From positions 97,987-161,986 of the forward strand of contig NZ_JAGGLS010000005.1 of assembly GCF_017874535.1 (NCBI RefSeq): DNA of 64,000 nucleotides, given 5' to 3'. Below, in pieces: positions 1 to 64,000 of the stretch. Within the stretch, counting starts at the first letter, position 1. Each line of letters begins with the position of its first letter. Both the position numbers and the translations under genes were made by a program. This DNA comes from Anaerococcus nagyae. GTDB taxonomy: Bacteria > Bacillota > Clostridia > Tissierellales > Peptoniphilaceae. The notes below the pieces were generated by a model, which was not told where the DNA came from, did no database searches, and was given only the letters and a program-made list of their open reading frames with translations.

Positions 1-416
1 ATAGATAATATTGTCAATAATATTAATAATCCCATCATAGATCCAAAACCAGCAAAGTTATTCCCAGATATCATTGCACTTGTAAGGCTTGATATTAACC
101 CAATTCCAAAACCTACAATTAATAAATATGGTAATATAGAAATAATAAAACAAAGTCCAAACAGTTTAAGTGTAAGGTAGTTAAAGTTATCAAAGTACTC
201 TCCTAAACTTCCCATCCTATTAAATACAAGTCCACGAGCTATAATGAATCCAAAAATTGTTTGTACTGCTGTAGTTAAGATCGTATTTAGTATACTAGAT
301 CCAGTATTAAAATCTGAATTAGCATATGCTCCTGTTAATGATACTATTAGTACTAAAATTAATGTTACGATGATCTGAATGATAATTACAGATGAAAATT
401 TATAATCTCTTCTCAC
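1..416 (-). CDS. Partial integral membrane protein (N-terminal part)
   Basis: The reading frame runs off the left edge of the window. It starts at a GTG (416-414) preceded at 4 nt by an AGGAGG ribosome binding site (426-421). The visible ~138 residues begin VRRDYKFSSV, followed by a long hydrophobic helix, a short polar stretch (NSDFNTGSS), an amphipathic segment (RMGSLGEYFDNF) and two more hydrophobic segments ending in a Gly/Ser/Met-rich loop. At least three membrane helices are present and no catalytic motif is visible. I do not recognise the family. The divergent GNAT gene begins about 150 bases away, so this is a separate transcription unit. Confidence 0.6.
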   Translation of the reverse strand, partial: MRRDYKFSSVIIIQIIVTLILVLIVSLTGAYANSDFNTGSSILNTILTTAVQTIFGFIIARGLVFNRMGSLGEYFDNFNYLTLKLFGLCFIISILPYLLIVGFGIGLISSLTSAMISGNNFAGFGSMMGLLILLTILS

Positions 417-563
417 TATTCCTCCTTAATGTTTATATCATCAATACTTATAACTTATATATTTATTGAATCCATATCTCTTCACCTTTATTTATGGGTT
501 CAATAATCTACTTGTTTATTAATTACCCAAATTTGGGTAGTTATATATTAAGAGGTGAAGAAA

Positions 564-848
564 ATGATTATTAGATTTAACCAAGAAGATCATGAAGCGC
601 AGGCTTTTGATAGTGATAAGAATAAAATTGCTTATTGCCAATATGAAGAAAAAACAGATACTACTTGGGCTATTACCCATACAGTTGTAGATAAAAACCA
701 CCAAGGTGAAGGACTTGCTGAAAAACTTCTAGATGAGGTTTGTAACAATGCTCGTAAAAAAAATGTAAAAATTATACCTATATGCTCTTACGCTGAGAAA
801 AAATTTGATAGCCAAGCTGAAAAATATGGTGATTTAGATGCTAGGTAA
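564..848 (+). CDS. Small GNAT-fold acetyltransferase, YjdJ-like
   Basis: This 94-residue protein has the size and pattern of the short GCN5-related acetyltransferases of the YjdJ group (COG2388). The acetyl-CoA loop is HQGEGLAEKLLDE (about residues 49-61), preceded by the strand WAITHTVVD and followed by KIIPICSYAEKKF. The protein substrate is unknown. The ATG at 564 is preferred over the in-frame GTG at 555 because AGAGGTG (551-557) is a good ribosome binding site for the former and overlaps the latter. It is a monocistronic gene closed by a terminator ten bases downstream. Confidence 0.85.
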   Translation: MIIRFNQEDHEAQAFDSDKNKIAYCQYEEKTDTTWAITHTVVDKNHQGEGLAEKLLDEVCNNARKKNVKIIPICSYAEKKFDSQAEKYGDLDAR

Positions 849-858
849 TAACTTTCTT

Positions 859-882
859 GCTGGGATTTTCCCAGCTTTTTTT
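859..882 (+). terminator. Rho-independent terminator of the GNAT gene
   Basis: A six-pair stem GCTGGG/CCCAGC (859-864 with 870-875) has a five-base loop and is followed by seven T (876-882). It lies just after the stop codon at 848. Confidence 0.9.
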
Positions 883-961
883 AATTGTTATTTTTTCTTT
901 ACCAAGTAGATGTTTTTTGCTATTATATTTCTTAGATTATTTTGTGAAATGAGGAATTAAT

Positions 962-2125
962 TTGAAAAATGATTTAAGAAAAAAAGCCGCTATACTTTCT
1001 ATAGCTTTATTTGTAGCAGGTAATAGTATAATTTCTGGTAGTCTTGTATTTATGCAAGAAACATTTGACATATCAATTACAAATGCTGGATTTTTAATAA
1101 CTCTCTCATCCATAGCTACAATTGTAACTATGATTTTAAGTGAAGTAATAACTAAAAAAATAGGTATGAAAAATTGTGTATTACTCGGATTATTTTTAGT
1201 AGCAATAAGTTCCATTTTTCCTATTATAAAAACTAGTTATTGGTCAGTTTTTATAAGTAGAATTATTATGGGAGCTGGAGTTGGCCTTTTTAATGGTCAT
1301 AGTGCAAATTATATAAATGTATTTTTTGAAGGTGATGAAGCTTCAAGACTACATGGTATAAGAAATTCTACTGAATTTATAGGACAAACAATTTTACTAT
1401 TCATAGCTGGACTTTTAATTAAAATAAAATGGACTTTCTCATTTTTAGCCTATGCTTTAGCTTTTATTGTTCTTTTTTATTTTGATAAAACTATTCCTGA
1501 TATTAATATTGAAGAAAAAGAAAATTTAGGAAAATTTCATTTTAATAAGCAAATCTTTTTTTATATATTCTTTGGCGCTGTTATGATTATGAACGTAAGT
1601 TCTCTAAGTATAAGATTCCCTACAGTAGCTACACTGGCTAAGGGTAAGGGTGCTGATATTAATATATACATGATAGCCCTACCACTATCTGGTATGATTT
1701 CTGGGTTTCTTTTTGGATTTATAAATAAAAATCTACGTGAAAAGACTATTCTTTTAGGATTAGCTATATACACAATATTTAATGCAATTATTGCCTTATT
1801 AGGCGATAATATGTATGTATTTTTACTTTGCATGGTCCTAATAGCTTTCTCACAATCACTTTGCACACCGTATCTTTTTGCAGAAGTTTCAAGATTTGTA
1901 AGAGGTAGCCATGCAAGGATTGCAAACAACCTTATTTTTATAGGTTGCAATATGGGAGGATTTGTAGCTCCTTTTTTTCTAAATGTAATTAATAAAATTC
2001 TGCATACAAATTCAATAACACTTTCCTTTATATCATTTAGTCTTATATACTCTATTATGTTTCTAATAAACTTGCGTGAATTTGTAAAGACAAGAAAAAT
2101 AAAGCTTTTGTCACAAAATATATGA
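962..2125 (+). CDS. MFS transporter
   Basis: A 387-residue protein with about twelve hydrophobic segments, the length and layout of a major facilitator. The N-terminal half carries the loop-2/3 region TKKIGMKNCVLLG typical of MFS motif A positions, then a central hydrophilic stretch (about residues 180-198, PDINIEEKENLGKFHF), then a second six-helix half. The cargo cannot be told from sequence. The start is a TTG at 962 with GAGG (951-954) seven bases upstream; no upstream ATG is available. A short open stretch in another frame follows the stop and may be a remnant (see findings). Confidence 0.8.
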   Translation: MKNDLRKKAAILSIALFVAGNSIISGSLVFMQETFDISITNAGFLITLSSIATIVTMILSEVITKKIGMKNCVLLGLFLVAISSIFPIIKTSYWSVFISRIIMGAGVGLFNGHSANYINVFFEGDEASRLHGIRNSTEFIGQTILLFIAGLLIKIKWTFSFLAYALAFIVLFYFDKTIPDINIEEKENLGKFHFNKQIFFYIFFGAVMIMNVSSLSIRFPTVATLAKGKGADINIYMIALPLSGMISGFLFGFINKNLREKTILLGLAIYTIFNAIIALLGDNMYVFLLCMVLIAFSQSLCTPYLFAEVSRFVRGSHARIANNLIFIGCNMGGFVAPFFLNVINKILHTNSITLSFISFSLIYSIMFLINLREFVKTRKIKLLSQNI

Positions 2126-2374
2126 TTCCAATATTGTAGAGTATCTTCTAAAAATATTTGACGCTAATGAGCCTTATAAATTATCATCAAATGTACTAAG
2201 AAGTTACTCTAATAGCTAAATTGCAATTAGTAAGCCTATAATTTTGCTTATTTTATAAATATACTACTGCCATTTTCTGATATAAAATATTAACCTAGTT
2301 TAATAGGAAATATACTAATTTATGTACTTTTCTAAAATTTAATAAAATGTTAAAATATGATAAAGGAGATTATT
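2126..2374. other. Intergenic region between the MFS and HD genes
   Basis: About 250 AT-rich bases. The first part (2124-2219) contains 31 sense codons in the +1 frame relative to the MFS gene, without a start codon. The rest shows no clear promoter or structure beyond the AAAGGAG ribosome binding site (2362-2368) of the next gene. Confidence 0.5.
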
Positions 2375-2959
2375 ATGAGAATGGTTGAAATAATAACAAA
2401 AGAAAACTGGATTAAAGAATATGACTTCTTTAATAAATTTAAAGAATCTCCATATTTTGATGTCCTACTAGAAACATATGAAAACTTAAATACAGATATA
2501 CTTTTTAAATCCAAAGTCCATGGCCAAGCTCACATAGAAAGGGTCATTTTTTATTCGTTAATCTTATCTTGGAAATATAGCTTAGATAAAAGAGATACCG
2601 ATATTTTAAGATATGCAGCAAGCCTTCATGATACAAAAAGAGAGAATGATGGATGGGATGTAGAACATGGTAGACGAGCTGCCATAGACTCAATAGATTA
2701 TGCCAAAATCAATCCAGATGATAAAAATATTTTGCAAGCAGTTATTACTGCACATTCTGCTAATGACAATGATATGAAAGATATTATCGAAGAATTTGAA
2801 GTAAAAAACTTTGATAGAGCAATTTTTTTAACAAAACTATTTAAAGATGCTGATGGTCTGGATAGAGTTAGGATAAATAGGCTTGATACATCCTATCTTA
2901 GAAATGAATTTTCAAAAGAAATTGTAGATTTCGCCTATGTATTATTTGAAAAATACTAA
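2375..2959 (+). CDS. HD-domain phosphohydrolase
   Basis: A 194-residue soluble protein with an HD-superfamily metal site. It shows SKVHGQAHIERV (first His), then the HD doublet in ASLHDTKREND, a histidine in VEHGRRAA, and AHSAND further on. Such proteins hydrolyse phosphoester bonds in nucleotides or signalling molecules; the substrate here is unknown. The ATG at 2375 is chosen because AAAGGAG lies seven bases upstream; an earlier in-frame ATG (2357) would place this site inside the gene. It is transcribed in the direction of the NlpC/P60 gene, 63 bases downstream. Confidence 0.85.
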   Translation: MRMVEIITKENWIKEYDFFNKFKESPYFDVLLETYENLNTDILFKSKVHGQAHIERVIFYSLILSWKYSLDKRDTDILRYAASLHDTKRENDGWDVEHGRRAAIDSIDYAKINPDDKNILQAVITAHSANDNDMKDIIEEFEVKNFDRAIFLTKLFKDADGLDRVRINRLDTSYLRNEFSKEIVDFAYVLFEKY

Positions 2960-3022
2960 TGAAATTGACATATTAAGCCATCTATACTAAAATTATATTA
3001 TATTAAAAAACTAGGAGAAAAG

Positions 3023-4288
3023 ATGTCAAAAAGTATCAAAAAACTATTTTTAACTTCATTGGTATTTTCTCAAATTTTTATAAATCCAAGCTTGTCCCAT
3101 GCAGATTCCATAGTTCTAAACAAAAATATAACTGATGGGGTAAATATTAGAGTCAAAGAAGATGTAAATAGTGAAATATTAGGTGGGATCGAAGATTTTA
3201 CTCCCTATGAAATAAAAGGAGAATCAGACGATTGGTATCAAATAGAATATGATGGTCAAAAAGCTTATGTTGCCAAAAGATGGTTCTATAAGTTAAACCA
3301 TACTAGTATAATTTCTGAGACCAATCTTAAAGAAAAACCTGATAGCAATTCTAAAAATCTTACCGACTATAAACTTAAAAAAGATAGTAAAGTAACTATC
3401 CTTGCCTTTGAACCTGATAGCGAATTTGTAAAAGTTTCGTATGATGAAGATTTTAAAGACAATGAGAAAATAAATGTAAAGAATCTAGCAGAAACTGAAA
3501 ATGATTCAAAAAATAAATCAAGTGATAATAAAAGCAATGTTAAAACTGTAACACTAGGTAGTTTAAGTAGCTCTCTTGAAATCCCTGAGGTTGTTACTTT
3601 ATCTAGCGAAAATAAAGACAATGATAATCAGAAAGATGATAAAAATAATAGCAAAGGATTGAAAGAAGGTTATGTAAAGCTATCCTCACTAGCTATTTCA
3701 ACTAAAAGTGGTAAGGATCTTGATGATTTTAAATCTTTTTATAACGATGTAAATAATCATATAAAAACTCAGCTTAAAAGAGAAGAAGAGTTAAAAAATC
3801 AGATGAAGAATATTACGGAAGTTAGATATGTAACTACTACCACCTACGGAAATGATATTCAATCCAATAATCAAGAACAAACAAGTGTTGTGGATAATAG
3901 TCAGACTATAACAGTACCAGTCACAGGATCAGAAGCTGGTACTAAACTATATAATTGGGCAACCCAATTTGTAGGAAGACCCTACGTTTGGGGTGGTGTA
4001 GATCCTTGGAATGGTATAGATTGCTCTGGTTTTACTATGCAAATATATAGACAAATAGGCATAAGTCTACCACACTTTGCCCAAAGTCAACAAAGATATG
4101 GTGTAGAAATACCTTTAGGTAGCGAAGCAGCTGGAGATTTAGTATTTTTTGGAACAAGCCTTAATAATATAACCCATGTCGGTATGGCAGATGGTAATGG
4201 TAATATGATCCACGCTTCAAATCCAAATTCAGGCATAAAGATAAGTCCTATCAGAAATCCAATTTCTATAAGAAGAATTATTCAATAA
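3023..4288 (+). CDS. Secreted SH3b / NlpC-P60 cell-wall endopeptidase
   Basis: A 421-residue exported protein. Residues 1-27 form a signal peptide ending SLSHA. Next come SH3b-type wall-binding repeats (GVNIRVKEDVNSEILGGI and a second around residues 90-150), then an Asp/Asn/Lys-rich linker with a short helical region (ELKNQMKN). The C-terminal NlpC/P60 cysteine peptidase domain (about residues 305-421) carries the catalytic Cys in GIDCSGFTMQIYR, the His in NITHVGMADG and the third polar residue as His in NMIHASNP. It should cut peptidoglycan stem peptides. The ribosome binding site is CTAGGAG. Confidence 0.92.
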   Translation: MSKSIKKLFLTSLVFSQIFINPSLSHADSIVLNKNITDGVNIRVKEDVNSEILGGIEDFTPYEIKGESDDWYQIEYDGQKAYVAKRWFYKLNHTSIISETNLKEKPDSNSKNLTDYKLKKDSKVTILAFEPDSEFVKVSYDEDFKDNEKINVKNLAETENDSKNKSSDNKSNVKTVTLGSLSSSLEIPEVVTLSSENKDNDNQKDDKNNSKGLKEGYVKLSSLAISTKSGKDLDDFKSFYNDVNNHIKTQLKREEELKNQMKNITEVRYVTTTTYGNDIQSNNQEQTSVVDNSQTITVPVTGSEAGTKLYNWATQFVGRPYVWGGVDPWNGIDCSGFTMQIYRQIGISLPHFAQSQQRYGVEIPLGSEAAGDLVFFGTSLNNITHVGMADGNGNMIHASNPNSGIKISPIRNPISIRRIIQ

Positions 4289-4304
4289 AATAATATAATA
4301 TGAT

Positions 4305-4340
4305 TATCCCCTATATAATTAAAATTTAGGGGATATTTTT
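4305..4340 (+). terminator. Terminator of the NlpC/P60 gene
   Basis: The stem TATCCCCTA/TAGGGGATA (4305-4313 with 4327-4335) is followed by TTTTT, 17 bases after the stop codon. Confidence 0.9.
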
Positions 4341-4373
4341 ATTCTAATCTTTATATTAATTTAGTTAGAAAAA

Positions 4374-4733
4374 GAGATTTATCCACTACGCTTCGGTCGA
4401 AATGGATGGGTAGCTTTGTTCTCTTTGTTTTAAAAAATAAGTACAAATGTCTATATCGATTAAATGAAGGATATAGAGAAATATCATAGGTATTTCCAGA
4501 TTTCTAAACTTCGATTCGCTCCAGTCGAAATAGGTGGATGATTTTATGAACTTTATTTATAGAATAATGACAAATAACTATATTGGCTAAATAGAGTACA
4601 CAAAAAACATCATAAGCAATTATAGATTTCTCCACTCTACTTTGCTTCAGACGAATAGATAGAAATTTTATGTACTTTGATTATAAAATAAGTACAAATA
4701 ATATACCAACCCGACTAAAGTAGAGAGATCTCT
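4374..4733. repeat. Palindromic repeat array A (three decayed units)
   Basis: Three diverged copies of the dispersed palindrome. The left arms are GAGATTTATCC...GGTCGAAATGG (4374-4405), AGATTTCTAAACTTC...CAGTCGAAATAGG (4499-4533) and TAGATTTCTCCACTC...GACGAATAG (4623-4658). The third right arm is CGACTAAAGTAGAGAGATCT (4712-4731); the first two are badly worn. The spacer parts also resemble each other (AATAAGTACAAAT at 4437 and 4688), so the array arose by tandem duplication of a unit of about 125 bp. It sits between two converging genes. Confidence 0.8.
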
Positions 4734-4806
4734 TAAGTACATCGATATTTCTAAAATATCCTGGCTAGATCTAAATTTGTTTTGTTATTTTTTTCAAAGC
4801 ATAAAA

Positions 4807-4842
4807 AAACTAGCTGAGATAAGCTAATATCCTAACTAGTTT
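4807..4842 (-). terminator. Terminator of the DUF1002 operon
   Basis: On the minus strand AAACTAG (4842-4836) pairs with CTAGTTT (4813-4807), enclosing a partly paired inner segment and followed by a run of T. It lies eight bases past the stop of the DUF1002 gene. Confidence 0.75.
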
Positions 4843-4849
4843 TATTTAT

Positions 4850-5818
4850 CTAATCATTATTTCCAGAAAAAATATTTACAAACGAATTTGCTATTGACTT
4901 AAAGAAGTTAAGTAATGAATCAAGTAAGCCACTATCTTGAGCTTCTTTTGCTATATTATCAATTGATTCTTTATTATCGTTATAAAATTTATTTGCATTA
5001 TCAGCAAGTTCATTGCCGAATTTCATAAGATTTTCTCTTACTTCTTCACTATCTATAGCAGAAGAATTTTGATATTTATCAAAGTAATTTATAAGTATGT
5101 TTATATTATTATCACTTAGAACGTTTTGGAGATTTACATCTTTTAATGCATCTTGTATATAGATACCGATTTGATTAGCATCAGCTGCTTGTCCTGTTTC
5201 TTCTTTATGATCAGCTAACTTTTGCTTAACTTCTATAACAACCTTATCTAGATCCTCAGGTTTGAAATTATCTTTTCCTTCATTTTCTTTAGATATTTCA
5301 TTTACCGCTTCCAATTCATCTTGAGCAACTTTTGCGCGTTCTGGATCTACTTTTTCTCCACTTAAATCCATAGCAACATATACTCCAACTAATGCTGACT
5401 CTCCTGTAACCGGTTTTGGACTTGCTACATAGATTTCTGCATCACTAATACCTGCTGTTATGGCAGCATTTGTATATTGTCCTTGAGTGATAGATGTAAT
5501 ATTTGTTGGAGTTACAATATTAACTTTGATTCCAGATTTTTCTGGCAATTTTTTAATATATACTGATGAAATCATATTGCTATTATCAGTATAATATCCT
5601 AAATATTTTTGTAAGTCACTTCCCGAAGCCCTACTATAATTTATATTTGAATCATTCTTCTCTACACCAAAAGCATCATTCATTTGATTAATTTGTTCTT
5701 CACTTAAAGCCGCTCCATAAACTACATCGTTTTTATTTGAATCAGCACTTTTTGCAAAGGAAATCGATGGCAGTAAAATACTTAAGACACAAACTAGTGT
5801 CAACAATCTTTTTTTCAT
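4850..5818 (-). CDS. Exported DUF1002 protein
   Basis: A 322-residue secreted protein. The signal peptide (residues 1-22) ends SISFA, and the mature part matches the DUF1002 pattern of Firmicute proteins (VVYGAALSEEQ near the start, NIVTPTNITSITQGQYTNAA in the middle and ISDAEIYVASPKPVTGESAL just after). The C-terminal third is helical and acidic and ends in an amphipathic helix (LLNFFKSIANSFVNIF). The function of the family is unknown. It begins ten bases after the mrp gene and shares its terminator, so the two form an operon. Confidence 0.85.
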   Translation of the reverse strand: MKKRLLTLVCVLSILLPSISFAKSADSNKNDVVYGAALSEEQINQMNDAFGVEKNDSNINYSRASGSDLQKYLGYYTDNSNMISSVYIKKLPEKSGIKVNIVTPTNITSITQGQYTNAAITAGISDAEIYVASPKPVTGESALVGVYVAMDLSGEKVDPERAKVAQDELEAVNEISKENEGKDNFKPEDLDKVVIEVKQKLADHKEETGQAADANQIGIYIQDALKDVNLQNVLSDNNINILINYFDKYQNSSAIDSEEVRENLMKFGNELADNANKFYNDNKESIDNIAKEAQDSGLLDSLLNFFKSIANSFVNIFSGNND

Positions 5819-5827
5819 AAACCACTC

Positions 5828-6616
5828 CTATAAACTTTCAATTTTTTCTATGATTGGATTTAATTCTGCTGGATTAATATCTTCAATTAGACCACTATCA
5901 ATTTTTGAAGATATTTCTGGATTTATTGGTAGTTTTGCTATGGTATCAATATTATGATTTTCTGCAACTTCATCAACGTGACTATCACCAAATATCTTAT
6001 GCTCGCTTCCACAATCTGGGCATTTAAAATATGACATATTCTCTACTATTCCTATTACTTTTTTACCCATCATGCGAGCCATCTTAAGTGATTTTTCTAC
6101 AACCATTCCAACTAAATCTTGTGGTGTTGCTACCGCCACTATTCCATCTATTGGTAAAGATTGGAATACTGTAAGTGGTACATCACTTGTTCCTGGAGGC
6201 ATGTCTATGAGCATATAATCAATCTCTCCCCAATCTACATCCGAATAGAACTGCTTGATTACCCCAGTTACTATGGATGATCTCCACACTACTGGATCCG
6301 TCTTATTTGGTAGGATCATATTAACTGATATAACTTCTATTCCATCACGAGATAGACCTGGGTACATAAGTCCTTCTTTAGTACCTCTTACACTTTCGTC
6401 TATACCAAAAGCTTGTGGTATAGATGGTCCTGTAATATCAGCATCAAATATAGCTACTTTGTAACCTTTTTTATTTAATTTATTAGCAATCATACTAGTT
6501 ACAGATGACTTACCAACACCACCTTTACCACTCATAACTGCTATAACATGACCAACTCTAGAACCTTCATGAAGATTAACCTTAAATTGATCGAAATTTC
6601 TTTTTTTTTCTTCCAT
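5828..6616 (-). CDS. Mrp/NBP35-type P-loop ATPase (Fe-S carrier)
   Basis: A 262-residue cytoplasmic ATPase of the Mrp/ApbC family, thought to bind and pass on iron-sulfur clusters. It has the deviant Walker A MSGKGGVGKSS near residue 30, the switch region FDADITGPSIP, Walker B YMLIDMPPGTSDV, and the CxxC of the bridging cluster in YFKCPDCGSEH. The family's N-terminal DUF59 domain is absent, which is common in Firmicutes. Two adjacent ATGs (6619 and 6616) are possible. The second has the better six-base spacing from GGAG (6626-6623). Upstream in-frame starts would include the ribosome binding site. Confidence 0.9.
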   Translation of the reverse strand: MEEKKRNFDQFKVNLHEGSRVGHVIAVMSGKGGVGKSSVTSMIANKLNKKGYKVAIFDADITGPSIPQAFGIDESVRGTKEGLMYPGLSRDGIEVISVNMILPNKTDPVVWRSSIVTGVIKQFYSDVDWGEIDYMLIDMPPGTSDVPLTVFQSLPIDGIVAVATPQDLVGMVVEKSLKMARMMGKKVIGIVENMSYFKCPDCGSEHKIFGDSHVDEVAENHNIDTIAKLPINPEISSKIDSGLIEDINPAELNPIIEKIESL

Positions 6617-6638
6617 CATAAACTCCTTTATTTGAAAA

Positions 6639-6664
6639 GAAAAAAGCATTATTAAAAATGCTCT
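6639..6664 (-). terminator. Terminator of the EIIC-like gene
   Basis: On the minus strand AGCATT (6662-6657) pairs with AATGCT (6650-6645) and is followed by six T. The leader of the mrp gene lies immediately downstream, so the hairpin separates the two transcription units. Confidence 0.65.
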
Positions 6665-6743
6665 TCTTTTTATTAATTATATTCAACTTTCATTAAATTT
6701 CCATTAAAGTATTTACAGTAAATTATTAGTTATAATAAAAATA

Positions 6744-7763
6744 TTAAAATTCGATCTTCATATCTCCATCTTTTATAAGGTCTTTTTTATACATTATCTT
6801 ATAAATTATAAAAGATAAAATAGCTGGAAGGATTATTTGTAAGACTAGAATTTGTAATAAAACTGCACCTATTCCCCTACTTGACCCTAAAGTTTCTAGA
6901 GTAGAAATTTGTCCTACTAAACCGCTTGTTCCCATACCAGATCCTAAAGGTGAATTCTCCATCTTAAAACCTACTGTTGCAATTGGACCAATTATCGCTC
7001 CTGAAAGAGTTGCTGGTAACCATATCCATGGGTTTTTTATTATATTAGGTACTTGAAACATGCTAGTTCCAAGCCCTTGGGCAAGTAAACCTTCTATTCC
7101 ATTATCCTTATAGGATACAACTGCAAAACCAACCATTTGTGCGCAACATCCCACTGTAGCTGCTCCTCCAGCAAGTCCCGATAAACCTAGCATCATGCAA
7201 ATTGCAGCTGAAGATATTGGAAGAGTCAATGCCACTCCTACTAAAGTAGAAACTACAATACCCATTAAAAATGGCTGAAGTTCTGTAGCATGCATTATAA
7301 CATTTCCAATCCAAGTCATAAAACTTGCCACGCCTGGGCCTATAAAATCTCCTAGAAAAACTCCTATAAGAATTGTAACAGTTGGTGTAATTATTATATC
7401 AAGCTTTGTTCTCTTTGAAACTAACTTACCAAATTCTGTTGCAAAAATAGTAGCGATGTAAACTCCGACTGGCCCACCTAGCTCATAGGCACCAAGACCA
7501 ACTATTGTTGATGCAAATAAAACTAAATTAGGAGCATTAAGTGCATAAGCTATAGAAACAGCAATAGCCGCACCTGTAGCTTTCCCAACTAGAGGCCAAA
7601 TCCTTTCCGTAAAAAAGCTTATAGCAAAAATATTTCCTATAGAATTTAAAATAGTTCCTACTAGAAGAGAAGCAAATAGTCCAAAAGCCATTGCTCCTAG
7701 AGCATCTATAAAATATACCTTAGGAGAAAGACTAATACCTTGTTCATCTAAATATTTTCTCAT
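6744..7763 (-). CDS. PTS EIIC_2-like membrane protein
   Basis: A 339-residue, very hydrophobic protein with about nine to ten membrane helices. Its motifs LGAYELGGPVGVYIA, ITPTVTILIGVFLG, LPISSAAICMMLGLSGLAGG and GTSMFQVPNIIKNP fit the EIIC_2 family of putative phosphotransferase IIC proteins. These often occur without IIA/IIB partners, and none is seen here. The substrate is unknown. An extended -10 (TGGTATACT, 7800-7792) and an AAGGGGA ribosome binding site precede it. NiaR is encoded directly upstream on the same strand, which makes a vitamin or nitrogen-base substrate worth testing; see findings. Confidence 0.75.
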   Translation of the reverse strand: MRKYLDEQGISLSPKVYFIDALGAMAFGLFASLLVGTILNSIGNIFAISFFTERIWPLVGKATGAAIAVSIAYALNAPNLVLFASTIVGLGAYELGGPVGVYIATIFATEFGKLVSKRTKLDIIITPTVTILIGVFLGDFIGPGVASFMTWIGNVIMHATELQPFLMGIVVSTLVGVALTLPISSAAICMMLGLSGLAGGAATVGCCAQMVGFAVVSYKDNGIEGLLAQGLGTSMFQVPNIIKNPWIWLPATLSGAIIGPIATVGFKMENSPLGSGMGTSGLVGQISTLETLGSSRGIGAVLLQILVLQIILPAILSFIIYKIMYKKDLIKDGDMKIEF

Positions 7764-7885
7764 AAAATCCCCTTACAATTTGATGAAACTAGTATACCAC
7801 AAATATTTCCCGTTGTATATACATGTAAGCATTTAATTTACTAACTAATTCTATGCAATAAATTAATTAAAATATTAGCTATTTC

Positions 7886-8383
7886 TTATTTCAAATATCC
7901 CTTAGCTTTAAGAGCTTTTTCTATTTTTTCTATAACTTCTATACTTTCAGCACTTATGGTGTGAAAATGATTGTTTAAGGTTAGGTTTTTTAGCGGAGTA
8001 GATTCGTCCATACTTTTTACGAAATTATTTACGCCATTTCTGGAATGGATGTCTAGGTCTTTTTTTATAATTCCATATACTGGATGATTTATAAATACAT
8101 CTATTATTACTCCCCCATTATCAACTATAGTATTTAACTCGTCTTTTATATCTTTATCTTCATGGCTTGACTCTATAATCCTAATTATATTTTTACTATC
8201 GCCAATTTTATATCCCTTATTTGTAGAGATTATATTTATACCAAAGGCTTTAAGTACTCCTATGTCTTTTACGATTATTTGTCTAGATACAAAAAAGTGT
8301 TTGCCTAAAGCTTCCCCGCTTATAGGTTTTGACGCTTTTTGTAATAATTTAATAATTTCTTCTTGTCTATCACTTAATTTCAT
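7886..8383 (-). CDS. niaR: NiaR nicotinate-responsive repressor
   Basis: A 165-residue regulator. Residues 1-60 are an HTH_11 winged helix (SDRQEEIIKLLQKASKPIS, FVSRQIIVKDIGVLKAFG). The rest is a 3H domain with its three histidine segments NHPVYG, DIHSRNG and NHFHTIS, which bind metal and ligand. NiaR proteins repress niacin uptake and NAD synthesis genes when nicotinate is plentiful. An extended -10 promoter (8410-8402) lies 18 bases upstream of the ATG. No NAD synthesis gene is seen beside it; the EIIC-like gene downstream is the only candidate target in view. Confidence 0.88.
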   Translation of the reverse strand: MKLSDRQEEIIKLLQKASKPISGEALGKHFFVSRQIIVKDIGVLKAFGINIISTNKGYKIGDSKNIIRIIESSHEDKDIKDELNTIVDNGGVIIDVFINHPVYGIIKKDLDIHSRNGVNNFVKSMDESTPLKNLTLNNHFHTISAESIEVIEKIEKALKAKGYLK

Positions 8384-8401
8384 ATTTTCCCTCTTTAAAT
8401 A

Positions 8402-8410
8402 AGTATACCA
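8402..8410 (-). promoter_or_regulatory. Extended -10 promoter of niaR
   Basis: The minus strand reads TGGTATACT, a TGnTATAcT extended -10, placing the transcript start about ten bases before the gene. The same nine bases precede the EIIC-like gene (7800-7792) and feoA (43535-43527). Confidence 0.5.
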
Positions 8411-8417
8411 TCTTCTC

Positions 8418-8446
8418 TTGACTTTTATAAAAAAATCTTGTACTAT
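8418..8446 (+). promoter_or_regulatory. Sigma-A-type promoter of the T-box/ABC transporter operon
   Basis: TTGACT (8418-8423), a 17-base spacer and TACTAT (8441-8446). The transcript should begin near 8453, just before Stem I of the T-box. Confidence 0.75.
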
Positions 8447-8460
8447 ATGAAAAATGACAT

Positions 8461-8709
8461 TGATAAGAAGAGTAGCTTATAGGAAAAATAAAGAGAGTCC
8501 CTGTTTGGTGCGAAGGGATATTTGGAATATATGTGAAAAAAGCCTTTGAGTTTCTTTGGGGATAGTAATTGATCTAAAGACGGGTTTGCCCGTTATAGCA
8601 AACGAGTATGATGGTACTTATTGAGATGTGCTTTGTGAAAAGTGCATGAATTTGGGTGGTAACACGGCATTCGTCCCATAGCGGATTAGAAGCACGTGTA
8701 TTTTTTTTG
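8461..8709 (+). promoter_or_regulatory. T-box riboswitch, specifier probably Lys (AAA)
   Basis: A complete T-box leader. Stem I shows the loop-E half AGTA (8471-8474), an AGAGAG segment (8492-8497), the distal GGTGCGAA loop (8507-8514) and GAA (8535-8537) followed by AAAAAG; every register after GAA reads AAA or AAG, that is lysine. The basal helix is weak, so the assignment is an inference. The T-box bulge is GGGTGGTAACACGG (8654-8667); its TGGT needs discriminator A. The terminator pairs ACACG (8662-8666) with CGTGT (8695-8699) plus inner GC, TTC/GAA and TCC/GGA pairs, followed by eight T. It is read through when uncharged tRNA binds, turning on the transporter genes downstream. Confidence 0.9.
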
Positions 8710-8749
8710 CTTAAAATAAACTAATCCAAATTTTATGAAAGGAATTATT

Positions 8750-10342
8750 ATGAAAAGAATAAAAAGAACATTATTGAATCTGATCTTAATTTTATTTGCA
8801 TTTTCAGGTGTCAGCTACGCAAGTAACCAAGATCCAGTATTAAGAGTTGGTATGGAAGTAAATTATGCTCCATTTAATTTTTCAGAAGTAGATGATAAAA
8901 ATGGAGCTATCCCAGTTGCTAATTCAAATGGTGAGTATGCCAATGGCTATGATGTAGCCATAGCAAAGGAACTTGCTGATAAACTCGGAATGAAGCTAGA
9001 GATTTATAAGATAGATTGGGATGGATTAATACCAGCTCTTACCAGCGGTAAAATCGATGCTATAGTAGCAGGTATGAGTCCTACCCCAGAACGTAAAGAA
9101 CAAATAGATTTTACAAATAGTTATTACAATGCAGAAGTTGGAGTAGTTGTTAAAAAGGGGTCTTCATATGAAAAAGCAAAGAGTATACATGATTTTAAGG
9201 ATGCAAAGATCACAGCCCAACTTGGAACATTCCACTATGATTTGATAGATCAAATGGATGGAGCGAAAAAGCAACAAGCTCTAGACTCTTTTCCAACTAT
9301 GATTACTGCAACAAATGCAGGTACAATAGATGGTTATCTTTCTGAAGAATCTGGCGCAGCTAGCGCTGTTAAATCAAACCCTAATTTAGTATTTTTAAGT
9401 TTCAAAGATAAAGATGGGTTCACAATAGATAAAACCTACACTTCTGTAGCCGTAGGGGTAAAAAAAGGTTCAGAACTTACCGAAAAAATTAACAAAGCTC
9501 TAAATAATATCCCAGAATCAGAAAAAAAAGACATAATGGATAAAATGGTTGACTTAACAAACGAAGTAGATAAAGATGAAAATCCTACTAGTGAGCAAAG
9601 CTTTGGAGCAGAGATGAAATCTATATGGCAAAGATATTCCTCACTATTTATTAAAGGTATATTAAATACATTATTTATAGCTATAGTTTCTACCACTTTA
9701 GGATTTTTGATTGGTCTATTGGTAGCAGTTATTAGAAAAATACAAGTTAACAAAATAAAAAATCCTATCGGTTATGTCCTTTATAAAATCATCAACTTTG
9801 TCCTAGGAGCTTACATAGAAATTTTTCGCGGCACACCTATGATGGTACAAGCTGTAATAATTTTTTATGGACTAAAGCAATACTTTAATATAGACCTATC
9901 AACTATGTTTGCAGCCATACTAATAGTTTCAATAAATACAGGTGCTTATCTATCAGAAGTAGTGCGTGGTGGAATCAATTCTATAGATAAAGGGCAATTT
10001 GAAGCCTGTAAGGCTTTGGGAATGACTCACTGGCAAACAATGAAAAATGTAATCATTCCTCAAGCTGTAAAAACTATCCTACCATCACTCGGTAATGAAT
10101 TTGTAATAAATATCAAAGATACATCAGTACTTAATGTAATATCAGTTACAGAATTATTCTTTATGAGTAAGTCAGTTGCAGGATCTACCTATCAATTCTT
10201 CCCAACTTATCTCATAACAGCAATAATCTATTTTGTATTAACTTTTGTAATAACAAGAATACTATTATTAGTTGAACGCAATATGAATGGACGTGACTTT
10301 ATCCATGAATCTAGTACAGGAGTAAAACATGCCAATAATTGA
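8750..10342 (+). CDS. Fused amino-acid-binding protein/permease of an ABC importer
   Basis: A 530-residue fusion. After a signal peptide (ending GVSYA) residues ~28-265 form an SBP_bac_3 domain for polar amino acids ([52 protein letters not shown]). Residues ~285-520 form a HisM/GlnP-type permease with the EAA loop [16 protein letters not shown]. The single polypeptide supplies both solute receptor and membrane channel on the cell surface. ATG 8750 is used because GAAAGGA precedes it; the upstream in-frame ATG (8735) would lie before that site. The T-box suggests lysine uptake. Its stop overlaps the ATPase gene by 14 bases. Confidence 0.92.
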
Positions 10343-11063
10343 AGTTAAAAATCTAGAAAAAAACTTTGGAGATAATTTAGTACTTAAAGATATAAATTTT
10401 AGAGTAGAAAAGAACGAAGTAGTGTCAATAATTGGTTCATCGGGTTCTGGTAAATCTACCCTACTTCGTTGCCTAAATCTCTTAGAAACACCAACAAGCG
10501 GTCAGATCCTATATGATGAAAAAAACATTTTAGATAATAGTTTTGATGAAAGACATTATCGCTCAGAAGTGGGCATGGTTTTTCAAAACTTCAACCTTTT
10601 TGATAATAAAGATGTTTTAGAAAATTGTACCCTTGGACAAGAACTTGTTCTACACAAAAACAAGAAAGAAGCTAAAGACTTAGCTATGGAATATCTAACA
10701 GATGTTGGTATGGATAAATTCTTCCATGCAATGCCAGATCAATTATCAGGTGGTCAAAAGCAGAGAGTCGCTATAGCTCGTGCCCTTTGTATGAATCCCA
10801 AAGTTCTATTATTTGATGAGCCTACAAGTGCTCTAGACCCAGAAATGGTCGGAGAAGTCCTAGATGCTATGACTAATCTTGCTAAAACAGGTATCACTAT
10901 GATCGTAGTAACTCATGAAATGGACTTTGCTAGAGATGTATCAACTAGGGTATTATTCATGGACAAAGGTATAATCCTTGAAGATGGTTCTCCAGAAGAA
11001 ATTTTTGAAAATCCACACCATAAAAGAACACGCGAATTTCTTTCACGTTTCTTAAATAAATAG
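10329..11063 (+). CDS. Amino acid ABC transporter ATPase (GlnQ type)
   Basis: A 244-residue nucleotide-binding subunit. It has Walker [10 protein letters not shown] (residues 36-44), the Q-loop [11 protein letters not shown], the signature LSGGQKQR, Walker [13 protein letters not shown] and the switch His in VVTHEMDF. It powers the fused receptor/permease encoded immediately upstream, whose 3' end it overlaps, so translation is probably coupled. The family (polar amino acid uptake) agrees with the T-box in the leader. Confidence 0.95.
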
Positions 11064-11071
11064 GAGTTTAA

Positions 11072-11584
11072 ATGAAAGATTTAGTAGAAATATATTCATC
11101 AGACAATGATTCATTTGCTGTAGGTTATGTGATCTATCAAAGTGATGATAGATTATTCACCCACCTTGTAGATGATCAAGGTAAATTTGATGGTTATTTA
11201 TTGTTTGATAAAAATACAATTGACGGTATTGAAAAGAATAGCGAATATCTTAAAAAAATTGAAACCTATATGGGTTTTTGGGGCAATATCTCTATAGGTG
11301 ATAGCGATAACGAGATATACTCTTCTAAACCTGACTTTATAGATCTAATAAAATATGCCAAAGATCATAAGAAAATCATAAGACTTGCGACAAGTTTTAA
11401 TTATTATGATTCTATAACTGGTTTTGTAAAGGACTATAATGACGATATTGTCAATATAGATGCAATAAATACATCAAATGCCAAAATATTTGATACATTC
11501 GAAATACCAATAGAAAAACTTATAAGCCTAGAAATAGAATCAATAGATAATTTCTTGCTAGGCTACGCTTATAAAAAATCATGA
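11072..11584 (+). CDS. Uncharacterised 170-aa cytoplasmic protein with two similar beta-rich halves
   Basis: I do not recognise this protein. It has no signal peptide or membrane segment. It seems to hold two related halves. The first is FAVGYVIYQSDDRLFTHLVD then FDGYLLFDKNTIDGIE. The second is SITGFVKDYNDDIVNIDAIN then FEIPIEKLISLEIE. Both are glycine-containing beta strands followed by a short acidic turn, somewhat like SH3/LSm barrels. It begins eight bases after the ATPase gene and overlaps the MurJ-like gene by four bases (ATGA), so it belongs to this operon and may be translationally coupled to the flippase. Confidence 0.7.
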   Translation: MKDLVEIYSSDNDSFAVGYVIYQSDDRLFTHLVDDQGKFDGYLLFDKNTIDGIEKNSEYLKKIETYMGFWGNISIGDSDNEIYSSKPDFIDLIKYAKDHKKIIRLATSFNYYDSITGFVKDYNDDIVNIDAINTSNAKIFDTFEIPIEKLISLEIESIDNFLLGYAYKKS

Positions 11585-13083
11585 ATAATACACTTTTATT
11601 AATAATTTTAAATCTAATAGGTAAACTTTTTGCTTTTGGTAGAGAAATGATATTTTCTTATGTATATGGTACAGGCCCTATAACAGATGCCTTTAATACC
11701 TCAACTACAGCTGCTACCCTCATATTTTCAGTAATAACTTATGCACTAAGCAAAACCTATATACCAACTTACGAGGAAATAATAAAAAAAGAGGGGGAAA
11801 AATCTGGAGATAAATTTACAAATAACTTATTGAACTTTTCCCTTTTTTTGTCAACGTTAATAATGATTTTAGGGTTGATATTTGCTCCATCAATTGTTAA
11901 GCTCTTTGCAGCAGGCTATAGTGGAGAAAAATTAAAAATAGCAACTTTATTTATGCGTGCCATAATGATTACCATATATCCAAATATATACGCTGCTATT
12001 TTATCTGCTTATTTACAAGTTAAGGGAGACTTTCTTACACCAGCATTACCTTTTCTAATCCTAAATGTAATACTATCTATAACAATAGTTATATCTAAGT
12101 CCAATGTAAGTATTATAGCAATCGGTATATTTTTAGCCTACCTTGTCCAGTTTGTAGTATTTCCAAAAGCTATTAAAAAAGTAGGGTTTAAAAGAGGAAA
12201 AGTAAAATTCGTATATGATGAAAACATCAAAAAAATTGTTCTTTTATCCCTGCCTACTACATTTTCTATGGCAGCAGTCTATATATCAACTATTGTAGAT
12301 CAATCATTTGCTTCTTTAGTTGCAAGCGATGGTGGAGTTTCTATACTAAATTATGCACTGAAGATTATAAGAATAATAAGTTCTACATTTATAGTGCCTT
12401 TCCAAGTTACTGCATATCCAATTATAGGCAAACTTGTAGCAGAAGGTGATATAAAGGGAATGAAGGAAGTTACAAGTAAAACAATGGTTAAAATACTTAT
12501 ACTATTTGTCCCATCAATTATAGGTATGATGGTCCTATCAAGGCCAATAATATCATTTGTATACTATCGAGGTGCTTTTTCATATCAGGATATGATTATG
12601 ACAAGTGATGTATTATTTTACTACACACTTTATTTAATAGGTCCTGCTATAGTAGATGTACTTTACCTATCATTTTTTAGTCACCAAAATACAAAAGTAC
12701 CAACTATAATATCATTTGTTCAGTTAGGTATAAATATAATCCTCGATTATACTCTTTCTAAAGCTTATGGATTGGTTGGGTTAGCCCTTGCTACAACAAT
12801 TAGCCAAGTAGCTCCGATAGTGATAGCCTTTATAATCTATAATAAAAGCTATGGAAGCTTAAATATAGGATATATTTTTAAAAATTTAATAAAAATATTA
12901 TTAGCTGGAGCTATAATCGGAGCATTTGCAAACTACTTCTACAAATTAAGACCATCTAATTTATGGTTATTAGTTACTATTGCCCTTACAGGACTAATTT
13001 ATCTTCTTATCGTATATTTACTAAAAGTCGATGAGCTTGATGAAATAGCATCTGCCTTTAAGCTAAAAAAGAAAAAATCATAA
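11581..13083 (+). CDS. murJ: MurJ/MviN-like lipid II flippase
   Basis: A 500-residue membrane protein with about 13-14 helices and the MOP-fold pattern of MurJ. The N-terminal GKLFAFGREMIFSYVYG and ITDAFNTSTTAATLIF match the AFGReml...sD.F.va region of MviN proteins; DQSFASLV and PFQVTAYPIIGKL are also typical. It would move undecaprenyl-linked peptidoglycan precursor across the membrane. A related role in exporting another lipid-linked sugar is possible, so the symbol is provisional. It is the last gene of the T-box operon and ends at a bidirectional terminator. Confidence 0.82.
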   Translation: MNNTLLLIILNLIGKLFAFGREMIFSYVYGTGPITDAFNTSTTAATLIFSVITYALSKTYIPTYEEIIKKEGEKSGDKFTNNLLNFSLFLSTLIMILGLIFAPSIVKLFAAGYSGEKLKIATLFMRAIMITIYPNIYAAILSAYLQVKGDFLTPALPFLILNVILSITIVISKSNVSIIAIGIFLAYLVQFVVFPKAIKKVGFKRGKVKFVYDENIKKIVLLSLPTTFSMAAVYISTIVDQSFASLVASDGGVSILNYALKIIRIISSTFIVPFQVTAYPIIGKLVAEGDIKGMKEVTSKTMVKILILFVPSIIGMMVLSRPIISFVYYRGAFSYQDMIMTSDVLFYYTLYLIGPAIVDVLYLSFFSHQNTKVPTIISFVQLGINIILDYTLSKAYGLVGLALATTISQVAPIVIAFIIYNKSYGSLNIGYIFKNLIKILLAGAIIGAFANYFYKLRPSNLWLLVTIALTGLIYLLIVYLLKVDELDEIASAFKLKKKKS

Positions 13084-13104
13084 GAACTTTATCCATTAAA
13101 AAAT

Positions 13105-13132
13105 CCCCAAAATCTAAAGTACGATTTTGGGG
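13105..13132. terminator. Bidirectional terminator between murJ-like gene and glycerol operon
   Basis: A ten-pair stem CCCCAAAATC/GATTTTGGGG (13105-13114 with 13123-13132) has ATTTTTT following on the minus strand and TATTTCT on the plus strand. It serves the two converging operons. Confidence 0.9.
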
Positions 13133-13164
13133 TATTTCTATCTTAGGAAAAATTATAGAAAAGT

Positions 13165-13521
13165 CTATGCTCTCTCATCTGTAGCAATTACATTTACTCC
13201 TGTATCTAGGACGTTATCAATTACTACATCACCTATATGCACTGGGGTTTTAATCTCAGTATTATTGATTTCTTTCATACATTCAAATATTAATCCTTTT
13301 GGAATAGCAGTTTCTGTTTTTACTGGAACACTGTAAGCATTACTTCCAGAAATTTTAACTGTCGAACATACCATCCTCTTTGGATCCTTTACTTCATCTC
13401 TTACGTAATTTTCTCCACGTTTACAGTTATTTCCTGATATATCTGTTATCTCTTCCCCATCCATGGTTACTACTACTTGACAACCTAATGGGCAATTGAT
13501 ACATGTGAATTGTTTTTTCAT
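13165..13521 (-). CDS. DUF1667 protein of the glycerol-3-phosphate operon
   Basis: A 118-residue protein with four early cysteines (FTCINCPLGC, then NNCKRGE), as in the DUF1667 family that accompanies anaerobic-type glycerol-3-phosphate dehydrogenases in Firmicutes. The cysteines suggest a small metal or Fe-S site, making it a plausible electron-transfer or assembly partner of the two flavoproteins upstream. Its start overlaps the stop of the preceding gene by four bases. It is the last gene before the terminator. Confidence 0.85.
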   Translation of the reverse strand: MKKQFTCINCPLGCQVVVTMDGEEITDISGNNCKRGENYVRDEVKDPKRMVCSTVKISGSNAYSVPVKTETAIPKGLIFECMKEINNTEIKTPVHIGDVVIDNVLDTGVNVIATDERA

Positions 13522-14777
13522 ACTTCCTCCAATTTAATAGTGATTTTTTTAGTTTCTGGATCTATATCTTCTTTTTTAAGTCTGAGTAGTTCCATTTCAC
13601 CTGGAGCTAGAACTCTTTTTTTACGCTCAACTATGCATTTATCATCTGTATATACACAAATTTTTCTAGATGGGTATACGTTGTTCACTCTAAATTTAAC
13701 TATTATTGATTCATCCATATTTTCATAATCTATAAATTGAGGAAGTGTGTATGATATGCCATTTCCTGCTTCTAGATCAATTGTATGCTCTGATGTTTCT
13801 TTGAATTCACCTTTTATATAGTTTGCTGCATTAACTGCTGCAAGTTCACTTTCTTCCGATACAAAGTCTACTAAATCATGAACGTGTAAAACATTTCCTG
13901 CTGCAAATATACCATCTACATTTGTCATTAGCTTATCTGATACATAAGCTCCCTTTGTTCTTGGATCTAGCTTAATATTTGCCTCTTTAGTAAGTTCGTT
14001 TTCTGGTAGAAGGCCAACTGAAAGAAGAACTGTATCACATTCTACAAATTTTTCTGTTCCTTCAATTACTCTTAAGTTTTCATCTACTTTTGATAGATAA
14101 ACTCCTTCTACTCTATCAGTTCCTTTAATGCCTGAAATTGTTGTTGAATAATAAAGTGGAATATCATAGTCGTGTAAGCATTGAACTATATTTCTCTTTA
14201 GACCACCTGAAAATGGCATAAGTTCTGCTACACATTCTACTTCTGCGCCTTCTAGAGTCATACGTCTTGCCATGATAAGTCCTATATCTCCAGATCCTAA
14301 TATAACTACTTTCTTTCCTGGTAGATATCCTTCAAGATTTACTAATTTTTGAGCTGTACCTGCACTATAAACACCAGCTGGACGACTTCCTGGAGTATTT
14401 AGCGCTCCTCTTGGTCTTTCTCTACAACCCATAGCTAGAATTATTGCTTTTGGTTTTACTTCAAACATTCCACGTTCTTCATTCATTAATAAAACTGTTT
14501 TATCTTCGTGAAGATCCATTACGATGGTATTCATCATTATATCTATATCTCTTTTTTGAGCTTCATCAATAAATCTATGTGCGTATTCAGGACCTGTTAA
14601 CTCCTCTTTGAATCTTTGTAACCCAAACCCGTTATGGATACATTGATTTAATATACCACCTAATCTATTATCACGTTCTACCACAAGGATATTTTTGATT
14701 CCTTCATCGTAGGCTTTTACTGCTGCTGAAAGTCCTGCTGGACCTCCACCAATTATTACTAAATCATAGTCTTTCAT
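13518..14777 (-). CDS. NAD(P)/FAD-dependent oxidoreductase of the glycerol operon
   Basis: A 419-residue two-dinucleotide-binding flavoprotein. The FAD-binding GGGPAGLSAA is at residues 10-19, with RDNRLGGILNQCIHNGFG close by, then ILAMGCRERPRGA, then a second Rossmann motif VVILGSGDIGLIMARR for NAD(P), and the C-terminal FAD motif VDGIFAAGNVLHVHD. In these operons it works with the GlpA-like enzyme and the DUF1667 protein, probably passing electrons from glycerol-3-phosphate. It is separated from the GlpA-like gene by nine bases, with a GGGGGA ribosome binding site. Confidence 0.88.
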   Translation of the reverse strand: MKDYDLVIIGGGPAGLSAAVKAYDEGIKNILVVERDNRLGGILNQCIHNGFGLQRFKEELTGPEYAHRFIDEAQKRDIDIMMNTIVMDLHEDKTVLLMNEERGMFEVKPKAIILAMGCRERPRGALNTPGSRPAGVYSAGTAQKLVNLEGYLPGKKVVILGSGDIGLIMARRMTLEGAEVECVAELMPFSGGLKRNIVQCLHDYDIPLYYSTTISGIKGTDRVEGVYLSKVDENLRVIEGTEKFVECDTVLLSVGLLPENELTKEANIKLDPRTKGAYVSDKLMTNVDGIFAAGNVLHVHDLVDFVSEESELAAVNAANYIKGEFKETSEHTIDLEAGNGISYTLPQFIDYENMDESIIVKFRVNNVYPSRKICVYTDDKCIVERKKRVLAPGEMELLRLKKEDIDPETKKITIKLEEV

Positions 14778-14786
14778 TTCTTCCCC

Positions 14787-16214
14787 CTACTTTGCTCTCT
14801 TTTCAATATAGAAAGAGTCTTTACCTTTTTTAGTTATCTCTTCTTCACTAACGCCAAGTTCTCTAGACAAGATCTCAATAATTGATGGTAAGCAGAAACC
14901 ACCTTGGCATCTACCCGCTGTAGCTCGACAACGTCTCTTGATTCCATCTACTGTTCTTGCTCCAACAGGTGCATGGATGGCATCTACAATTTCGCCTTCG
15001 GTTACTTTTTCACATCTACAAATGATCTTGCCATATAATGGATTTTCTTTAATAAGCTCATTATGCTCTTTCCTTGTCATCTCACTTGTTTTTGGAATAG
15101 CTTTTCTACCTGGCTTAAAGTCAGATTTTTCTTCTAATTCTAGGGAGTCTTTGATAAGATCTGCCATATACTTACCAATAGCAGGTGCTGATGTAAGTCC
15201 TGGCGATTCTATACCTACACAATCAAAAAATCCTTTTTTACTTTCCTCTAAGATAAAGTCTCCGTTTGATTCATGAGCTCTGTTTCCTGAAAAAGAGGTG
15301 ATTACTTGACGAACAGGAACATTATCTACTGTATCATTTACTTTATCAATTACTTCTTCTATAGCCTCTCTAGTTGTTACTAAGTCTGCTTTATCATCAA
15401 CAAAGTCTGATGTAGGTCCTATCAAAGTATTATCATCAATTGTAGGAGTTACAAGTATACCTTTACCTTTTTCTGTAGGTAGGTTAAATAAGACATGATT
15501 TACATATCCTTTTGTTGCTTTATCAAGGAGTAAATATTCTCCACGACGTGCTCTGATTTCAAACTTATTATCATCAAATACCATATCATGGATTTGATCA
15601 GAATATAAACCTGCTGCATTTACAACTGCCTTTGTTTCTATTTCTTCACCATCAGCAGTAATTAACACATAGTGATCTTCTTTTTCAACTATATCTTTAA
15701 TTTCTGCATTTAATTTATATTCAACACCATTTATATTTGATCCTTCAGTATAAGCTATGTTCATTAAAAATGGATCTACTATACCAGCTTCTTCACAGTA
15801 TAAAGCAGCATATACGTTTTCTTCAACATGAGGTTCTAATTCACGAATTTCTTCGTTATAAATTATTTTCATGCCACCAACACCATTTTCTATACCTTGA
15901 TCATATAGTTTTTGTAAATTTGGGAAGTCTTTTTCATCATGGCATAAAACTAAGGTTCCTATTTGCTTGTATGGAAAAGATAGCTCATCTGCTAACTCTC
16001 TCATCATGTGGTTACCTTCAACATTCATTTTCGCTTTCATACTACCTGGCTCAGCATCATAGCCACCGTGGCAAATAGCAGAGTTTGCTTTTGATGTCTC
16101 TTCGCAAACATCAGCATGCTTTTCTACTACAAGGAAATCTCCCTTGTATTTTGATAAATTGTAAGCTACAGATGTGCCTGTTACACCTGCTCCTATTATT
16201 ACAACATCTTTCAT
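14787..16214 (-). CDS. GlpA/GlpO-like glycerol-3-phosphate dehydrogenase with [2Fe-2S]-type C-terminus
   Basis: A 475-residue protein. The N-terminal DAO domain begins VVIIGAGVTGTSVAYNL (FAD site) and holds SAICHGGYDAEPGS and VNAAGLYSDQIHD. The C-terminal ~80 residues form a BFD-like cysteine domain (CRCEKVTEGEIVDAI...RRCRATAGRCQGGFC) expected to carry an Fe-S cluster. It should oxidise glycerol-3-phosphate to dihydroxyacetone phosphate without oxygen. The ATG at 16214 is chosen because TAAGGAGAAG precedes it; longer frames would run through the terminator-like hairpin just upstream. Confidence 0.88.
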   Translation of the reverse strand: MKDVVIIGAGVTGTSVAYNLSKYKGDFLVVEKHADVCEETSKANSAICHGGYDAEPGSMKAKMNVEGNHMMRELADELSFPYKQIGTLVLCHDEKDFPNLQKLYDQGIENGVGGMKIIYNEEIRELEPHVEENVYAALYCEEAGIVDPFLMNIAYTEGSNINGVEYKLNAEIKDIVEKEDHYVLITADGEEIETKAVVNAAGLYSDQIHDMVFDDNKFEIRARRGEYLLLDKATKGYVNHVLFNLPTEKGKGILVTPTIDDNTLIGPTSDFVDDKADLVTTREAIEEVIDKVNDTVDNVPVRQVITSFSGNRAHESNGDFILEESKKGFFDCVGIESPGLTSAPAIGKYMADLIKDSLELEEKSDFKPGRKAIPKTSEMTRKEHNELIKENPLYGKIICRCEKVTEGEIVDAIHAPVGARTVDGIKRRCRATAGRCQGGFCLPSIIEILSRELGVSEEEITKKGKDSFYIEKRAK

Positions 16215-16235
16215 ATTCTTCTCCTTATATGTACT

Positions 16236-16262
16236 AAAAAAGAGCCAGTATATGGCTCTTTT
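16236..16262 (-). promoter_or_regulatory. Intercistronic hairpin between glpK and the dehydrogenase gene
   Basis: On the minus strand AAGAGCC (16260-16254) pairs with GGCTCTT (16246-16240) around a seven-base loop and is followed by a run of T, so it looks like an intrinsic terminator. It lies inside the operon, 22 bases before the next start codon. The stem shares GAGCC/GGCTC with the hairpin before glpP, which suggests a GlpP antitermination site (inference). Confidence 0.65.
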
Positions 16263-16310
16263 GGGCAAAAGAGTCCTAGAAAATCCTTAAACTCTTTCTC
16301 AATTACTATT

Positions 16311-18396
<2,086 letters not shown>

Positions 18397-18410
18397 AAAA
18401 CCTCCATTTA

Positions 18411-18451
18411 AAAGGACAAAACGAGCCCATTCATATTCAATTGGCTCGTTT
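18411..18451 (-). promoter_or_regulatory. Leader hairpin of the glp operon, possible GlpP target
   Basis: On the minus strand AAACGAGCC (18451-18443) pairs with GGCTCGTTT (18427-18419) around a 15-base loop, followed by TGTCCTTTT. It lies just upstream of the glpP ribosome binding site and looks like a conditional terminator in the 5' leader. Confidence 0.65.
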
Positions 18452-18526
18452 CTCATCACTCATATTATTATATATACACTTTATCATAAATTTTATAGTT
18501 TTGCAAATCTTTTCCTAAATATTTTA

Positions 18527-19123
18527 CTAGAAATTTTGCTTACCTTCTGTTACACCATCTCCACTTAAAACTTTTGGGATTGTTTTTAAAAATATTTTCA
18601 AATCATTCATAAAAGTTAATTGACTAGCATATAAACCATCTGTATAGGCCTTATCTTTTGGAGATAAATTATCTCTACCAGATATTTGTGAGAGTCCAGT
18701 AATACCTGGTTTTGCTGAGTAAGCATTATTAGCAGCTCTTAAATCTAACAATTCTTTTTCCTTTAAAATTACAGGTCTTGGCCCAACAAAACTCATATCA
18801 CCTTTAAGAATATTAATTAACTGTGGGATTTCATCAAGACTTGTCTTTCTTAAAAACTTTCCTAAAGGAGTTATGTAAGCATCTGGATTATCTAGCTCCC
18901 ATGTGGAAGCGTTTTTGGGAGCCGACATTTTCATAGATCTAAACTTATAGCATAAGAAAGGCTTGTTATACCTGCCTGCTCTTTCTTGTTTAAATAACAC
19001 AGTTCCTTTCGGTTCATATATTTTTGATATAATAGCTATTATCAAAAATAATGGGCTAAGGATTACTATAAGTATTAAACTTAATAAAAAGTCTAATAAT
19101 GGTTTTATTAAATTTTGATACAT
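18527..19123 (-). CDS. Undecaprenyl-phosphate sugar phosphotransferase
   Basis: A 198-residue bacterial sugar transferase (PF02397). One N-terminal membrane helix (LLDFLLSLILIVILSPLFL) is followed by the cytoplasmic catalytic part with VLFKQERAGRYNKPFLCYKF, RSMKM, TSLDEIPQLINILKGDMSFV, GPRP and AKPGITGLSQISGRD. Enzymes of this type load the first sugar-phosphate onto undecaprenyl phosphate to begin a surface polysaccharide. It lies 23 bases after the pseudouridine synthase gene, with its own AAGGAGG site. The rest of a polysaccharide pathway is not adjacent; glycosyltransferases are found near 54 kb. Confidence 0.92.
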   Translation of the reverse strand: MYQNLIKPLLDFLLSLILIVILSPLFLIIAIISKIYEPKGTVLFKQERAGRYNKPFLCYKFRSMKMSAPKNASTWELDNPDAYITPLGKFLRKTSLDEIPQLINILKGDMSFVGPRPVILKEKELLDLRAANNAYSAKPGITGLSQISGRDNLSPKDKAYTDGLYASQLTFMNDLKIFLKTIPKVLSGDGVTEGKQNF

Positions 19124-19146
19124 ATAACCTCCTTGCCCTCATTTAG

Positions 19147-19845
19147 TCAATTCGTAAACAAAGCAAGTTCTTTTTCGTTTAATTCTCTATAATCGCCTTC
19201 ATTTAGGAATGGATCCAGTCTAAGTTCCCCTATTGCGATTCTCTTAAGCTCTACTACTTCATTTCCTAAATTTGAAAAAAGTCTTTTTACTAAATGAAAC
19301 TTTCCCTCAGTAACTTTTACTATGGCTTTTTTATCATCTATTATCTTAAGTTTAGCTGGACGAGCTTGATAATCATCTTCTGCTATGTAAACACCTTGTA
19401 AAAATTCTTCTACTAAAGACTCATCTATTAAATCCCTAGTCTCTACTTCATATGTCTTTTCAATATTTGAATTAGGACTTGTAATCTTATGTATAAAATT
19501 TCCATCTGTTGATAAAATTAATAATCCTCTAGTATCTTTATCTAGCCTGCCTGCTATAGATAAGTCAAGGGTTTTATAAAAATCATCCAAAATATCAACT
19601 ACAGTGGGATCAACATCATAAGTTGAAGATATGTAACCTTGTGGTTTATTCATCATTATATAGATATTTTCAAAATATTCTACAAATTCCCCCATATAAA
19701 AAACTTCATCTACATTAGGATCAACTTGGGTTGATGTATCTTTGACAATATCCCCATTAATAACTAGAGCTCCTTTTTTTGCATTACGCTTGATATTTCT
19801 TCTTGTATCAAGGTTAGCATTTCCAATCATCTTATCTACTCTCAT
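19147..19845 (-). CDS. RsuA/RluB-family pseudouridine synthase
   Basis: A 232-residue RNA-modifying enzyme. Residues 1-45 form an S4 RNA-binding domain (MRVDKMIGNANLDTRRNIKR). The synthase domain follows with MMNKPQGYISS and the catalytic motif AGRLDKDTRGLLIL, whose Asp attacks the uridine; KVTEGKFHLVKRLF is the C-terminal signature. The length fits the RsuA branch acting on 16S rRNA, but the exact target cannot be read from sequence. It overlaps the PadR gene by 14 bases. Confidence 0.9.
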   Translation of the reverse strand: MRVDKMIGNANLDTRRNIKRNAKKGALVINGDIVKDTSTQVDPNVDEVFYMGEFVEYFENIYIMMNKPQGYISSTYDVDPTVVDILDDFYKTLDLSIAGRLDKDTRGLLILSTDGNFIHKITSPNSNIEKTYEVETRDLIDESLVEEFLQGVYIAEDDYQARPAKLKIIDDKKAIVKVTEGKFHLVKRLFSNLGNEVVELKRIAIGELRLDPFLNEGDYRELNEKELALFTN

Positions 19846-20164
19846 CTATTCCCCCTATCACTTTGTATACAGCTTGGTTAAGTTCCTTATAAGATTCATA
19901 GAAATCTTCTAGATACTTACTACCTTTAGCTGTTATATAGTAATACTTACGGCGTGGACCTATCTCCGACTTTTTATAGCCTCCCAATATATAACCTTTT
20001 TTTGTAAGTCTCTGCAAAATTGGATATACTGTACCCTCTGTCATAGTATAGAAGCCATTATGCTTTAGCTCTTCTACTATTTCATAGCCGTAAGTTTCAT
20101 TATTTTTTATAATATGGAGAATTACCCCATCTATTACCCCTTTTAGCATTTGAGATTCTATCAT
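19832..20164 (-). CDS. PadR-family transcriptional regulator
   Basis: A 110-residue winged-helix protein. It has GVIDGVILHIIKNNETYGYE, the recognition region TMTEGTVYPILQRLTKKGY, the wing SEIGPRRKYYYIT and a short C-terminal dimerisation helix. PadR proteins repress genes for stress, drug export or phenolic acid detoxification. No such gene is nearby; it is co-transcribed with the pseudouridine synthase and sugar transferase genes, so its target is unknown. Confidence 0.93.
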   Translation of the reverse strand: MIESQMLKGVIDGVILHIIKNNETYGYEIVEELKHNGFYTMTEGTVYPILQRLTKKGYILGGYKKSEIGPRRKYYYITAKGSKYLEDFYESYKELNQAVYKVIGGIDESR

Positions 20165-20204
20165 ATTATCACCTTTCTATATTGTATAACATAGTAGACA
20201 ATAA

Positions 20205-22760
20205 TCAATACCTATCACAATAATATTTCATAGGGCAAAACTTACACTCACTTGTATCCGATGTTTTACCATATATATTCTCGTTTAAAATATTTTTTGC
20301 TATCCCATCAATAACACTTATATCAAAATTTAAATCTTCTACTTTAATTAACTCGTCTTTTTCTATAAAATAAAGATATAAATTATTAGTTTTTTCCTTA
20401 TTAAGCTCCATAAGATACTTATAAGTTACCAGCTGATTTTTATATTTTTTTAAAGTCAAATCATCAAATGACCCTGTTTTTATATCCATAATAGAATTGT
20501 CTTCTAAGATAATGTCAATATTTCCTTGGAGTATATAAAAATCCCTATCTAACTTGTAATTTGACTCTGTGTCTATCACCTTGAAATCTTTCTTGATAAA
20601 ATTTAAAATAACATTTTTATATTTTAAATTATTCTTTAAAAAAGGTTCTATATTAGAATCGCTAGGATATTTTGAAATATATTCACTTAGCTCATGAACT
20701 CTACTACCATAAATTAAGTTTTTAGTTTTAGGTAAACTATAGGACAACCTTCTTAAAAACTTATATTTAAGTGGACATGCGTTATATATTTCTATATCTG
20801 TAGTATAAGCCAAAATTTGCTTATTTCTTTTTTCTTCATGCCTTTTAAAATCAATAGTTGAAAGAATTGAACTATCATTAAGCTTTTTCGAAAAATTTTC
20901 TAATCTATAATCTCTAGAATTATCCAATAAAACTAGCAAATTCTTAGCCCTAGTAAATGCAGTATAATATTTTCTATAAAAATCTTTAATCGGCCTTTTA
21001 TTATCATTTTCTTTATAAGAGTAATACTCAAGTAGTCTAGGATGATCTCCCCTAGGGTAATCATTAAGACCAGATACAAATACCACATCAAATTCTAACC
21101 CTTTAGAATTATGAATAGTCATAAAGTTTATAGCTTCATATGATTGATTCAAGGCTTCAAATTCTCTTATAGAATTTGTCTTGTAAAAATAAAATATATA
21201 ACCATAAATAAATTCAAAATAATAATCAGAATCATTTTTATCAAAAATTTGCTCGTACTCACTTAATTTTCTTGAAAAAATTCCTATATTATTAAGAGCT
21301 CTATCATTTTCTATACTTCCCAGTTTTTTATCAAGAATTTCTTTTAAAATTTTTAAACTAAAGGACTTATACAAAATCTCAGTTAAACCAATATCTTTTT
21401 TGTTTCTAAAATAAGATACTAACTTATCCATTTCCTTAGATTTTATAGTTTGATCATCAAATAACGATGCTAAATACTGTCTATATTCCAACTTCTTTTT
21501 TTGCTCATAGCTTAGATAAGGATTATCCTCTAAATTACTAGGATAAGAAGTAAATGCTCTTACAAAAATATACATAAGAATTCTTATTTCATATCTTTCA
21601 AAAAAATTACTTGATCCCATATTTAAGACTGCAAGTCCCTTTGATTCTAAAAATGCTTGCAAACTTTTAGGATAATAGCTATTAAGGGTAGGAAAAAGAA
21701 AACCTATCTGGTTTAAGTCAATATCTCTATTTAAAAGTTTTATAATTTTATATAGGTTTTCAAAATTATCAGCTCTGGCCCTAACAACCGAATTCTCATT
21801 CTTGTTATCTTTAAAAGAATTTAGCACCTTATTATCAAATTCCTCAACATCCATCCATGACTTTGCTATATCAATTATAGATTGATTGGAGCGATAATTT
21901 ATATCTAAGCTATAAAAATTAGCATCTACTCCTAGTTTGTATTTACAAACTTTACCAAAATCCAAGAGATTTTTAGGATCTGCTCCCCTAAAGCTATATA
22001 AGGACTGATCATCATCTCCAAAAACCATAATATTTTTATCTTTTATCAGCTTAAAGGCTATCTCTTGTTGAATAAAGTTTGTATCCTGATATTCATCAAT
22101 TATAACAAAATCAATAGAGTTTCTAATCTCTTCTCCAATTTGAGAATCACTTAATAAATCATAAAAGTTTTTTAAAATCAATTGAAAATTTATCAAATTA
22201 TTTTCTCTTAATATCTCTAGATGATTTATATAAACTTCATATGCTAGCCTATCCTTTGGATTATTTGAAATTTTTAATGAATTAATGTCTATTAGATTAT
22301 TAGTAATATCTTCAAAAACTTCTTGTATAAGGCGAACTCTATTGCCACTAAAGCTTTCCTTAAAACCATTTATTTGTTCAAAACGATATAAGTTTCTTTC
22401 CAATAAATATCCTTCTGTATAAGAATCGATTACCTCAGCCTTAAAAAAGTTATTATTAAGCTTCTTATATTGGTCTATATAAATATTTGCTAAAGAATGG
22501 AAATTTCCTATTTTCAGATCTTTTAGGTCCGTATTTATATTTTCTTTTGTAAATTCTGATAGTATTCGACTATTAAGTTCTGCAGCTGCTTTTTTAGTAA
22601 ATGTGGTAATTAGGATTCTATTAGCTGGAATATACTCATTTTTTACCAAATCCACAACTTTTTTTACAATTGTAAAAGTCTTACCTGTTCCCGGCCCTGC
22701 GATAATTGCAGCTGGAGTTTTAGCTTCTTCTATTACTTTCTTTTGGGCTTTATTAATCAT
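20205..22760 (-). CDS. UvrD/Rep-type helicase with C-terminal PD-(D/E)XK Fe-S nuclease
   Basis: An 851-residue superfamily 1A helicase fused to a nuclease. It has Walker A AGPGTGKTFT (residues 21-30), motif II DFVIIDEYQDTN, motif III VFGDDDQSLYSFRGA, motif V MTIHNSKGLEFDVVFV and motif VI YYTAFTRAKNLLVL. The C-terminal ~180 residues carry the nuclease core GNIDIILEDNSIMDIKTG and four cysteines (YNACPLKY...CKFCPMKYYC) placed like the cluster ligands of AddB/Cas4-type nucleases. A role in DNA repair or processing is likely. It overlaps the upstream GNAT gene by four bases. Confidence 0.9.
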   Translation of the reverse strand: MINKAQKKVIEEAKTPAAIIAGPGTGKTFTIVKKVVDLVKNEYIPANRILITTFTKKAAAELNSRILSEFTKENINTDLKDLKIGNFHSLANIYIDQYKKLNNNFFKAEVIDSYTEGYLLERNLYRFEQINGFKESFSGNRVRLIQEVFEDITNNLIDINSLKISNNPKDRLAYEVYINHLEILRENNLINFQLILKNFYDLLSDSQIGEEIRNSIDFVIIDEYQDTNFIQQEIAFKLIKDKNIMVFGDDDQSLYSFRGADPKNLLDFGKVCKYKLGVDANFYSLDINYRSNQSIIDIAKSWMDVEEFDNKVLNSFKDNKNENSVVRARADNFENLYKIIKLLNRDIDLNQIGFLFPTLNSYYPKSLQAFLESKGLAVLNMGSSNFFERYEIRILMYIFVRAFTSYPSNLEDNPYLSYEQKKKLEYRQYLASLFDDQTIKSKEMDKLVSYFRNKKDIGLTEILYKSFSLKILKEILDKKLGSIENDRALNNIGIFSRKLSEYEQIFDKNDSDYYFEFIYGYIFYFYKTNSIREFEALNQSYEAINFMTIHNSKGLEFDVVFVSGLNDYPRGDHPRLLEYYSYKENDNKRPIKDFYRKYYTAFTRAKNLLVLLDNSRDYRLENFSKKLNDSSILSTIDFKRHEEKRNKQILAYTTDIEIYNACPLKYKFLRRLSYSLPKTKNLIYGSRVHELSEYISKYPSDSNIEPFLKNNLKYKNVILNFIKKDFKVIDTESNYKLDRDFYILQGNIDIILEDNSIMDIKTGSFDDLTLKKYKNQLVTYKYLMELNKEKTNNLYLYFIEKDELIKVEDLNFDISVIDGIAKNILNENIYGKTSDTSECKFCPMKYYCDRY

Positions 22761-23257
22761 AACAATAGTTCATAGGCATATCTCGGCATAGGTCTACCAT
22801 TATCATTTATATAGATAATTCCTATATATGAAAACCCAAGCTTTTTTATAAGCCCTCTCATCCTAAAATTATCCTTATGAGTATCAATCCTAAGTGAATC
22901 CTTACCATTCTTTATTGCAAAATCTTTTATTTGCTCAAAAAATAGGCTTCCTATTCCCTTTCTAGCTTTATTTCTATCTACACAAAATGTATGGATTGTA
23001 ATGGAATCATCGCCTTTCATAGCTTTTCTTACACTGGCATAAGTAGGATCGTAGTCAGGGCTAAGATAAGCATAGGCTAAAATTTCTCCATCTTTCTCAT
23101 ATACGTAAGAATTATTTCTTGAAACTTGTTGACCTAACAATGACAAATTAGGTGTACCATTTTGCCACTGATCAACGCCATCATTTTTTAATGATTTCTT
23201 AGCTTGTTCTAATATTTCTGATACTTTTTCTAAATCTTTAAAATTTGCTTTTCTCAT
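22757..23257 (-). CDS. GNAT-family N-acetyltransferase
   Basis: A 166-residue acetyltransferase. The acetyl-CoA loop is NKARKGIGSLFFEQIK, preceded by ITIHTFCVDR and followed by LRIDTHKDNFRMRGLIKKLG, where a neighbour-type motif ends the fold. Its substrate is unknown. It is translationally coupled (ATGA overlap) to the helicase-nuclease gene, although a shared function is not evident. Confidence 0.87.
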   Translation of the reverse strand: MRKANFKDLEKVSEILEQAKKSLKNDGVDQWQNGTPNLSLLGQQVSRNNSYVYEKDGEILAYAYLSPDYDPTYASVRKAMKGDDSITIHTFCVDRNKARKGIGSLFFEQIKDFAIKNGKDSLRIDTHKDNFRMRGLIKKLGFSYIGIIYINDNGRPMPRYAYELLL

Positions 23258-23355
23258 AAAAGCATTATACCATTATTGTTTTTAAGTAATTTGTGAAAAT
23301 TCGGGTAAAATTTAACATAGACGATAAATAATTAGAATTTAAAGAGGTGTTATAT

Positions 23356-24531
23356 ATGTACGATTATTTAATAATAGGAAATGGTATAGCTGGTCTTTCT
23401 GCTACAGAAGAGATTAGAAAAAAAGATGCTGACGCAAAAATACTTATAGTATCAGCTGAAAAACCAAGCACATATTGGAGAACAAGACTTTCTGATTTGA
23501 TTTCTAAAGAATTCAATGACGATGATATATATGTAAAAAAAGAACCATGGTATAGCGAAAGACATATAGATGAAAGACTACAAACAGCTGTAGATAAATT
23601 AGACCTAGATAGAAATGTAGCTGTCCTATCAGATGGAGAAGAAATAGAATATGCAAAAGCACTACTTGCAACAGGAGCACATCCATTTGTACCACCAATA
23701 AAAAATATTAGCAGCGATGGGGTTTTTGCTATAAGAACTATTGATGACCTCATGAATTTTAAATATTATGTAAACGGCAAAGATAAAGTTATTGTTATAG
23801 GTGGAGGCATTTTAGGACTTGAAGCTGCTTATTCTGCAAAACTTCTAGGTAAAAAAGTTACAGTTATAGAAAGCTTTGACTATTTATTATCTCGTCAACT
23901 AGACCAAGATCTTTCTCAAAAACTTGAAAGTACACTAAATGATATGGGAATTTCAACTTATACAGGTAAAAACACTAGTGAAATTTTATCTAAAGATGGC
24001 AAAGTGATAGGAGTTAAGCTTGATGATGGAAGTACTATAGATGCCGATGCAATCATGGTTCAAGCTGGCGTTCGTTCAAATGTAGAAGTTGCTAAAAATT
24101 CAGGACTTGAAGTAGATCGAGGAATTATAGTAGATGATACTTTACAAACTGAGAAAGAAAATGTATTTGCTGCAGGAGATTGCGCTCAAATAGGCAATTT
24201 TACAATTGGCTTATGGACTTCCAGCCAAGAAATGGGCAAAATTGCAGGACACAATATGACAGGTAGCAACGAATGCTACGAAAAGCCAAAGCCATTCTCA
24301 ACTTTAATGATAGGCGATACAAAGATATTTTCGGCAGGAATTACTTCAGGTGAAGGTATAGAAGAAATATCTAGTGAGAAGGACGGAAATATCTACAAGC
24401 TATTTAAAATGAGCGATCAATACGTAGGTGGAATTCTTTGGGGAGATATCAAATATCAAAATGATGTTAAAAATATAGTATTTTACCACGAGGAATTAGA
24501 AAATACTAAATTATCCGAGATGTTTAAATAA
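23356..24531 (+). CDS. Pyridine nucleotide-disulfide-type FAD oxidoreductase
   Basis: A 391-residue flavoprotein resembling NADH:rubredoxin reductase and the N-terminal part of NirB. It has FAD-binding IIGNGIAGLSATEEI, the NAD(P)-binding IVIGGGILGLEAAYSAKLLG and the second FAD motif NVFAAGDCAQ. The C-terminal cap domain is short. It probably passes electrons from NAD(P)H to a small redox carrier or to oxygen species. No carrier gene is adjacent. ATG 23356 is preferred over the in-frame GTG at 23347, which lies in the AGAGGTG ribosome binding site. Confidence 0.85.
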   Translation: MYDYLIIGNGIAGLSATEEIRKKDADAKILIVSAEKPSTYWRTRLSDLISKEFNDDDIYVKKEPWYSERHIDERLQTAVDKLDLDRNVAVLSDGEEIEYAKALLATGAHPFVPPIKNISSDGVFAIRTIDDLMNFKYYVNGKDKVIVIGGGILGLEAAYSAKLLGKKVTVIESFDYLLSRQLDQDLSQKLESTLNDMGISTYTGKNTSEILSKDGKVIGVKLDDGSTIDADAIMVQAGVRSNVEVAKNSGLEVDRGIIVDDTLQTEKENVFAAGDCAQIGNFTIGLWTSSQEMGKIAGHNMTGSNECYEKPKPFSTLMIGDTKIFSAGITSGEGIEEISSEKDGNIYKLFKMSDQYVGGILWGDIKYQNDVKNIVFYHEELENTKLSEMFK

Positions 24532-24562
24532 ATTTTATATTTGAAAATTTATTTACCTAAGA

Positions 24563-24592
24563 ACAGGACAATAGTATGTCCTGTCTTTTTTT
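24563..24592 (+). terminator. Terminator of the FAD oxidoreductase gene
   Basis: ACAGGACA/TGTCCTGT (24563-24570 with 24577-24584) with a six-base loop, followed by a T-rich run (24586-24592). Confidence 0.92.
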
Positions 24593-24602
24593 GCTTAATA
24601 TT

Positions 24603-24820
24603 AGAGATCTCTCCACTTCAGTCGAGATGGTATGTATTTCCCACAATTTTATTAAGCAGGCTCCAACCATTTCTAACAGAGCAAAAGGAGTGGAGAAAGC
24701 TTAGTAATAATCAATACAAGGATCCCTCCGCTTCGGTCGAGATGGTATGTATTTCCCACAATTTTATTAAGCAGGCTCCAACCATTTCTACCTGAGCAAA
24801 AAGGAGTGGAGAAATCTATT
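24603..24820. repeat. Palindromic repeat array B (two units with identical cores)
   Basis: Two short-arm copies of the dispersed palindrome. Unit 1 (24603-24700) opens AGAGATCTCTCCACTTCAG and closes GGAGTGGAGAAAGCTT; unit 2 (24719-24820) opens AGGATCCCTCCGCTTCGG and closes GGAGTGGAGAAATCT. The 55 bases 24621-24675 recur without change at 24736-24790, so the duplication is recent. The array lies between two converging genes. Confidence 0.9.
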
Positions 24821-24865
24821 GATTTGCTTTGTCTTAAAAATAAAATTATAAATTTAATGCTTTAT

Positions 24866-24904
24866 AAAAAATCCCTCAGAATCATTAAAATATATCTGGA
24901 GGGA
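24866..24904 (-). terminator. Terminator of the oxidoreductase-murE-ilvA operon
   Basis: On the minus strand TCCCTCCAGA (24904-24895) pairs with TCTGAGGGA (24880-24872), with one bulge, and is followed by TTTTTT. It lies 50 bases past the stop of the last gene. Confidence 0.85.
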
Positions 24905-24954
24905 CTTTTCTATTATTAACTTTTTAAAATCAATTATTAAATACTAAAATATTA

Positions 24955-26247
24955 TTACAATTTCATAGAGTTTTGTCTACGTCTAAGTCTTGTTATAGTA
25001 GCTCTTTCATCGATTTCTACCATATTCATTTCTATCAATGTATCTTTTGGGATATCACAAGTTGCTACTGTTTTTGGTGTTATTAAACCTATAGGAAGTA
25101 AGTCTTCATTCATCGATCTTGTATGGCTTGTAAGTTTACCATATACTTTCTCACTTCCAATACCATCCAAGCTTTCTCCTGCTTTTATATCTCTTTTTGC
25201 TATTGTTATAGTATCTGCAACTTGACCTTGGATTGGAGCAATTGTTGGTTCATTTTCTACAACTGCATTATATATTGTAATAGGCGCCTCAAGACTTGTT
25301 AAGTGATATGGTCTATACATTAGATAATTTGGACCATCCCCAAATCCTAGAAATTTCATAAGATCTCTTACATCCTCTTTATCACTTGTAGCAATAATAA
25401 AAACTCCAGGAGCCATTCCTTTAGAAAATTCTACTATCTTATAATTATCTAAAATTCCACCTTCTCTTTTTAACTTAAAATCTTCAACAGCTGTTTCCGG
25501 ACTAGTATCTATGCCATGGCAGCCAAATGTATCTGGTAAAAATCCTAAGGCATTACATACAGAGTTAAGCTCGAGCATAGTATTTGTGCCATCTACAAAG
25601 CTTGTTAACATTTTTGCAGATAAGTTTTTTCCTTTCGCCTCTTCTTTTAAGGTTTCTGGAGTTGCATACTCATCAAGTTTATTATTTTTACCTTTTGCAG
25701 CTACAAGAACATCTAGGCCCATCCCAAAAGCTTGATCGCATAGATCTATAATTGCACCCGGTTCATCTCCTAATATTCCTGTATAAACAACTCCTGCTTT
25801 TTTTGCCATATCATGTAAAACAGGTCCTACAGTTGCTTCACACTCTACATTAAATGAAATCATATGTTTGTGATATTGTATTGTTTTGCGAGCTATCACA
25901 GCACCAAACGAAGGATTTCCTGTGCAATCTATAACAGCGTTTATTTGTAAAAGCTTATAGCTAAGTCTATAGTTAGTAGACACACACACATAGCCTTTTT
26001 CCAATACTTCATATCCCTCGTTATAATCATCAGTGTATATTATTCTTTCTTCTGGAATACCCGCTTTTTTTAAGGCATCTATGGCTTTTTGTGGTGTTCT
26101 ATCAATTACTAGTTTAACTTCCATAGCGTCAATATTTGATAATTGTGAGATAAGGCTAGCACCCATCTTTCCTGCTCCTATTATTGCAAGTTTAATGGAT
26201 TCACCATTGTATTTCATTTCATTTAAGTTTCTACTTATTTTAAACAT
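24955..26247 (-). CDS. Homoserine dehydrogenase-like NAD(P) oxidoreductase with SAF domain (COG4091 type)
   Basis: A 430-residue protein. The N-terminal Rossmann fold has LAIIGAGKMGASLISQL and the NAD-domain segments AVIDCTGNPSFGAV and SFNVECEATVGPVL. The middle region includes GDEPGAIIDLCDQA and YRPYHLTSLEAPITIYNA. A SAF-type domain follows near the C-terminus (DTITIAKRDIKAGESLDG). Proteins of this kind are annotated as predicted homoserine dehydrogenases, and related enzymes act in sugar-acid catabolism; the substrate here is not known. The ATG overlaps the stop of the upstream flavoprotein gene by eight bases, with TAAGGAG in place. Confidence 0.8.
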   Translation of the reverse strand: MFKISRNLNEMKYNGESIKLAIIGAGKMGASLISQLSNIDAMEVKLVIDRTPQKAIDALKKAGIPEERIIYTDDYNEGYEVLEKGYVCVSTNYRLSYKLLQINAVIDCTGNPSFGAVIARKTIQYHKHMISFNVECEATVGPVLHDMAKKAGVVYTGILGDEPGAIIDLCDQAFGMGLDVLVAAKGKNNKLDEYATPETLKEEAKGKNLSAKMLTSFVDGTNTMLELNSVCNALGFLPDTFGCHGIDTSPETAVEDFKLKREGGILDNYKIVEFSKGMAPGVFIIATSDKEDVRDLMKFLGFGDGPNYLMYRPYHLTSLEAPITIYNAVVENEPTIAPIQGQVADTITIAKRDIKAGESLDGIGSEKVYGKLTSHTRSMNEDLLPIGLITPKTVATCDIPKDTLIEMNMVEIDERATITRLRRRQNSMKL

Positions 26248-27448
26248 CTAAGCTCCTTATATAATCACTGGCTATCTTGGCAGTTGATGCTGCCCAGCTA
26301 ATATTGTAGCCTCCACAAGCTCCCGCCACTTCTTGGCATTCTCCTATAAAGAATACATCTGGATAAATAGTAGAAGTCATAGTTTTAGGATCTATATATT
26401 TGATATCAACTCCACCAATAGTAACCTGTGCATTTTCTTTATCATGAATTTTTTTAACCGAGAAACTTAAGTTCTTTAGGCTTTTTGTTAAGTTATCAAA
26501 ATCCTTATCACTTAAATTCCCGCTTATTTTTTTTAAACTAACATTTGATATATTTAGTATATCATCTATTAGTTTCTCATTTATTATACCTATTAATATA
26601 TCCTTTATAGGTCTGCTTGGAAATTTTTTTGATAACTTGAATAAAAAATTTCTAAAGTCTTTTCTATTATATTCAGGGAAAAAATCTATTCTAATTTCAC
26701 ATTCTCTGTTTTTCATTAAGTGTAAAGACAAATCATTAGAAATATCTAAAATAGCTGTTCCTGTCAAGCCATAATCTTGGAATATAACGTCATCCACCGA
26801 CTCTTTTACATATTTACCGTCTACAAATAAGCTTGCTCTTGCAGAAACCTTAGTTCCCTTAGCCTTTTTTGAAAGTTTCTCTTTTGTTTCATAGTTAGTT
26901 ATTGCATAGGTCATTTTTGTAATAGGAATCTCATCTTCTATAAGCTCAAAAATTTTACCATCTGAGCCAGAGTTTTTAAGAGTAATACCTCCTGCAGCTA
27001 TAACTAACTTATCGTATGAGTAATTATTTGTAGATGTCTTTACTTTTTTTCTCTTAAAATCAATGCCAGTAACTTTTTCATCAAACATAAATTCTATACT
27101 TTCTTTAGCTGATAAGTAAAGAATATCTCTTACAGTCTTACTAGACATAGTCTTTGGATAGCATCTTCCTGATGGAAGGTGCGTAGTTGCTATTCCAAGT
27201 TCATGAAAGTACTCTATAAGATCCATGTTTGTAAAATAATCTATTACATTTTTTACAAAATCATCATTTGATGAAGTAAAATTATCCACACCATAATTAA
27301 GATTAGTGAAATTACAACGACCGTTTCCAGTTGCAAGCAATTTTCTTCCCGCAAATTCATTCTTATCCAAAACTTTGACATCGGATTTTCCCATAAAGTT
27401 TGCAAAAAATAAGCCTGCTACTCCTGCACCAATTACTATAATTTTCAT
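26240..27448 (-). CDS. HI0933/BaiN-like FAD flavoprotein
   Basis: A 402-residue flavoprotein of the HI0933 family. The N-terminal dinucleotide fold is IIVIGAGVAGLFFANFM, then the family hallmark GRKLLATGNGRCNFTN; IAAGGITLKNSGSDGKIFEL, FQDYGLTGTAILDIS and VTIGGVDIKYIDPKTM follow. FIGECQEVAGACGGYNISWA ends the FAD domain. Members are annotated as aminoacetone oxidases or reductases, but the physiological reaction is unsettled. It overlaps murE by four bases (ATGA). Confidence 0.87.
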   Translation of the reverse strand: MKIIVIGAGVAGLFFANFMGKSDVKVLDKNEFAGRKLLATGNGRCNFTNLNYGVDNFTSSNDDFVKNVIDYFTNMDLIEYFHELGIATTHLPSGRCYPKTMSSKTVRDILYLSAKESIEFMFDEKVTGIDFKRKKVKTSTNNYSYDKLVIAAGGITLKNSGSDGKIFELIEDEIPITKMTYAITNYETKEKLSKKAKGTKVSARASLFVDGKYVKESVDDVIFQDYGLTGTAILDISNDLSLHLMKNRECEIRIDFFPEYNRKDFRNFLFKLSKKFPSRPIKDILIGIINEKLIDDILNISNVSLKKISGNLSDKDFDNLTKSLKNLSFSVKKIHDKENAQVTIGGVDIKYIDPKTMTSTIYPDVFFIGECQEVAGACGGYNISWAASTAKIASDYIRSLDV

Positions 27449-28872
27449 TGAGCTGCTATCGCCTCAAGGACAGTTTCATACTCATTATAAGGAGTTTTTT
27501 CATTGCCATTTAGTTTTAAAAAATGCTCCTCACCCTTACCTAACATTAGGATATAATCTCCCTTATTAGCTTTACTTATTGCATAAATCATTGCTTCTTT
27601 GCGGTCTTTTATAGTTTTGTATTCTCCATCATATTCTTTAATACCAAGGACAATTTCATCTCTAATTTTTTCATAGGTTTCAAACTTCGGATCATCAGTT
27701 GTTACTACTGCAAAGACATCATTTTTTGCACAAGCATTACCTATTAGTCTTCTAAATTCAGCATTTCTATCGCCATTTATGCCGAAAACTGCTATAGTTT
27801 TTACATCTTTTGGAATAGACTTAAAAATAGCTTCAAAGGCTCTTGGGGTATGAGCAAAATCTATTATTATATTTTTTCCTAAGTCATTTTTTACATACTG
27901 AAATCTTGATGGAATACCTTTAAATTCTTTTAATTTGCTAGATATTTCTTCTAAGCTAGCTCCCATAAGATTTAATGTAGCTATGGCTGCAAGTTTATTA
28001 TAAATTTCATAATCAGCTATAGAATTTATAGTAAAATCTACTCCCTTTAACTTAAAATCAGTAGTAGTTTCATTTTTCTTAATATCAATCGCTCTATAGT
28101 CTGCATTTTCATCTAGGCCAAAGCTTATAGCATCTATAAATCTTTCCTTAGCCTTTTTGCCATATGGATCATCTATATTTATAAGTTTATTTTTAGAGTT
28201 TTCAAGCAAAATCATCTTTGCATCAAAATAATTATCCATAGTTTTATGATAATCTAAATGCTCTGTAGAAAGATTAGTAAATATCCCATAATCAAAATCA
28301 ATACCCATAAGACGATTTTGATAAAGTCCATGGCTTGATGCCTCAAGCACCACCCTATCGATTCCGTTTTCTAAGCTCTCGTTAAAAATCTTATTTAATA
28401 GGTAGATATCTGGGGTAGTATTTGAATTATCAGTTCTCTTATCCCCTATAAAGGTGCCATCTGTACCAATATTTGTAGCAGAACCATAGATTTCTTTCAT
28501 AAGATAATATATAGTAGTCGCTGTTGTAGTCTTACCATTAGTTCCAGTAACTCCTATTACCGTCATCTTTTCTGATGGATAGTCTTCTAGTATATTTGAT
28601 ATAACTGATAGAGTCTTTCTGCTGTCACTAACTTTGATATAGTTGATACCATCTTCAAAATCTATATTGTTTTGGTAGACAACGGTTTTTGCTCCATTTT
28701 CTATAGCATTAGCTATATATTTATGACCGTCGCTAAGATTTCCAGCTACGGCCACAAATATATCATTTTCTTTTATATTTTTTGAATTATTAGTAATATT
28801 TTGTAATTCTATATTATTTTGTTTCTTATATTCTACATACTCAATTTTTTCGAGTAGATTTTCAAAGATCAA
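27445..28872 (-). CDS. murE: MurE-type UDP-MurNAc-peptide ligase
   Basis: A 475-residue Mur ligase. It has an N-terminal UDP-MurNAc-binding domain, ATP loop VIGVTGTNGKTTTATTIYYL (about residues 102-121), TPDIYLLNKIF, EASSHGLYQNRL, FTNLSTEHLDYH and the third-domain signature IIIDFAHTPRAFE. It adds the third residue of the peptidoglycan stem peptide in the cytoplasm. At the place where diaminopimelate-adding enzymes carry DNPR this one has DDPKFE, suggesting lysine, ornithine or another diamino acid (inference). It overlaps the threonine dehydratase gene by four bases. Confidence 0.9.
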   Translation of the reverse strand: MIFENLLEKIEYVEYKKQNNIELQNITNNSKNIKENDIFVAVAGNLSDGHKYIANAIENGAKTVVYQNNIDFEDGINYIKVSDSRKTLSVISNILEDYPSEKMTVIGVTGTNGKTTTATTIYYLMKEIYGSATNIGTDGTFIGDKRTDNSNTTPDIYLLNKIFNESLENGIDRVVLEASSHGLYQNRLMGIDFDYGIFTNLSTEHLDYHKTMDNYFDAKMILLENSKNKLINIDDPYGKKAKERFIDAISFGLDENADYRAIDIKKNETTTDFKLKGVDFTINSIADYEIYNKLAAIATLNLMGASLEEISSKLKEFKGIPSRFQYVKNDLGKNIIIDFAHTPRAFEAIFKSIPKDVKTIAVFGINGDRNAEFRRLIGNACAKNDVFAVVTTDDPKFETYEKIRDEIVLGIKEYDGEYKTIKDRKEAMIYAISKANKGDYILMLGKGEEHFLKLNGNEKTPYNEYETVLEAIAAQ

Positions 28873-30053
28873 TGTACAATATATCCTTTCTTAGCCAAAA
28901 CATCCCAAATTTTCTTAACATGTTCTGGCCCATTAGTTTCAAGGGTGATTTCTACATTAATGTTCTTAAATCTGGATGTTTCTTTTAAACTATCGTGATT
29001 TATAGAAATAACATTTGCTTTTGTATAAGCAATATTAGCAAGAAGTTCTTGTAATTTTCCTGGAATATTTGGTACCTCAACATTAACTATGGTTATTCTA
29101 CCAGTTTCATATAGACCTCGATTTATTAATTGAGATATAAAGCTCATATCTATATTGCCACCACTTATAACTGAAACTACATTTTTATTATAAAAATTAA
29201 GTTTTTGAAGTGCAGCAAGACTTAAAGCTCCTGATGGCTCTGCTACTAACTTATGTTTTTCCATAAGATTTATAAAGGCCATTAGAACTTCTTCATCTGT
29301 TACAGTTATCCAGTCATCTACATAGTCTTTTGCTATATCATATGTATGTTTACCAACCTCAGCAACTGCTGTACCGTCAGCTATTGTATCTACACCCTCT
29401 AACTTAATTATTTTACTACTTTTGATAGATTCTTGCATTGAACGAGCTGAGTATGGCTCTACACCTATCACCTTAATAAGCGGGCTGATTTCCTTGATAC
29501 ATTTTGCAATACCAGCTATAAGTCCACCACCACCTACAGGTACTATTACATAGTCTACGTATTTTAACTCTTCTACTATCTCAAGACCTATAGTTCCTTG
29601 ACCCTCTATAACGTCAAAATCATCAAACGGTGGTATAAATGTATATCCTTTTTCTTCAGCTAGAGCTATAGCATGGTCTTTACATTCATCAAAACTTTTT
29701 CCATATAAATCTACCTTAGCCCCATATTTTAAGGTTCCATCCACCTTTATCATAGGAGTTTGCTCAGGCATACAAATCGTCGCATCTATACCTAGTTTAT
29801 TAGCAGAATAAGCTACTCCTTGAGCATGGTTTCCTGCACTTGCAGTAATAATTCCAACTTCTTTTGATTTATCATCAAGTTTTGAAAGCTTATTATAAGC
29901 TCCTCTAAGCTTGAACGATCCAGTTTTTTGTAAGTTCTCTGGCTTTATGTAAACGTTATTATTGCAGACTCCAGAAAAATAATCTGAATAAAATAAATGA
30001 GTAGGGTTGATAACTTCATCAACTCTTAATTTTGCTTCTTTAAAATTTAACAT
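28869..30053 (-). CDS. ilvA: Threonine ammonia-lyase with ACT domain
   Basis: A 394-residue PLP enzyme. The cofactor lysine lies in KTGSFKLRGAYNKL, followed by ITASAGNHAQGVAYSANKLG, the phosphate loop PVGGGGLIAGIAKCI and VISGGNIDM. The last ~75 residues form one ACT domain (VEVPNIPGKLQELLANIAYT). It converts threonine to 2-oxobutanoate and ammonia. The length and single ACT domain fit the catabolic/short biosynthetic form found in clostridia, so the name tdcB would serve equally well. It is the first gene of the operon with murE and the two oxidoreductases. Confidence 0.9.
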   Translation of the reverse strand: MLNFKEAKLRVDEVINPTHLFYSDYFSGVCNNNVYIKPENLQKTGSFKLRGAYNKLSKLDDKSKEVGIITASAGNHAQGVAYSANKLGIDATICMPEQTPMIKVDGTLKYGAKVDLYGKSFDECKDHAIALAEEKGYTFIPPFDDFDVIEGQGTIGLEIVEELKYVDYVIVPVGGGGLIAGIAKCIKEISPLIKVIGVEPYSARSMQESIKSSKIIKLEGVDTIADGTAVAEVGKHTYDIAKDYVDDWITVTDEEVLMAFINLMEKHKLVAEPSGALSLAALQKLNFYNKNVVSVISGGNIDMSFISQLINRGLYETGRITIVNVEVPNIPGKLQELLANIAYTKANVISINHDSLKETSRFKNINVEITLETNGPEHVKKIWDVLAKKGYIVH

Positions 30054-30244
30054 AATATACTTCCTTTCTCATTAAGATTATAACAATATTTTAAAATTTG
30101 TAAAAATTTTTTCTCATCATAAATCATTTGATAAAATATAGCTTAATAAAAATAATTTATGAAATTGTTTTTATACTCCTATACTATAGAATATGACGGT
30201 ATTTCTTAAAACAATCAAGGGCTAAATATAAAAAAGGCATAGAA

Positions 30245-30265
30245 AAAGAGGGCCAAACCCTCTTT
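30245..30265 (-). terminator. Terminator of the glutaredoxin gene
   Basis: On the minus strand AAAGAGGG (30265-30258) pairs with CCCTCTTT (30252-30245) around a five-base loop, continuing into TTTTCT. It starts two bases after the stop codon. Confidence 0.9.
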
Positions 30266-30266
30266 C

Positions 30267-30497
30267 TTATAAACCTAATTTTGCTTCTATAGCTGGTTTA
30301 TCAAAACCTACTATATCTTCTCCATCTATATTGATAACTGGAACTCCTCTGTAACCTTTTGATACTAGGTATTCAACAGCATCGGGATTTTCATCTATAT
30401 TCATTTCTGTAAACTCAATATCATTTTCATTAAAATATTGTTTAGCTGCTTTACAGAAAACACATGTGTTTGATGTGTAAATTTTAATGTCTGCCAT
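30267..30497 (-). CDS. Glutaredoxin-family protein
   Basis: A 76-residue thioredoxin-fold protein with the redox pair in YTSNTCVFCKAAKQYF (CVFC), the cis-proline segment YRGVPVINIDG and GFDKPAIEAKLG at the C-terminus. It resembles the NrdH/glutaredoxin-like group that delivers electrons to ribonucleotide reductase or reduces protein disulfides. The partner is not in the window. It is monocistronic, with an AAGGAG site and its own terminator. Confidence 0.92.
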   Translation of the reverse strand: MADIKIYTSNTCVFCKAAKQYFNENDIEFTEMNIDENPDAVEYLVSKGYRGVPVINIDGEDIVGFDKPAIEAKLGL

Positions 30498-30580
30498 TAT
30501 TATCTCCTTAACTTTTATTCTTACCTACTAATTTATACCCAATTTTTTAGATATTTCAAGAATTAGTAATATTTTACAAG

Positions 30581-30703
30581 TTAAAGTTCTTCAAATTCCG
30601 CCTTAAATTCCTTATTGTTTAAATTTCTTAGATTATTTATCTCATATTTACTATATCCGTCTTTAGAAAGTATGTTGGTATATCTGATTTTTAGTTGATA
30701 GAC
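30581..30703 (-). pseudogene. Possible C-terminal remnant of a lost gene
   Basis: Forty sense codons without a start codon lie between glutaredoxin and rsmA. The encoded peptide (KIRYTNILSKDGYSKYEIN, then LRNLNNKEFKAEFEEL and stop) is charged and helix-like and resembles real coding sequence more than random AT-rich DNA. I cannot name a family. It is bounded on its 5' side by a stop codon at 30706-30704. It may equally be chance. Confidence 0.25.
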
Positions 30704-30739
30704 CTAGGCCTAGATTTGTTGTATAGAGTTTTTAAAAAA

Positions 30740-30761
30740 ATATCCCCTTGTTTGGGGATAT
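30740..30761 (-). terminator. Terminator of the metG-tatD-rnmV-rsmA operon
   Basis: On the minus strand ATATCCCC (30761-30754) pairs with GGGGATAT (30747-30740) around a six-base loop and is followed by TTTTTT. It lies five bases past the rsmA stop. Confidence 0.92.
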
Positions 30762-30765
30762 TGAT

Positions 30766-31605
30766 TTACAGGTTTATTTGATTGGCAAGCTTTATATAAT
30801 CATCTATAGATAAATTTTCTGCTCTTAAGTTTGCTTTTAGACCTGTCTTTTCAAAGGCCACTTTTAAATCTTCTTTATCTACCACATCTGACATAGAATT
30901 TAGAATAGTCTTGCGACGTTTATTAAAGCCTGCCCTCACTAGCTTAAAGAGGGTTTCTTGGTCTACATTTTCATCATATATCCTAAGCTTTAAGTTAAGG
31001 ATAGTAGAGTCTATCTTAGGCTGTGGCATGAATACAGATTTTGGTAGATTTACTAGAGTTTTAGCCTCTGTGTAAAACTTTATAAAAACTGAAAGGGAGC
31101 TATATTCCTTATCCACCTCACTTGCTACCATGCGCTGTCCAACTTCTTTTTGCACCATTATGGTCATATCTTTGCAAGGAATACCTGTTGTTATTAACTT
31201 TTCTATGATTGGAGTTGTTATATAGTAAGGAAGGTTTGATACTACTTTAAAGCTTTCTCCATCAAACTCTTCTTCTATTAACTTAACTAAATCTACTTTT
31301 AGTATATCTTCATTGATAATCTTTACATTATCAAATTCTTCTAGGTTTTGCTCAAGTATTGGGATAAGGCTTTTGTCTATCTCTATTACTACTACTTTCT
31401 TGGCAGTTTTTGCCATTTCATAAGTGATAGTTCCTATACCCGGGCCAATCTCTAATACATTTTGATTTTCTATATCGGCTGACTCTACAATCTTATCTAC
31501 GAAATTTTTATCTATAAGAAAATTTTGGCCTAGGGACTTTTTAAAAGAAAAATCATAGAAGTCAATTATCTCTTTTACAACCTTTGGTGAATATAGTTTT
31601 TTCAT
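30766..31605 (-). CDS. rsmA: 16S rRNA dimethyladenosine transferase
   Basis: A 279-residue methyltransferase of the KsgA/RsmA family. It has FKKSLGQNFLIDKNFVDKIV, the SAM site LEIGPGIGTITYEMAKTA, and the catalytic NLPYYITTPIIEKL. It dimethylates two neighbouring adenines near the 3' end of 16S rRNA during small-subunit assembly. It overlaps rnmV by four bases, as in the conserved Firmicute arrangement rnmV-rsmA. Confidence 0.96.
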   Translation of the reverse strand: MKKLYSPKVVKEIIDFYDFSFKKSLGQNFLIDKNFVDKIVESADIENQNVLEIGPGIGTITYEMAKTAKKVVVIEIDKSLIPILEQNLEEFDNVKIINEDILKVDLVKLIEEEFDGESFKVVSNLPYYITTPIIEKLITTGIPCKDMTIMVQKEVGQRMVASEVDKEYSSLSVFIKFYTEAKTLVNLPKSVFMPQPKIDSTILNLKLRIYDENVDQETLFKLVRAGFNKRRKTILNSMSDVVDKEDLKVAFEKTGLKANLRAENLSIDDYIKLANQINL

Positions 31606-32132
31606 AGCTTCTCCACCGCCTTTTCAAACTCTTCCCTGCTGATTCCAAAAGAGTTTAATTTACTTAGCAATTGTTTAGAGTTATAATAACCTATACCTAA
31701 TATATTGCCAAGTTCTTCACGTTTTTTACTTGCTCCACTTCCTATAGAAAGTCCATTATTTAAAAGATCTGCCATTACAAATTCATTGCGACTTTCTGTT
31801 ATTTCAGCCTTAGCATTATTTAGTGCATCTATTATAACTTCTGGGTCTGCATTTTCCACACCCAAATCTCCCTTTTTTATAGCTTTCTTACGATCTATGT
31901 AGGCGTGCTTAGCTGTTGGAATCTCTCTAGCTATTTTTTCTCGTATCTTCTTTCCAGCATGATCTGGATCTGTAAAAATTATTATTCCTGTACGTTCATT
32001 TATTACTTTTAATTTGTCTATTAAATCATTGCCAAAAGCTAAGCCATTGGTTGCTAACATCTCAGCATCTACTGCTCGTTTTACATTAGCAATATCATCT
32101 TTTCCTTCTACTACTATTGTTTCTTTAATCAT
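31602..32132 (-). CDS. rnmV: Ribonuclease M5
   Basis: A 176-residue Toprim nuclease. The Toprim glutamate is in TIVVEGKDDIANVKRA and the acidic pair in IIFTDPDHAGKKIRE; AKHAYIDRKKAIKKGDLGVE is typical of RNase M5. It trims 5S rRNA precursors. It overlaps both neighbours by four bases, so translation of tatD, rnmV and rsmA is coupled. Confidence 0.95.
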   Translation of the reverse strand: MIKETIVVEGKDDIANVKRAVDAEMLATNGLAFGNDLIDKLKVINERTGIIIFTDPDHAGKKIREKIAREIPTAKHAYIDRKKAIKKGDLGVENADPEVIIDALNNAKAEITESRNEFVMADLLNNGLSIGSGASKKREELGNILGIGYYNSKQLLSKLNSFGISREEFEKAVEKL

Positions 32133-32890
32133 AAATTAAAAAACTCCTTAGTGTTATTGTAAGTGCGTTTGGCAAGTTTATCTATTTTCATATCGCGTAA
32201 GTCTGCCACTTTCCTAGCAACTTCTACTACACGTCTTGGATCGTTTCTAAGTCCTCTATATGGTTCTGGGGTTAGATATGGACTATCTGTTTCTATCATA
32301 AGTCTATCTATAGGTACATTCCTAGCTGCAATTTGCTCGTTTTCTCCATTGTTAAATGTAACAACTCCACCAATTGATATAAAAAATCCCATATCCATAT
32401 AGGTCTCCAAAGTCTTTAAATCGTCTGAAAAGCAGTGAATTTGAATTCTAAGATCCGTATAATTCTTTAAGATTTCTATAACATCATCTTTTGAATCTCT
32501 AACGTGAATCACTGCTGGTAAAGAAAGCCTTCTTGCTAGTTCTAACTGTTTTATAAATATTTCTTTTTGCTTATCCTTATTATCATCTTTCCAATAATAA
32601 TCAAGTCCTATTTCACCTATTGCTACTACTTTCTCATCTTCTGATAGCTTCTTTAGTTCTTCTAAATCAGAATCTTCAATATTCTCTATATTTTCTGGAT
32701 GGATGCCTACCATAGGGTAAATATTATCATATTTTTTTGATAATTCTATCACTTTTTTTGAATCTTCTAAATTTGTAGCTGGATTTATAATAGCTTTTAT
32801 AGCAAAATTAGACAGGTCATTTAAAATAAATAACCTGTCATTATCAAAAGCCTCATCCGTAAGATGACAATGTGAATCTATTAATTTCAT
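32129..32890 (-). CDS. tatD: TatD-family metal-dependent DNase
   Basis: A 253-residue TIM-barrel hydrolase with the metal ligands of the family: DSHCHLTDEAF, VAIGEIGLDYYW, VIHVRDSKDD, IQIHCFSDD and MIETDSPYLTPEPYRGLRND. It is a 3'-5' exonuclease or hydrolase involved in DNA repair or RNA processing. Its start touches the last base of metG, the usual order in Bacillus-type genomes. Confidence 0.94.
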   Translation of the reverse strand: MKLIDSHCHLTDEAFDNDRLFILNDLSNFAIKAIINPATNLEDSKKVIELSKKYDNIYPMVGIHPENIENIEDSDLEELKKLSEDEKVVAIGEIGLDYYWKDDNKDKQKEIFIKQLELARRLSLPAVIHVRDSKDDVIEILKNYTDLRIQIHCFSDDLKTLETYMDMGFFISIGGVVTFNNGENEQIAARNVPIDRLMIETDSPYLTPEPYRGLRNDPRRVVEVARKVADLRDMKIDKLAKRTYNNTKEFFNL

Positions 32891-34842
32891 TAACTAACCT
32901 TACTTCCTGGTTTCATATCTTTAAGAGTTGTTAACATTGATAATTCATCTTTATAATCTGCTGCAAGCATCATTCCTTCTGATTCTATACCGCGCATTTT
33001 TCTTGGAGCTAAGTTTTTAACTACTATTACATTTTTGCCAACTAAATCATCCATATCATACCATTTTTTGATGCCAGAAATTATTGTGCGTGGTCTATCT
33101 TCTCCAATATCAACTTTGAAAACATAAAGCTTATCTGCATCCGGATGATCTTCACAGGATAGAACTTTCCCTACAACTAAATCTAGCTTAGCAAAATCTT
33201 CATAGCTAATCTCAGCTACTTGATCTTCTTTAATCTCATCATCATCTTTGGTATTTCCCAGTCTTTTTTTAATTAATTCATTGTTTTTATCATGAAGTTT
33301 GACTAGTTCTTCTTCAACATCTAATCTATCAAACAAGTTATTACCTTTTGTTACACTAGCACCTTCTTCTATAAGTCCAAACTTTGATGCAGAAGCAAAT
33401 CCTTTGTTATCTGTTCCAAGCTTAGCTAAGATTTCTTTAGTAGTATTTTTCATAACTGGTTCTATTAACTGAGCTACAATCCTAATAGATTCAGCAAGAT
33501 TATATAAGACTGTATTTAATCTATCTTTTTTATTTTCATCGCGACCTAAGATCCATGGCTCAGTTTCATCTACATACTTATTAGCTCGACGTATAAAGGT
33601 CCATACAGTTTGCAAAGCTTCATTAAATTCAAATGAGTCCATTTGTTCTGTATAATCATTATAAGTTTTAGCAGCCAAATCCTTAAGCTCATCATCAAAA
33701 TGATCAGTCTTGCTGCCTTTTTTTACAATACCACCATTATACTTATCAATCATAGATGTGGTACGACTTACTAAATTTCCTAGGTCATTTACTAAATCAG
33801 AATTATATCTTTCCATATATTTCTTACTTGAAAAATTTCCATCAGATCCAAAGTTAAACTCACGAAGAACAAAATATTTTAGAGCATCCACACCATAAAG
33901 TTCTACAAGCGGTTCTGGATACATGATATTTCCCTTAGACTTACTCATCTTATCATTATCAAAAAGAATCCAACCATGAGCAAATACCTTTTCAGGAAGC
34001 GGAAGATCTAGAGCCATTAATAGTGCTGGCCAAATTATTGTATGAAATCTTACTATATCTTTTCCAATTAAGTGAACACTTGCCGGCCAATATTTTTCAA
34101 ACCTTTTAGGATTGTCACCATAACCAATAGCCGTTAAATAACAAGATAGAGCATCTATCCAAACATAAACTACATGTTCATTGTCAAACGGAACATCTAC
34201 TCCCCAATCAAAAGAATTACGGGTAACAGATAGATCAGAAAGTCCCTTATCTATAAAGTTATTGAGCATTTCCTTTTGCCTAAATTGTGGTTCAAGAAAT
34301 TCCGGATTGTTTTTAAATAGTTCTTTGAGCCTGTCCTCATATTTTGAAAGACGGAAAAAATATGATTCTTCTTCTTGATATTCTACATCACGACCACAAT
34401 CTGGGCATTTTCCATCAACTAATTGACTTTCTGTCCAAAAAGTTTCACAAGGTGTACAATAATATCCCTTATATTCACCCTTATAAATATCTCCTTGATC
34501 ATAAAGTTTTTTAAAGATATTTTTTACATCTTCTTCATGTTGAGCTTCTGTTGACCTAATAAAAGTATCATAGTCAATTTCAAGTTTTTTCCAAAGTTCT
34601 TTAGTTTCATCAGCAATAATATCTACAAATTTTTGTGGACTAGTTCCATGAGCTATAGCACTTCTCATAATCTTTTGTCCATGCTCATCTGTACCAGTTA
34701 CAAGATATGCGTCATACCCATTTAAGTTTTTATATCTTTTTAAAACATCAGCAATAATTGATGTATAAGTGTTTCCAATATGTAGGTTACTATTAGGATA
34801 GTATATTGGAGTAGTTATATAATAAGGTTTTTTTTCTGTCAT
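32890..34842 (-). CDS. metG: Methionyl-tRNA synthetase
   Basis: A 650-residue class I synthetase. HIGH appears as NSNLHIGNTYT, KMSKS as NDKMSKSKGN, and a zinc knuckle as CTPCETFW...CPDCGRDV in the connective peptide. The C-terminal ~100 residues are a tRNA-binding OB fold (LDLVVGKVLSCEDHPDADKL, ARKMRGIESEGMMLAA). It charges tRNA-Met. The gene heads the operon with tatD, rnmV and rsmA; no T-box was seen in the upstream region. Confidence 0.97.
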   Translation of the reverse strand: MTEKKPYYITTPIYYPNSNLHIGNTYTSIIADVLKRYKNLNGYDAYLVTGTDEHGQKIMRSAIAHGTSPQKFVDIIADETKELWKKLEIDYDTFIRSTEAQHEEDVKNIFKKLYDQGDIYKGEYKGYYCTPCETFWTESQLVDGKCPDCGRDVEYQEEESYFFRLSKYEDRLKELFKNNPEFLEPQFRQKEMLNNFIDKGLSDLSVTRNSFDWGVDVPFDNEHVVYVWIDALSCYLTAIGYGDNPKRFEKYWPASVHLIGKDIVRFHTIIWPALLMALDLPLPEKVFAHGWILFDNDKMSKSKGNIMYPEPLVELYGVDALKYFVLREFNFGSDGNFSSKKYMERYNSDLVNDLGNLVSRTTSMIDKYNGGIVKKGSKTDHFDDELKDLAAKTYNDYTEQMDSFEFNEALQTVWTFIRRANKYVDETEPWILGRDENKKDRLNTVLYNLAESIRIVAQLIEPVMKNTTKEILAKLGTDNKGFASASKFGLIEEGASVTKGNNLFDRLDVEEELVKLHDKNNELIKKRLGNTKDDDEIKEDQVAEISYEDFAKLDLVVGKVLSCEDHPDADKLYVFKVDIGEDRPRTIISGIKKWYDMDDLVGKNVIVVKNLAPRKMRGIESEGMMLAADYKDELSMLTTLKDMKPGSKVS

Positions 34843-34915
34843 AAGCTATCCTTTCTCTAGAAATCATATAGTTATATCATACTTCAAATATATTAATACT
34901 CATAATCAAACTACT

Positions 34916-34943
34916 AATATAAATTTAATGTGATTTTAATCAA
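34916..34943 (-). promoter_or_regulatory. Candidate promoter of the metG operon
   Basis: On the minus strand TTGATT (34943-34938), a 16-base spacer and TATATT (34921-34916), about 70 bases upstream of the metG start. Confidence 0.4.
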
Positions 34944-35163
34944 ATCAACAGATTAGTATCTAATTATATTATAATAGATAACTTACTTAATCAAAATATT
35001 TATACTTTAGAAGATTTAGATTTATGGTTGATGGAAAATTTTTGTTAATAATCACATTAAGTCTTTCTAATATTTTCATATTCAAGATCTATCTTATTTA
35101 ATTTCTTCTATTTTATAATGGATCTCCGTGTGATATTAATTATTTGAGATACATATAAGTCCA

Positions 35164-35390
35164 AGAGATTTCTCCGTTACATTACGCTTCGCTTCATTAC
35201 AGTCGAAATAAAGGGTTGTGTTTACCATCTCGACTAAGTGAATGAAATGAGTGCATGGAGAGATCTCAATTTATTTTAAATTTCATATCTTTATTTACTA
35301 TAAAGAACCCAAGAGATTCCTCCACTTCATTACACTCTAATTAAAACGGGATAAAGTTCATCACATCGACTAAATGAGTGTAAACGAATA
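35164..35390. repeat. Palindromic repeat array C (one good and one decayed unit)
   Basis: Unit 1 (35164-35268) opens AGAGATTTCTCC, reads CTTCGCTTCATTACAGTCGA in its left arm, and closes with CATCTCGACTAAGTG...GGAGAGATCTC. Unit 2 (35311-35390) keeps the opening GAGATTCCTCCACTTC and a worn right arm (CATCGACTAAATGAGTG). This array lies between metG and a flavodoxin gene on the same strand, unlike most others, which lie between converging genes. Confidence 0.8.
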
Positions 35391-35410
35391 CAAAAAATTT
35401 GTCATATCTA

Positions 35411-35452
35411 AAAATCGTGCTAATAAAAGATAGTATCTGTTACTAGCACGAT
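35411..35452 (-). terminator. Terminator of the frameshifted flavodoxin gene
   Basis: On the minus strand ATCGTGCTA (35452-35444) pairs with TAGCACGAT (35422-35414), with an inner GATAC/GTATC-like pairing, then TTTT. It lies about 20 bases after the stop codon that ends the restored reading frame. Confidence 0.75.
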
Positions 35453-35470
35453 ATGATATATATTATTATA

Positions 35471-35949
35471 TTATTTATTTAAACTATCAACAAAAGATTT
35501 AAGTTCTTTATCATTAATATCTTTTTTTAAATTTGTCCTTGCTTAAAATGCGCTTCTTTTGCAGAAATCTTTAATCCTTCTGTAGAATCACCCATTTCAC
35601 TAGAACCTGAAGTTGCAAATGTTATAATACTCTTTCCATCAAGGTCATGCTTTTCCAAAAATGTATTTATAATTGTCGGAGCTACACCCCACCATATTGG
35701 ATATCCTAGATATATAGTATCATAGCTATCCATATTATCCACTTGATCAGATATTTCTGGTCTATGTGACTTATCATTCATCTCCTTACTAGAGCGACTT
35801 TCTTTATCTTTCCAGTTTAAATCATCTGCAGTGTAAGCAACTTTTGGAACAATCTCGTGTAAACTTCCTTCAACTACTTTAGAAAGCTTGCTAGCTACTT
35901 GTTTAGTATTACCTGTTGCACTAAAATAAGCTACTAATGCCTTATCCAT
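35471..35949 (-). pseudogene. Flavodoxin with a late frameshift
   Basis: The frame from ATG 35949 (after AATGGAGG) encodes a short-chain flavodoxin: FMN phosphate loop YFSATGNTKQVA, then DTIYLGYPIWWGVAPTIINT and ITFATSGSSEMGDS. It ends early at a TAA (35529-35527) after KEAHFKQGQI. In the neighbouring frame, without interruption, follow TNLKKDINDKELKSFVDSLN and a stop at 35473-35471, just before the terminator, which is a typical flavodoxin C-terminus. One lost base in the TTTTAA stretch near 35551 would join the two parts. Either the gene is newly broken, the shortened protein is used, or the sequence has an error. Confidence 0.75.
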
Positions 35950-36118
35950 AATTACCTCCATTATTAGCCTTATATATAAAACAATATTATTATATATTTA
36001 ATTGTAACACAAATATACCTCAAAATTAATTGCAATCAATAGCTGAAAAGGATTTTTTGATATATTAATATCGATTTACTATGATAAAACAATTGATTGA
36101 TTTCTAACCAGCATGCTA

Positions 36119-36146
36119 TTGCAAAGATAATTATAAAAGGTACATT
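36119..36146 (+). promoter_or_regulatory. Candidate promoter of tyrS
   Basis: TTGCAA (36119-36124), a 16-base spacer and TACATT (36141-36146). The transcript would begin near 36153, about 17 bases before the T-box specifier stem. Confidence 0.45.
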
Positions 36147-36169
36147 ATTAATAACTAAATAAAACTTAT

Positions 36170-36301
36170 AATGAAATCCAGTAAGGAACTTTTCCTGAAT
36201 TACACTTTCATTTTGTTTAACACCGGCCTTGGGTGTGGCAAGGCACAGAGTATAAAAAGAGGTGGTACCGCAGATATCTTGCCCTCTTATGCTCTTTTTT
36301 T
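36170..36301 (+). promoter_or_regulatory. Tyrosine T-box riboswitch with ultra-short Stem I
   Basis: The basal stem AATGAAA/TTTCATT (36170-36176 with 36206-36212) encloses a specifier loop with the loop-E bases AGTA (36180-36183) and GAA (36197-36199) and the tyrosine codon TAC (36201-36203) followed by A. Above it is only a five-pair hairpin AGGAA/TTCCT (36184-36188 with 36192-36196); the usual distal AG-bulge and GGTG loop are absent. A Stem III-like hairpin GCCTT/AAGGC follows, then the T-box AGAGGTGGTACCGC, whose TGGT fits discriminator A of tRNA-Tyr. The terminator pairs GAGTATAA-AGAGG (36248-36262) with CCTCTTATGCTC (36283-36294) and ends in seven T. Confidence 0.85.
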
Positions 36302-36323
36302 ATACTTAATTTTAGGAGGAATT

Positions 36324-37574
36324 ATGATATATACTTATGATAAAGAGTACAATGATGTTTTTACAGAGCTTGTTGAACGTGGATATTTTGAAGCTGCTAC
36401 TGATGAAGCTGAGCTTAAAGAAAAGCTTAAAAATGAGAAACTTACTTTCTACTGTGGCTTTGACGCAACTGCTGACTCCCTAACAGTAGGTCATTTAATC
36501 CAAATTATGGTTATGATTAGGATGCAAAACTACGGCCATAGACCTATAGCTCTTCTAGGTGGTGGAACCACTATGATAGGTGACCCATCTGGCAGAAGCG
36601 ATATGCGTATGGTTATGAGCGAAGAAACTATAAAGCACAATGCAGAAAGTTTTTATAAACAATTCCAAAGATTCTTAGAATTTGGAGAAGATGCAGCTAT
36701 AATTGATAATAATAAGAATTGGTTACTTGACCTAAACTTCGTAGAATTTTTAAGAGATGTAGGAAGCGAATTTTTAGTAAATGAAATGATCAAAAAGGAT
36801 GCTTACAAAAACCGTATGGCAGCAGGTGGACTAACTTTCTTTGAATTCTCCTATATGTTATTACAATCATATGACTTCTTAGAATTATATCGTCGCCATA
36901 ATTGCGTGCTTGAAATCGGTGGGTCTGACCAATGGTCAAATATTATAGGTGGTGTAGATCTAGTTCGTAAAAAAGAAGATGCTAAAGCTTATGGTATGAC
37001 TTTCTCATTACTTACAACTGCTGATGGTATAAAGATGGGCAAATCTCAAAAAGGTGCAGTATGGTTAGACGCAGAAAAAACAAGTCCTTACGAACTTTTC
37101 CAATATATGAGAAATGTTGATGATAGAGATGTAGAAAAATTCTTATTACAACTAACCTTCCTACCAACTGAAGAATGTAAAAGACTAGGTGCTGCAAAAG
37201 ATGCCTCTGAAATAAACCATGCCAAAGAAGTACTCGCCTTTGAAGTTACAAAGCTAATCCATGGTGAAGAAGCTGCCAAAGAAGCACTTGATGCAGCCAA
37301 AGCCTTATTTGCTGGTAAAGGTAATGAAGATGCAATGCCAACAACAGAAATATCAAAAGTAGATCTACCAATAGGTTTACTACAACTTATGACAAATGTA
37401 GGGCTAACTCAGTCAAATGGTGAAGCAAGAAGACTTGTAAAACAAGGTGGCGTGTCAGTTAATGATGAAAAAATATCTGATGTAAGTTTTGAAATCACTG
37501 AGGATTCATTTGAAAATGATAAGATAATAATCAAAAAAGGAAAGAAAAACTTCCATAGAGTACTTTTAGTATAA
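36324..37574 (+). CDS. tyrS: Tyrosyl-tRNA synthetase
   Basis: A 416-residue class I synthetase of the bacterial TyrS type. It has TFYCGFDATADSLTVGHLIQ (HIGH region), GDPSGRSDMR, the tyrosine pocket SYMLLQSYDFLELY and LEIGGSDQWSNIIGG, KMSKS as IKMGKSQKGAVWL, and a C-terminal S4 tRNA-binding domain (GEARRLVKQGGVSVND). The ATG at 36324 follows TTAGGAGGA. An in-frame extension back to 36171 exists but runs through the T-box leader and is not real. Expression should rise when tRNA-Tyr is uncharged. Confidence 0.97.
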   Translation: MIYTYDKEYNDVFTELVERGYFEAATDEAELKEKLKNEKLTFYCGFDATADSLTVGHLIQIMVMIRMQNYGHRPIALLGGGTTMIGDPSGRSDMRMVMSEETIKHNAESFYKQFQRFLEFGEDAAIIDNNKNWLLDLNFVEFLRDVGSEFLVNEMIKKDAYKNRMAAGGLTFFEFSYMLLQSYDFLELYRRHNCVLEIGGSDQWSNIIGGVDLVRKKEDAKAYGMTFSLLTTADGIKMGKSQKGAVWLDAEKTSPYELFQYMRNVDDRDVEKFLLQLTFLPTEECKRLGAAKDASEINHAKEVLAFEVTKLIHGEEAAKEALDAAKALFAGKGNEDAMPTTEISKVDLPIGLLQLMTNVGLTQSNGEARRLVKQGGVSVNDEKISDVSFEITEDSFENDKIIIKKGKKNFHRVLLV

Positions 37575-37595
37575 GTAACTTTGACTATTAAACTG

Positions 37596-37904
37596 GGGAT
37601 CTCTCCATGCGCTCATTCCATTCGATTAGTCGAGATGGATACCCATTTCGACTGAAATGTAGCGAAGCGGAATGAAATGGAGAAATCCCTTGATATTATA
37701 AGTAGATCAATTACTTAACATTAATCGGGAATCTCTCCATGCGCTCATTTCTTTCGCTTAGTCGAGATGATCTACTTCAACCATCCATTTCGACTGGAAT
37801 GGAGCGTAGCGGAGTGGAACGAAGAAATCTCTTAGACTTTTATGTATCTCAAATAACTAATATCACAAGTAGATCTCTCTGCTCTATTCGTTCGATCTAG
37901 ACGG
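37596..37904. repeat. Palindromic repeat array D (two full units and one arm)
   Basis: Unit 1 (37596-37689) runs GGGATCTCTCCATGCGCTC...AGTCGAGATGG, short centre, CCCATTTCGACTG...GGAGAAATCCC. Unit 2 (37727-37832) is similar, with TTTCGCTTAGTCGAGATG and CCATTTCGACTGGAATGG. A solitary left arm follows (37871-37904, AGATCTCTCTGCTC...TAGACGG). The array lies between the converging tyrS and cysE genes. Confidence 0.9.
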
Positions 37905-37922
37905 TAAATTCAATATTACATA

Positions 37923-37972
37923 AAAACACTTCCAAAGTAAATCTATAAAGATTTTACTTTAGAAGTGTTTTT
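37923..37972. terminator. Bidirectional terminator between tyrS/array D and cysE
   Basis: A long stem pairs AAACACTTC-AAAGTAAATCT with AGATTTTACTTT-GAAGTGTTT around a four-base loop, with T runs at both outer ends. It lies nine bases past the cysE stop. Confidence 0.9.
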
Positions 37973-37981
37973 TAATATTTA

Positions 37982-38503
37982 TTATCTTTTTAAAACCCTA
38001 GCTGGTGCGCCTACTGCTGTTGAGTGGCTTTCAACGTCTTCTAGGACTACAGCGTTTGCACCTATTTTTACATGATCTCCTATATGTATATCACCTAAAA
38101 TAACTGATCCTGCTCCTAGCATTACGTCATTGCCCACTGTTGGATGTCTTTTTCCTATTTTATTTTCAACTGCGCCAAGGGTTACCCCATGATAGATTAA
38201 ACAGTCATCTCCTAATTCGGCAGTTTCTCCTATAACAACACCCATTCCATGGTCTATATAACATCTTCTACCAATAGATGCTCCAGGATGAATTTCTATT
38301 CCTGTCTCCATTCTAGACTTAAATGCTAATTCATTAGCTTCATAGAGACTTCCATTAACCCAAAGTTCATGAGCTCTATAGTGTGAGAGAAGAGCTTTAA
38401 CTCCTGGTGAATAGAGTATAGCTTCTTCCTCACTTCTTAGAGCAGGATCTTTTTTAAGAGCAGATTCCAAAAGTTCTTTCTTATATTTATCGTAGCTAAT
38501 CAT
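37982..38503 (-). CDS. cysE: Serine O-acetyltransferase
   Basis: A 173-residue left-handed beta-helix enzyme of the short Firmicute type (EpsC-like). It has IEIHPGASIGRRCYIDHGMG, VIGETAELGDDCLIYHGVTL, GKRHPTVGNDVMLGAGSVIL and the end AVGAPARVLKR. It makes O-acetylserine from serine and acetyl-CoA, the substrate of CysK, whose gene precedes it and overlaps it by eight bases. Confidence 0.95.
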   Translation of the reverse strand: MISYDKYKKELLESALKKDPALRSEEEAILYSPGVKALLSHYRAHELWVNGSLYEANELAFKSRMETGIEIHPGASIGRRCYIDHGMGVVIGETAELGDDCLIYHGVTLGAVENKIGKRHPTVGNDVMLGAGSVILGDIHIGDHVKIGANAVVLEDVESHSTAVGAPARVLKR

Positions 38504-39410
38504 TTATTGGATATAACTCAGTAGATAAGTATCTTTCACCAGTATCTGGTAATACCGTTACTACACTTTTACCTTCACCAAGTTTCTCAGCAATTTCAAT
38601 AGCTCCTACTACATTAGCACCTGATGATATACCTACTGCAAGGGCCTCATCTTTTGCTATTTGTCTACTCATTTTTATAGCATCATCACCCGCTACGCTT
38701 ATTATTCCATCTACAACATCAAAGTCTAGATTTTTAGGAACAAAGTTACCTCCTATACCTTGGATTTTGTGGCTAGAAGCTTCTCCTCCAGATAATAATG
38801 GACTTTCTGCTGGTTGTATAGCATATACTTTGATATTACTATCTTTTTCTTTTAGTCTCTTACCAACACCAGTAACTGTTCCGCCTGTACCTACACCAGC
38901 TATAAAGGCATCTGGTGTGATCTCTGATAATATTTCAGGACCTGTTGTCTCATAGTGAGCTTTTACATTAGCAGGATTTGAGAATTGATCTGGCAAGAAA
39001 TACCCTTCCTTTTCTGCCAATCCCTTTGCCTTATCTACAGCTCCTTGTAAGGCACCTTCTGTAGTTCTTATAACCTCTGCACCATAAGCTTTTGCTAATT
39101 GTTCGCGTTCTTTACTCATTGATGCAGGCATAGTTAGTATTAGCTTATAGCCTTTTGCTGCACATAAAGCAGCTAAGGCAACTCCTGTATTACCACTAGT
39201 CGGCTCTACAATTGTATCACCTGGTTTAATCTTTCCTTCATTTTCTGCTTCTTCTATCATATATAAAGCTATCCTATCTTTGATAGAACCAGCTAAGTTA
39301 TTTTTTTCTACCTTGACATATATGTCAGCTCTTCCTTCTTTTTTTAAGGAATTAAGCTTAAGTAACGGAGTATCTCCTATTAATTCTTTTGCATTATCTT
39401 TAATTGTCAT
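38496..39410 (-). CDS. cysK: Cysteine synthase A
   Basis: A 304-residue PLP enzyme. The cofactor lysine is in KNNLAGSIKDRIALYMIE, the substrate loop in VEPTSGNTGVALAA, the phosphate loop in AGVGTGGTVTGVGKRL, and VGISSGANVVGAI is near the C-terminus. It turns O-acetylserine and sulfide into cysteine. The ATG at 39410 follows AAAAGGAG; an upstream in-frame ATG at 39440 is less likely. It forms a two-gene cysteine operon with cysE. Confidence 0.96.
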   Translation of the reverse strand: MTIKDNAKELIGDTPLLKLNSLKKEGRADIYVKVEKNNLAGSIKDRIALYMIEEAENEGKIKPGDTIVEPTSGNTGVALAALCAAKGYKLILTMPASMSKEREQLAKAYGAEVIRTTEGALQGAVDKAKGLAEKEGYFLPDQFSNPANVKAHYETTGPEILSEITPDAFIAGVGTGGTVTGVGKRLKEKDSNIKVYAIQPAESPLLSGGEASSHKIQGIGGNFVPKNLDFDVVDGIISVAGDDAIKMSRQIAKDEALAVGISSGANVVGAIEIAEKLGEGKSVVTVLPDTGERYLSTELYPIND

Positions 39411-39480
39411 ATCGACTCCTTTTATAAATATATTTTTCATAAAATATAAATAAATTTATTATGCAACACTTGTAGATATT

Positions 39481-39508
39481 ATTATAACGAATTATTTTCA
39501 TTAATCAA
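39481..39508 (-). promoter_or_regulatory. Promoter of cysK-cysE
   Basis: On the minus strand TTGATT (39508-39503), a 16-base spacer and a perfect TATAAT (39486-39481), about 70 bases before the cysK start. Confidence 0.65.
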
Positions 39509-39532
39509 GTAAATAGATATATTTTACAATAG

Positions 39533-39572
39533 CAAAAAAATAAGAGCTAACCCATTTTTGAGCTAACTCTTA
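39533..39572 (-). terminator. Terminator of the flavodoxin-DUF3793 unit
   Basis: On the minus strand TAAGAGTTAGCTC (39572-39560) pairs with GGGTTAGCTCTTA (39553-39541), with some G-U pairs, around a six-base loop and is followed by TTTTTTT. It lies upstream of the cysK promoter, so it ends the preceding unit rather than acting as an attenuator. Confidence 0.8.
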
Positions 39573-39673
39573 TACAAAATAATTGGTATGTTTACGTATT
39601 CTGCCATTAAGTTTATATTATCTTAGGAGTTTTACATGAACTTGACAGATAATTTAATCATCACTTTTACTTA

Positions 39674-40222
39674 TCACCTACTTTCTTTAATTAATTTTAG
39701 TATGTCTATATGGCTTTCTTTAGCAGCTAAATATTTAAGTCTAGTTTGATTATATAAATTAAAAAGTTTACATTTTTCTTCTTTATTTTTATAGACTTTC
39801 CAATATCCACTGTAAAGATAATTTCTTCCTTCGTTTTCAATAAAACCTATAACATCTTCAAATGGATAGCCCAGTAACAAACCAATTTCATGTGGAAATT
39901 CATTTTGAGCCAATCTTTTTTTCAAGCAATGAATGCAAGTTTCGATGCTATCTGTTTCATATCCATAAGTATTTAAAAGGCATTTTGTATTATTAGATCT
40001 AATACAATCGCTTAACAAGTTTTTTCTATAGCATAAGATCGATGAAGAATTCTCTCTAATAGATATGATAGTAAAATAAATATCATATTTATTAAAATTA
40101 TCATTCCATATTCTTACCATTTTATCTAAATTGCAATACTTATTGCAAATGGTAAATAAATTCGAAGGTTTGATATTTCCTAAAACCTGACTACAATAGA
40201 GAGCTAATAATTCTTCTCCCAT
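39674..40222 (-). CDS. DUF3793 family protein
   Basis: A 182-residue cytoplasmic protein with the DUF3793 hallmark FPHEIGLLLGYPFEDVIGFI, followed by YSGYWKVYKNKEEKCKLFN. The N-terminal part holds several cysteines (CSQVLG, CNKYC, CYRKNL). The function is unknown. Genes of this family commonly sit beside flavodoxin and iron-transport genes, as here: the flavodoxin gene ends three bases upstream and a Fur-like site controls the pair, suggesting a role in iron or heme handling. Confidence 0.88.
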   Translation of the reverse strand: MGEELLALYCSQVLGNIKPSNLFTICNKYCNLDKMVRIWNDNFNKYDIYFTIISIRENSSSILCYRKNLLSDCIRSNNTKCLLNTYGYETDSIETCIHCLKKRLAQNEFPHEIGLLLGYPFEDVIGFIENEGRNYLYSGYWKVYKNKEEKCKLFNLYNQTRLKYLAAKESHIDILKLIKESR

Positions 40223-40224
40223 CC

Positions 40225-40656
40225 TTATAATTTGCTGCTTAAACTATCAGCTAAATTATAGCAAGCTTTAATATCATCATCTTCTGGATTACCATAGGCA
40301 GCAAGGCCATCAGCTGCTAGATTTATATCATCATTCTTACATCTTTCTTGCCAATCAAGCATCCATTGTCCATCATTCCATTCATATGAACCAAAAATAA
40401 CTACTGGCTTGTTATCTAGTTTGTTTTCAACTGACTCAAACATTGGTTCAAATTCAGCTTCCTCTAGTTCTTCACTTCCCATAGCTGGACATCCAAAGGC
40501 AAATCCATCATAATCTGCTAAAGTAGAAATATCAAAACCTCTTACTTCAAACAAATCTGCCTCTACATTTTTCTCTTTTAATCTAGAAAAAATAGCGTTT
40601 GCCATATTCTCTGTATTACCTGTTCCTGACCAATAAATTACTGCAACTTTTGACAT
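40225..40656 (-). CDS. Flavodoxin
   Basis: A 143-residue short-chain flavodoxin. The FMN phosphate loop is IYWSGTGNTENMANAI (residues 8-23), and the isoalloxazine-binding loops are FGCPAMGSEELEE and IFGSYEWNDGQWMLDW. It carries electrons in place of ferredoxin when iron is scarce, which fits the Fur-box-like site 40 bases upstream of its start. It is co-transcribed with the DUF3793 gene. Confidence 0.94.
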   Translation of the reverse strand: MSKVAVIYWSGTGNTENMANAIFSRLKEKNVEADLFEVRGFDISTLADYDGFAFGCPAMGSEELEEAEFEPMFESVENKLDNKPVVIFGSYEWNDGQWMLDWQERCKNDDINLAADGLAAYGNPEDDDIKACYNLADSLSSKL

Positions 40657-40696
40657 ATTAATTCTCCTTTGTATATTAATTATTATTTTAGTATCA

Positions 40697-40715
40697 GATA
40701 ACGATACTCATTATC
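40697..40715 (-). promoter_or_regulatory. Fur-box-like operator upstream of flavodoxin
   Basis: The 19 bases GATAACGATACTCATTATC match 17 of 19 positions of the classic Fur box GATAATGATAATCATTATC. The site lies 40-60 bases before the flavodoxin ATG. Confidence 0.8.
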
Positions 40716-40733
40716 AACATCTATCAAAATTTT

Positions 40734-40826
40734 TTGAAAGAAGTTATTATATATTAGTAAATTATAATCTTACCATAGGAGTGTTAGATTAATAATTCAC
40801 TAATATATAACAATAACTTCTTTCAA
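40734..40826. repeat. Long near-perfect inverted repeat
   Basis: Arms of about 40 bases (40734-40773 and 40785-40826) share TTGAAAGAAGTTATT, TATATTAGT and AATTATnAATCT when the right one is reversed. The central loop is about 11 bases. The element lies between the end of the feo operon and the flavodoxin Fur site. It may serve as a terminator (five T follow on the plus strand) or be a small mobile palindrome. Confidence 0.7.
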
Positions 40827-40833
40827 TTTTTAA

Positions 40834-40986
40834 TTAAAATTTATTTTTATTGAACCCTTTTTGTGGATTATGCCCTGGGCAATCTTTGCACCCCCCTTCT
40901 GCATCATTTTTTATAAATCTAATATATACTATATATGAGCATAATAAGAGTATAAGTATCAATAGTATACATGATTGTAAGTTCAT
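40834..40986 (-). CDS. FeoB-associated Cys-rich membrane protein
   Basis: A 50-residue gene directly after feoB, with an AGGAGG site. It has one membrane helix (about residues 6-25, SCILLILILLLCSYIVYIRF) then a short tail EGGCKDCPGHNPQKGFN. This is the layout of the small Cys-rich proteins, one helix plus CxxC, found next to feoB in many Firmicutes. It may help assemble the FeoB transporter or pass iron. Codon structure, ribosome binding site and position make it secure despite its length. Confidence 0.88.
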   Translation of the reverse strand: MNLQSCILLILILLLCSYIVYIRFIKNDAEGGCKDCPGHNPQKGFNKNKF

Positions 40987-40995
40987 ATTTACCTC

Positions 40996-43152
40996 CTAAT
41001 TGTGGGCTAGTTCTGTTCTATAAGACTTATTTTCTTTTATAGAATTATCTGGCCTTAATAGTAAGTAAAGCAATGCTATTAAGACTATAATTGCTACTAT
41101 AGTTGCTGGAGTGAATGTCTTATATGCTATAAGTCTTGCAAATTGGTAGAAAATGAATGTAATCGCATAAGCAAATCCCATTTGATATCCAACAGTTAAC
41201 CAAGTCCATTTAGTATCACCCATTTCTGTTTTTATAGCTCCAACAGCTGCAAAGCATGGCATACATAACATATTAAATAATAAGAATGCATATCCTGCAA
41301 TTGGTGAACCTATAGCAGTATTAAATGCTGCTAGTAAGGCATTACTATCTTCTGTAACTTCCCCACCTAAACCTAGTAGTACACCCATGGTTGATACTAT
41401 ATTTTCTTTGGCAATAAATCCAGATATTGTAGCCACAACGGCTTTCCAAGTACCAAAACCAAGTGGAGCAAATATAAAAGCAATGAAAGAACCTATTACA
41501 CCTAGGATTGAATTGCTTCCATCTTCTGCTGCTAAGTTAAGCTTAAAGGTAAAGTTAGTTAAAAACCAGATTAACACTGCAGATAATAGAATAATAGTTC
41601 CAGCACGTTTGATATAAGCTTTTGTCTTATTCCATACATCTCTTAAAACTGACTTTGCTCTTGGTGCATGATAAAGAGGTAGCTCCATTATAAATGGTGA
41701 TGGATCAGATTGGAATTTTTTAAATTTCTTTAAGATAACACCACTCATTATAATAGCTGCTATACCTATAATATAAAAGCTGAAGGTAACTAAAGCTCTA
41801 TGTTCTGGGAAAAATGCTCCTGCTATAAGAGCAATTACAGGAAGTTTTGCTGAACAAGGCATAAATGAAGTTGTCATTATGGTTATTCTTCTATCCCTAT
41901 CATTTTCAATAGTTCTAGAAGCTTGTATACCTGGAACAGCACAACCTGTAGAAATCATAGCTGGTATGAATGACTTTCCTGAAAGACCAAAGTTTCTAAA
42001 GAGTCTATCCATTATAAAAGCAACCCTTGACATATATCCTATATCTTCAAGTAAGGATAGTAAAGCAAATAGTACCATCATTTGTGGTAAAAAGCCCAAA
42101 ACTGCACCTACACCAGCAAGCATTCCATCAGTTACCAATCCTATTAGCATCTGATTTATATTAATTGACTCTAACAAGCTAGCTGCTCCAGGTACCAAAG
42201 TATCTTCAAATAATCCATTGACAGCGTCAGTACCTATTGTTCCTGGTGAATACTTAAATACTGATAGAGAATATACCAAAAACATTGTTAGGGCAAAAAT
42301 CGGTAGACCCCAGATCCTTGATGTAACTACATTATCAATCTTCTCAGTTTTTGATAATTTTGATTCATGTTTAGTAAGAACCCTATCGCTTAAAGCATCT
42401 AATCTTTGATATCTTTCATTAGTTATAATCGATTCAGCATCTTCATCAAAATATCGCTCACAGTCCTTACGAATCTCCGCTACTTTATCACTATCTTCTT
42501 TTGATAGCTTTATTTTATTGATCATAGCAGTATCATCCTCAAAAGCTTTTATAGTATAAAACCTTCTAAGATCATCACTTACATAAGGATCTATTGTATT
42601 TCTTATATCAGCAAGCTTATTTTCAAGATCATAGGAATAATCCATAGGATTTGGATAATAATCATTATCCATAGTATGAACTACCTCTTTAATAAGGGTA
42701 TCCACACCCTTTTCTTTACTAGCAATAACTTCTACTACAGGACATCCTAGTAAGTCTGATAGAGCTTTCTTATCAATTTCATCTCCCCTATTCCTTACTA
42801 TATCCATCATATTTAAAACTATGATAGTAGGTATACCAAGTTCTATAAGCTGACTTGTAAGATATAAGTTTCTTATAAGATTTGATGCGTCAACAAGATT
42901 TACAATCAAATCTGGTCTATGCTCAATTAAGTATCCACGAGCTACTTTCTCCTCTAGAGTGTAAGGTGATAAAGAATAAATACCTGGTAAATCTTGGATT
43001 GTTATATCACTATGTCCTTTTAGATTTCCTTCTTTTTTATCAACTGTAACCCCTGGCCAGTTACCCACTCTTTGATTTGATCCTGTTAATGCATTAAAAA
43101 GTGTAGTTTTCCCAGAATTAGGGTTACCTGCTAGGACTACTGTATAGCTCAT
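40996..43152 (-). CDS. feoB: Ferrous iron transporter FeoB
   Basis: A 718-residue protein. The N-terminal G domain has VVLAGNPNSGKTTLFNALTG (G1), TIQDLPGIYSLSPYT (G3) and IIVLNMMDIV (G4), then a helical GDI-like region (about residues 170-270). The membrane part has about ten helices with the two Gate motifs (MISTGCAVPGIQASRT; MLCMPCFAAVGAIKTE). It imports Fe2+ across the cytoplasmic membrane. It overlaps feoA by four bases and is followed ten bases later by the Cys-rich partner. Confidence 0.97.
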   Translation of the reverse strand: MSYTVVLAGNPNSGKTTLFNALTGSNQRVGNWPGVTVDKKEGNLKGHSDITIQDLPGIYSLSPYTLEEKVARGYLIEHRPDLIVNLVDASNLIRNLYLTSQLIELGIPTIIVLNMMDIVRNRGDEIDKKALSDLLGCPVVEVIASKEKGVDTLIKEVVHTMDNDYYPNPMDYSYDLENKLADIRNTIDPYVSDDLRRFYTIKAFEDDTAMINKIKLSKEDSDKVAEIRKDCERYFDEDAESIITNERYQRLDALSDRVLTKHESKLSKTEKIDNVVTSRIWGLPIFALTMFLVYSLSVFKYSPGTIGTDAVNGLFEDTLVPGAASLLESININQMLIGLVTDGMLAGVGAVLGFLPQMMVLFALLSLLEDIGYMSRVAFIMDRLFRNFGLSGKSFIPAMISTGCAVPGIQASRTIENDRDRRITIMTTSFMPCSAKLPVIALIAGAFFPEHRALVTFSFYIIGIAAIIMSGVILKKFKKFQSDPSPFIMELPLYHAPRAKSVLRDVWNKTKAYIKRAGTIILLSAVLIWFLTNFTFKLNLAAEDGSNSILGVIGSFIAFIFAPLGFGTWKAVVATISGFIAKENIVSTMGVLLGLGGEVTEDSNALLAAFNTAIGSPIAGYAFLLFNMLCMPCFAAVGAIKTEMGDTKWTWLTVGYQMGFAYAITFIFYQFARLIAYKTFTPATIVAIIVLIALLYLLLRPDNSIKENKSYRTELAHN

Positions 43153-43379
43153 GCTTCCTCCACTAAAATATTTTCTGCATCTTCTTTTCTTATTGTAAGC
43201 TCATAACCTCTAAGACTTACTTGTAAAGGATCACCCAGAGGAGCCACTTTTCTTACATAAAGCTCAGTTCCCCTAGTAAGACCCATATCTAATATTCTTC
43301 TCTTAAAAGGTCCATGACCGTTAACTTTTTCGATAGTTAAGGTTTCACCTATACTTGCTTCTTTTAATGATTTCGTCAT
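43149..43379 (-). CDS. feoA: FeoA SH3-like regulator of iron uptake
   Basis: A 76-residue protein with the FeoA fold (SIGETLTIEKVNGHGPFKRR, ILDMGLTRGTELYVRK, APLGDPLQVSLRGYELTIRK). It binds FeoB and supports Fe2+ transport. It is the first gene of the operon, 150 bases downstream of a promoter overlapped by a Fur-like site. Confidence 0.95.
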   Translation of the reverse strand: MTKSLKEASIGETLTIEKVNGHGPFKRRILDMGLTRGTELYVRKVAPLGDPLQVSLRGYELTIRKEDAENILVEEA

Positions 43380-43526
43380 TAATCCTCCTCACATGTAAAG
43401 TTTCTATAATGTACTTTTAATATTAGCTATATACAGAGTTATTATAGAACTTTTTATATATAAACCAAGATTTTTTATAAAATATTAAAATATAAATAAA
43501 GTTTTGCGGTTCTTTATTGTGTATAA

Positions 43527-43559
43527 AGTATACCACATAAAATAATGATAATCAATATC
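43527..43559 (-). promoter_or_regulatory. Fur-controlled promoter of feoAB
   Basis: On the minus strand TTGATT (43555-43550), a 17-base spacer and the extended -10 TGGTATACT (43535-43527). The Fur-box-like AATAATGATAATCAATATC (43541-43559; 17 of 19 matches to the consensus) covers the -35 element, so Fur binding would block RNA polymerase. The leader before feoA is about 140 bases long. Confidence 0.8.
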
Positions 43560-43726
43560 ATATTTTATTTTTATTTTTCTCCTCAATGCCTAAATCTACA
43601 CATTTAAATTAAACTTGCAAAAAATAAATAATTAATGTACATGATTTTTATAAATTATTTATAAAGATCCCAATAATCTATAAAAATAATTTAGCTTGAT
43701 TCTAAATTTATAAATGCATTAAGAAT

Positions 43727-43872
43727 GGTTGTTGAAAAATTATGAATAGTTATAGTCCTATTATTAGAAGCTTCTCTTAGAAAATTTTTACATAACCTGC
43801 TAGCTCATTAAGGCAGAATTTCCATAGAGGTTCTTAATGGCTTTGAGACGATTTATTAATTCTGCAACAACC
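43727..43872. repeat. MITE-like palindromic element, copy 1
   Basis: A 146-bp imperfect palindrome with ends GGTTGTTGAAAAATT and TCTGCAACAACC. Read on the minus strand it matches copy 2 (50666-50820) through most of its length, including AAATCGTCnCAAAnnCATTA and the shared inner motif TTCTAAGAG. No open reading frame lies inside. It occupies most of the gap between the feo promoter and the hydrolase gene. Confidence 0.8.
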
Positions 43873-43889
43873 TCTTCGTAAATATACAT

Positions 43890-44672
43890 TTAATCTCTAT
43901 TTGCTTCAAAAAAGTCATACATCAATTCAAAGCTTTCTAATCTTTGGGAATAATCTGAGAATGTATGATCGGTTCCCTCAATTTCCTTATAAATTGCATT
44001 TTTGAAAGACTTGTTTAATTTTTCATTGGATTTTTTTGATATAATGTCATCCTCATCTCCTCTTAATATTTGTACTGGACCATCATACTTCTTAGCTTCT
44101 GCGTACAAGTCGTAAGAGGTGACATCAGCTATAAATTCATCACTTATTTTTAGTCCTCCTACATCATCTCCATCTTTTCTATTATAGGATGACCTAAAGG
44201 TCTTAAGCAGTGAATCCATTAATGAATTTTCTTCTGCACTAAAGTCAGCTGCTGGAGAAAACAGTGAAAGTGCCTTAGGTTTCTTATAACCTGCTATAGC
44301 AGTAGCAACTGCTCCACCCATAGAATGTCCCTTCCAAAACAAATTATTACTATCTACATAAGTTTGCTTTTCTACAAAATCATGTATCATTTTAGCTTCT
44401 TCAATTTCACGAGATAGGTCTATATCAAAAAAACTTCCATCAGATTCTCCGCAACCTGAAAAATCAAATCTAAATACTATATATCCATTCGCAGTAATAT
44501 ATTTTGAATTTTGAATATTCATAAATTGTAAACCATTTCTATCATCTGCAAATCCATGAAAATATATTACAGTAGGATACTTTTTATTCTCATCAAAATC
44601 ATCTGGAGTATTTAAGACCCCTCTTAAAACAACATCGTTACTTTTTTCAATTTGTTTATATATATATTTCAT
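43890..44672 (-). CDS. Alpha/beta hydrolase
   Basis: A 260-residue serine hydrolase. The oxyanion motif is VIYFHGFADDRNG, the nucleophile elbow FWKGHSMGGAVAT, the acid is likely in ILRGDEDDIIS and the catalytic His in EIEGTDHTFSDY. No signal peptide is present. It resembles small carboxylesterases or acylamino-acid-type peptidases, but the substrate is unknown. It is monocistronic and divergent from the MORN-like gene. Confidence 0.9.
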   Translation of the reverse strand: MKYIYKQIEKSNDVVLRGVLNTPDDFDENKKYPTVIYFHGFADDRNGLQFMNIQNSKYITANGYIVFRFDFSGCGESDGSFFDIDLSREIEEAKMIHDFVEKQTYVDSNNLFWKGHSMGGAVATAIAGYKKPKALSLFSPAADFSAEENSLMDSLLKTFRSSYNRKDGDDVGGLKISDEFIADVTSYDLYAEAKKYDGPVQILRGDEDDIISKKSNEKLNKSFKNAIYKEIEGTDHTFSDYSQRLESFELMYDFFEANRD

Positions 44673-44738
44673 AAAAAAACCTCTTCCTTTTGATATAATA
44701 TACCCATAATGAAAATTGTGATATTTTAAGGAGGTGTC

Positions 44739-45125
44739 ATGGATAATAAAAGATTTTTATCAAAGATGAGCATAGGTTTAGCTATTATTATGGTAATATC
44801 TTTATTTTATATAATATCTAGTAATTTTAAAAAAGAAGTTAAAGATTATAAACTAGGTGAAAACCTATATTACACAGGTACTATAAAGAAAAATAAATTC
44901 CAAGGTAGATCAAGCCTTAAAAGCTCTGACGGTACTTTTTCTGGAGCATTTAAGGATAGTAGATTTGATGGTCCTGGTCTATTCAAGGGAGATGATTATA
45001 TGTATATAGCAAATTTTGATAAGAAAAAAGGCAATTCTAATATTACAGTCTTTTTAAAAAATGGCAATTCTTATAGAAAGATAGATGGTAAGTGGAAAGA
45101 AATGGATGATGACAATGAAAATTAA
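44739..45125 (+). CDS. Membrane-anchored MORN-like protein
   Basis: A 128-residue protein. One N-terminal membrane helix (SIGLAIIMVISLFYIISS) is followed by an extracytoplasmic domain built of glycine/aromatic repeats similar to MORN repeats: YYTGTIKKNKFQGRSSLKS, TFSGAFKDSRFDGPGLFKGD, YMYIANFDKKKGN. Its 3' end overlaps the O-acetyltransferase gene by 11 bases, so the two products may act together at the cell surface. I know no exact family name. Confidence 0.75.
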   Translation: MDNKRFLSKMSIGLAIIMVISLFYIISSNFKKEVKDYKLGENLYYTGTIKKNKFQGRSSLKSSDGTFSGAFKDSRFDGPGLFKGDDYMYIANFDKKKGNSNITVFLKNGNSYRKIDGKWKEMDDDNEN

Positions 45126-46923
45126 GGGATTAGATTTTATACGCGTCTTTGCTATACTATTAGTTTTATCCTATCACTTCTTTCCCGAGGTTTTACCCGC
45201 TGGATTTTTAGGAGTTAATATTCTATTTGTACTTTCAGGATTTCTCATAAGCTATCATTTGATAGATGAGATACATGAAACTAAGAGAATTGATATCAAA
45301 AACTTTTATTTTAAAAGATTTATAAGGATATTCCCCCCAGTACTGCTTATGCTGTTTCTTACGACACTTTTTGCTATAAGCATAAATAAAGATTATACAG
45401 TAAGGTATTTTGACCAATTTATATCAGCTTTCTCCTTTAATTACAACTATTTTGAAATTCTTAGAGGAGGCTCCTATGAAAGTCAATTTATAAGGCAACT
45501 TTTTATGCATACTTGGTCACTTGCCATAGAAGTACACTTTTATATAATCTGGCCTTTAATCTTACTTCTTATTTGTAAGAAAAATGAAAATAATAGAGCC
45601 TTTAAACGTAAATTTTCGTCTAATTTTATGGATATTTGTCTAATACTTTACTTAATATCATATATATTAACGTTTATACTAACTCTAAATAAAAACATAA
45701 ATACAGGCTTTGTTTACTTCTTTGACCTTACACGCATGGGCTCTTTTGTAATAGGTAGTTTATTAGCTTCATTTATAAAAAGATTTTCTATTAAAGAACT
45801 GCCTTACAACAAAATCACCCTCATTTGTACAGGACTTATAGCAATACTTGCTCTAACTTTATCTTATGATAGTAAGATTACTTATTGTGTAGGATTTCTT
45901 TTAACTGACCTTATAAGTTCTATCATGATAATTGTAGCTTATTCAAACAAAAATTTATATGAAGACAAGATTATGAAAAGATTTTCTGACTATACTTATG
46001 GATTATATATATTCCACTGGCCAAGTTTTGTTATAGTATCAAGCTTTGTACCAGATACTAAGGGCTTACTACTATCAATTCTTATAACGATATTGTTGGT
46101 ATTATTTAACTACCATATCTTTGAGCCAATCTTTAACAACAAACAGGTTAGACCAATTATTAAAGATAGGAATACAAAAAAGATCAACTATGAGAAGTAC
46201 AGAGTTGTATTTCAAATAAGCATAATTTTGATGATAATAGTAAGTTTTAGTCTAGCCCATACTATATCTAATGCATCTAGTGATATGGTTGGCCTAGAAA
46301 AAGAAATACTAAAAGAATCTATACTCCAAGATATAGAAAAAATTAAACTAGATAAGAGTCAAGTTGATATAATAGAAGAGGAGAATAACGGCTTTTCTTT
46401 AGATAAAAACGCTAATGGCCCTACTATAACATTACTTGGCGATAGTGTAATCTTAGGAAATAGAGAACTACTCCAAGAAAGTATTAATAAGCTTTATGTA
46501 AATGCGGAAGGAAGTCGCCCTCTAGAAAGCGGTTCAGACTTAATGAAACAAATGAAAAGCGAAGGAAACCTAGGACAAATAGTAATAATTGCCTTAGGTA
46601 CCAATGCCCAAGTAGAACCTTATGAGAGTCTTAAAAAAATTGTAGAAACTCTACCAAAAGGTAAAAGACTAATACTAATTACATGTTATGATAACCGCTA
46701 CGACCAACCCCATAGAGTAAGCGTTGCTATGAAAAAAATAGCTAAAAAATATGATTTCATAACCCTCATGGAATGGGAAAAAGAAGGCATTGCCCATCCT
46801 GAATACTACCAAGGAACAGATGGGGTACATTTTTATGGAAAGCAGGATGCCTACCAAGCTTATCTAAAACTATTAGAAAAATCAATAAATGAATCACTTA
46901 AAAACCCAGCAAAAGGAGAATAA
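45115..46923 (+). CDS. OatA-type peptidoglycan/polysaccharide O-acetyltransferase
   Basis: A 602-residue two-part enzyme. Residues ~1-390 form an acyltransferase-3 membrane domain with about eleven helices (GLDFIRVFAILLVLSYHFFP, HTWSLAIEVHFYIIWPLIL). The C-terminal extracellular SGNH domain has the catalytic ITLLGDSVILGNRE, ALGTNAQVEPY and TDGVHFYGKQD. It should move acetyl groups across the membrane onto a wall glycan, giving lysozyme resistance. The ATG at 45115 (MKIKGLDF) is preferred; ATGs at 45106 and 45109 are possible because the ribosome binding site is weak, as expected for coupling to the overlapping MORN-like gene. Confidence 0.9.
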   Translation: MKIKGLDFIRVFAILLVLSYHFFPEVLPAGFLGVNILFVLSGFLISYHLIDEIHETKRIDIKNFYFKRFIRIFPPVLLMLFLTTLFAISINKDYTVRYFDQFISAFSFNYNYFEILRGGSYESQFIRQLFMHTWSLAIEVHFYIIWPLILLLICKKNENNRAFKRKFSSNFMDICLILYLISYILTFILTLNKNINTGFVYFFDLTRMGSFVIGSLLASFIKRFSIKELPYNKITLICTGLIAILALTLSYDSKITYCVGFLLTDLISSIMIIVAYSNKNLYEDKIMKRFSDYTYGLYIFHWPSFVIVSSFVPDTKGLLLSILITILLVLFNYHIFEPIFNNKQVRPIIKDRNTKKINYEKYRVVFQISIILMIIVSFSLAHTISNASSDMVGLEKEILKESILQDIEKIKLDKSQVDIIEEENNGFSLDKNANGPTITLLGDSVILGNRELLQESINKLYVNAEGSRPLESGSDLMKQMKSEGNLGQIVIIALGTNAQVEPYESLKKIVETLPKGKRLILITCYDNRYDQPHRVSVAMKKIAKKYDFITLMEWEKEGIAHPEYYQGTDGVHFYGKQDAYQAYLKLLEKSINESLKNPAKGE

Positions 46924-46924
46924 A

Positions 46925-47938
46925 ATGTATTTTTTTGTAAATGATTATAATGATATTGGAAGAAAAGATATTCTTCAAGCTCTATTAAATGCACAAGATG
47001 AGTATAACTTAGGCTATGGTTTTGATAGCCATAGTGAAAATGCCAGAAATCTAATAAAAAAAGCTTTAAAAAACGATAATGTAGATATACACTTTATTCC
47101 TGGAGGCACCGGCGCAAATGTTTTAGGTCTTGCCTGTGGAATGAATCAACAAGACTCAATAATTTCAGTAAGCACTGGACATATAGAAGGCCATGAAGCT
47201 GGTTCTATTGAAGCAACAGGTCTAAAGATAGAAACTATAAATTCAGATAATGGTAAACTAAGCTTAGAACTCCTAGAGGAAAAATACTCTCACTTTAACA
47301 GTGAATATGTAACAGTTCCTAAAAAAGTCTATATATCAAATACAACAGAGCTTGGAGAAGTCTATATAAGAGATGAAATAGAAGAAATTTATGACTTTTG
47401 TAAATCACATGATATGTATCTATTTATGGATGGAGCAAGAATAGCCCACGCATTGGCAAGTGAAAAATGTGATTATACTTTATCTGATCTAAGCAACCTA
47501 TGTGATATTTTTTATCTAGGAGGAACAAAAAATGGCTTACTATATGGAGAAGCCCTTGTCATAGTAAACAATGAATTAAAGAGAAACTTTATCAACCTAC
47601 AAAAGCAAAAATCTTCACTTATGGCGAAAGGTTTTGTAAGTGGGATAATGTTTGAAACAGTATTTTCTAAAGAAAATGGATACCTAGAAGGAGCAACGCA
47701 CGCCTATAAAATGGCCAAAAAACTAGCAGAAGGTTTTACATCTAACGGATATGAATTGGCTTACCCATTTGAATCTAATCAAGTTTTTGTAAAATTAAGT
47801 GATGAAAAAGTAGATAGTTTCCAAAAAATAGCAAAATTTGAACTTATGGGCAAAAGAGATAACAACAATGTAGGTCGCTTTGTAAGCACTTATAGGACAA
47901 GTAATAGTGATATAGAAGGATTTTTAGAAGAAATATAA
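46925..47938 (+). CDS. Low-specificity threonine aldolase / beta-eliminating lyase
   Basis: A 337-residue PLP enzyme. It has FIPGGTGANVLGLACGMNQQ, STGHIEGHEAGSIEATG, VYISNTTELGEVY, MDGARIAHALAS and the cofactor lysine in YLGGTKNGLLYGEALV. It probably splits threonine or allo-threonine into glycine and acetaldehyde. The ATG at 46925 follows AAAAGGAGA and starts right after the acetyltransferase stop, so the two genes share a transcript. It shares threonine as substrate with the dehydratase at 29 kb. Confidence 0.9.
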   Translation: MYFFVNDYNDIGRKDILQALLNAQDEYNLGYGFDSHSENARNLIKKALKNDNVDIHFIPGGTGANVLGLACGMNQQDSIISVSTGHIEGHEAGSIEATGLKIETINSDNGKLSLELLEEKYSHFNSEYVTVPKKVYISNTTELGEVYIRDEIEEIYDFCKSHDMYLFMDGARIAHALASEKCDYTLSDLSNLCDIFYLGGTKNGLLYGEALVIVNNELKRNFINLQKQKSSLMAKGFVSGIMFETVFSKENGYLEGATHAYKMAKKLAEGFTSNGYELAYPFESNQVFVKLSDEKVDSFQKIAKFELMGKRDNNNVGRFVSTYRTSNSDIEGFLEEI

Positions 47939-47954
47939 AATAAAAACAACTAAA

Positions 47955-48001
47955 TGAGCTGAACCCCAAAATCAATAATAAGGATTGAAGGACTCAGCTC
48001 A
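47955..48001. terminator. Hairpin between converging genes
   Basis: TGAGCTGA (47955-47962) pairs with TCAGCTCA (47994-48001); the inner part pairs weakly. T runs are poor on the plus strand and moderate on the minus strand (TTTAGTTGTTTTTA). It probably ends the 185-aa protein gene on the minus strand, and perhaps the aldolase gene. Confidence 0.5.
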
Positions 48002-48020
48002 AAATGTCTACTCTATAATA

Positions 48021-48578
48021 TTATTTTAATTTTTTAATATCTTTTTTAGCATCTTTAGCTTTATCAGCTACATCATCTGCTAGGTCCGCACCTTTATCTA
48101 TTGCCTTATCTTTTGCTTTTTCTCCCTTTTCTTTAGCATCTTCTGCTATATCTTCGCCCTTTTCTTTAAATTCTTCACCTTTTTCTTTGGCTTCTTGTGA
48201 AATATCTTGACCTTTTGCTTTAATATCCCTGTAAGCTTTTTTGCTCTTATCAGCTACATCATCGATTATTTCTTCTCCTCTATCAGTTTCAGCTGATAGT
48301 TTTTTTGTCTGACTTGTAGCTTCCTTTATAGCTGGTGCATTTTTATAAATCCAGTAAGCGGCTCCTGCTGCTGCCCCTGCTATAAGTATAGTTTTTCTTC
48401 TTTCTGCTCTCTCGTATTCTTCGTCTTCAAAGATCTCCCATTCTGGCATATGATCTTTTGGATCAAAATGTTTTACTTTATAAGCTGTTGTTGCAAGATT
48501 TACTACATCTCCTGCATCTAAAAGACCTAATTTGTGATTCAATTTAGCTAAATTTGTTAATGTTTTTAATTTTGACAT
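48021..48578 (-). CDS. Membrane-anchored helical protein with KEKGE-type repeats
   Basis: A 185-residue protein in three parts. An N-terminal helical region (TNLAKLNHKLGLLDAGD) is followed by a short Gly/Ala-rich membrane helix (TILIAGAAAGAAYWIYKNA, about residues 63-81). A long lysine/glutamate-rich helix then has repeats such as QEAKEKGEEFKEKGEDIAED and DLADDVADKAKDAKKD, similar in pattern to YtxH and LEA-like stress proteins. The function is unknown. It has its own AAGGAG site and stands alone. Confidence 0.7.
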   Translation of the reverse strand: MSKLKTLTNLAKLNHKLGLLDAGDVVNLATTAYKVKHFDPKDHMPEWEIFEDEEYERAERRKTILIAGAAAGAAYWIYKNAPAIKEATSQTKKLSAETDRGEEIIDDVADKSKKAYRDIKAKGQDISQEAKEKGEEFKEKGEDIAEDAKEKGEKAKDKAIDKGADLADDVADKAKDAKKDIKKLK

Positions 48579-48620
48579 AATACTCTCCTTTTGTTTATTA
48601 ATATATACCCACTTTTTTGC

Positions 48621-48827
48621 CTAATATAATATTTGACAATCTTCGCACTCTTCGTCTTCTTCATAGTTATAAATAAATCCACTATCTATTTTTTCCCTAT
48701 CTCTAAGACCACGTCCTTTAACCAATGTATCACCATAAAATAATTTTTGATCTGTCTGATCACTTTCATGTATGGAGCAAGAACTCAATCCCAAAAATAT
48801 GACCACTATGAAGATTAACTTTTTCAT
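48621..48827 (-). CDS. Small lipoprotein
   Basis: A 68-residue exported protein. The signal peptide ends in the lipobox LSSC (Cys 17). The mature part (SIHESDQTDQKLFYGDTL) is short and ends acidic with two cysteines (EEDEECEDCQILY), which could form a disulfide or bind metal. It begins three bases after the GyrI-like gene and is probably co-transcribed. No family is recognised. Confidence 0.7.
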   Translation of the reverse strand: MKKLIFIVVIFLGLSSCSIHESDQTDQKLFYGDTLVKGRGLRDREKIDSGFIYNYEEDEECEDCQILY

Positions 48828-48830
48828 ATA

Positions 48831-49304
48831 TCAGACCTCCCTAACTCCTACAGCATGAGGATTTTCCTTTAGGCAAATAAATAATTTCATATTACCTATT
48901 TTATCTTCTTTAATATCATATTGATAAAATTCTATATCTGGCCCTAAGCCATGAAAATATTTTTTATTTGGAAAATACTCTTTATAAACATAATCATAGG
49001 CTTCTTCCAAGTTTTCACCATCAACGCCTACTTCTAAGTATATGGACTCATCTAGTTCGTAAGTTCTAAATCTATTTTCCTTTATTAGGTTATCATCAGA
49101 AAGTTCAAATCCAACAGAATATATATATGATTTATCTATAGCATTATATTCTAATAAACCAAATGCTGATCCTAGCTCTTTTAATATATTCTTATATTTA
49201 CTTAAAAATTCATCTCTAATAGGCTTTGCTTCATTCCTCTTACATATCTCAAAGCTTCTTACAGCTATTTTCAATGCTTGTTTCTTATCCACATTAACTT
49301 GCAT
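48831..49304 (-). CDS. GyrI-like effector-binding-domain protein
   Basis: A 157-residue stand-alone protein with the pattern of the GyrI/AraC-type effector-binding fold: FGLLEYNAIDKSYIYSVGFE, a strand SIYLEVGVDGENLEEAYDYV, then KKYFHGLGPDIEFYQYDI and a C-terminal strand MKLFICLKEN. Such domains bind small hydrophobic or cationic molecules, or inhibit gyrase. No DNA-binding domain is attached. It is encoded with the small lipoprotein. Confidence 0.65.
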   Translation of the reverse strand: MQVNVDKKQALKIAVRSFEICKRNEAKPIRDEFLSKYKNILKELGSAFGLLEYNAIDKSYIYSVGFELSDDNLIKENRFRTYELDESIYLEVGVDGENLEEAYDYVYKEYFPNKKYFHGLGPDIEFYQYDIKEDKIGNMKLFICLKENPHAVGVREV

Positions 49305-49450
49305 AATATCTCCTTATTAACTATATAAACCTTTATACCCTAAAATAACATATTTATATTAAATAGTTGAAAACGTTATAATTTATAATATAATTGAATA
49401 TAGAAAGATAATTATCTAACAATATATATTATTAAAATGGAGAAGTATAT

Positions 49451-50647
49451 TTGAAAAAAAGAGGTAATTTACTAGCTATTATGCTAGCAACATCTATGGT
49501 ATTTGCAGGGTGCGCAAACGATAACAACAAAGAGGATGATAAAAATGAGCCAGCTGTAGAAGAAAGTAAAGATAAAGAAACAACTGAAACTACAGATGAA
49601 AAAGAAGATACAACCGATTCTAAAGAAACTACTGAAAATAAAAATTCGGAAAATAATGATGATGAAAATACAGAAAATGTTGACAAAGAAGATAAAAAAA
49701 ACGATGAAAAAACAGCAGACGAATCTTCTACAGAAGAAGGAAATGTTGTTCTTCACAGAGCTTATCCAGCCACTGAAGGTAGATCTTTCCCAACTATAGT
49801 AGTAGCAACAAGTGGTGATAAAATTGTAGATGCCTTTATTGATGAATATCAGTTTTTTGACAAAAATTCTGAATACAAAGGTGTCCCAAACTCAGATAAA
49901 GAATTTGGTGAAGGTGTAAAAGAAGGTAGAATCCTAGCTTCAAAAATTGATAACGAAGAGCTCTACTCTGATGAAATGAAAGAAGCTGGTGGGGAAGCTA
50001 CACTAATGGATAACTACAATGCCATTATAGACTATGTGAAAGGTAAAACCATAGATGAGCTTGAAGATTTCATCTCTAATAATGAAGATGAAGAAATTAT
50101 TGATGCTTTAACTGGAGCAACATTCAAATCTACACCTGAACTATTAAAATACGTTGTTGACACAGCAAAAGATGATATGTTCACTATAAGTGGTACAGCC
50201 GAAAATCCAGATGATATAACATTAAAATATGCTATAGGAGCTCCTCATGGAGAAAAAAGCTTTGGAAATGCTGTAGTTGCTCTTGAAGGAGATAAGATTA
50301 TAGCAGCAAGTATTGATGAATATCAATATCTTGAAGCAGGCAAAACAAAATTAGATGTTAAAAGTGACTTTGCTAAAAGCTATGCAAAAGATAATATTGT
50401 TCTAGGAAGTAAACTAGAAAATGATGAAGCTTATTCCACTCTTATGAAAGATAAGGCTAAAGCTACAAAATCAATCAAAGAAAACTTTGAAGCAATCGAA
50501 AACTTTGTTGCAGGAAAAACTATAAATGAAGTCAAAGATGTAATAGCAGATGCCAAACCAGGTGAAGCTATAGAAGCAGTATCAGGTGCGACATTAGTTG
50601 ATACAGCTGGTTACCTTCAATTAATAGTTGATGCAGCTGAAAAATAA
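49451..50647 (+). CDS. Lipoprotein with two FMN-binding-like domains (PplA-like)
   Basis: A 398-residue exported protein. The signal peptide ends in the lipobox FAGC (Cys 21), then an acidic Thr/Glu/Asp/Lys linker (residues 22-100) spans the wall, followed by two similar domains. Each starts with an IVVAT/VVALEGDKI strand, has AFIDEYQ or ASIDEYQ, and ends in a flavinylation-like motif: DALTGAT (residues 218-224) and EAVSGAT (375-381). ApbE attaches FMN to Thr in Dxx(S/T)GAT motifs, so this could be a surface electron carrier like PplA. The second motif has Glu in place of Asp. The start is TTG with GGAG (49439-49442) eight bases upstream. Confidence 0.75.
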   Translation: MKKRGNLLAIMLATSMVFAGCANDNNKEDDKNEPAVEESKDKETTETTDEKEDTTDSKETTENKNSENNDDENTENVDKEDKKNDEKTADESSTEEGNVVLHRAYPATEGRSFPTIVVATSGDKIVDAFIDEYQFFDKNSEYKGVPNSDKEFGEGVKEGRILASKIDNEELYSDEMKEAGGEATLMDNYNAIIDYVKGKTIDELEDFISNNEDEEIIDALTGATFKSTPELLKYVVDTAKDDMFTISGTAENPDDITLKYAIGAPHGEKSFGNAVVALEGDKIIAASIDEYQYLEAGKTKLDVKSDFAKSYAKDNIVLGSKLENDEAYSTLMKDKAKATKSIKENFEAIENFVAGKTINEVKDVIADAKPGEAIEAVSGATLVDTAGYLQLIVDAAEK

Positions 50648-50665
50648 TAAATAAATTAACAAAAT

Positions 50666-50820
50666 GGGCTGTTGCAGAATGAACAAATCGTCCCAAAATC
50701 ATTAAAAGAACAAGCTCTATAGAAATTTTGTATCCACGAGCCTACAGGCTATATAAAAAATTTCCTAAGAGTGCCTTCTGATGATGGAACGATAAATATT
50801 CATAGTTTTGCACCAGCCCC
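50666..50820. repeat. MITE-like palindromic element, copy 2
   Basis: A 155-bp imperfect palindrome bounded by GGGCTGTTGCA and TGCACCAGCCCC; AAAAT/ATTTT extends the inverted repeat on both sides. It is the reverse-orientation partner of the element at 43727-43872. It fills the gap between the lipoprotein gene and the small membrane protein gene, ending four bases before the latter's stop codon. Confidence 0.85.
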
Positions 50821-50823
50821 ATT

Positions 50824-51147
50824 TTATATTAAATTAGTTCTCAAAAGTAAAATTAGCATGACAAGCATAAGAATTATGCCAATCATGGTAAAAGCATCTA
50901 TTCTTTTTTTTAATGCAAGTATAACTAATGATATGGATAATAGAAACATAAATAAAAATATCTGCAAAAATTTATATTCACTATTATTAACCATAAAATA
51001 AACCATAGCGATAATACCTATCATAGTGAAAGCTATAGCTATATACCTTTTCATTTTTTTTCTATCTAAAATATAGTCTAAGAAGCTAATAATAGCCACT
51101 GTCATAAGGGCTGGCCATATCATATTTTTTATAAGTAAAATTTCCAT
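50824..51147 (-). CDS. Small membrane protein, about four helices
   Basis: A 107-residue hydrophobic protein with segments around residues 9-27, 34-52, 58-80 and 86-105 separated by short basic loops (DRKKMKRY, ALKKRIDAF). No motif or family is recognised. It stands alone between the MITE-like element and repeat array E. Confidence 0.6.
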   Translation of the reverse strand: MEILLIKNMIWPALMTVAIISFLDYILDRKKMKRYIAIAFTMIGIIAMVYFMVNNSEYKFLQIFLFMFLLSISLVILALKKRIDAFTMIGIILMLVMLILLLRTNLI

Positions 51148-51180
51148 AACTTCCTTCTACTTGCTATAGCTATTAAAATA

Positions 51181-51444
51181 GAGAGCGCTCCATTCACTCC
51201 GTTCGGACAAGATGGTAATCCATGGTTAATACCCCAACCCATTTCGACTGGAGCTAAGCGATAGTGGAGTGAAATGGAGAAATCTCTTGTATTCGTAATA
51301 GTAAGTAAATTTAAAACTCATAGCTAATTGAGGTCTCTCCACTCTCTTCGTTCGGTCGAGATAGATAATTAAACTCCATTGATCTTTTCGACCAGAGTGG
51401 AGAAATCTAACCTCTAACCATTTCGACCGAAGTGGAGAAATCTC
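51181..51444. repeat. Palindromic repeat array E (two units and one right arm)
   Basis: Unit 1 (51181-51285) opens GAGAGCGCTCCATTCACTCC and closes GGAGTGAAATGGAGAAATCT; its centre (ATCCATGGTTAATACCCCAA) matches array F. The linker after it (AATAGTAAGTAAATTTAAAA) is also the linker of array F. Unit 2 (51330-51408) and a right arm (51418-51444, CCATTTCGACCGAAGTGG) follow. E and F are therefore copies of the same multi-unit structure. Confidence 0.9.
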
Positions 51445-51469
51445 AGATTATTAATAATCAATATTTAAT

Positions 51470-51904
51470 TTATTTAGCTACCAATAAATCGCTTCTAATA
51501 TAGCCTGTCTGACCATCTATAGATATCCTTGACCAATCATCGGATTCTCCTAGCTTTAGTATCTCATCTCCTGCTTCTACTGTAGTCATGACATTTGAGC
51601 TTTCGCTTGGAGCTACTCTTACATTTACTACGTTTTCTACAGTATACATAACACCATCACCGCTATCACTCGAATCGCTGTCAGTCCCTTGAGTATTATC
51701 AGCATTTTCTTCTGTTTGAGTATTTACTGTGTCCGTATTCTCTTTGGAATCCACATTTGATTTTTTTTCTAAGGACTCATCTGTTACTTCTTGTTGAGCT
51801 TCACCTTTAGGATGTCTCACAGACACATAATTGTCATCAGAAGAACAAGCTGTTGTTGCTAAAATTAAACTTAAAATAGCTACTATCTTAAATTTATTAT
51901 TCAT
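51470..51904 (-). CDS. SH3b-domain lipoprotein of the exopolysaccharide operon
   Basis: A 144-residue lipoprotein. The signal peptide ends in the lipobox TTAC (VAILSLILATTAC), then a Glu/Asp/Ser/Thr-rich linker, then one SH3b domain (residues ~85-144: VVNVRVAPSESSNVMTTVEA, SDDWSRISIDGQTGYIRSDL). It probably binds peptidoglycan or polysaccharide outside the membrane. The ATG at 51904 follows GGAGGGG and overlaps the kinase-like gene by eight bases; upstream in-frame ATGs lie inside that gene. Confidence 0.85.
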   Translation of the reverse strand: MNNKFKIVAILSLILATTACSSDDNYVSVRHPKGEAQQEVTDESLEKKSNVDSKENTDTVNTQTEENADNTQGTDSDSSDSGDGVMYTVENVVNVRVAPSESSNVMTTVEAGDEILKLGESDDWSRISIDGQTGYIRSDLLVAK

Positions 51905-52562
51905 CGGCCCCTCCAAATAATTCATCGATTTCATCTTCAGCATACATATAATCTGTTATTATGATTCCTAATATATTTGCATTTTCTTTTTCTAATTGCT
52001 TGATAGATTCAAATGTTTGTGGACTATTGCTTAAATCATAGCTTGAAAATACAACCACTCCGTCAGATTTAGCCGCAAACATATTTGCTTCTGGTATATC
52101 TCTATTTGCCGTAAGATTTATAAATACATAGTCATATCTATCATGTGCATTTGTATAAAATTCTTTTATCGCTTCGGAGTCTAGGTACTTATCCGCATGA
52201 CTTGCAACATCTCCTGTATAAATATAGGATAAATCCTCATAGTTAGGATCAGTCACTACAGCATCATCTATAGAATAATCTCCAAGAATAATATCTATAA
52301 ATCCCTTGTCCTTATTATTTTCAGTTACTTTTGCCAACTCATTATCACGTAGATTAGCATCTACCAATAGAACCCTATCCCCATCTTCTACCAAATGACG
52401 AGATAGAGTCACTAAACTTTCTATTTTTTGAGCTTTCTCACTTGATGCAGTAAATGCAACTGTTACAAGATCAGTCCCTAACTTTTCTGTAAGTCTATCT
52501 TCTAGATTATAAAAAGATTGCAAAAGTATTTCTCTGTTTTCATCTACTTTTTTTCTAAACAT
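51897..52562 (-). CDS. BY-kinase/CpsD-like ATPase lacking Walker motifs
   Basis: A 221-residue protein with the fold and gene position of bacterial tyrosine kinases of capsule clusters. The N-terminal helix region and the Walker A' strand DRVLLVDANLRDN are present, and the later pattern (FIDIILGDYSIDDAVV, LSYIYTGDVASHADKYLDSE) is typical. Where Walker A (GxGKST) is expected it has TASSEKAQKIES, and where Walker B (IIDTPP) is expected it has YVFINLTAN. The C-terminus has two tyrosines (DYMYAEDE) but no tyrosine cluster. It may be an inactive partner or regulator of the Wzz-like protein encoded upstream. Confidence 0.78.
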   Translation of the reverse strand: MFRKKVDENREILLQSFYNLEDRLTEKLGTDLVTVAFTASSEKAQKIESLVTLSRHLVEDGDRVLLVDANLRDNELAKVTENNKDKGFIDIILGDYSIDDAVVTDPNYEDLSYIYTGDVASHADKYLDSEAIKEFYTNAHDRYDYVFINLTANRDIPEANMFAAKSDGVVVFSSYDLSNSPQTFESIKQLEKENANILGIIITDYMYAEDEIDELFGGADE

Positions 52563-53364
52563 CTAAGTCTCCTTTTTCATAAGAAGGAATTCTACCTAAA
52601 ACTTCATATTTGCTAGATGACACATTGTCCTCAGAAGCATTTTCTATTTCTTTTTTATCAATTACTTGAGTTGATCCACTTTCATAACTTACTGAATCAT
52701 TAGAAGCTTCTTTGCTAATCTTCTTTCCTTGAGCTTTCTTTATTCTTTTAATAGGTTTGTCTTTAACTTCTCTTACTTCAGTAAGTTCTTCAGACGTTTT
52801 TTCTGTGTTTGCTCCTAATTTTTTGTTAGTATTATTTATATGAATCATATCAAAAATAGCCCAAAGTAAGAATCCTAAACCACCTGTAAATAAGGCGTAT
52901 CTTAAAGTATTGTCTAGTTGGCTAGCAGATCCATATGAATACTCCATAACCTTGGCCCCAGAATTATATATATTATTTAAAACTCTTACAGTATAATCAG
53001 CATATTGATCAGCCAAATCCTCTGCTCTTAGTTTATTATTATCTGTAACAACAATGTCAATAATTGATGAATTTTCAACAGGACTGATCTCTAGCTTATT
53101 GTCAAGCTTACTAGTAGGCCAGTCAATTTTAAGCGTTTCTAGTGTTTTTTGCTTAATCTTTTGACTATTGACTGTTGCAGCATAGGTTGCTGATGTTGCA
53201 GCTGCATCATTGATATTCTCTATATTAGTTGTAACTACCTTTGATTGGGCCTGATATTCTTTGTATCCACCAAAATTCAAACCAAAGTAGGTTACCATTC
53301 CAATTATTATCCCAAAAATAATAGCTGATGGGATTGCTGAAAATAAGGATCTTTTATTTTCCAT
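52555..53364 (-). CDS. Wzz/CapA-like polysaccharide chain-length regulator
   Basis: A 269-residue membrane protein. The first membrane helix is AIIFGIIIGMVTYFGLNF; an external coiled-coil region follows (YQAQSKVVTTNIENINDAAA), then a second helix (LFTGGLGFLLWAIFDMI) and a long charged cytoplasmic tail of about 95 residues. The layout fits polysaccharide co-polymerase proteins of the Wzz/YveK type that partner a BY-kinase. The Pro-rich motif before the second helix is not evident. The ATG at 53364 follows GGAGG; it overlaps both neighbours. Confidence 0.82.
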   Translation of the reverse strand: MENKRSLFSAIPSAIIFGIIIGMVTYFGLNFGGYKEYQAQSKVVTTNIENINDAAATSATYAATVNSQKIKQKTLETLKIDWPTSKLDNKLEISPVENSSIIDIVVTDNNKLRAEDLADQYADYTVRVLNNIYNSGAKVMEYSYGSASQLDNTLRYALFTGGLGFLLWAIFDMIHINNTNKKLGANTEKTSEELTEVREVKDKPIKRIKKAQGKKISKEASNDSVSYESGSTQVIDKKEIENASEDNVSSSKYEVLGRIPSYEKGDLDV

Positions 53365-54145
53365 TCTTTCCTCCAAATTCATTCGCACCCGCTAGCATGA
53401 ACTTACGAGCCTCTTTAATGTTTATCTTTTCTGTAATTTCCTTATGTCGTCTCAAAAATTGTTCTATATATAGTTTATAAGTCTTAGGAAAAAGAGCACG
53501 AGATAGCATTCCTTTATCATAGAAAAACTTCTCATCATAACCTGTAAACCAGGTTGATTCATCATTGTAGACCTTTGCTATAAGTTTTGTACTTGTCCTA
53601 AGCTTAAGACCTACTTTAAGGCAATCTCTTATAAATAAGCTATCTTCTCCAGATCCATTGCCAGTTCCTGCACCAAAATACGTAGAAATTGAAATATTGT
53701 TTCGCCTTATACTTTCTTTTTTAAATACAAAATGCACTGATCCGTATCTTAGAGAATTATATATCGAAAGATCTTTCTCTTCTTTAACCTTTACAATTTC
53801 TTTGCCATCTTGATATATTATAGTTTTAAATATGAAAAAATCCACATTTGGATGAGCTAAGAATTCATCTTTAATCTTTTTAGAATAGCCACTTTCAAAT
53901 ACTTCATCATCATCTGCAAAAACTAAAATATCTGATCTTGAATTAAGTATAGCAAGATTTCTACTAATACCAAGTCCTCTAGTATCTGATGAAATCATCC
54001 TTACTTTATAATCACCAGTGTCGATTTCTTCATAGGCATTGTAGTCTGTCTGATTTATTATAAGAGCATCTGTTTCTAGGTTAAATCTCTTATAACAATC
54101 TATAGACTCCTCATTCATTGTCGATATTAGAATCTCTATATCCAT
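53354..54145 (-). CDS. Family 2 glycosyltransferase
   Basis: A 263-residue GT-A enzyme. It has IEILISTMNEESIDCYKRFN at the nucleotide-sugar site, SSDTRGLGISRNLAI, the DxD metal motif in ILVFADDDEVF and GTGNGSGEDSLFIRDCLKVG in the acceptor region. The family resembles LPS/exopolysaccharide transferases. The sugar is unknown. The ATG at 54145 follows CGAGGG and lies one base past the preceding gene's stop; earlier in-frame ATGs lie inside that gene. Confidence 0.87.
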   Translation of the reverse strand: MDIEILISTMNEESIDCYKRFNLETDALIINQTDYNAYEEIDTGDYKVRMISSDTRGLGISRNLAILNSRSDILVFADDDEVFESGYSKKIKDEFLAHPNVDFFIFKTIIYQDGKEIVKVKEEKDLSIYNSLRYGSVHFVFKKESIRRNNISISTYFGAGTGNGSGEDSLFIRDCLKVGLKLRTSTKLIAKVYNDESTWFTGYDEKFFYDKGMLSRALFPKTYKLYIEQFLRRHKEITEKINIKEARKFMLAGANEFGGKNGK

Positions 54146-54146
54146 A

Positions 54147-55295
54147 TTAAACCCTCGTAGTCTCAGCCTTTTCCCAAGTAGCTTTGCTCTTGCCTGTGAC
54201 CTGATTGTGGGCACCTTTAAGTTGAGCTGTCATCATCATCGTATAATAGTACGGGAAATATAAAACTTTATTTGAAGTTCCTGTAAGTTTTCCAATTATT
54301 GCGAGTATAAAGAAAATCACTTGTCCTATAAAAAATACCCTATAAAATATACCCGCATTTATCAAAGCTAAATTTGATATAAACAATACTATATGGTTAA
54401 AAGCTTGTAAAAACCTTAGAGTCTTGTGGTTAAAGTGAAAGAAAGAAAACCAACCATACTTAAAAATATTTAGTCTTTTTAGGTTGGTAAATATATTTGA
54501 TAGAATCCTTCTTTGCATTCTAACTTTTCTCTTATACTCATCCTCGGCTGTCTGTCCTGCCTTTTCAACTGCTATAGCATCTGGATTGTACAGGGCTCTT
54601 TTTTTATTAAGACCTGCATATAAAGGCATTTCATAATCGTGGCTACTTACCAAGTCATAGTGTCTATAATCTTTCTTCCTTACAGCATAAATAGCCCCAT
54701 TGCCTGCAGCAATAGTTTCTATTTTTGACTCAATTTCCCTCATACCAAGCTCAAAGTCCCAATAGGAATTTTCAGCCACTGCAGATGCTACATCATCATC
54801 CTTAGCATAGATTAATGATCCACATACATACTCTATAGAATCATCTGTAAAATAGCTTACAAGTTGATCAATAGCATCCTCTTTAAACATAGAATTAGCA
54901 TCAGAGAAAACTATAATCTCTCCTTTTGCAACATCCACCGCTTCATCCTGAGCATTAGTCTTACCGAGATGATTTTTTACAGTATTAACCTTGATATCAT
55001 ACTGAGGATGAGTCGCTATAAACTCTTCTACTAAAGCAACTGTCCTATCACTTGACGCATCATTAGCAACTATCACTTCATAAGAAGGATATGTACTTTG
55101 TATAATATTTTCTAATTTTTTTTCTATAACTTTTTCCTCGTTATAAGCTGAAATTATGATTGATACAAAAGGTTTATAAGTTAAATCCTTTTCATTATCT
55201 CTCTTTAATATCTTATCTAAAATGATAAGAGTTAAAGGATAACCAATCATAGCATAGAATATAGCAAACAGTGCTATAAAAAATATAATCTTCAT
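54147..55295 (-). CDS. Membrane-bound family 2 glycosyltransferase
   Basis: A 382-residue processive-type transferase. An N-terminal membrane helix (IFFIALFAIFYAMIGYPLTL), then VSIIISAYNEEKVIEKKLEN, the motif VIVANDASSDRT, DxD in IIVFSDANSMF, EDYEMP-like SSHDYEMPLYAGL, and QRRILSN (QxxRW-like RMQRRI), followed by two or three helices. It is the first gene of the exopolysaccharide operon that continues with a second transferase, the Wzz-like protein, the kinase-like protein and the SH3b lipoprotein. The ATG at 55295 follows TTGGAGAG. Confidence 0.88.
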   Translation of the reverse strand: MKIIFFIALFAIFYAMIGYPLTLIILDKILKRDNEKDLTYKPFVSIIISAYNEEKVIEKKLENIIQSTYPSYEVIVANDASSDRTVALVEEFIATHPQYDIKVNTVKNHLGKTNAQDEAVDVAKGEIIVFSDANSMFKEDAIDQLVSYFTDDSIEYVCGSLIYAKDDDVASAVAENSYWDFELGMREIESKIETIAAGNGAIYAVRKKDYRHYDLVSSHDYEMPLYAGLNKKRALYNPDAIAVEKAGQTAEDEYKRKVRMQRRILSNIFTNLKRLNIFKYGWFSFFHFNHKTLRFLQAFNHIVLFISNLALINAGIFYRVFFIGQVIFFILAIIGKLTGTSNKVLYFPYYYTMMMTAQLKGAHNQVTGKSKATWEKAETTRV

Positions 55296-55392
55296 CTTCT
55301 CTCCAATCACTCTTAATTATATAATATATACTACCTATTTCAAAGTTTTTCTTATATAATAGTTAATAGAAATTTTTAAAAAAGAGGTATAT

Positions 55393-56571
55393 ATGCAAAT
55401 CGAACTAGATATTTTACAATCCCTAGGTGTAGCAATAATAGCCTTTATCCTAGGGCAATCAATTAAAAATAAAGTAGAATTCTTCAAAAAATTCTTTATT
55501 CCTTCTCCTGTAATAGGAGGACTAATTATTAGTATTATAAACCTAATACTGAGTCAAAGTGGACTTTTGTTTATAAAATTCGATGAAATTATTCAAGACT
55601 TTTTCATGAACATATTCTTTACCTGTATAGGTCTGTCATGCAGTTTTAAAGTTCTTAAGAAAAGTGGTTGGTTAGGTCTAAAACTTGCCATAGCAATTAT
55701 TATACTTTTACCACTTCAAGATCTTATAGGAGTAGGACTTTCTTATGTTTTAGGCATTAATCCACTTCATGGCATAGCTATGGGTTCCACATCTATGACA
55801 GGAGGTATAGGCTCTGCAGTAAGCTTTGGGAAGATTATGGAAAGCTATGGAGCAACTAATAATACGACAATAGGAGTAGCAGCTGCAACCTTTGGACTTT
55901 TAATAGGCTCTTTGGTAGGAGGTCCAACAGCAAAAAGACTAATCCGTAACAATAATCTAAAATCAAAGGGCATTTTATTAGAAAGAAATAAAGAAGAAGT
56001 CAAAAAAGAAATTAACCAGCAAAGTCTAATGCAAGCAATCATAATAATTGCTCTAGCATCATTTTTAGGAACATTTATCAATAAACTTTTAGGACATACA
56101 AGCATCAATTTCCCATACTATGTAGGCTGTCAATTTGGAGGACTTGTAGTAAGAAATATATATGACGGATTCAAAAAAGATGTAAAGATAAATAATGTTG
56201 AGATTTTAGGAAACATCTCTCTAAATCTTTTCCTAGCCTTAAGTCTTATAAATTTAGACATAAGTGCAATACTCGATCTAGCCCTACCAATGTTTATAAT
56301 CATGTTTGCTCAAGCAATATTTATATCAATATACACAAGCCTAGTTACCTTTAACATTACAGGTAGAGATTACGATGCAGCAGTAATGGTAGCTGGACAT
56401 TGTGGAGTAGGACTAGGACAAACACCAAATGCCATTGCAAATATGGAAGCAATTATAGAAGAAGAAGGACCCGCAGACGTTGCAATGTTCGTCTTCCCAA
56501 TAGTGCTAGCTATAGCAGTAAACTTCTTTAATCCTATTGTAATTACATTTTTTATTAATGCTTTTAAATAA
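55393..56571 (+). CDS. gltS: Sodium/glutamate symporter
   Basis: A 392-residue transporter with about ten helices and two inverted halves. The re-entrant loop motifs GIAMGSTSMTGGIGSAVSFG and MVAGHCGVGLGQTPNAIANM are those of GltS. It brings in glutamate with Na+. It is transcribed divergently from the exopolysaccharide operon, with a GAGGT site 10 bases before the ATG. No terminator hairpin is obvious; repeat array F starts 40 bases downstream and could end transcription. Confidence 0.95.
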   Translation: MQIELDILQSLGVAIIAFILGQSIKNKVEFFKKFFIPSPVIGGLIISIINLILSQSGLLFIKFDEIIQDFFMNIFFTCIGLSCSFKVLKKSGWLGLKLAIAIIILLPLQDLIGVGLSYVLGINPLHGIAMGSTSMTGGIGSAVSFGKIMESYGATNNTTIGVAAATFGLLIGSLVGGPTAKRLIRNNNLKSKGILLERNKEEVKKEINQQSLMQAIIIIALASFLGTFINKLLGHTSINFPYYVGCQFGGLVVRNIYDGFKKDVKINNVEILGNISLNLFLALSLINLDISAILDLALPMFIIMFAQAIFISIYTSLVTFNITGRDYDAAVMVAGHCGVGLGQTPNAIANMEAIIEEEGPADVAMFVFPIVLAIAVNFFNPIVITFFINAFK

Positions 56572-56611
56572 GAAAACTTTTAATACAAATGAAAATTAGT
56601 ATACTCAATCT

Positions 56612-57208
56612 TCCCATTTCAACTGGAACGGAGAAACCTCTTTATTCCTAATAGTAAGTAATAATATGAAACTTAAAGCAACTGAGATCTCTCCGCTCAC
56701 TTCGTTCGGTCGAGATGGTAGTTCATGGTTAATACCTCAATCCATTTCGACTGTAGCGAAACGCAGTGGAGCGAAATGGAGAAATCTCTTGTATTCCTAA
56801 TAGTAAGTAAATTTTAAAACTTATAGCCTATTGAGATCTCTCCGCTTACTTCGTTCGGTCGAGATGGTAATTCATGGTTAATACCCCAATCCATTTCGAC
56901 TGTAGCGAAACGTAGTGGAGCAAAATGGAGAAATCTCTTTACTCCTAATAGTAAGTAAATTTTGAAACTTATAGCCTATTGAGATCTCTCCGCTCACTTC
57001 GTTCGGTCGTGATGGTAATTCATGGTTAATACCTCAATCCATTTCGACTGTAGCGAAACGTAGTGGAGCGAAATGGAGAAATCTCTTTATTTATATAAAT
57101 CAGAAATATATAAATATAGGATTGGAATCTCTCCGCTTACTTCGTTCGGTCGTGATGGTAGTTCATGGTTAATACCTCAATCCATTTCGACCGAAGCGGA
57201 GAAATCTC
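56612..57208. repeat. Palindromic repeat array F, left part (units 1-4)
   Basis: A lone right arm (56612-56641) is followed by units at 56684-56788, 56833-56937, 56981-57085 and 57124-57208. The first three are exactly 105 bp and nearly identical. Left arms run GAGATCTCTCCGCT...GTTCGGTCGAGATGG, centres GTTCATGGTTAATACC, right arms CCATTTCGACTGTAGCG...GGAGAAATCTC. Linkers of 43-44 bp (CCTAATAGTAAGTAAATTTT and so on) separate units 1-3. Unit 4 lacks 20 bp of its right arm and is preceded by a different linker; it is the one nearest the GIY-YIG gene. Confidence 0.95.
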
Positions 57209-57245
57209 AATCCAACGCAGTTAATTATATAAAGGAGCAAATAAC

Positions 57246-57542
57246 ATGTCTAACGATTACTACGTATATATAGTATCAAACAAAACAGATTCAACTGTAT
57301 ACATAGGTATGACCCATGATCTAGAAAAAAGATTATACGAGCACAAAAACCACCTAGCAAAAGGCAGTTTCACCGATAAATATAACTGTTATAAGCTAGT
57401 ATATTATGAATGGATAGATGACTACGATTCTGCCCTAGCTAGAGAAAAGCAAATAAAGAAATGGAATAGAAATAAGAAAAATAAGCTAATTAATTCAATA
57501 AATCCAGAATGGAAAGACTTGTCCCTAGAATGGTATAAATAG
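57246..57542 (+). CDS. GIY-YIG single-domain endonuclease inside the repeat array
   Basis: A 98-residue protein consisting only of a GIY-YIG/URI nuclease domain: YYVYIVSNKTDSTVYIGMT (the paired YVYI and YIG strands), the catalytic Arg in DLEKRLYEHKNH, LVYYEWIDDYDSALAREKQI with the likely metal-binding Glu, and the C-terminal KKWNRNKKNKLINSINPEWK. Members of this group (COG2827) are predicted endonucleases. It has its own AAAGGAG site. It starts 37 bases after repeat unit 4 and ends seven bases before unit 5, so gene and palindromes are closely bound together. Confidence 0.95.
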   Translation: MSNDYYVYIVSNKTDSTVYIGMTHDLEKRLYEHKNHLAKGSFTDKYNCYKLVYYEWIDDYDSALAREKQIKKWNRNKKNKLINSINPEWKDLSLEWYK

Positions 57543-57549
57543 ATATTAA

Positions 57550-57802
57550 TAGATCTCCCCACTCTCTTCGTTCGGTCGTGATGGTAGTTCATGGTTAATA
57601 CCTCAATCCATTTCGACTGTAGCGAAACGCAGTGGAGCGAAATGGAGAAATCTCTTTATTCCTAATAGTAAGTAAATTTTAAAACTTATAGCCTATTGAG
57701 ATCTCTCCGCTTACTTCGTTCGGTCGAGATGGTAATTCATGGTTAATACCCCAATCCATTTCGACTGTAGCGAAACGTAGTGGAGCGAAATGGAGAAATC
57801 TA
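57550..57802. repeat. Palindromic repeat array F, right part (units 5-6)
   Basis: Two 105-bp units (57550-57654 and 57698-57802) have the same arms, centre and 43-bp linker as units 1-3 on the other side of the nuclease gene. Unit 5 has ATCTCCCCACTCTCTTCG in its left arm. The last right arm ends GGAGAAATCTA. Confidence 0.95.
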
Positions 57803-57824
57803 TTATACTCGTATAAATCAAAAA

Positions 57825-57842
57825 GACGAGCAAAAGCTCGTC
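57825..57842. terminator. Bidirectional terminator after array F
   Basis: GACGAGC/GCTCGTC (57825-57831 with 57836-57842) with loop AAAA. The minus strand continues into TTTTTGA and the plus strand into CCCTTTTT. It lies about 37 bases past the stop of the low-complexity protein gene on the minus strand. Confidence 0.9.
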
Positions 57843-57879
57843 CCCTTTTTATAACAACTCTTATTAACTTAATTACAAT

Positions 57880-59037
57880 TTAAAACCTAAAAGAACTATC
57901 ATCATCTTCAGGCAATAAAATCAAGGCAATACCAGCAACTGCTGCAACACCTATAGCAACTTTTTTTAGAGAAATTCCTCTTCTATTTGCCTTTTTCTTT
58001 GCTTTGTAGTGTTTCTTTATTGATAAGGTATTGTAATTTTTATAAACTGACTCAGGCGTATTATATAAAGTATTTGGTCTAGGATCATTAGAATAATAAG
58101 TACTTTTCAATTGATAATCTGCTGGTACTTGCCCTTTGACATTAGATTCATTTACAGGGAAATCTAACACCTTATGATTACGGCGAGTATATCTATCATT
58201 ATTTTCAATTAATTTGGAGTCCTTATTTACTCTATTATATCCACTTTCTATGTGATTTTCTTTATAATTAATATCTCCGTTATCAGCCTTTATTACAACT
58301 TTAGTATCTTCTGGTATTTCCTTGTAATTCACTGATTTTCTTTCTCTACTCAAGTCATTATAATTAGAATCTACCTTATCTTGATAATTTGCTCTTTCTT
58401 TATCTTGAACAATTTTATCTTTACTTGGAGCTTCAATGTCCTTTTTGATATTCCCATTAGTTTTAATTACAATTGTAGAATTATCTTTTTTTGATTCATT
58501 GTAATTATTTTTTATATTATCTTTATAAAATACTTTTTCTTGTGATCTGACAGACTTATTTTCATTATTTTGGCTTTTAATATTTTTACCGTCAGATTTT
58601 ATCACAATTGTCGAATTATTAGTAGTATTTTTCTTACTAGAAGTACTTGGATTAATATCTTCTCTTTCAATTGCTTTTACAGGCACAGCCTTAACATTAT
58701 TATCTTCAACTATAGATTCGTCAGTAGACGCTTTATAAATTTCTTTTTCTACAATCTTACTATCTGTAGAATTATTAGCTACTTTATTTACAGCTATAGT
58801 ATCAATTTTTTCTGTTTGCAAATCATCAGTAAGCTTATTATCATTATCCCTGCTATTATCAAAGCCAAAACCAGTATATATCTCTTCTCCACGATCTAGT
58901 TTTTTGTCAATATCTTTACTATGATTCTCAGAATTTTCTTTTTTCTCTATATCTTCACTATTATCAAGAACTTCATGGGCATTTTTACTTTGATCTACTT
59001 CACTAGGCCCAGTTTTTTCATCATATTTATCAGTCAC
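57880..59037 (-). CDS. Tail-anchored low-complexity protein with STIVIK repeats
   Basis: A 385-residue, strongly charged protein rich in Asp, Asn, Lys and Ser. It has no signal peptide. A single membrane helix lies near the C-terminus (VAIGVAAVAGIALILLP, about residues 362-378), preceded by a very basic stretch (KKHYKAKKKANRRG), so it is probably tail-anchored with a cytoplasmic body. Three spaced repeats share the core NNSTIVIKSDGKNIK (141-155), DNSTIVIKTNGNIKK (186-199) and EDTKVVIKADNGDI (243-256), interspersed with NYN/NYK motifs. No family is recognised. Confidence 0.65.
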   Translation of the reverse strand: MTDKYDEKTGPSEVDQSKNAHEVLDNSEDIEKKENSENHSKDIDKKLDRGEEIYTGFGFDNSRDNDNKLTDDLQTEKIDTIAVNKVANNSTDSKIVEKEIYKASTDESIVEDNNVKAVPVKAIEREDINPSTSSKKNTTNNSTIVIKSDGKNIKSQNNENKSVRSQEKVFYKDNIKNNYNESKKDNSTIVIKTNGNIKKDIEAPSKDKIVQDKERANYQDKVDSNYNDLSRERKSVNYKEIPEDTKVVIKADNGDINYKENHIESGYNRVNKDSKLIENNDRYTRRNHKVLDFPVNESNVKGQVPADYQLKSTYYSNDPRPNTLYNTPESVYKNYNTLSIKKHYKAKKKANRRGISLKKVAIGVAAVAGIALILLPEDDDSSFRF

Positions 59038-59129
59038 AATATCCTCCTCGGGTAATCTGTTATAATATTAGTAAATATATACCCAGATTGAGAAAATTTT
59101 AAATACAAGGTATTTTAAAATTATCGTTT

Positions 59130-59195
59130 TGCAACGTAAAATTTGCGTTCCACTTTGCGTTTCATTTTTGGAACGATAAAGTGTTTTTCGTTGCA
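59130..59195. repeat. Composite inverted repeat between two genes
   Basis: TGCAACG (59130-59136) and CGTTGCA (59189-59195) enclose two further inverted pairs, CGTTCC/GGAACG (59146-59151, 59170-59175) and CACTTT/AAAGTG (59151-59156, 59178-59183). The two inner pairs cross, so they can form alternative hairpins or a pseudoknot. There is no T run and no reading frame. Confidence 0.6.
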
Positions 59196-59247
59196 TAATA
59201 ACTTGCATTTGTATCTTAAGTAAATATCCCTTCTCATTTAATAAACC

Positions 59248-59775
59248 TCAAAAGATTCGTCCAAATACGTCCAAATACAAAGAAGGAAGATTCTTTTTTT
59301 CATATCTTAGCTCATAATCATCTATAGATCTTATAATAATTTGATATTTACAATCTTTAGAAAATATATATAGTTGACTTGCATGAAATGAACCAAAACC
59401 CATCAAAATAAGATTGTGCGATGAAATGATCAACTGTCCTTTCACATTTTTATTGCTATTTACAATACTATTAAATATTCTAATTAAAGCTTTAGCACCT
59501 ATTGATGAATCCAACTCATCAATTAGTACTGTATTACCCACAAATATCCCTAAAATATCTATTAATAAATTTACAATTTTGCGTATACCTTGAGATTCAT
59601 AGGAAATATCATACTTATGACCTTTGCGTTTAATAACTAAATCATAACCTACTTTGTCTTTAACTTTCCTTTTTGTATACTCAAAATCATCTATAGTTGA
59701 ATCGAGATCACTCAATACTTCTACAACTTCTTTTTTATAATTATCAATTGTAAGCAAATTTGTAGAAATAATATT
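59248..59775 (-). pseudogene. C-terminal remnant of an AAA-family ATPase
   Basis: The frame is open from 59775 to the stop at 59248 and encodes the second half of an AAA_15/AAA_21-type ATPase: the signature region ISYESQGIRKIVNLLID, Walker B TVLIDELDSSI, then GQLIISSHNLILM and KYQIIIRSIDDYELRYEKK. The N-terminal half with Walker A is missing and a stop (59778-59776) lies directly upstream; the C-terminus ends in SLYLDVFGRIF, apparently disturbed. A TTG at 59757 could start translation but has no good ribosome binding site. Relatives include OLD-like and RM/abortive-infection ATPases. Confidence 0.7.
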
Positions 59776-59970
59776 TTATAAGTTATAATAGAATGATTTT
59801 ACAGTATAAATGCAAAACACTTTTCACAAATATTTTTTATAAAACAAGCTAATAAAAAACATCAAACACCATATTTATCAATATTATCTTATTATCCAAA
59901 TTAGATATAATTTTTTAGTATAACTTATTATAGTAATTTTAAAGAATAGTTCAAAGGATCTAGTATAAAT

Positions 59971-60729
59971 TTATTTAGCTTCTTTAAATATAGCTTGGAT
60001 TTCAATAATATACCTATAAAAGTCATTTTTTTTATTTTTTCCAGAGTTTGAATTAAATGAAATAATTGCATTTTTTATAACTAATAACGAAACAAGTAAT
60101 ATAGATGCTAAAACTGAGTACACTATAAAAAGACATAAACTATCACCTGATAAAGTTTGTATGTAAAACGGAAAAGTAATACTAATTATTAGCACAATAA
60201 GATTAATTAAACTATCAATAGTTAATATTCTAAAATTTTTATTAATCGAATCTTGTTTTTCGATGATATCTAGTGAAGCTAGCGAAAGTTTTGTTAATTC
60301 ATTTGAATTAAATAAGTTTCTTTCTTCTAGTATATCAATAATTCTTATTATATCTCCAATATCCCTAGATTCTTCTATTGGCTTAAGAATAAATAATAAT
60401 ATAAAAATTGGAATTGATAATATTATTAGAATGATTACTTTATCTTTCTTAATTGATTCAAACAATTTATTACTGATTAGAGCACATGCTATAAATAGAA
60501 TTACAAAAATTAATAATAGTGCAAAAGTTCCATCTGTTTTTTTGACAGAATAGTGTATATTTTTTTTCCAATTACTTGAAAAATTATCGGGATTATATTT
60601 TTCATATTCACTATATATGTTATTTAACTTTTCTTTATAATTTTCTATCTCTTTAGAGTTTTCATTTTTAAGTTCAATTTTACAATCACAACTAATTTTT
60701 TTTGATTTCTTTTGTTCTTCTTTTGACAT
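59971..60729 (-). CDS. Four-helix membrane protein of unknown function
   Basis: A 252-residue protein. The charged N-terminal ~65 residues include ISCDCKIELKNENSKEIENY and a coiled region. Two adjacent membrane helices follow (FALLLIFVILFIACALI; VIILIILSIPIFILLFIL), then a helical cytoplasmic segment (DIGDIIRIIDILEERNLFNS), two more helices and a basic tail. The layout resembles SLATT-type or similar small-signal membrane proteins sometimes found in defence islands, but the match is by shape only. The start has a CTGGAG site. Confidence 0.55.
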   Translation of the reverse strand: MSKEEQKKSKKISCDCKIELKNENSKEIENYKEKLNNIYSEYEKYNPDNFSSNWKKNIHYSVKKTDGTFALLLIFVILFIACALISNKLFESIKKDKVIILIILSIPIFILLFILKPIEESRDIGDIIRIIDILEERNLFNSNELTKLSLASLDIIEKQDSINKNFRILTIDSLINLIVLIISITFPFYIQTLSGDSLCLFIVYSVLASILLVSLLVIKNAIISFNSNSGKNKKNDFYRYIIEIQAIFKEAK

Positions 60730-60750
60730 ATTATTCTCCAGTAATTACTT

Positions 60751-60779
60751 AAAAAAGACTCAGGAGCTTATCCTGAGCC
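60751..60779 (-). terminator. Terminator of the pilin gene
   Basis: On the minus strand GGCTCAGGA (60779-60771) pairs with TCCTGAGTC (60765-60757) around a five-base loop and is followed by six T. Confidence 0.92.
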
Positions 60780-60827
60780 TTTCTCTTTTATTGCTTTTTC
60801 TTATTTTTCTCTTAGTTTAACTAAACC

Positions 60828-62990
60828 TTAAGCTTCTTCGTAAGAGTTTCTTCTTTTCATAGCGAATGCTATAGCCATGATAACTATACCTGCTACGATG
60901 AAGATTAGTGAACCAATACCACCTGTTTGTGGGATTGTTACTTTCTTGTTCTTGATTTGTTTAGCTGATTCATCATTATCAGCTGCGTTGTATTTAATAT
61001 TTACATCTTCAGTTGAATATGAACCTTTTTTAACTTTAAATTTAAGTTGTTTTTCCTTAGGATCTAGCTTAGCATATCCTTTTGGAGGAGTTTCTTCTTC
61101 TAATTTGTAGTCATTGCCGTATGCTAGACCTGTAATCTCAAATTGACCTTGTTCATTTGATTTTAACAATACAACATTAGTAGCGTCTTTTTTGCCCCAA
61201 GCATAACCTTCACCTGCACCAAGATTATCTTTAACTGCTTTATCATAAGCTTCTTGTGCTTTATCAAATTCTGCTTTAGCTTGTTGACCTTCTTCAGATT
61301 CTTGTTCCTCAGGACTTAATGCATCATATTTTGCTTTAGCATTATCTAATGCTTTTTTAGCATTTGTTACAGCAGTGTTATCTTTTTGAGCAGCTTTTAC
61401 TAAATATTCACCTTTTGAATTTTTAACGTAAAATTCTGCTCCAGGAAGTCTTTCACTTCCGTCTTGATTTGTTTTAACGAATTTTTTACCACCTGTTACT
61501 ACAGAAACTTTTGTAGGTTCAAGTGTTTTTGGATTTTTTGTATCTTTTTCGTTGTTGATTTCTACTACACCATCTTCACCTTTTTTGATGTATTCTGGTG
61601 CATATCCTGAAACTCTTTCTATAACTCTGTATCCTGAGTTATCATCTAGTCCTGTAAATGTGTGATTGAATGACTCTGATGGATTTTCTTCATCATATGT
61701 TTTAGTTACAGAATCTACATCTGTCCATTTTTCTCCATCTTTCTTTTGAAGGATGTAAACAACTTTTGCGTCTTTATCATCTTCTGTTACAGTATTTTCC
61801 TTAGCCCAAGTTTTTGTAACTTTGATTTCTTGGTTTTTAGGTTTTACTGTTTTTGACTCATTGTCATTTGATGGATTGTTTGAGTAGTCTAGTTTGATAA
61901 TGTTGTCATCTGGTGTATCTACTTCTGCTTCACTGTTTACTGTTGCAGAGTATGTTAATGTGATTTCTACATCAGAAGTTTTTGCTGCTTCTTCAACTTT
62001 GTCTAGACCAGATTTTAATAATTCAAGTACAAATCCTTGTTCTGATGCAACTACTCTGTAGTCAGCTTCTGCAAGGCCAGCACCTGAAACTGTTAGGTCT
62101 TCATTGTATGTTAGACCTTTTGTCATTTCATCTGACCAAACAAGTTTTTTGTAGTGAGAATCTTTTAGGATTTTTGTTTTTACTTCATAAGGAATTTTTT
62201 TACCAACATATGCTTTTGCAGTCTCTTTTGTTTTATCATAGTTTTCGTATTTAGCACCAGCATCTGCACCAGCACCTTCTTCTGCTTTATCAAATCCTTC
62301 AGCGTGTTCTAAAGCTGAATCTTTTGTAAAGTTTTTGTCGATTTGTGGTTTTTGTTGTGTGTTTTTTGGGTATACGTGCGCATCTGTTACAACACCCTTA
62401 TTGTTTACTAATGGAAGTGTAATTACTGATGGTACAGCTTTTGCCGCAGCAAGAGTTTCTTCATCTTCACCTTTGTAAGTAGATTTAGTTAAATCTTCTA
62501 CAATTCTGTATTTTCCTTCTAGTTTTGATACGTCTTTTATTTCTAAACCATTTGCAGTTGTAAGACCTTGGTAACCTTCACCTAGGTCTACCCAGTCAGA
62601 ATCTTTATTTACGTCTGGATCTGTTCCGTCTTTAGCAGGCTTTTGCAATTTGAAGTATACACCTTCAATTTCTTTTGCTGAACCTACGTATTCATTGTTT
62701 TTATCTTTTGCTAAAAAGAAATCTTGTAAACTAGTAATTTTATTACCATCAAATTCAGTACCATTCTTACCTTTTGTTCCTTCATTAAAGTCACCAAAAG
62801 CTTTTTTATCCATTAATATTTTATGGATTGTCAAAGTTTCAGTTACATCACTTGTAGCAGATGGTGTTTCTGGTGCTGGATCAGCATCACCTTCAGCAGC
62901 ATTAGCAGATGTGAATGGTGCTACTAGGATTCCTAGAACCATTGCAAAAGCTGATAAGAATGACAATATTCTATTTGTTGCTTTTTTCAT
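60828..62990 (-). CDS. IPQTG-anchored major pilin with isopeptide-type domains
   Basis: A 720-residue surface protein. The signal peptide (1-31) ends FTSANA. The pilin motif YPKN (residues 207-210, DAHVYPKNTQQKP) supplies the lysine used by a pilin sortase. Fimbrial D2/Cna-B domains follow, and an E-box KLEEETPPKGYAK lies near residue 650. A helical insertion (about 535-590, NAKKALDNAKAKYDALSPEE) is unusual. The C-terminal sorting signal is IPQTG (686-690) plus a helix and MKRRNSYEEA. It should be polymerised and anchored by sortases; none is encoded in this window. It stands alone with its own promoter and terminator. Confidence 0.9.
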   Translation of the reverse strand: MKKATNRILSFLSAFAMVLGILVAPFTSANAAEGDADPAPETPSATSDVTETLTIHKILMDKKAFGDFNEGTKGKNGTEFDGNKITSLQDFFLAKDKNNEYVGSAKEIEGVYFKLQKPAKDGTDPDVNKDSDWVDLGEGYQGLTTANGLEIKDVSKLEGKYRIVEDLTKSTYKGEDEETLAAAKAVPSVITLPLVNNKGVVTDAHVYPKNTQQKPQIDKNFTKDSALEHAEGFDKAEEGAGADAGAKYENYDKTKETAKAYVGKKIPYEVKTKILKDSHYKKLVWSDEMTKGLTYNEDLTVSGAGLAEADYRVVASEQGFVLELLKSGLDKVEEAAKTSDVEITLTYSATVNSEAEVDTPDDNIIKLDYSNNPSNDNESKTVKPKNQEIKVTKTWAKENTVTEDDKDAKVVYILQKKDGEKWTDVDSVTKTYDEENPSESFNHTFTGLDDNSGYRVIERVSGYAPEYIKKGEDGVVEINNEKDTKNPKTLEPTKVSVVTGGKKFVKTNQDGSERLPGAEFYVKNSKGEYLVKAAQKDNTAVTNAKKALDNAKAKYDALSPEEQESEEGQQAKAEFDKAQEAYDKAVKDNLGAGEGYAWGKKDATNVVLLKSNEQGQFEITGLAYGNDYKLEEETPPKGYAKLDPKEKQLKFKVKKGSYSTEDVNIKYNAADNDESAKQIKNKKVTIPQTGGIGSLIFIVAGIVIMAIAFAMKRRNSYEEA

Positions 62991-63096
62991 ATTTTGTTTT
63001 CTCCTTTTTATTAAATTTTTTGCGAAAAAGCAATTGTTGATAGAATAATCAATTCTAGAATGATCGCATAATTAATATAGATTATGTAAATTATTA

Positions 63097-63126
63097 ATTA
63101 TAAATTTAGAATGATTATAATATCAA
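63097..63126 (-). promoter_or_regulatory. Candidate promoter of the pilin gene
   Basis: On the minus strand TTGATA (63126-63121), an 18-base spacer and a perfect TATAAT (63102-63097), giving a leader of about 100 bases before the AAAAAGGAG site of the pilin gene. Confidence 0.6.
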
Positions 63127-63600
63127 ACAGTGATCCTTAGCGAAAAACTCCGAAAATACTTAAAAGAATCAGTAGTATTTTTTCCAAGGCAAATGATGTC
63201 TTAGCATGGTTAGAGACGCTAACCCCAAATTTATTTTACCGAAGAATGTGACAACTGAATACAACTCATTGAATGAATCAATTACTTGAAACGTGCTTAC
63301 TTTTTAAATATTAAATTAATAAGTTGTTCATATAATATTATACATATTAGCCACAAAATATACAATAGTCTTTATGTAGGAATAGGCTATTTTTAGCGAA
63401 ATTTACCAACATAATTAAAATTTGTAAGTTTTGTGTGTATTCCTTGATAAATTTGTATAATATATAATTCATACTTGTTTAATATACTTTGCTTTATATG
63501 AATTGCAAGCTATCTTTATGATATCTTAATCATCAATTTGTTATGATTAATTTTAATTCACGAATAATTTTTTAATTGTTTTGCTGGAAATTTCTCAAGC
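63127..63600. other. Long intergenic region upstream of the pilin gene
   Basis: This stretch holds no secure gene. It contains a small hairpin GGTTAG/CTAACC around 63208-63224, a start-less open frame of 44 codons on the minus strand (63303-63169), and a terminator-like hairpin AATAGTCT/AGGCTATT followed by TTT around 63363-63400. The rest is AT-rich. Confidence 0.5.
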
Positions 63601-63614
63601 TTAGGTATATGCTA

Positions 63615-64000
63615 AAGATTTCTCCATTTCATTCCACTTCGTTTCACTACAGTCGAAATGGGTGTGGTATTATTGCCATCTCGACTAAACTAGCGGTAGC
63701 GAGGGCATGGAGAGATCTCTAGTTTTTTGTTTTTATCTATTATTCTTACGTATATTAGGGATTTCTCCACTCCGCTTCGCTTCGGTCGAAATGGATTGGG
63801 TATTTTCACTTATTAACTACATAATGGAATTTCTTCATTTTTCTCAACTTCATTTTAATTCAGGCGAAGTTTGTAATAGAGTTCTATTTCCATCTCGACT
63901 AAATGAGCGGTAGCGAGGGCATGGAGAGATCTCTAGTTTTTTGTTTTTATCTATTATTCTTACGTATATTAGGGATTTCTCCACTCCGCTTCGCTTCGGT
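63615..64000. repeat. Palindromic repeat array G, continues past the window
   Basis: Unit 1 (63615-63720) opens AGATTTCTCCATTTCATTCC and closes CATCTCGACTAAACTAG...GGAGAGATCTC. A composite unit follows (63758-63933) with two left-arm-like parts and one right arm. A third left arm (63972-64000) is cut by the window edge. The 95 bases 63692-63786 recur without change at 63906-64000, a tandem period of 214 bp. Confidence 0.9.

What the first reader, a model, noticed from the sequence alone, without database searches (positions are those of the whole stretch)
56612..57802. GIY-YIG endonuclease gene embedded in a tandem array of 105-bp palindromes
Seen directly: six full palindromic units, five of exactly 105 bp, plus one lone arm, with a 98-aa GIY-YIG nuclease gene between units 4 and 5, only 37 and 7 bases from them. 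The palindromes recur elsewhere in the window without the gene. Known: REP palindromes in other bacteria are tied to the RAYT transposase, and GIY-YIG domains occur in homing and retro-element nucleases. Inference: the nuclease may cut or nick at the palindrome and drive its spread or amplification, making this the autonomous copy of the family. I know of no described system of this type with a GIY-YIG enzyme.
Basis: partly seen in the sequence, partly recalled or inferred. Interest (0 to 1): 0.78.

Follow-up and report, generated by a model that had tools for sequence, protein, structure and literature searches.

The report
Nuclease paired with orphan palindromic repeats
In bacteria of more than twenty phyla, genes for one small family of predicted DNA-cutting enzymes sit beside or between copies of a short hairpin repeat whose type follows the enzyme's family tree, and the enzyme is likely what cuts and spreads these repeats, a widespread class reported in 2013 to lack a dedicated enzyme.

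Summary
Observation confirmed: five 105-bp units, one 85-bp unit and a degenerate arm flank a 98-aa GIY-YIG gene. The link is general. Of 80 homologous loci (23 named phyla), 72 have a hairpin of one class within 500 bp; 50 have one within 150 bp on both sides, against 2 of 791 other ORFs of the same DNA. DUF559 nuclease genes (0 of 23) and UPF0213 GIY-YIG genes (1 of 12, one side) serve as controls. The hairpins, (G)TCAT-stem-loop-stem'-ATC, often with a tandem G.A mismatch, include Neisseria dRS3, one of the CGTC-tagged REPs said in 2013 to 'apparently lack a dedicated transposase'. Repeat class follows the enzyme tree (7 changes against 24 shuffled); paralogues of one genome carry different repeats; cassettes occupy sites that hold no REP in relatives. 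Catalytic residues are nearly invariant. Best reading: a REP system run by a GIY-YIG nuclease that likely recognises and cuts its hairpin. Cutting and copying are inferred. Against: 15 of 30 Gammaproteobacteria rich in one repeat type, and one repeat-rich relative, lack a recognisable gene.

The parts
57246..57542 (+). 98-aa single-domain GIY-YIG nuclease gene, REP-associated subtype; Y8, Y19, R29, E67, N86 conserved
57182..57208 (+). nearest upstream REP hairpin (ATTTC-GA-C...G-GA-GAAAT-CTC), tail towards the gene
57550..57584 (-). nearest downstream REP hairpin (left arm of unit 5, imperfect), tail towards the gene
56612..56640 (+). lone degenerate REP arm
56684..56788 (.). unit 1: two inverted REPs, 105 bp
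56833..56937 (.). unit 2, 105 bp
56981..57085 (.). unit 3, 105 bp
57124..57208 (.). unit 4, 85 bp (short right arm)
57550..57654 (.). unit 5, 105 bp
57698..57802 (.). unit 6, 105 bp
51179..51444 (+). two gene-free units
63615..63934 (-). gene-free REP cluster near the contig end
37596..37907 (+). gene-free units
35165..35269 (-). gene-free unit
24603..24814 (+). gene-free units, weaker matches
4375..4732 (-). gene-free, diverged REP matches

Best explanation
This is a gene-plus-repeat cassette of a widespread REP system: a single-domain GIY-YIG enzyme gene flanked by inverted copies of a hairpin repeat, whose product is predicted to recognise that hairpin, nick DNA at the edge of the stem, and so likely seed copying of the repeat, and sometimes of the whole cassette, into new sites through repair. 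Shown: adjacency in loci of 23 named phyla; a common hairpin architecture; repeat class following enzyme phylogeny; different repeat types beside paralogues of one genome; filled sites against sites without REPs; gene-free REPs dispersed in the genome; an intact catalytic set under purifying selection. Inferred: binding to the extruded or single-stranded hairpin; a cut where the stem meets the GTC-like tag or the C-rich tail; repair-based copying. GIY-YIG enzymes hydrolyse DNA without a covalent link to it (recalled), so the route must differ from the transesterification of RAYT/IS200 enzymes.
For: Strict motif learned in the genus and applied unchanged to 80 new loci: 112 hits within 500 bp (1.44/kb) and 74 beyond (0.07/kb), 35 of 80 loci; 13 other dinucleotides give at most 6 within 500 bp. 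Wider GTCAT...ATC rule: 70 of 80 loci against 1-7 for nine permuted tag/tail pairs; both rules 72 of 80. REP within 150 bp on both sides: 50/80 genes against 2/791 other ORFs. Later samples: 19/22 untruncated Gammaproteobacteria loci, both sides 14/22, DUF559 0/23; Rickettsiales order 18/22, both 14/22; plasmid records 10 of the 12 fetched out of 32. Repeat class on protein tree 7 changes against 24.1 shuffled, 0 of 500, 20.6 shuffled within phylum, 0 of 200. Distant repeats match the near-gene stem set 0.50 against 0.13 shuffled, 0 of 2000. Paralogues with distinct repeats. Filled and REP-free sites; different cassettes at one site. dN/dS 0.04-0.14 in 5 pairs. Fold closest to UPF0213, then Slx1, a branched-DNA nuclease.
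Against: No cleavage or movement observed. 15 of 30 Gammaproteobacteria with 5 or more CGTC-1 repeats lack a recognisable gene; in the genus G001 has 126 REPs and no gene, G007 95 and only a fragment, G003 40 and only a weak broken match, G030 17 and no gene. No base-resolved insertion or target duplication could be read. Two of three single arms of the window do not fold better than shuffles. Repeat types beside genes could partly follow the enzyme by linkage; the far-repeat test answers this only in part.
Confidence: 0.66

Rival explanations
1. Homing into REPs: the GIY-YIG gene is a homing-type parasite that cuts REPs made by something else and is copied into REP arrays by double-strand-break repair; it does not create the repeats.
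For: Gene sits inside REP arrays; different cassettes occupy one site in sister species; repeats persist without the gene.
Against: The filled junction holds no REP in the 26 other species measured, as if REPs and gene arrived together; repeat class tracks the enzyme tree, and far repeats in the same locus match it; gene and repeat co-occur across genomes (odds ratio 6.4).
Confidence: 0.18
2. Regulatory or domesticated pair: the enzyme is a host DNA-processing factor that uses REPs as binding sites, or the hairpins act as terminators and control the gene; spread is incidental.
For: Purifying selection; usually few copies; hairpins lie close to gene ends.
Against: Patchy presence, 17 of 31 genomes of the genus; 1-13 copies per genome in 30 genomes; stops in 4 of 81 genes; changing genomic positions; most hairpins are far from the gene in the genome.
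Confidence: 0.1
3. Another enzyme (RAYT/IS200 transposase, or a nuclease such as DUF559) moves these repeats and the GIY-YIG gene is a passenger.
For: Repeat-rich genomes without the gene; a DUF559 protein is annotated under the sufB-sufC match of one plasmid (H56).
Against: DUF559 loci 0 of 23 untruncated are flanked and DUF559 presence is not significantly tied to the repeat pattern (p 0.39 for >=1 copy, 0.11 for >=5). PMC3733652 reports that no IS200/RAYT gene is flanked by CGTC units (passages read). RAYT genes were not searched by me.
Confidence: 0.06

Closest known systems
CGTC-tagged REPs (PMC3733652), including Neisseria dRS3 and Rickettsia RPE-4/RPE-6
   Same: Stem opening with complementary AT, C-rich tail (CCA-like), inverted dimers, dispersed copies; dRS3 surrounds the gene in N. 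gonorrhoeae
   Different: The window's own genus has CC in place of the GTC tag and CTC in place of CCA, with a tandem G.A mismatch; PMC3733652 names no partner enzyme
REPtron: RAYT (TnpA-REP) plus GTAG REPs / REPINs
   Same: Enzyme gene flanked by inverted REPs, gene-free REPs elsewhere, enzyme-REP co-evolution, imperfect and perfect palindrome groups (PMC8266576, abstract and outline seen)
   Different: Unrelated enzyme (GIY-YIG hydrolase, not HuH/Y1), unrelated tag
GIY-YIG homing endonucleases (I-TevI, I-BmoI; features recalled)
   Same: Catalytic fold; predicted site-directed cutting
   Different: No DNA-binding extension (98 aa), intergenic, palindromic repeats at the ends, no intron
UPF0213 / YazA-YhbQ GIY-YIG proteins (1zg2, 1ywl)
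   Same: Closest solved structures by sequence and fold
   Different: Homologues align only to about residue 87 and lack the C-terminal NPxWxDL stretch; 1 of 12 loci has a hairpin within 500 bp, on one side
Slx1
   Same: Next structural neighbour, Foldseek probability 1.00 but E 0.006; a branched-DNA nuclease
   Different: Eukaryotic, partnered with Slx4, not repeat-linked (recalled)

Membership tests
RAYT/REPtron | HuH/Y1 transposase domain | tested here: not met
   Pfam gives GIY-YIG and a weak T5orf172 only
RAYT/REPtron | GTAG tag on the REP | tested here: not met
   Tag is (G)TC before AT in most loci and CC in the window
RAYT/REPtron | enzyme gene flanked by REPs, gene-free REPs elsewhere | tested here: met
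CGTC REPs | complementary AT opening the stem | tested here: met
   Window and most loci; some genus members have GC or AC in place
CGTC REPs | CGTC/TGTC/CCTC tag and CCA-like tail | tested here: inconclusive
   Met in N. gonorrhoeae, A. lipoferum, Shinella and Rhizobium CIAT894; not met in the window (CC tag, CTC tail)
CGTC REPs | stem of 8-9 bp, loop of 4-5 | tested here: not met
   Tandem-GA forms here have 5 bp, G.A G.A, then further pairs, and longer loops
REPIN/BIME | two inverted REPs forming a dimer | tested here: met
GIY-YIG nuclease superfamily | GIY-YIG fold with Y, Y, R, E, N | tested here: met
GIY-YIG homing endonuclease | separate DNA-binding domain; insertion in intron or conserved gene | tested here: not met
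   98 aa single domain, intergenic
any nuclease-driven mobile repeat | the enzyme cleaves the repeat | not testable with these tools
   needs purified protein

The most novel reading that the evidence does not exclude
The GIY-YIG family is the missing mobility enzyme of CGTC-type REPs: a separate class of bacterial mobile element in which a one-domain hydrolytic nuclease and its hairpin co-diversify, and which has seeded repeats known under separate names (dRS3, Rickettsia palindromic elements, inverted REP dimers) across much of the bacterial domain.
Probability: 0.55. Interest if true: 0.95.

Novelty: new variant of a known kind. Interest (0 to 1): 0.9.

Why it matters
A 2013 survey left open which enzyme, if any, moves CGTC REPs. 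This gives a concrete candidate, a recognition code to test (stem sequence, tandem G.A or perfect stem, GTC-like tag, C-rich tail) and many matched enzyme-repeat pairs. It would join repeats catalogued separately in Neisseria, Rickettsia, rhizobia, Bacteroidota and candidate phyla, would give a role to a very common small 'GIY-YIG nuclease family protein', and would mean that REP systems arose at least twice with unrelated enzymes.

Tried and rejected
DUF559 (PF04480) as an alternative partner: 0 of 23 untruncated loci flanked (7 truncated ones dropped), presence not significantly tied to the repeat pattern. UPF0213/YazA as partner: strict motif 2 hits in 11 loci, both over 1.2 kb away; wider rule 1 of 12 loci within 500 bp, on one side. 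Distant GIY-YIG or DUF559 genes in repeat-rich, gene-less genomes: 9 regions, none flanked on both sides, one with a REP 233 bp away. Base-resolved insertion ends: A. lipoferum spacers too diverged; S. meliloti pSymB and rhizobial plasmids showed other repeats or complex differences. A looser scan of the 8 loci without a hit did not beat its controls (6 of 8 against 4, 6 and 7 of 8); by eye several of the 8 hold mutated REPs, which is not counted. Phages: no match at E 1e-8. IMG/VR: 10 loci, 4 with a hairpin within 25 bp by the TCAT rule. Rfam: no family in the array. Pair counts on alignment A2 are not used as evidence, because the scan that chose those rows demanded pairing. In one search one control tail (CC) gave 32 hits within 500 bp; I read it as the CCA-like tail of the same class, not as noise. 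RAYT genes were not searched.

Full report
What is there. The array at 56612-57802 is as described, with small corrections. Each unit is a pair of inverted REP hairpins with tails outward. The elementary hairpin reads CC-ATTTC-GA-C...G-GA-GAAAT-CTC, or the ATCTC/GAGAT version, so the stem carries a tandem G.A mismatch. The gene's nearest hairpins, 57182-57208 (+) and 57550-57584 (-), both turn their tails to the gene. The genome (1.75 Mb, 16 contigs) has one gene of this subtype, one UPF0213-like gene and a third GIY-YIG match in a 618-codon frame that I take to be UvrC, and many gene-free REPs (39 blastn matches; 90 model matches).

How the motif was found and tested. In the window's genome and 60 relatives the homologues fall into two groups: one close to the query (49-68% identity outside the own genome) and a weaker UPF0213-like one. 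Reading flanks of the first group (17 loci) showed hairpins with different stems but one plan: 5-nt stem, GA, pair, loop, pair, GA, complementary stem, CT. Scanned by rule, 18 such loci (the window's included) gave 96 hits, 15 of 18 loci having some; 11 UPF0213-like loci gave 2; ten other dinucleotides in place of GA gave 0-2 in the first group. One control tail, CC, gave 32 hits within 500 bp, which fits a CCA-like tail.

Widening the class. Of the 45 loci that failed the strict rule I read the flanks of 41. They showed related hairpins, many without the G.A pair: GTCAT + stem ... stem' + ATC. This rule alone marks 70 of 80 loci within 500 bp (302 hits near, 195 far), nine permuted tag/tail pairs 1-7 of 80; with the strict rule 72 of 80. 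It was learned partly on the same loci, so its weight rests on other sets. Other ORFs of at least 80 aa in the same DNA: 2 of 791 flanked on both sides within 150 bp against 50 of 80 genes; any side 89 of 791 against 70 of 80. Gammaproteobacteria: 19 of 22 untruncated loci any side within 250 bp, 14 of 22 both (best 30 loci, 8 truncated dropped; two of those genomes also gave loci to the 80), and DUF559 genes of the same 274 genomes 0 of 23 (7 truncated dropped) (one search had counted truncated loci too, 26 of 30 and 0 of 30). The order of a Rickettsiales genome: 18 of 22 untruncated loci, 14 both sides (8 dropped). Plasmid collection: 10 of 12 fetched records out of 32 with a match; Novosphingobium and Sphingobium are the misses. 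UPF0213 loci: 1 of 12 within 500 bp, one side. In the 80 loci the nearest upstream hairpin is + and the nearest downstream - in 34, the reverse in 7, the same strand in 14, and one or both absent within 400 bp in 25.

Link to known repeats. PMC3733652 (abstract, CGTC section, Discussion part 1 and passages read) sorts REPs into GTAG- and CGTC-tagged superfamilies, describes CGTC stems as almost always opening with complementary AT and ending mostly in a CCA-like tail, equates Neisseria CGTC-1 with dRS3 and R. [quoted passage not shown] The word GIY does not occur in its main text. The gene sits among such repeats in N. gonorrhoeae (dRS3), Azospirillum lipoferum, Shinella and Rhizobium, and among related ones in S. 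meliloti. That the Rickettsiales loci include RPE copies was not tested. Paper searches: GIY-YIG with REP and palindrom (107 papers, 25 listed, by title mostly fungal mitogenomes, genome editing and nuclease structure), with 'repetitive extragenic palindromic' (0), with RAYT (10 listed; in PMC9465073 the two are separate genes of one table, passages read), with interspersed repeats (0), with dRS3/REPIN terms (39, 30 listed), with later REP terms (90, 25 listed), with inverted-repeat transposable (6) and COG2827 (2): none seen joins the enzyme to the repeats. PMC12306157 and PMC6006769 have no occurrence of GIY (passages). The library holds open-access PMC papers and no preprints, so absence is not proof.

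Specificity. On a tree of 81 proteins (95 columns, 44 of 78 inner branches open) the repeat class (tandem-GA or not, 72 labelled rows) needs 7 changes against 24.1 shuffled (0 of 500) and 20.6 shuffled within phylum (0 of 200); the stem label needs 24 against 40.3 within phylum (67 rows, 0 of 200). The phylum label needs 35 changes on all its rows, or 22 against 35.8 shuffled on 56 rows, so the phylum changes far more often than the repeat class. Linkage alone could carry the repeat with the gene, so repeats more than 1 kb away were compared: their stem is in the near-gene set in 0.50 of cases against 0.13 shuffled (41 loci, 146 repeats, 0 of 2000), their class agrees in 0.67 against 0.50 (p 0.004). 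Of six genomes with more than one gene examined, G011, G002 and G012 show clearly different repeat types beside their copies; in the other three (G025, G021, G015) the types overlap or are alike. The corresponding RAYT result, enzyme groups co-evolved with bulged or perfect REPs, is in PMC8266576 (abstract and outline only seen).

Presence and absence. In the genus a covariance model of local REP types finds a median of 36 matches in 17 genomes with the gene and 6.5 in 14 without (one-sided p 0.005; 150 candidates per genome are scored, so high counts are lower bounds). Exceptions: G001 (126, no gene), G007 (95, a gene fragment), G003 (40, a weak match with stops and no REP beside it), G030 (17, no gene); G021 has the gene and 0 by this model though REPs of another type lie beside it. 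In 274 Gammaproteobacteria 30 of 58 genomes with an exact CGTC-1 pattern carry the gene against 31 of 216 without it (odds ratio 6.4, p 1.4e-8); of 30 with five or more copies 15 lack it. Completeness of these genomes is not told. I read this as loss of the enzyme after spread, but it could mean another mover.

Mobility. A. lipoferum has REP-REP-gene-REP-REP between sufB and sufC (617 bp apart), where A. ramasamyi, A. oryzae, B510 and A. thermophilum have spacers of 91, 87, 129 and 55 bp; the matched DNA is 95-97% identical in the first three. Shinella PSBB067 has its own REP-gene-REP at the same junction. In the window's genus a junction of two conserved genes is 1376, 1546 and 1848 bp long with 3, 13 and 10 REPs plus the gene in three species; in the 26 other genomes measured it holds no REP: 18 gaps of 66-321 bp and 8 of 789-1270 bp whose content I did not examine. 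Those three species hold two kinds of cassette, the genes of the two kinds aligning over only 92 bp at 75%, and another pair of species holds different cassettes at a second shared site; flanks are 92-95% identical. The window's gltS neighbour is not within 1.5 kb of such a gene in any of 21 other genomes. Matches run from 1 to 13 per genome in 30 genomes (E <= 1e-12, some weak ones may be UPF0213-like) and to 11 in the Rickettsiales sample, where 49 of 105 genomes have one.

Enzyme. Y8, R29, E67 and N86 are present in 81 of 81 proteins and Y19 in 80; 4 of 81 have a stop. dN/dS is 0.04-0.14 in five pairs, saturated in two. The model (mean pLDDT 92) resembles UPF0213 (E 1.5e-4), then Slx1 (probability 1.00, E 0.006 and above). 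Slx1 acts on branched DNA, which would fit an extruded hairpin; this is analogy.

Judgement. Enzyme-repeat partnership: close to certain as a genomic fact. The enzyme acting on the hairpin: likely. The enzyme driving the spread: best-supported account, with homing into existing REPs as the main rival.

Noticed in passing
L281:2118 versus L282 (S. meliloti pSymB, 1021 versus Rm41): A 115-bp element beginning TAGAGCGGGATGAGG is present in 1021 and absent in Rm41, with TAGAG at both edges: a clean presence/absence of a different rhizobial repeat.
   Followed up: partly
L286, about 11288-11414 (Rhizobium sp. B21/90): About 80 bp of extra hairpin-like sequence in an intergenic gap compared with R. 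tumorigenes; not a REP of this class by my scan.
   Followed up: no
L154 (NZ_CP119140.1): A 2.17-Mb N. gonorrhoeae chromosome is filed as a plasmid in the plasmid collection; other chromosome-sized records appear there too.
   Followed up: no
G001 of the genus, L276 and L277: REP-rich genome (126 matches) with no recognisable REP-type gene; near-identical REP copies suggest recent amplification.
   Followed up: partly
window 63615-64000: The contig ends inside a REP cluster, so the assembly probably broke on these repeats.
   Followed up: no
L145, L146, L150, L153 (IMG/VR contigs): Contigs filed as viral carry the gene with a hairpin within 25 bp; whether they are true prophages was not checked.
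   Followed up: no
L078 to L143: Candidate-phylum genomes (Omnitrophota, Zixiibacteriota, Parcubacteria and others) carry the same gene-REP pairs.
   Followed up: partly
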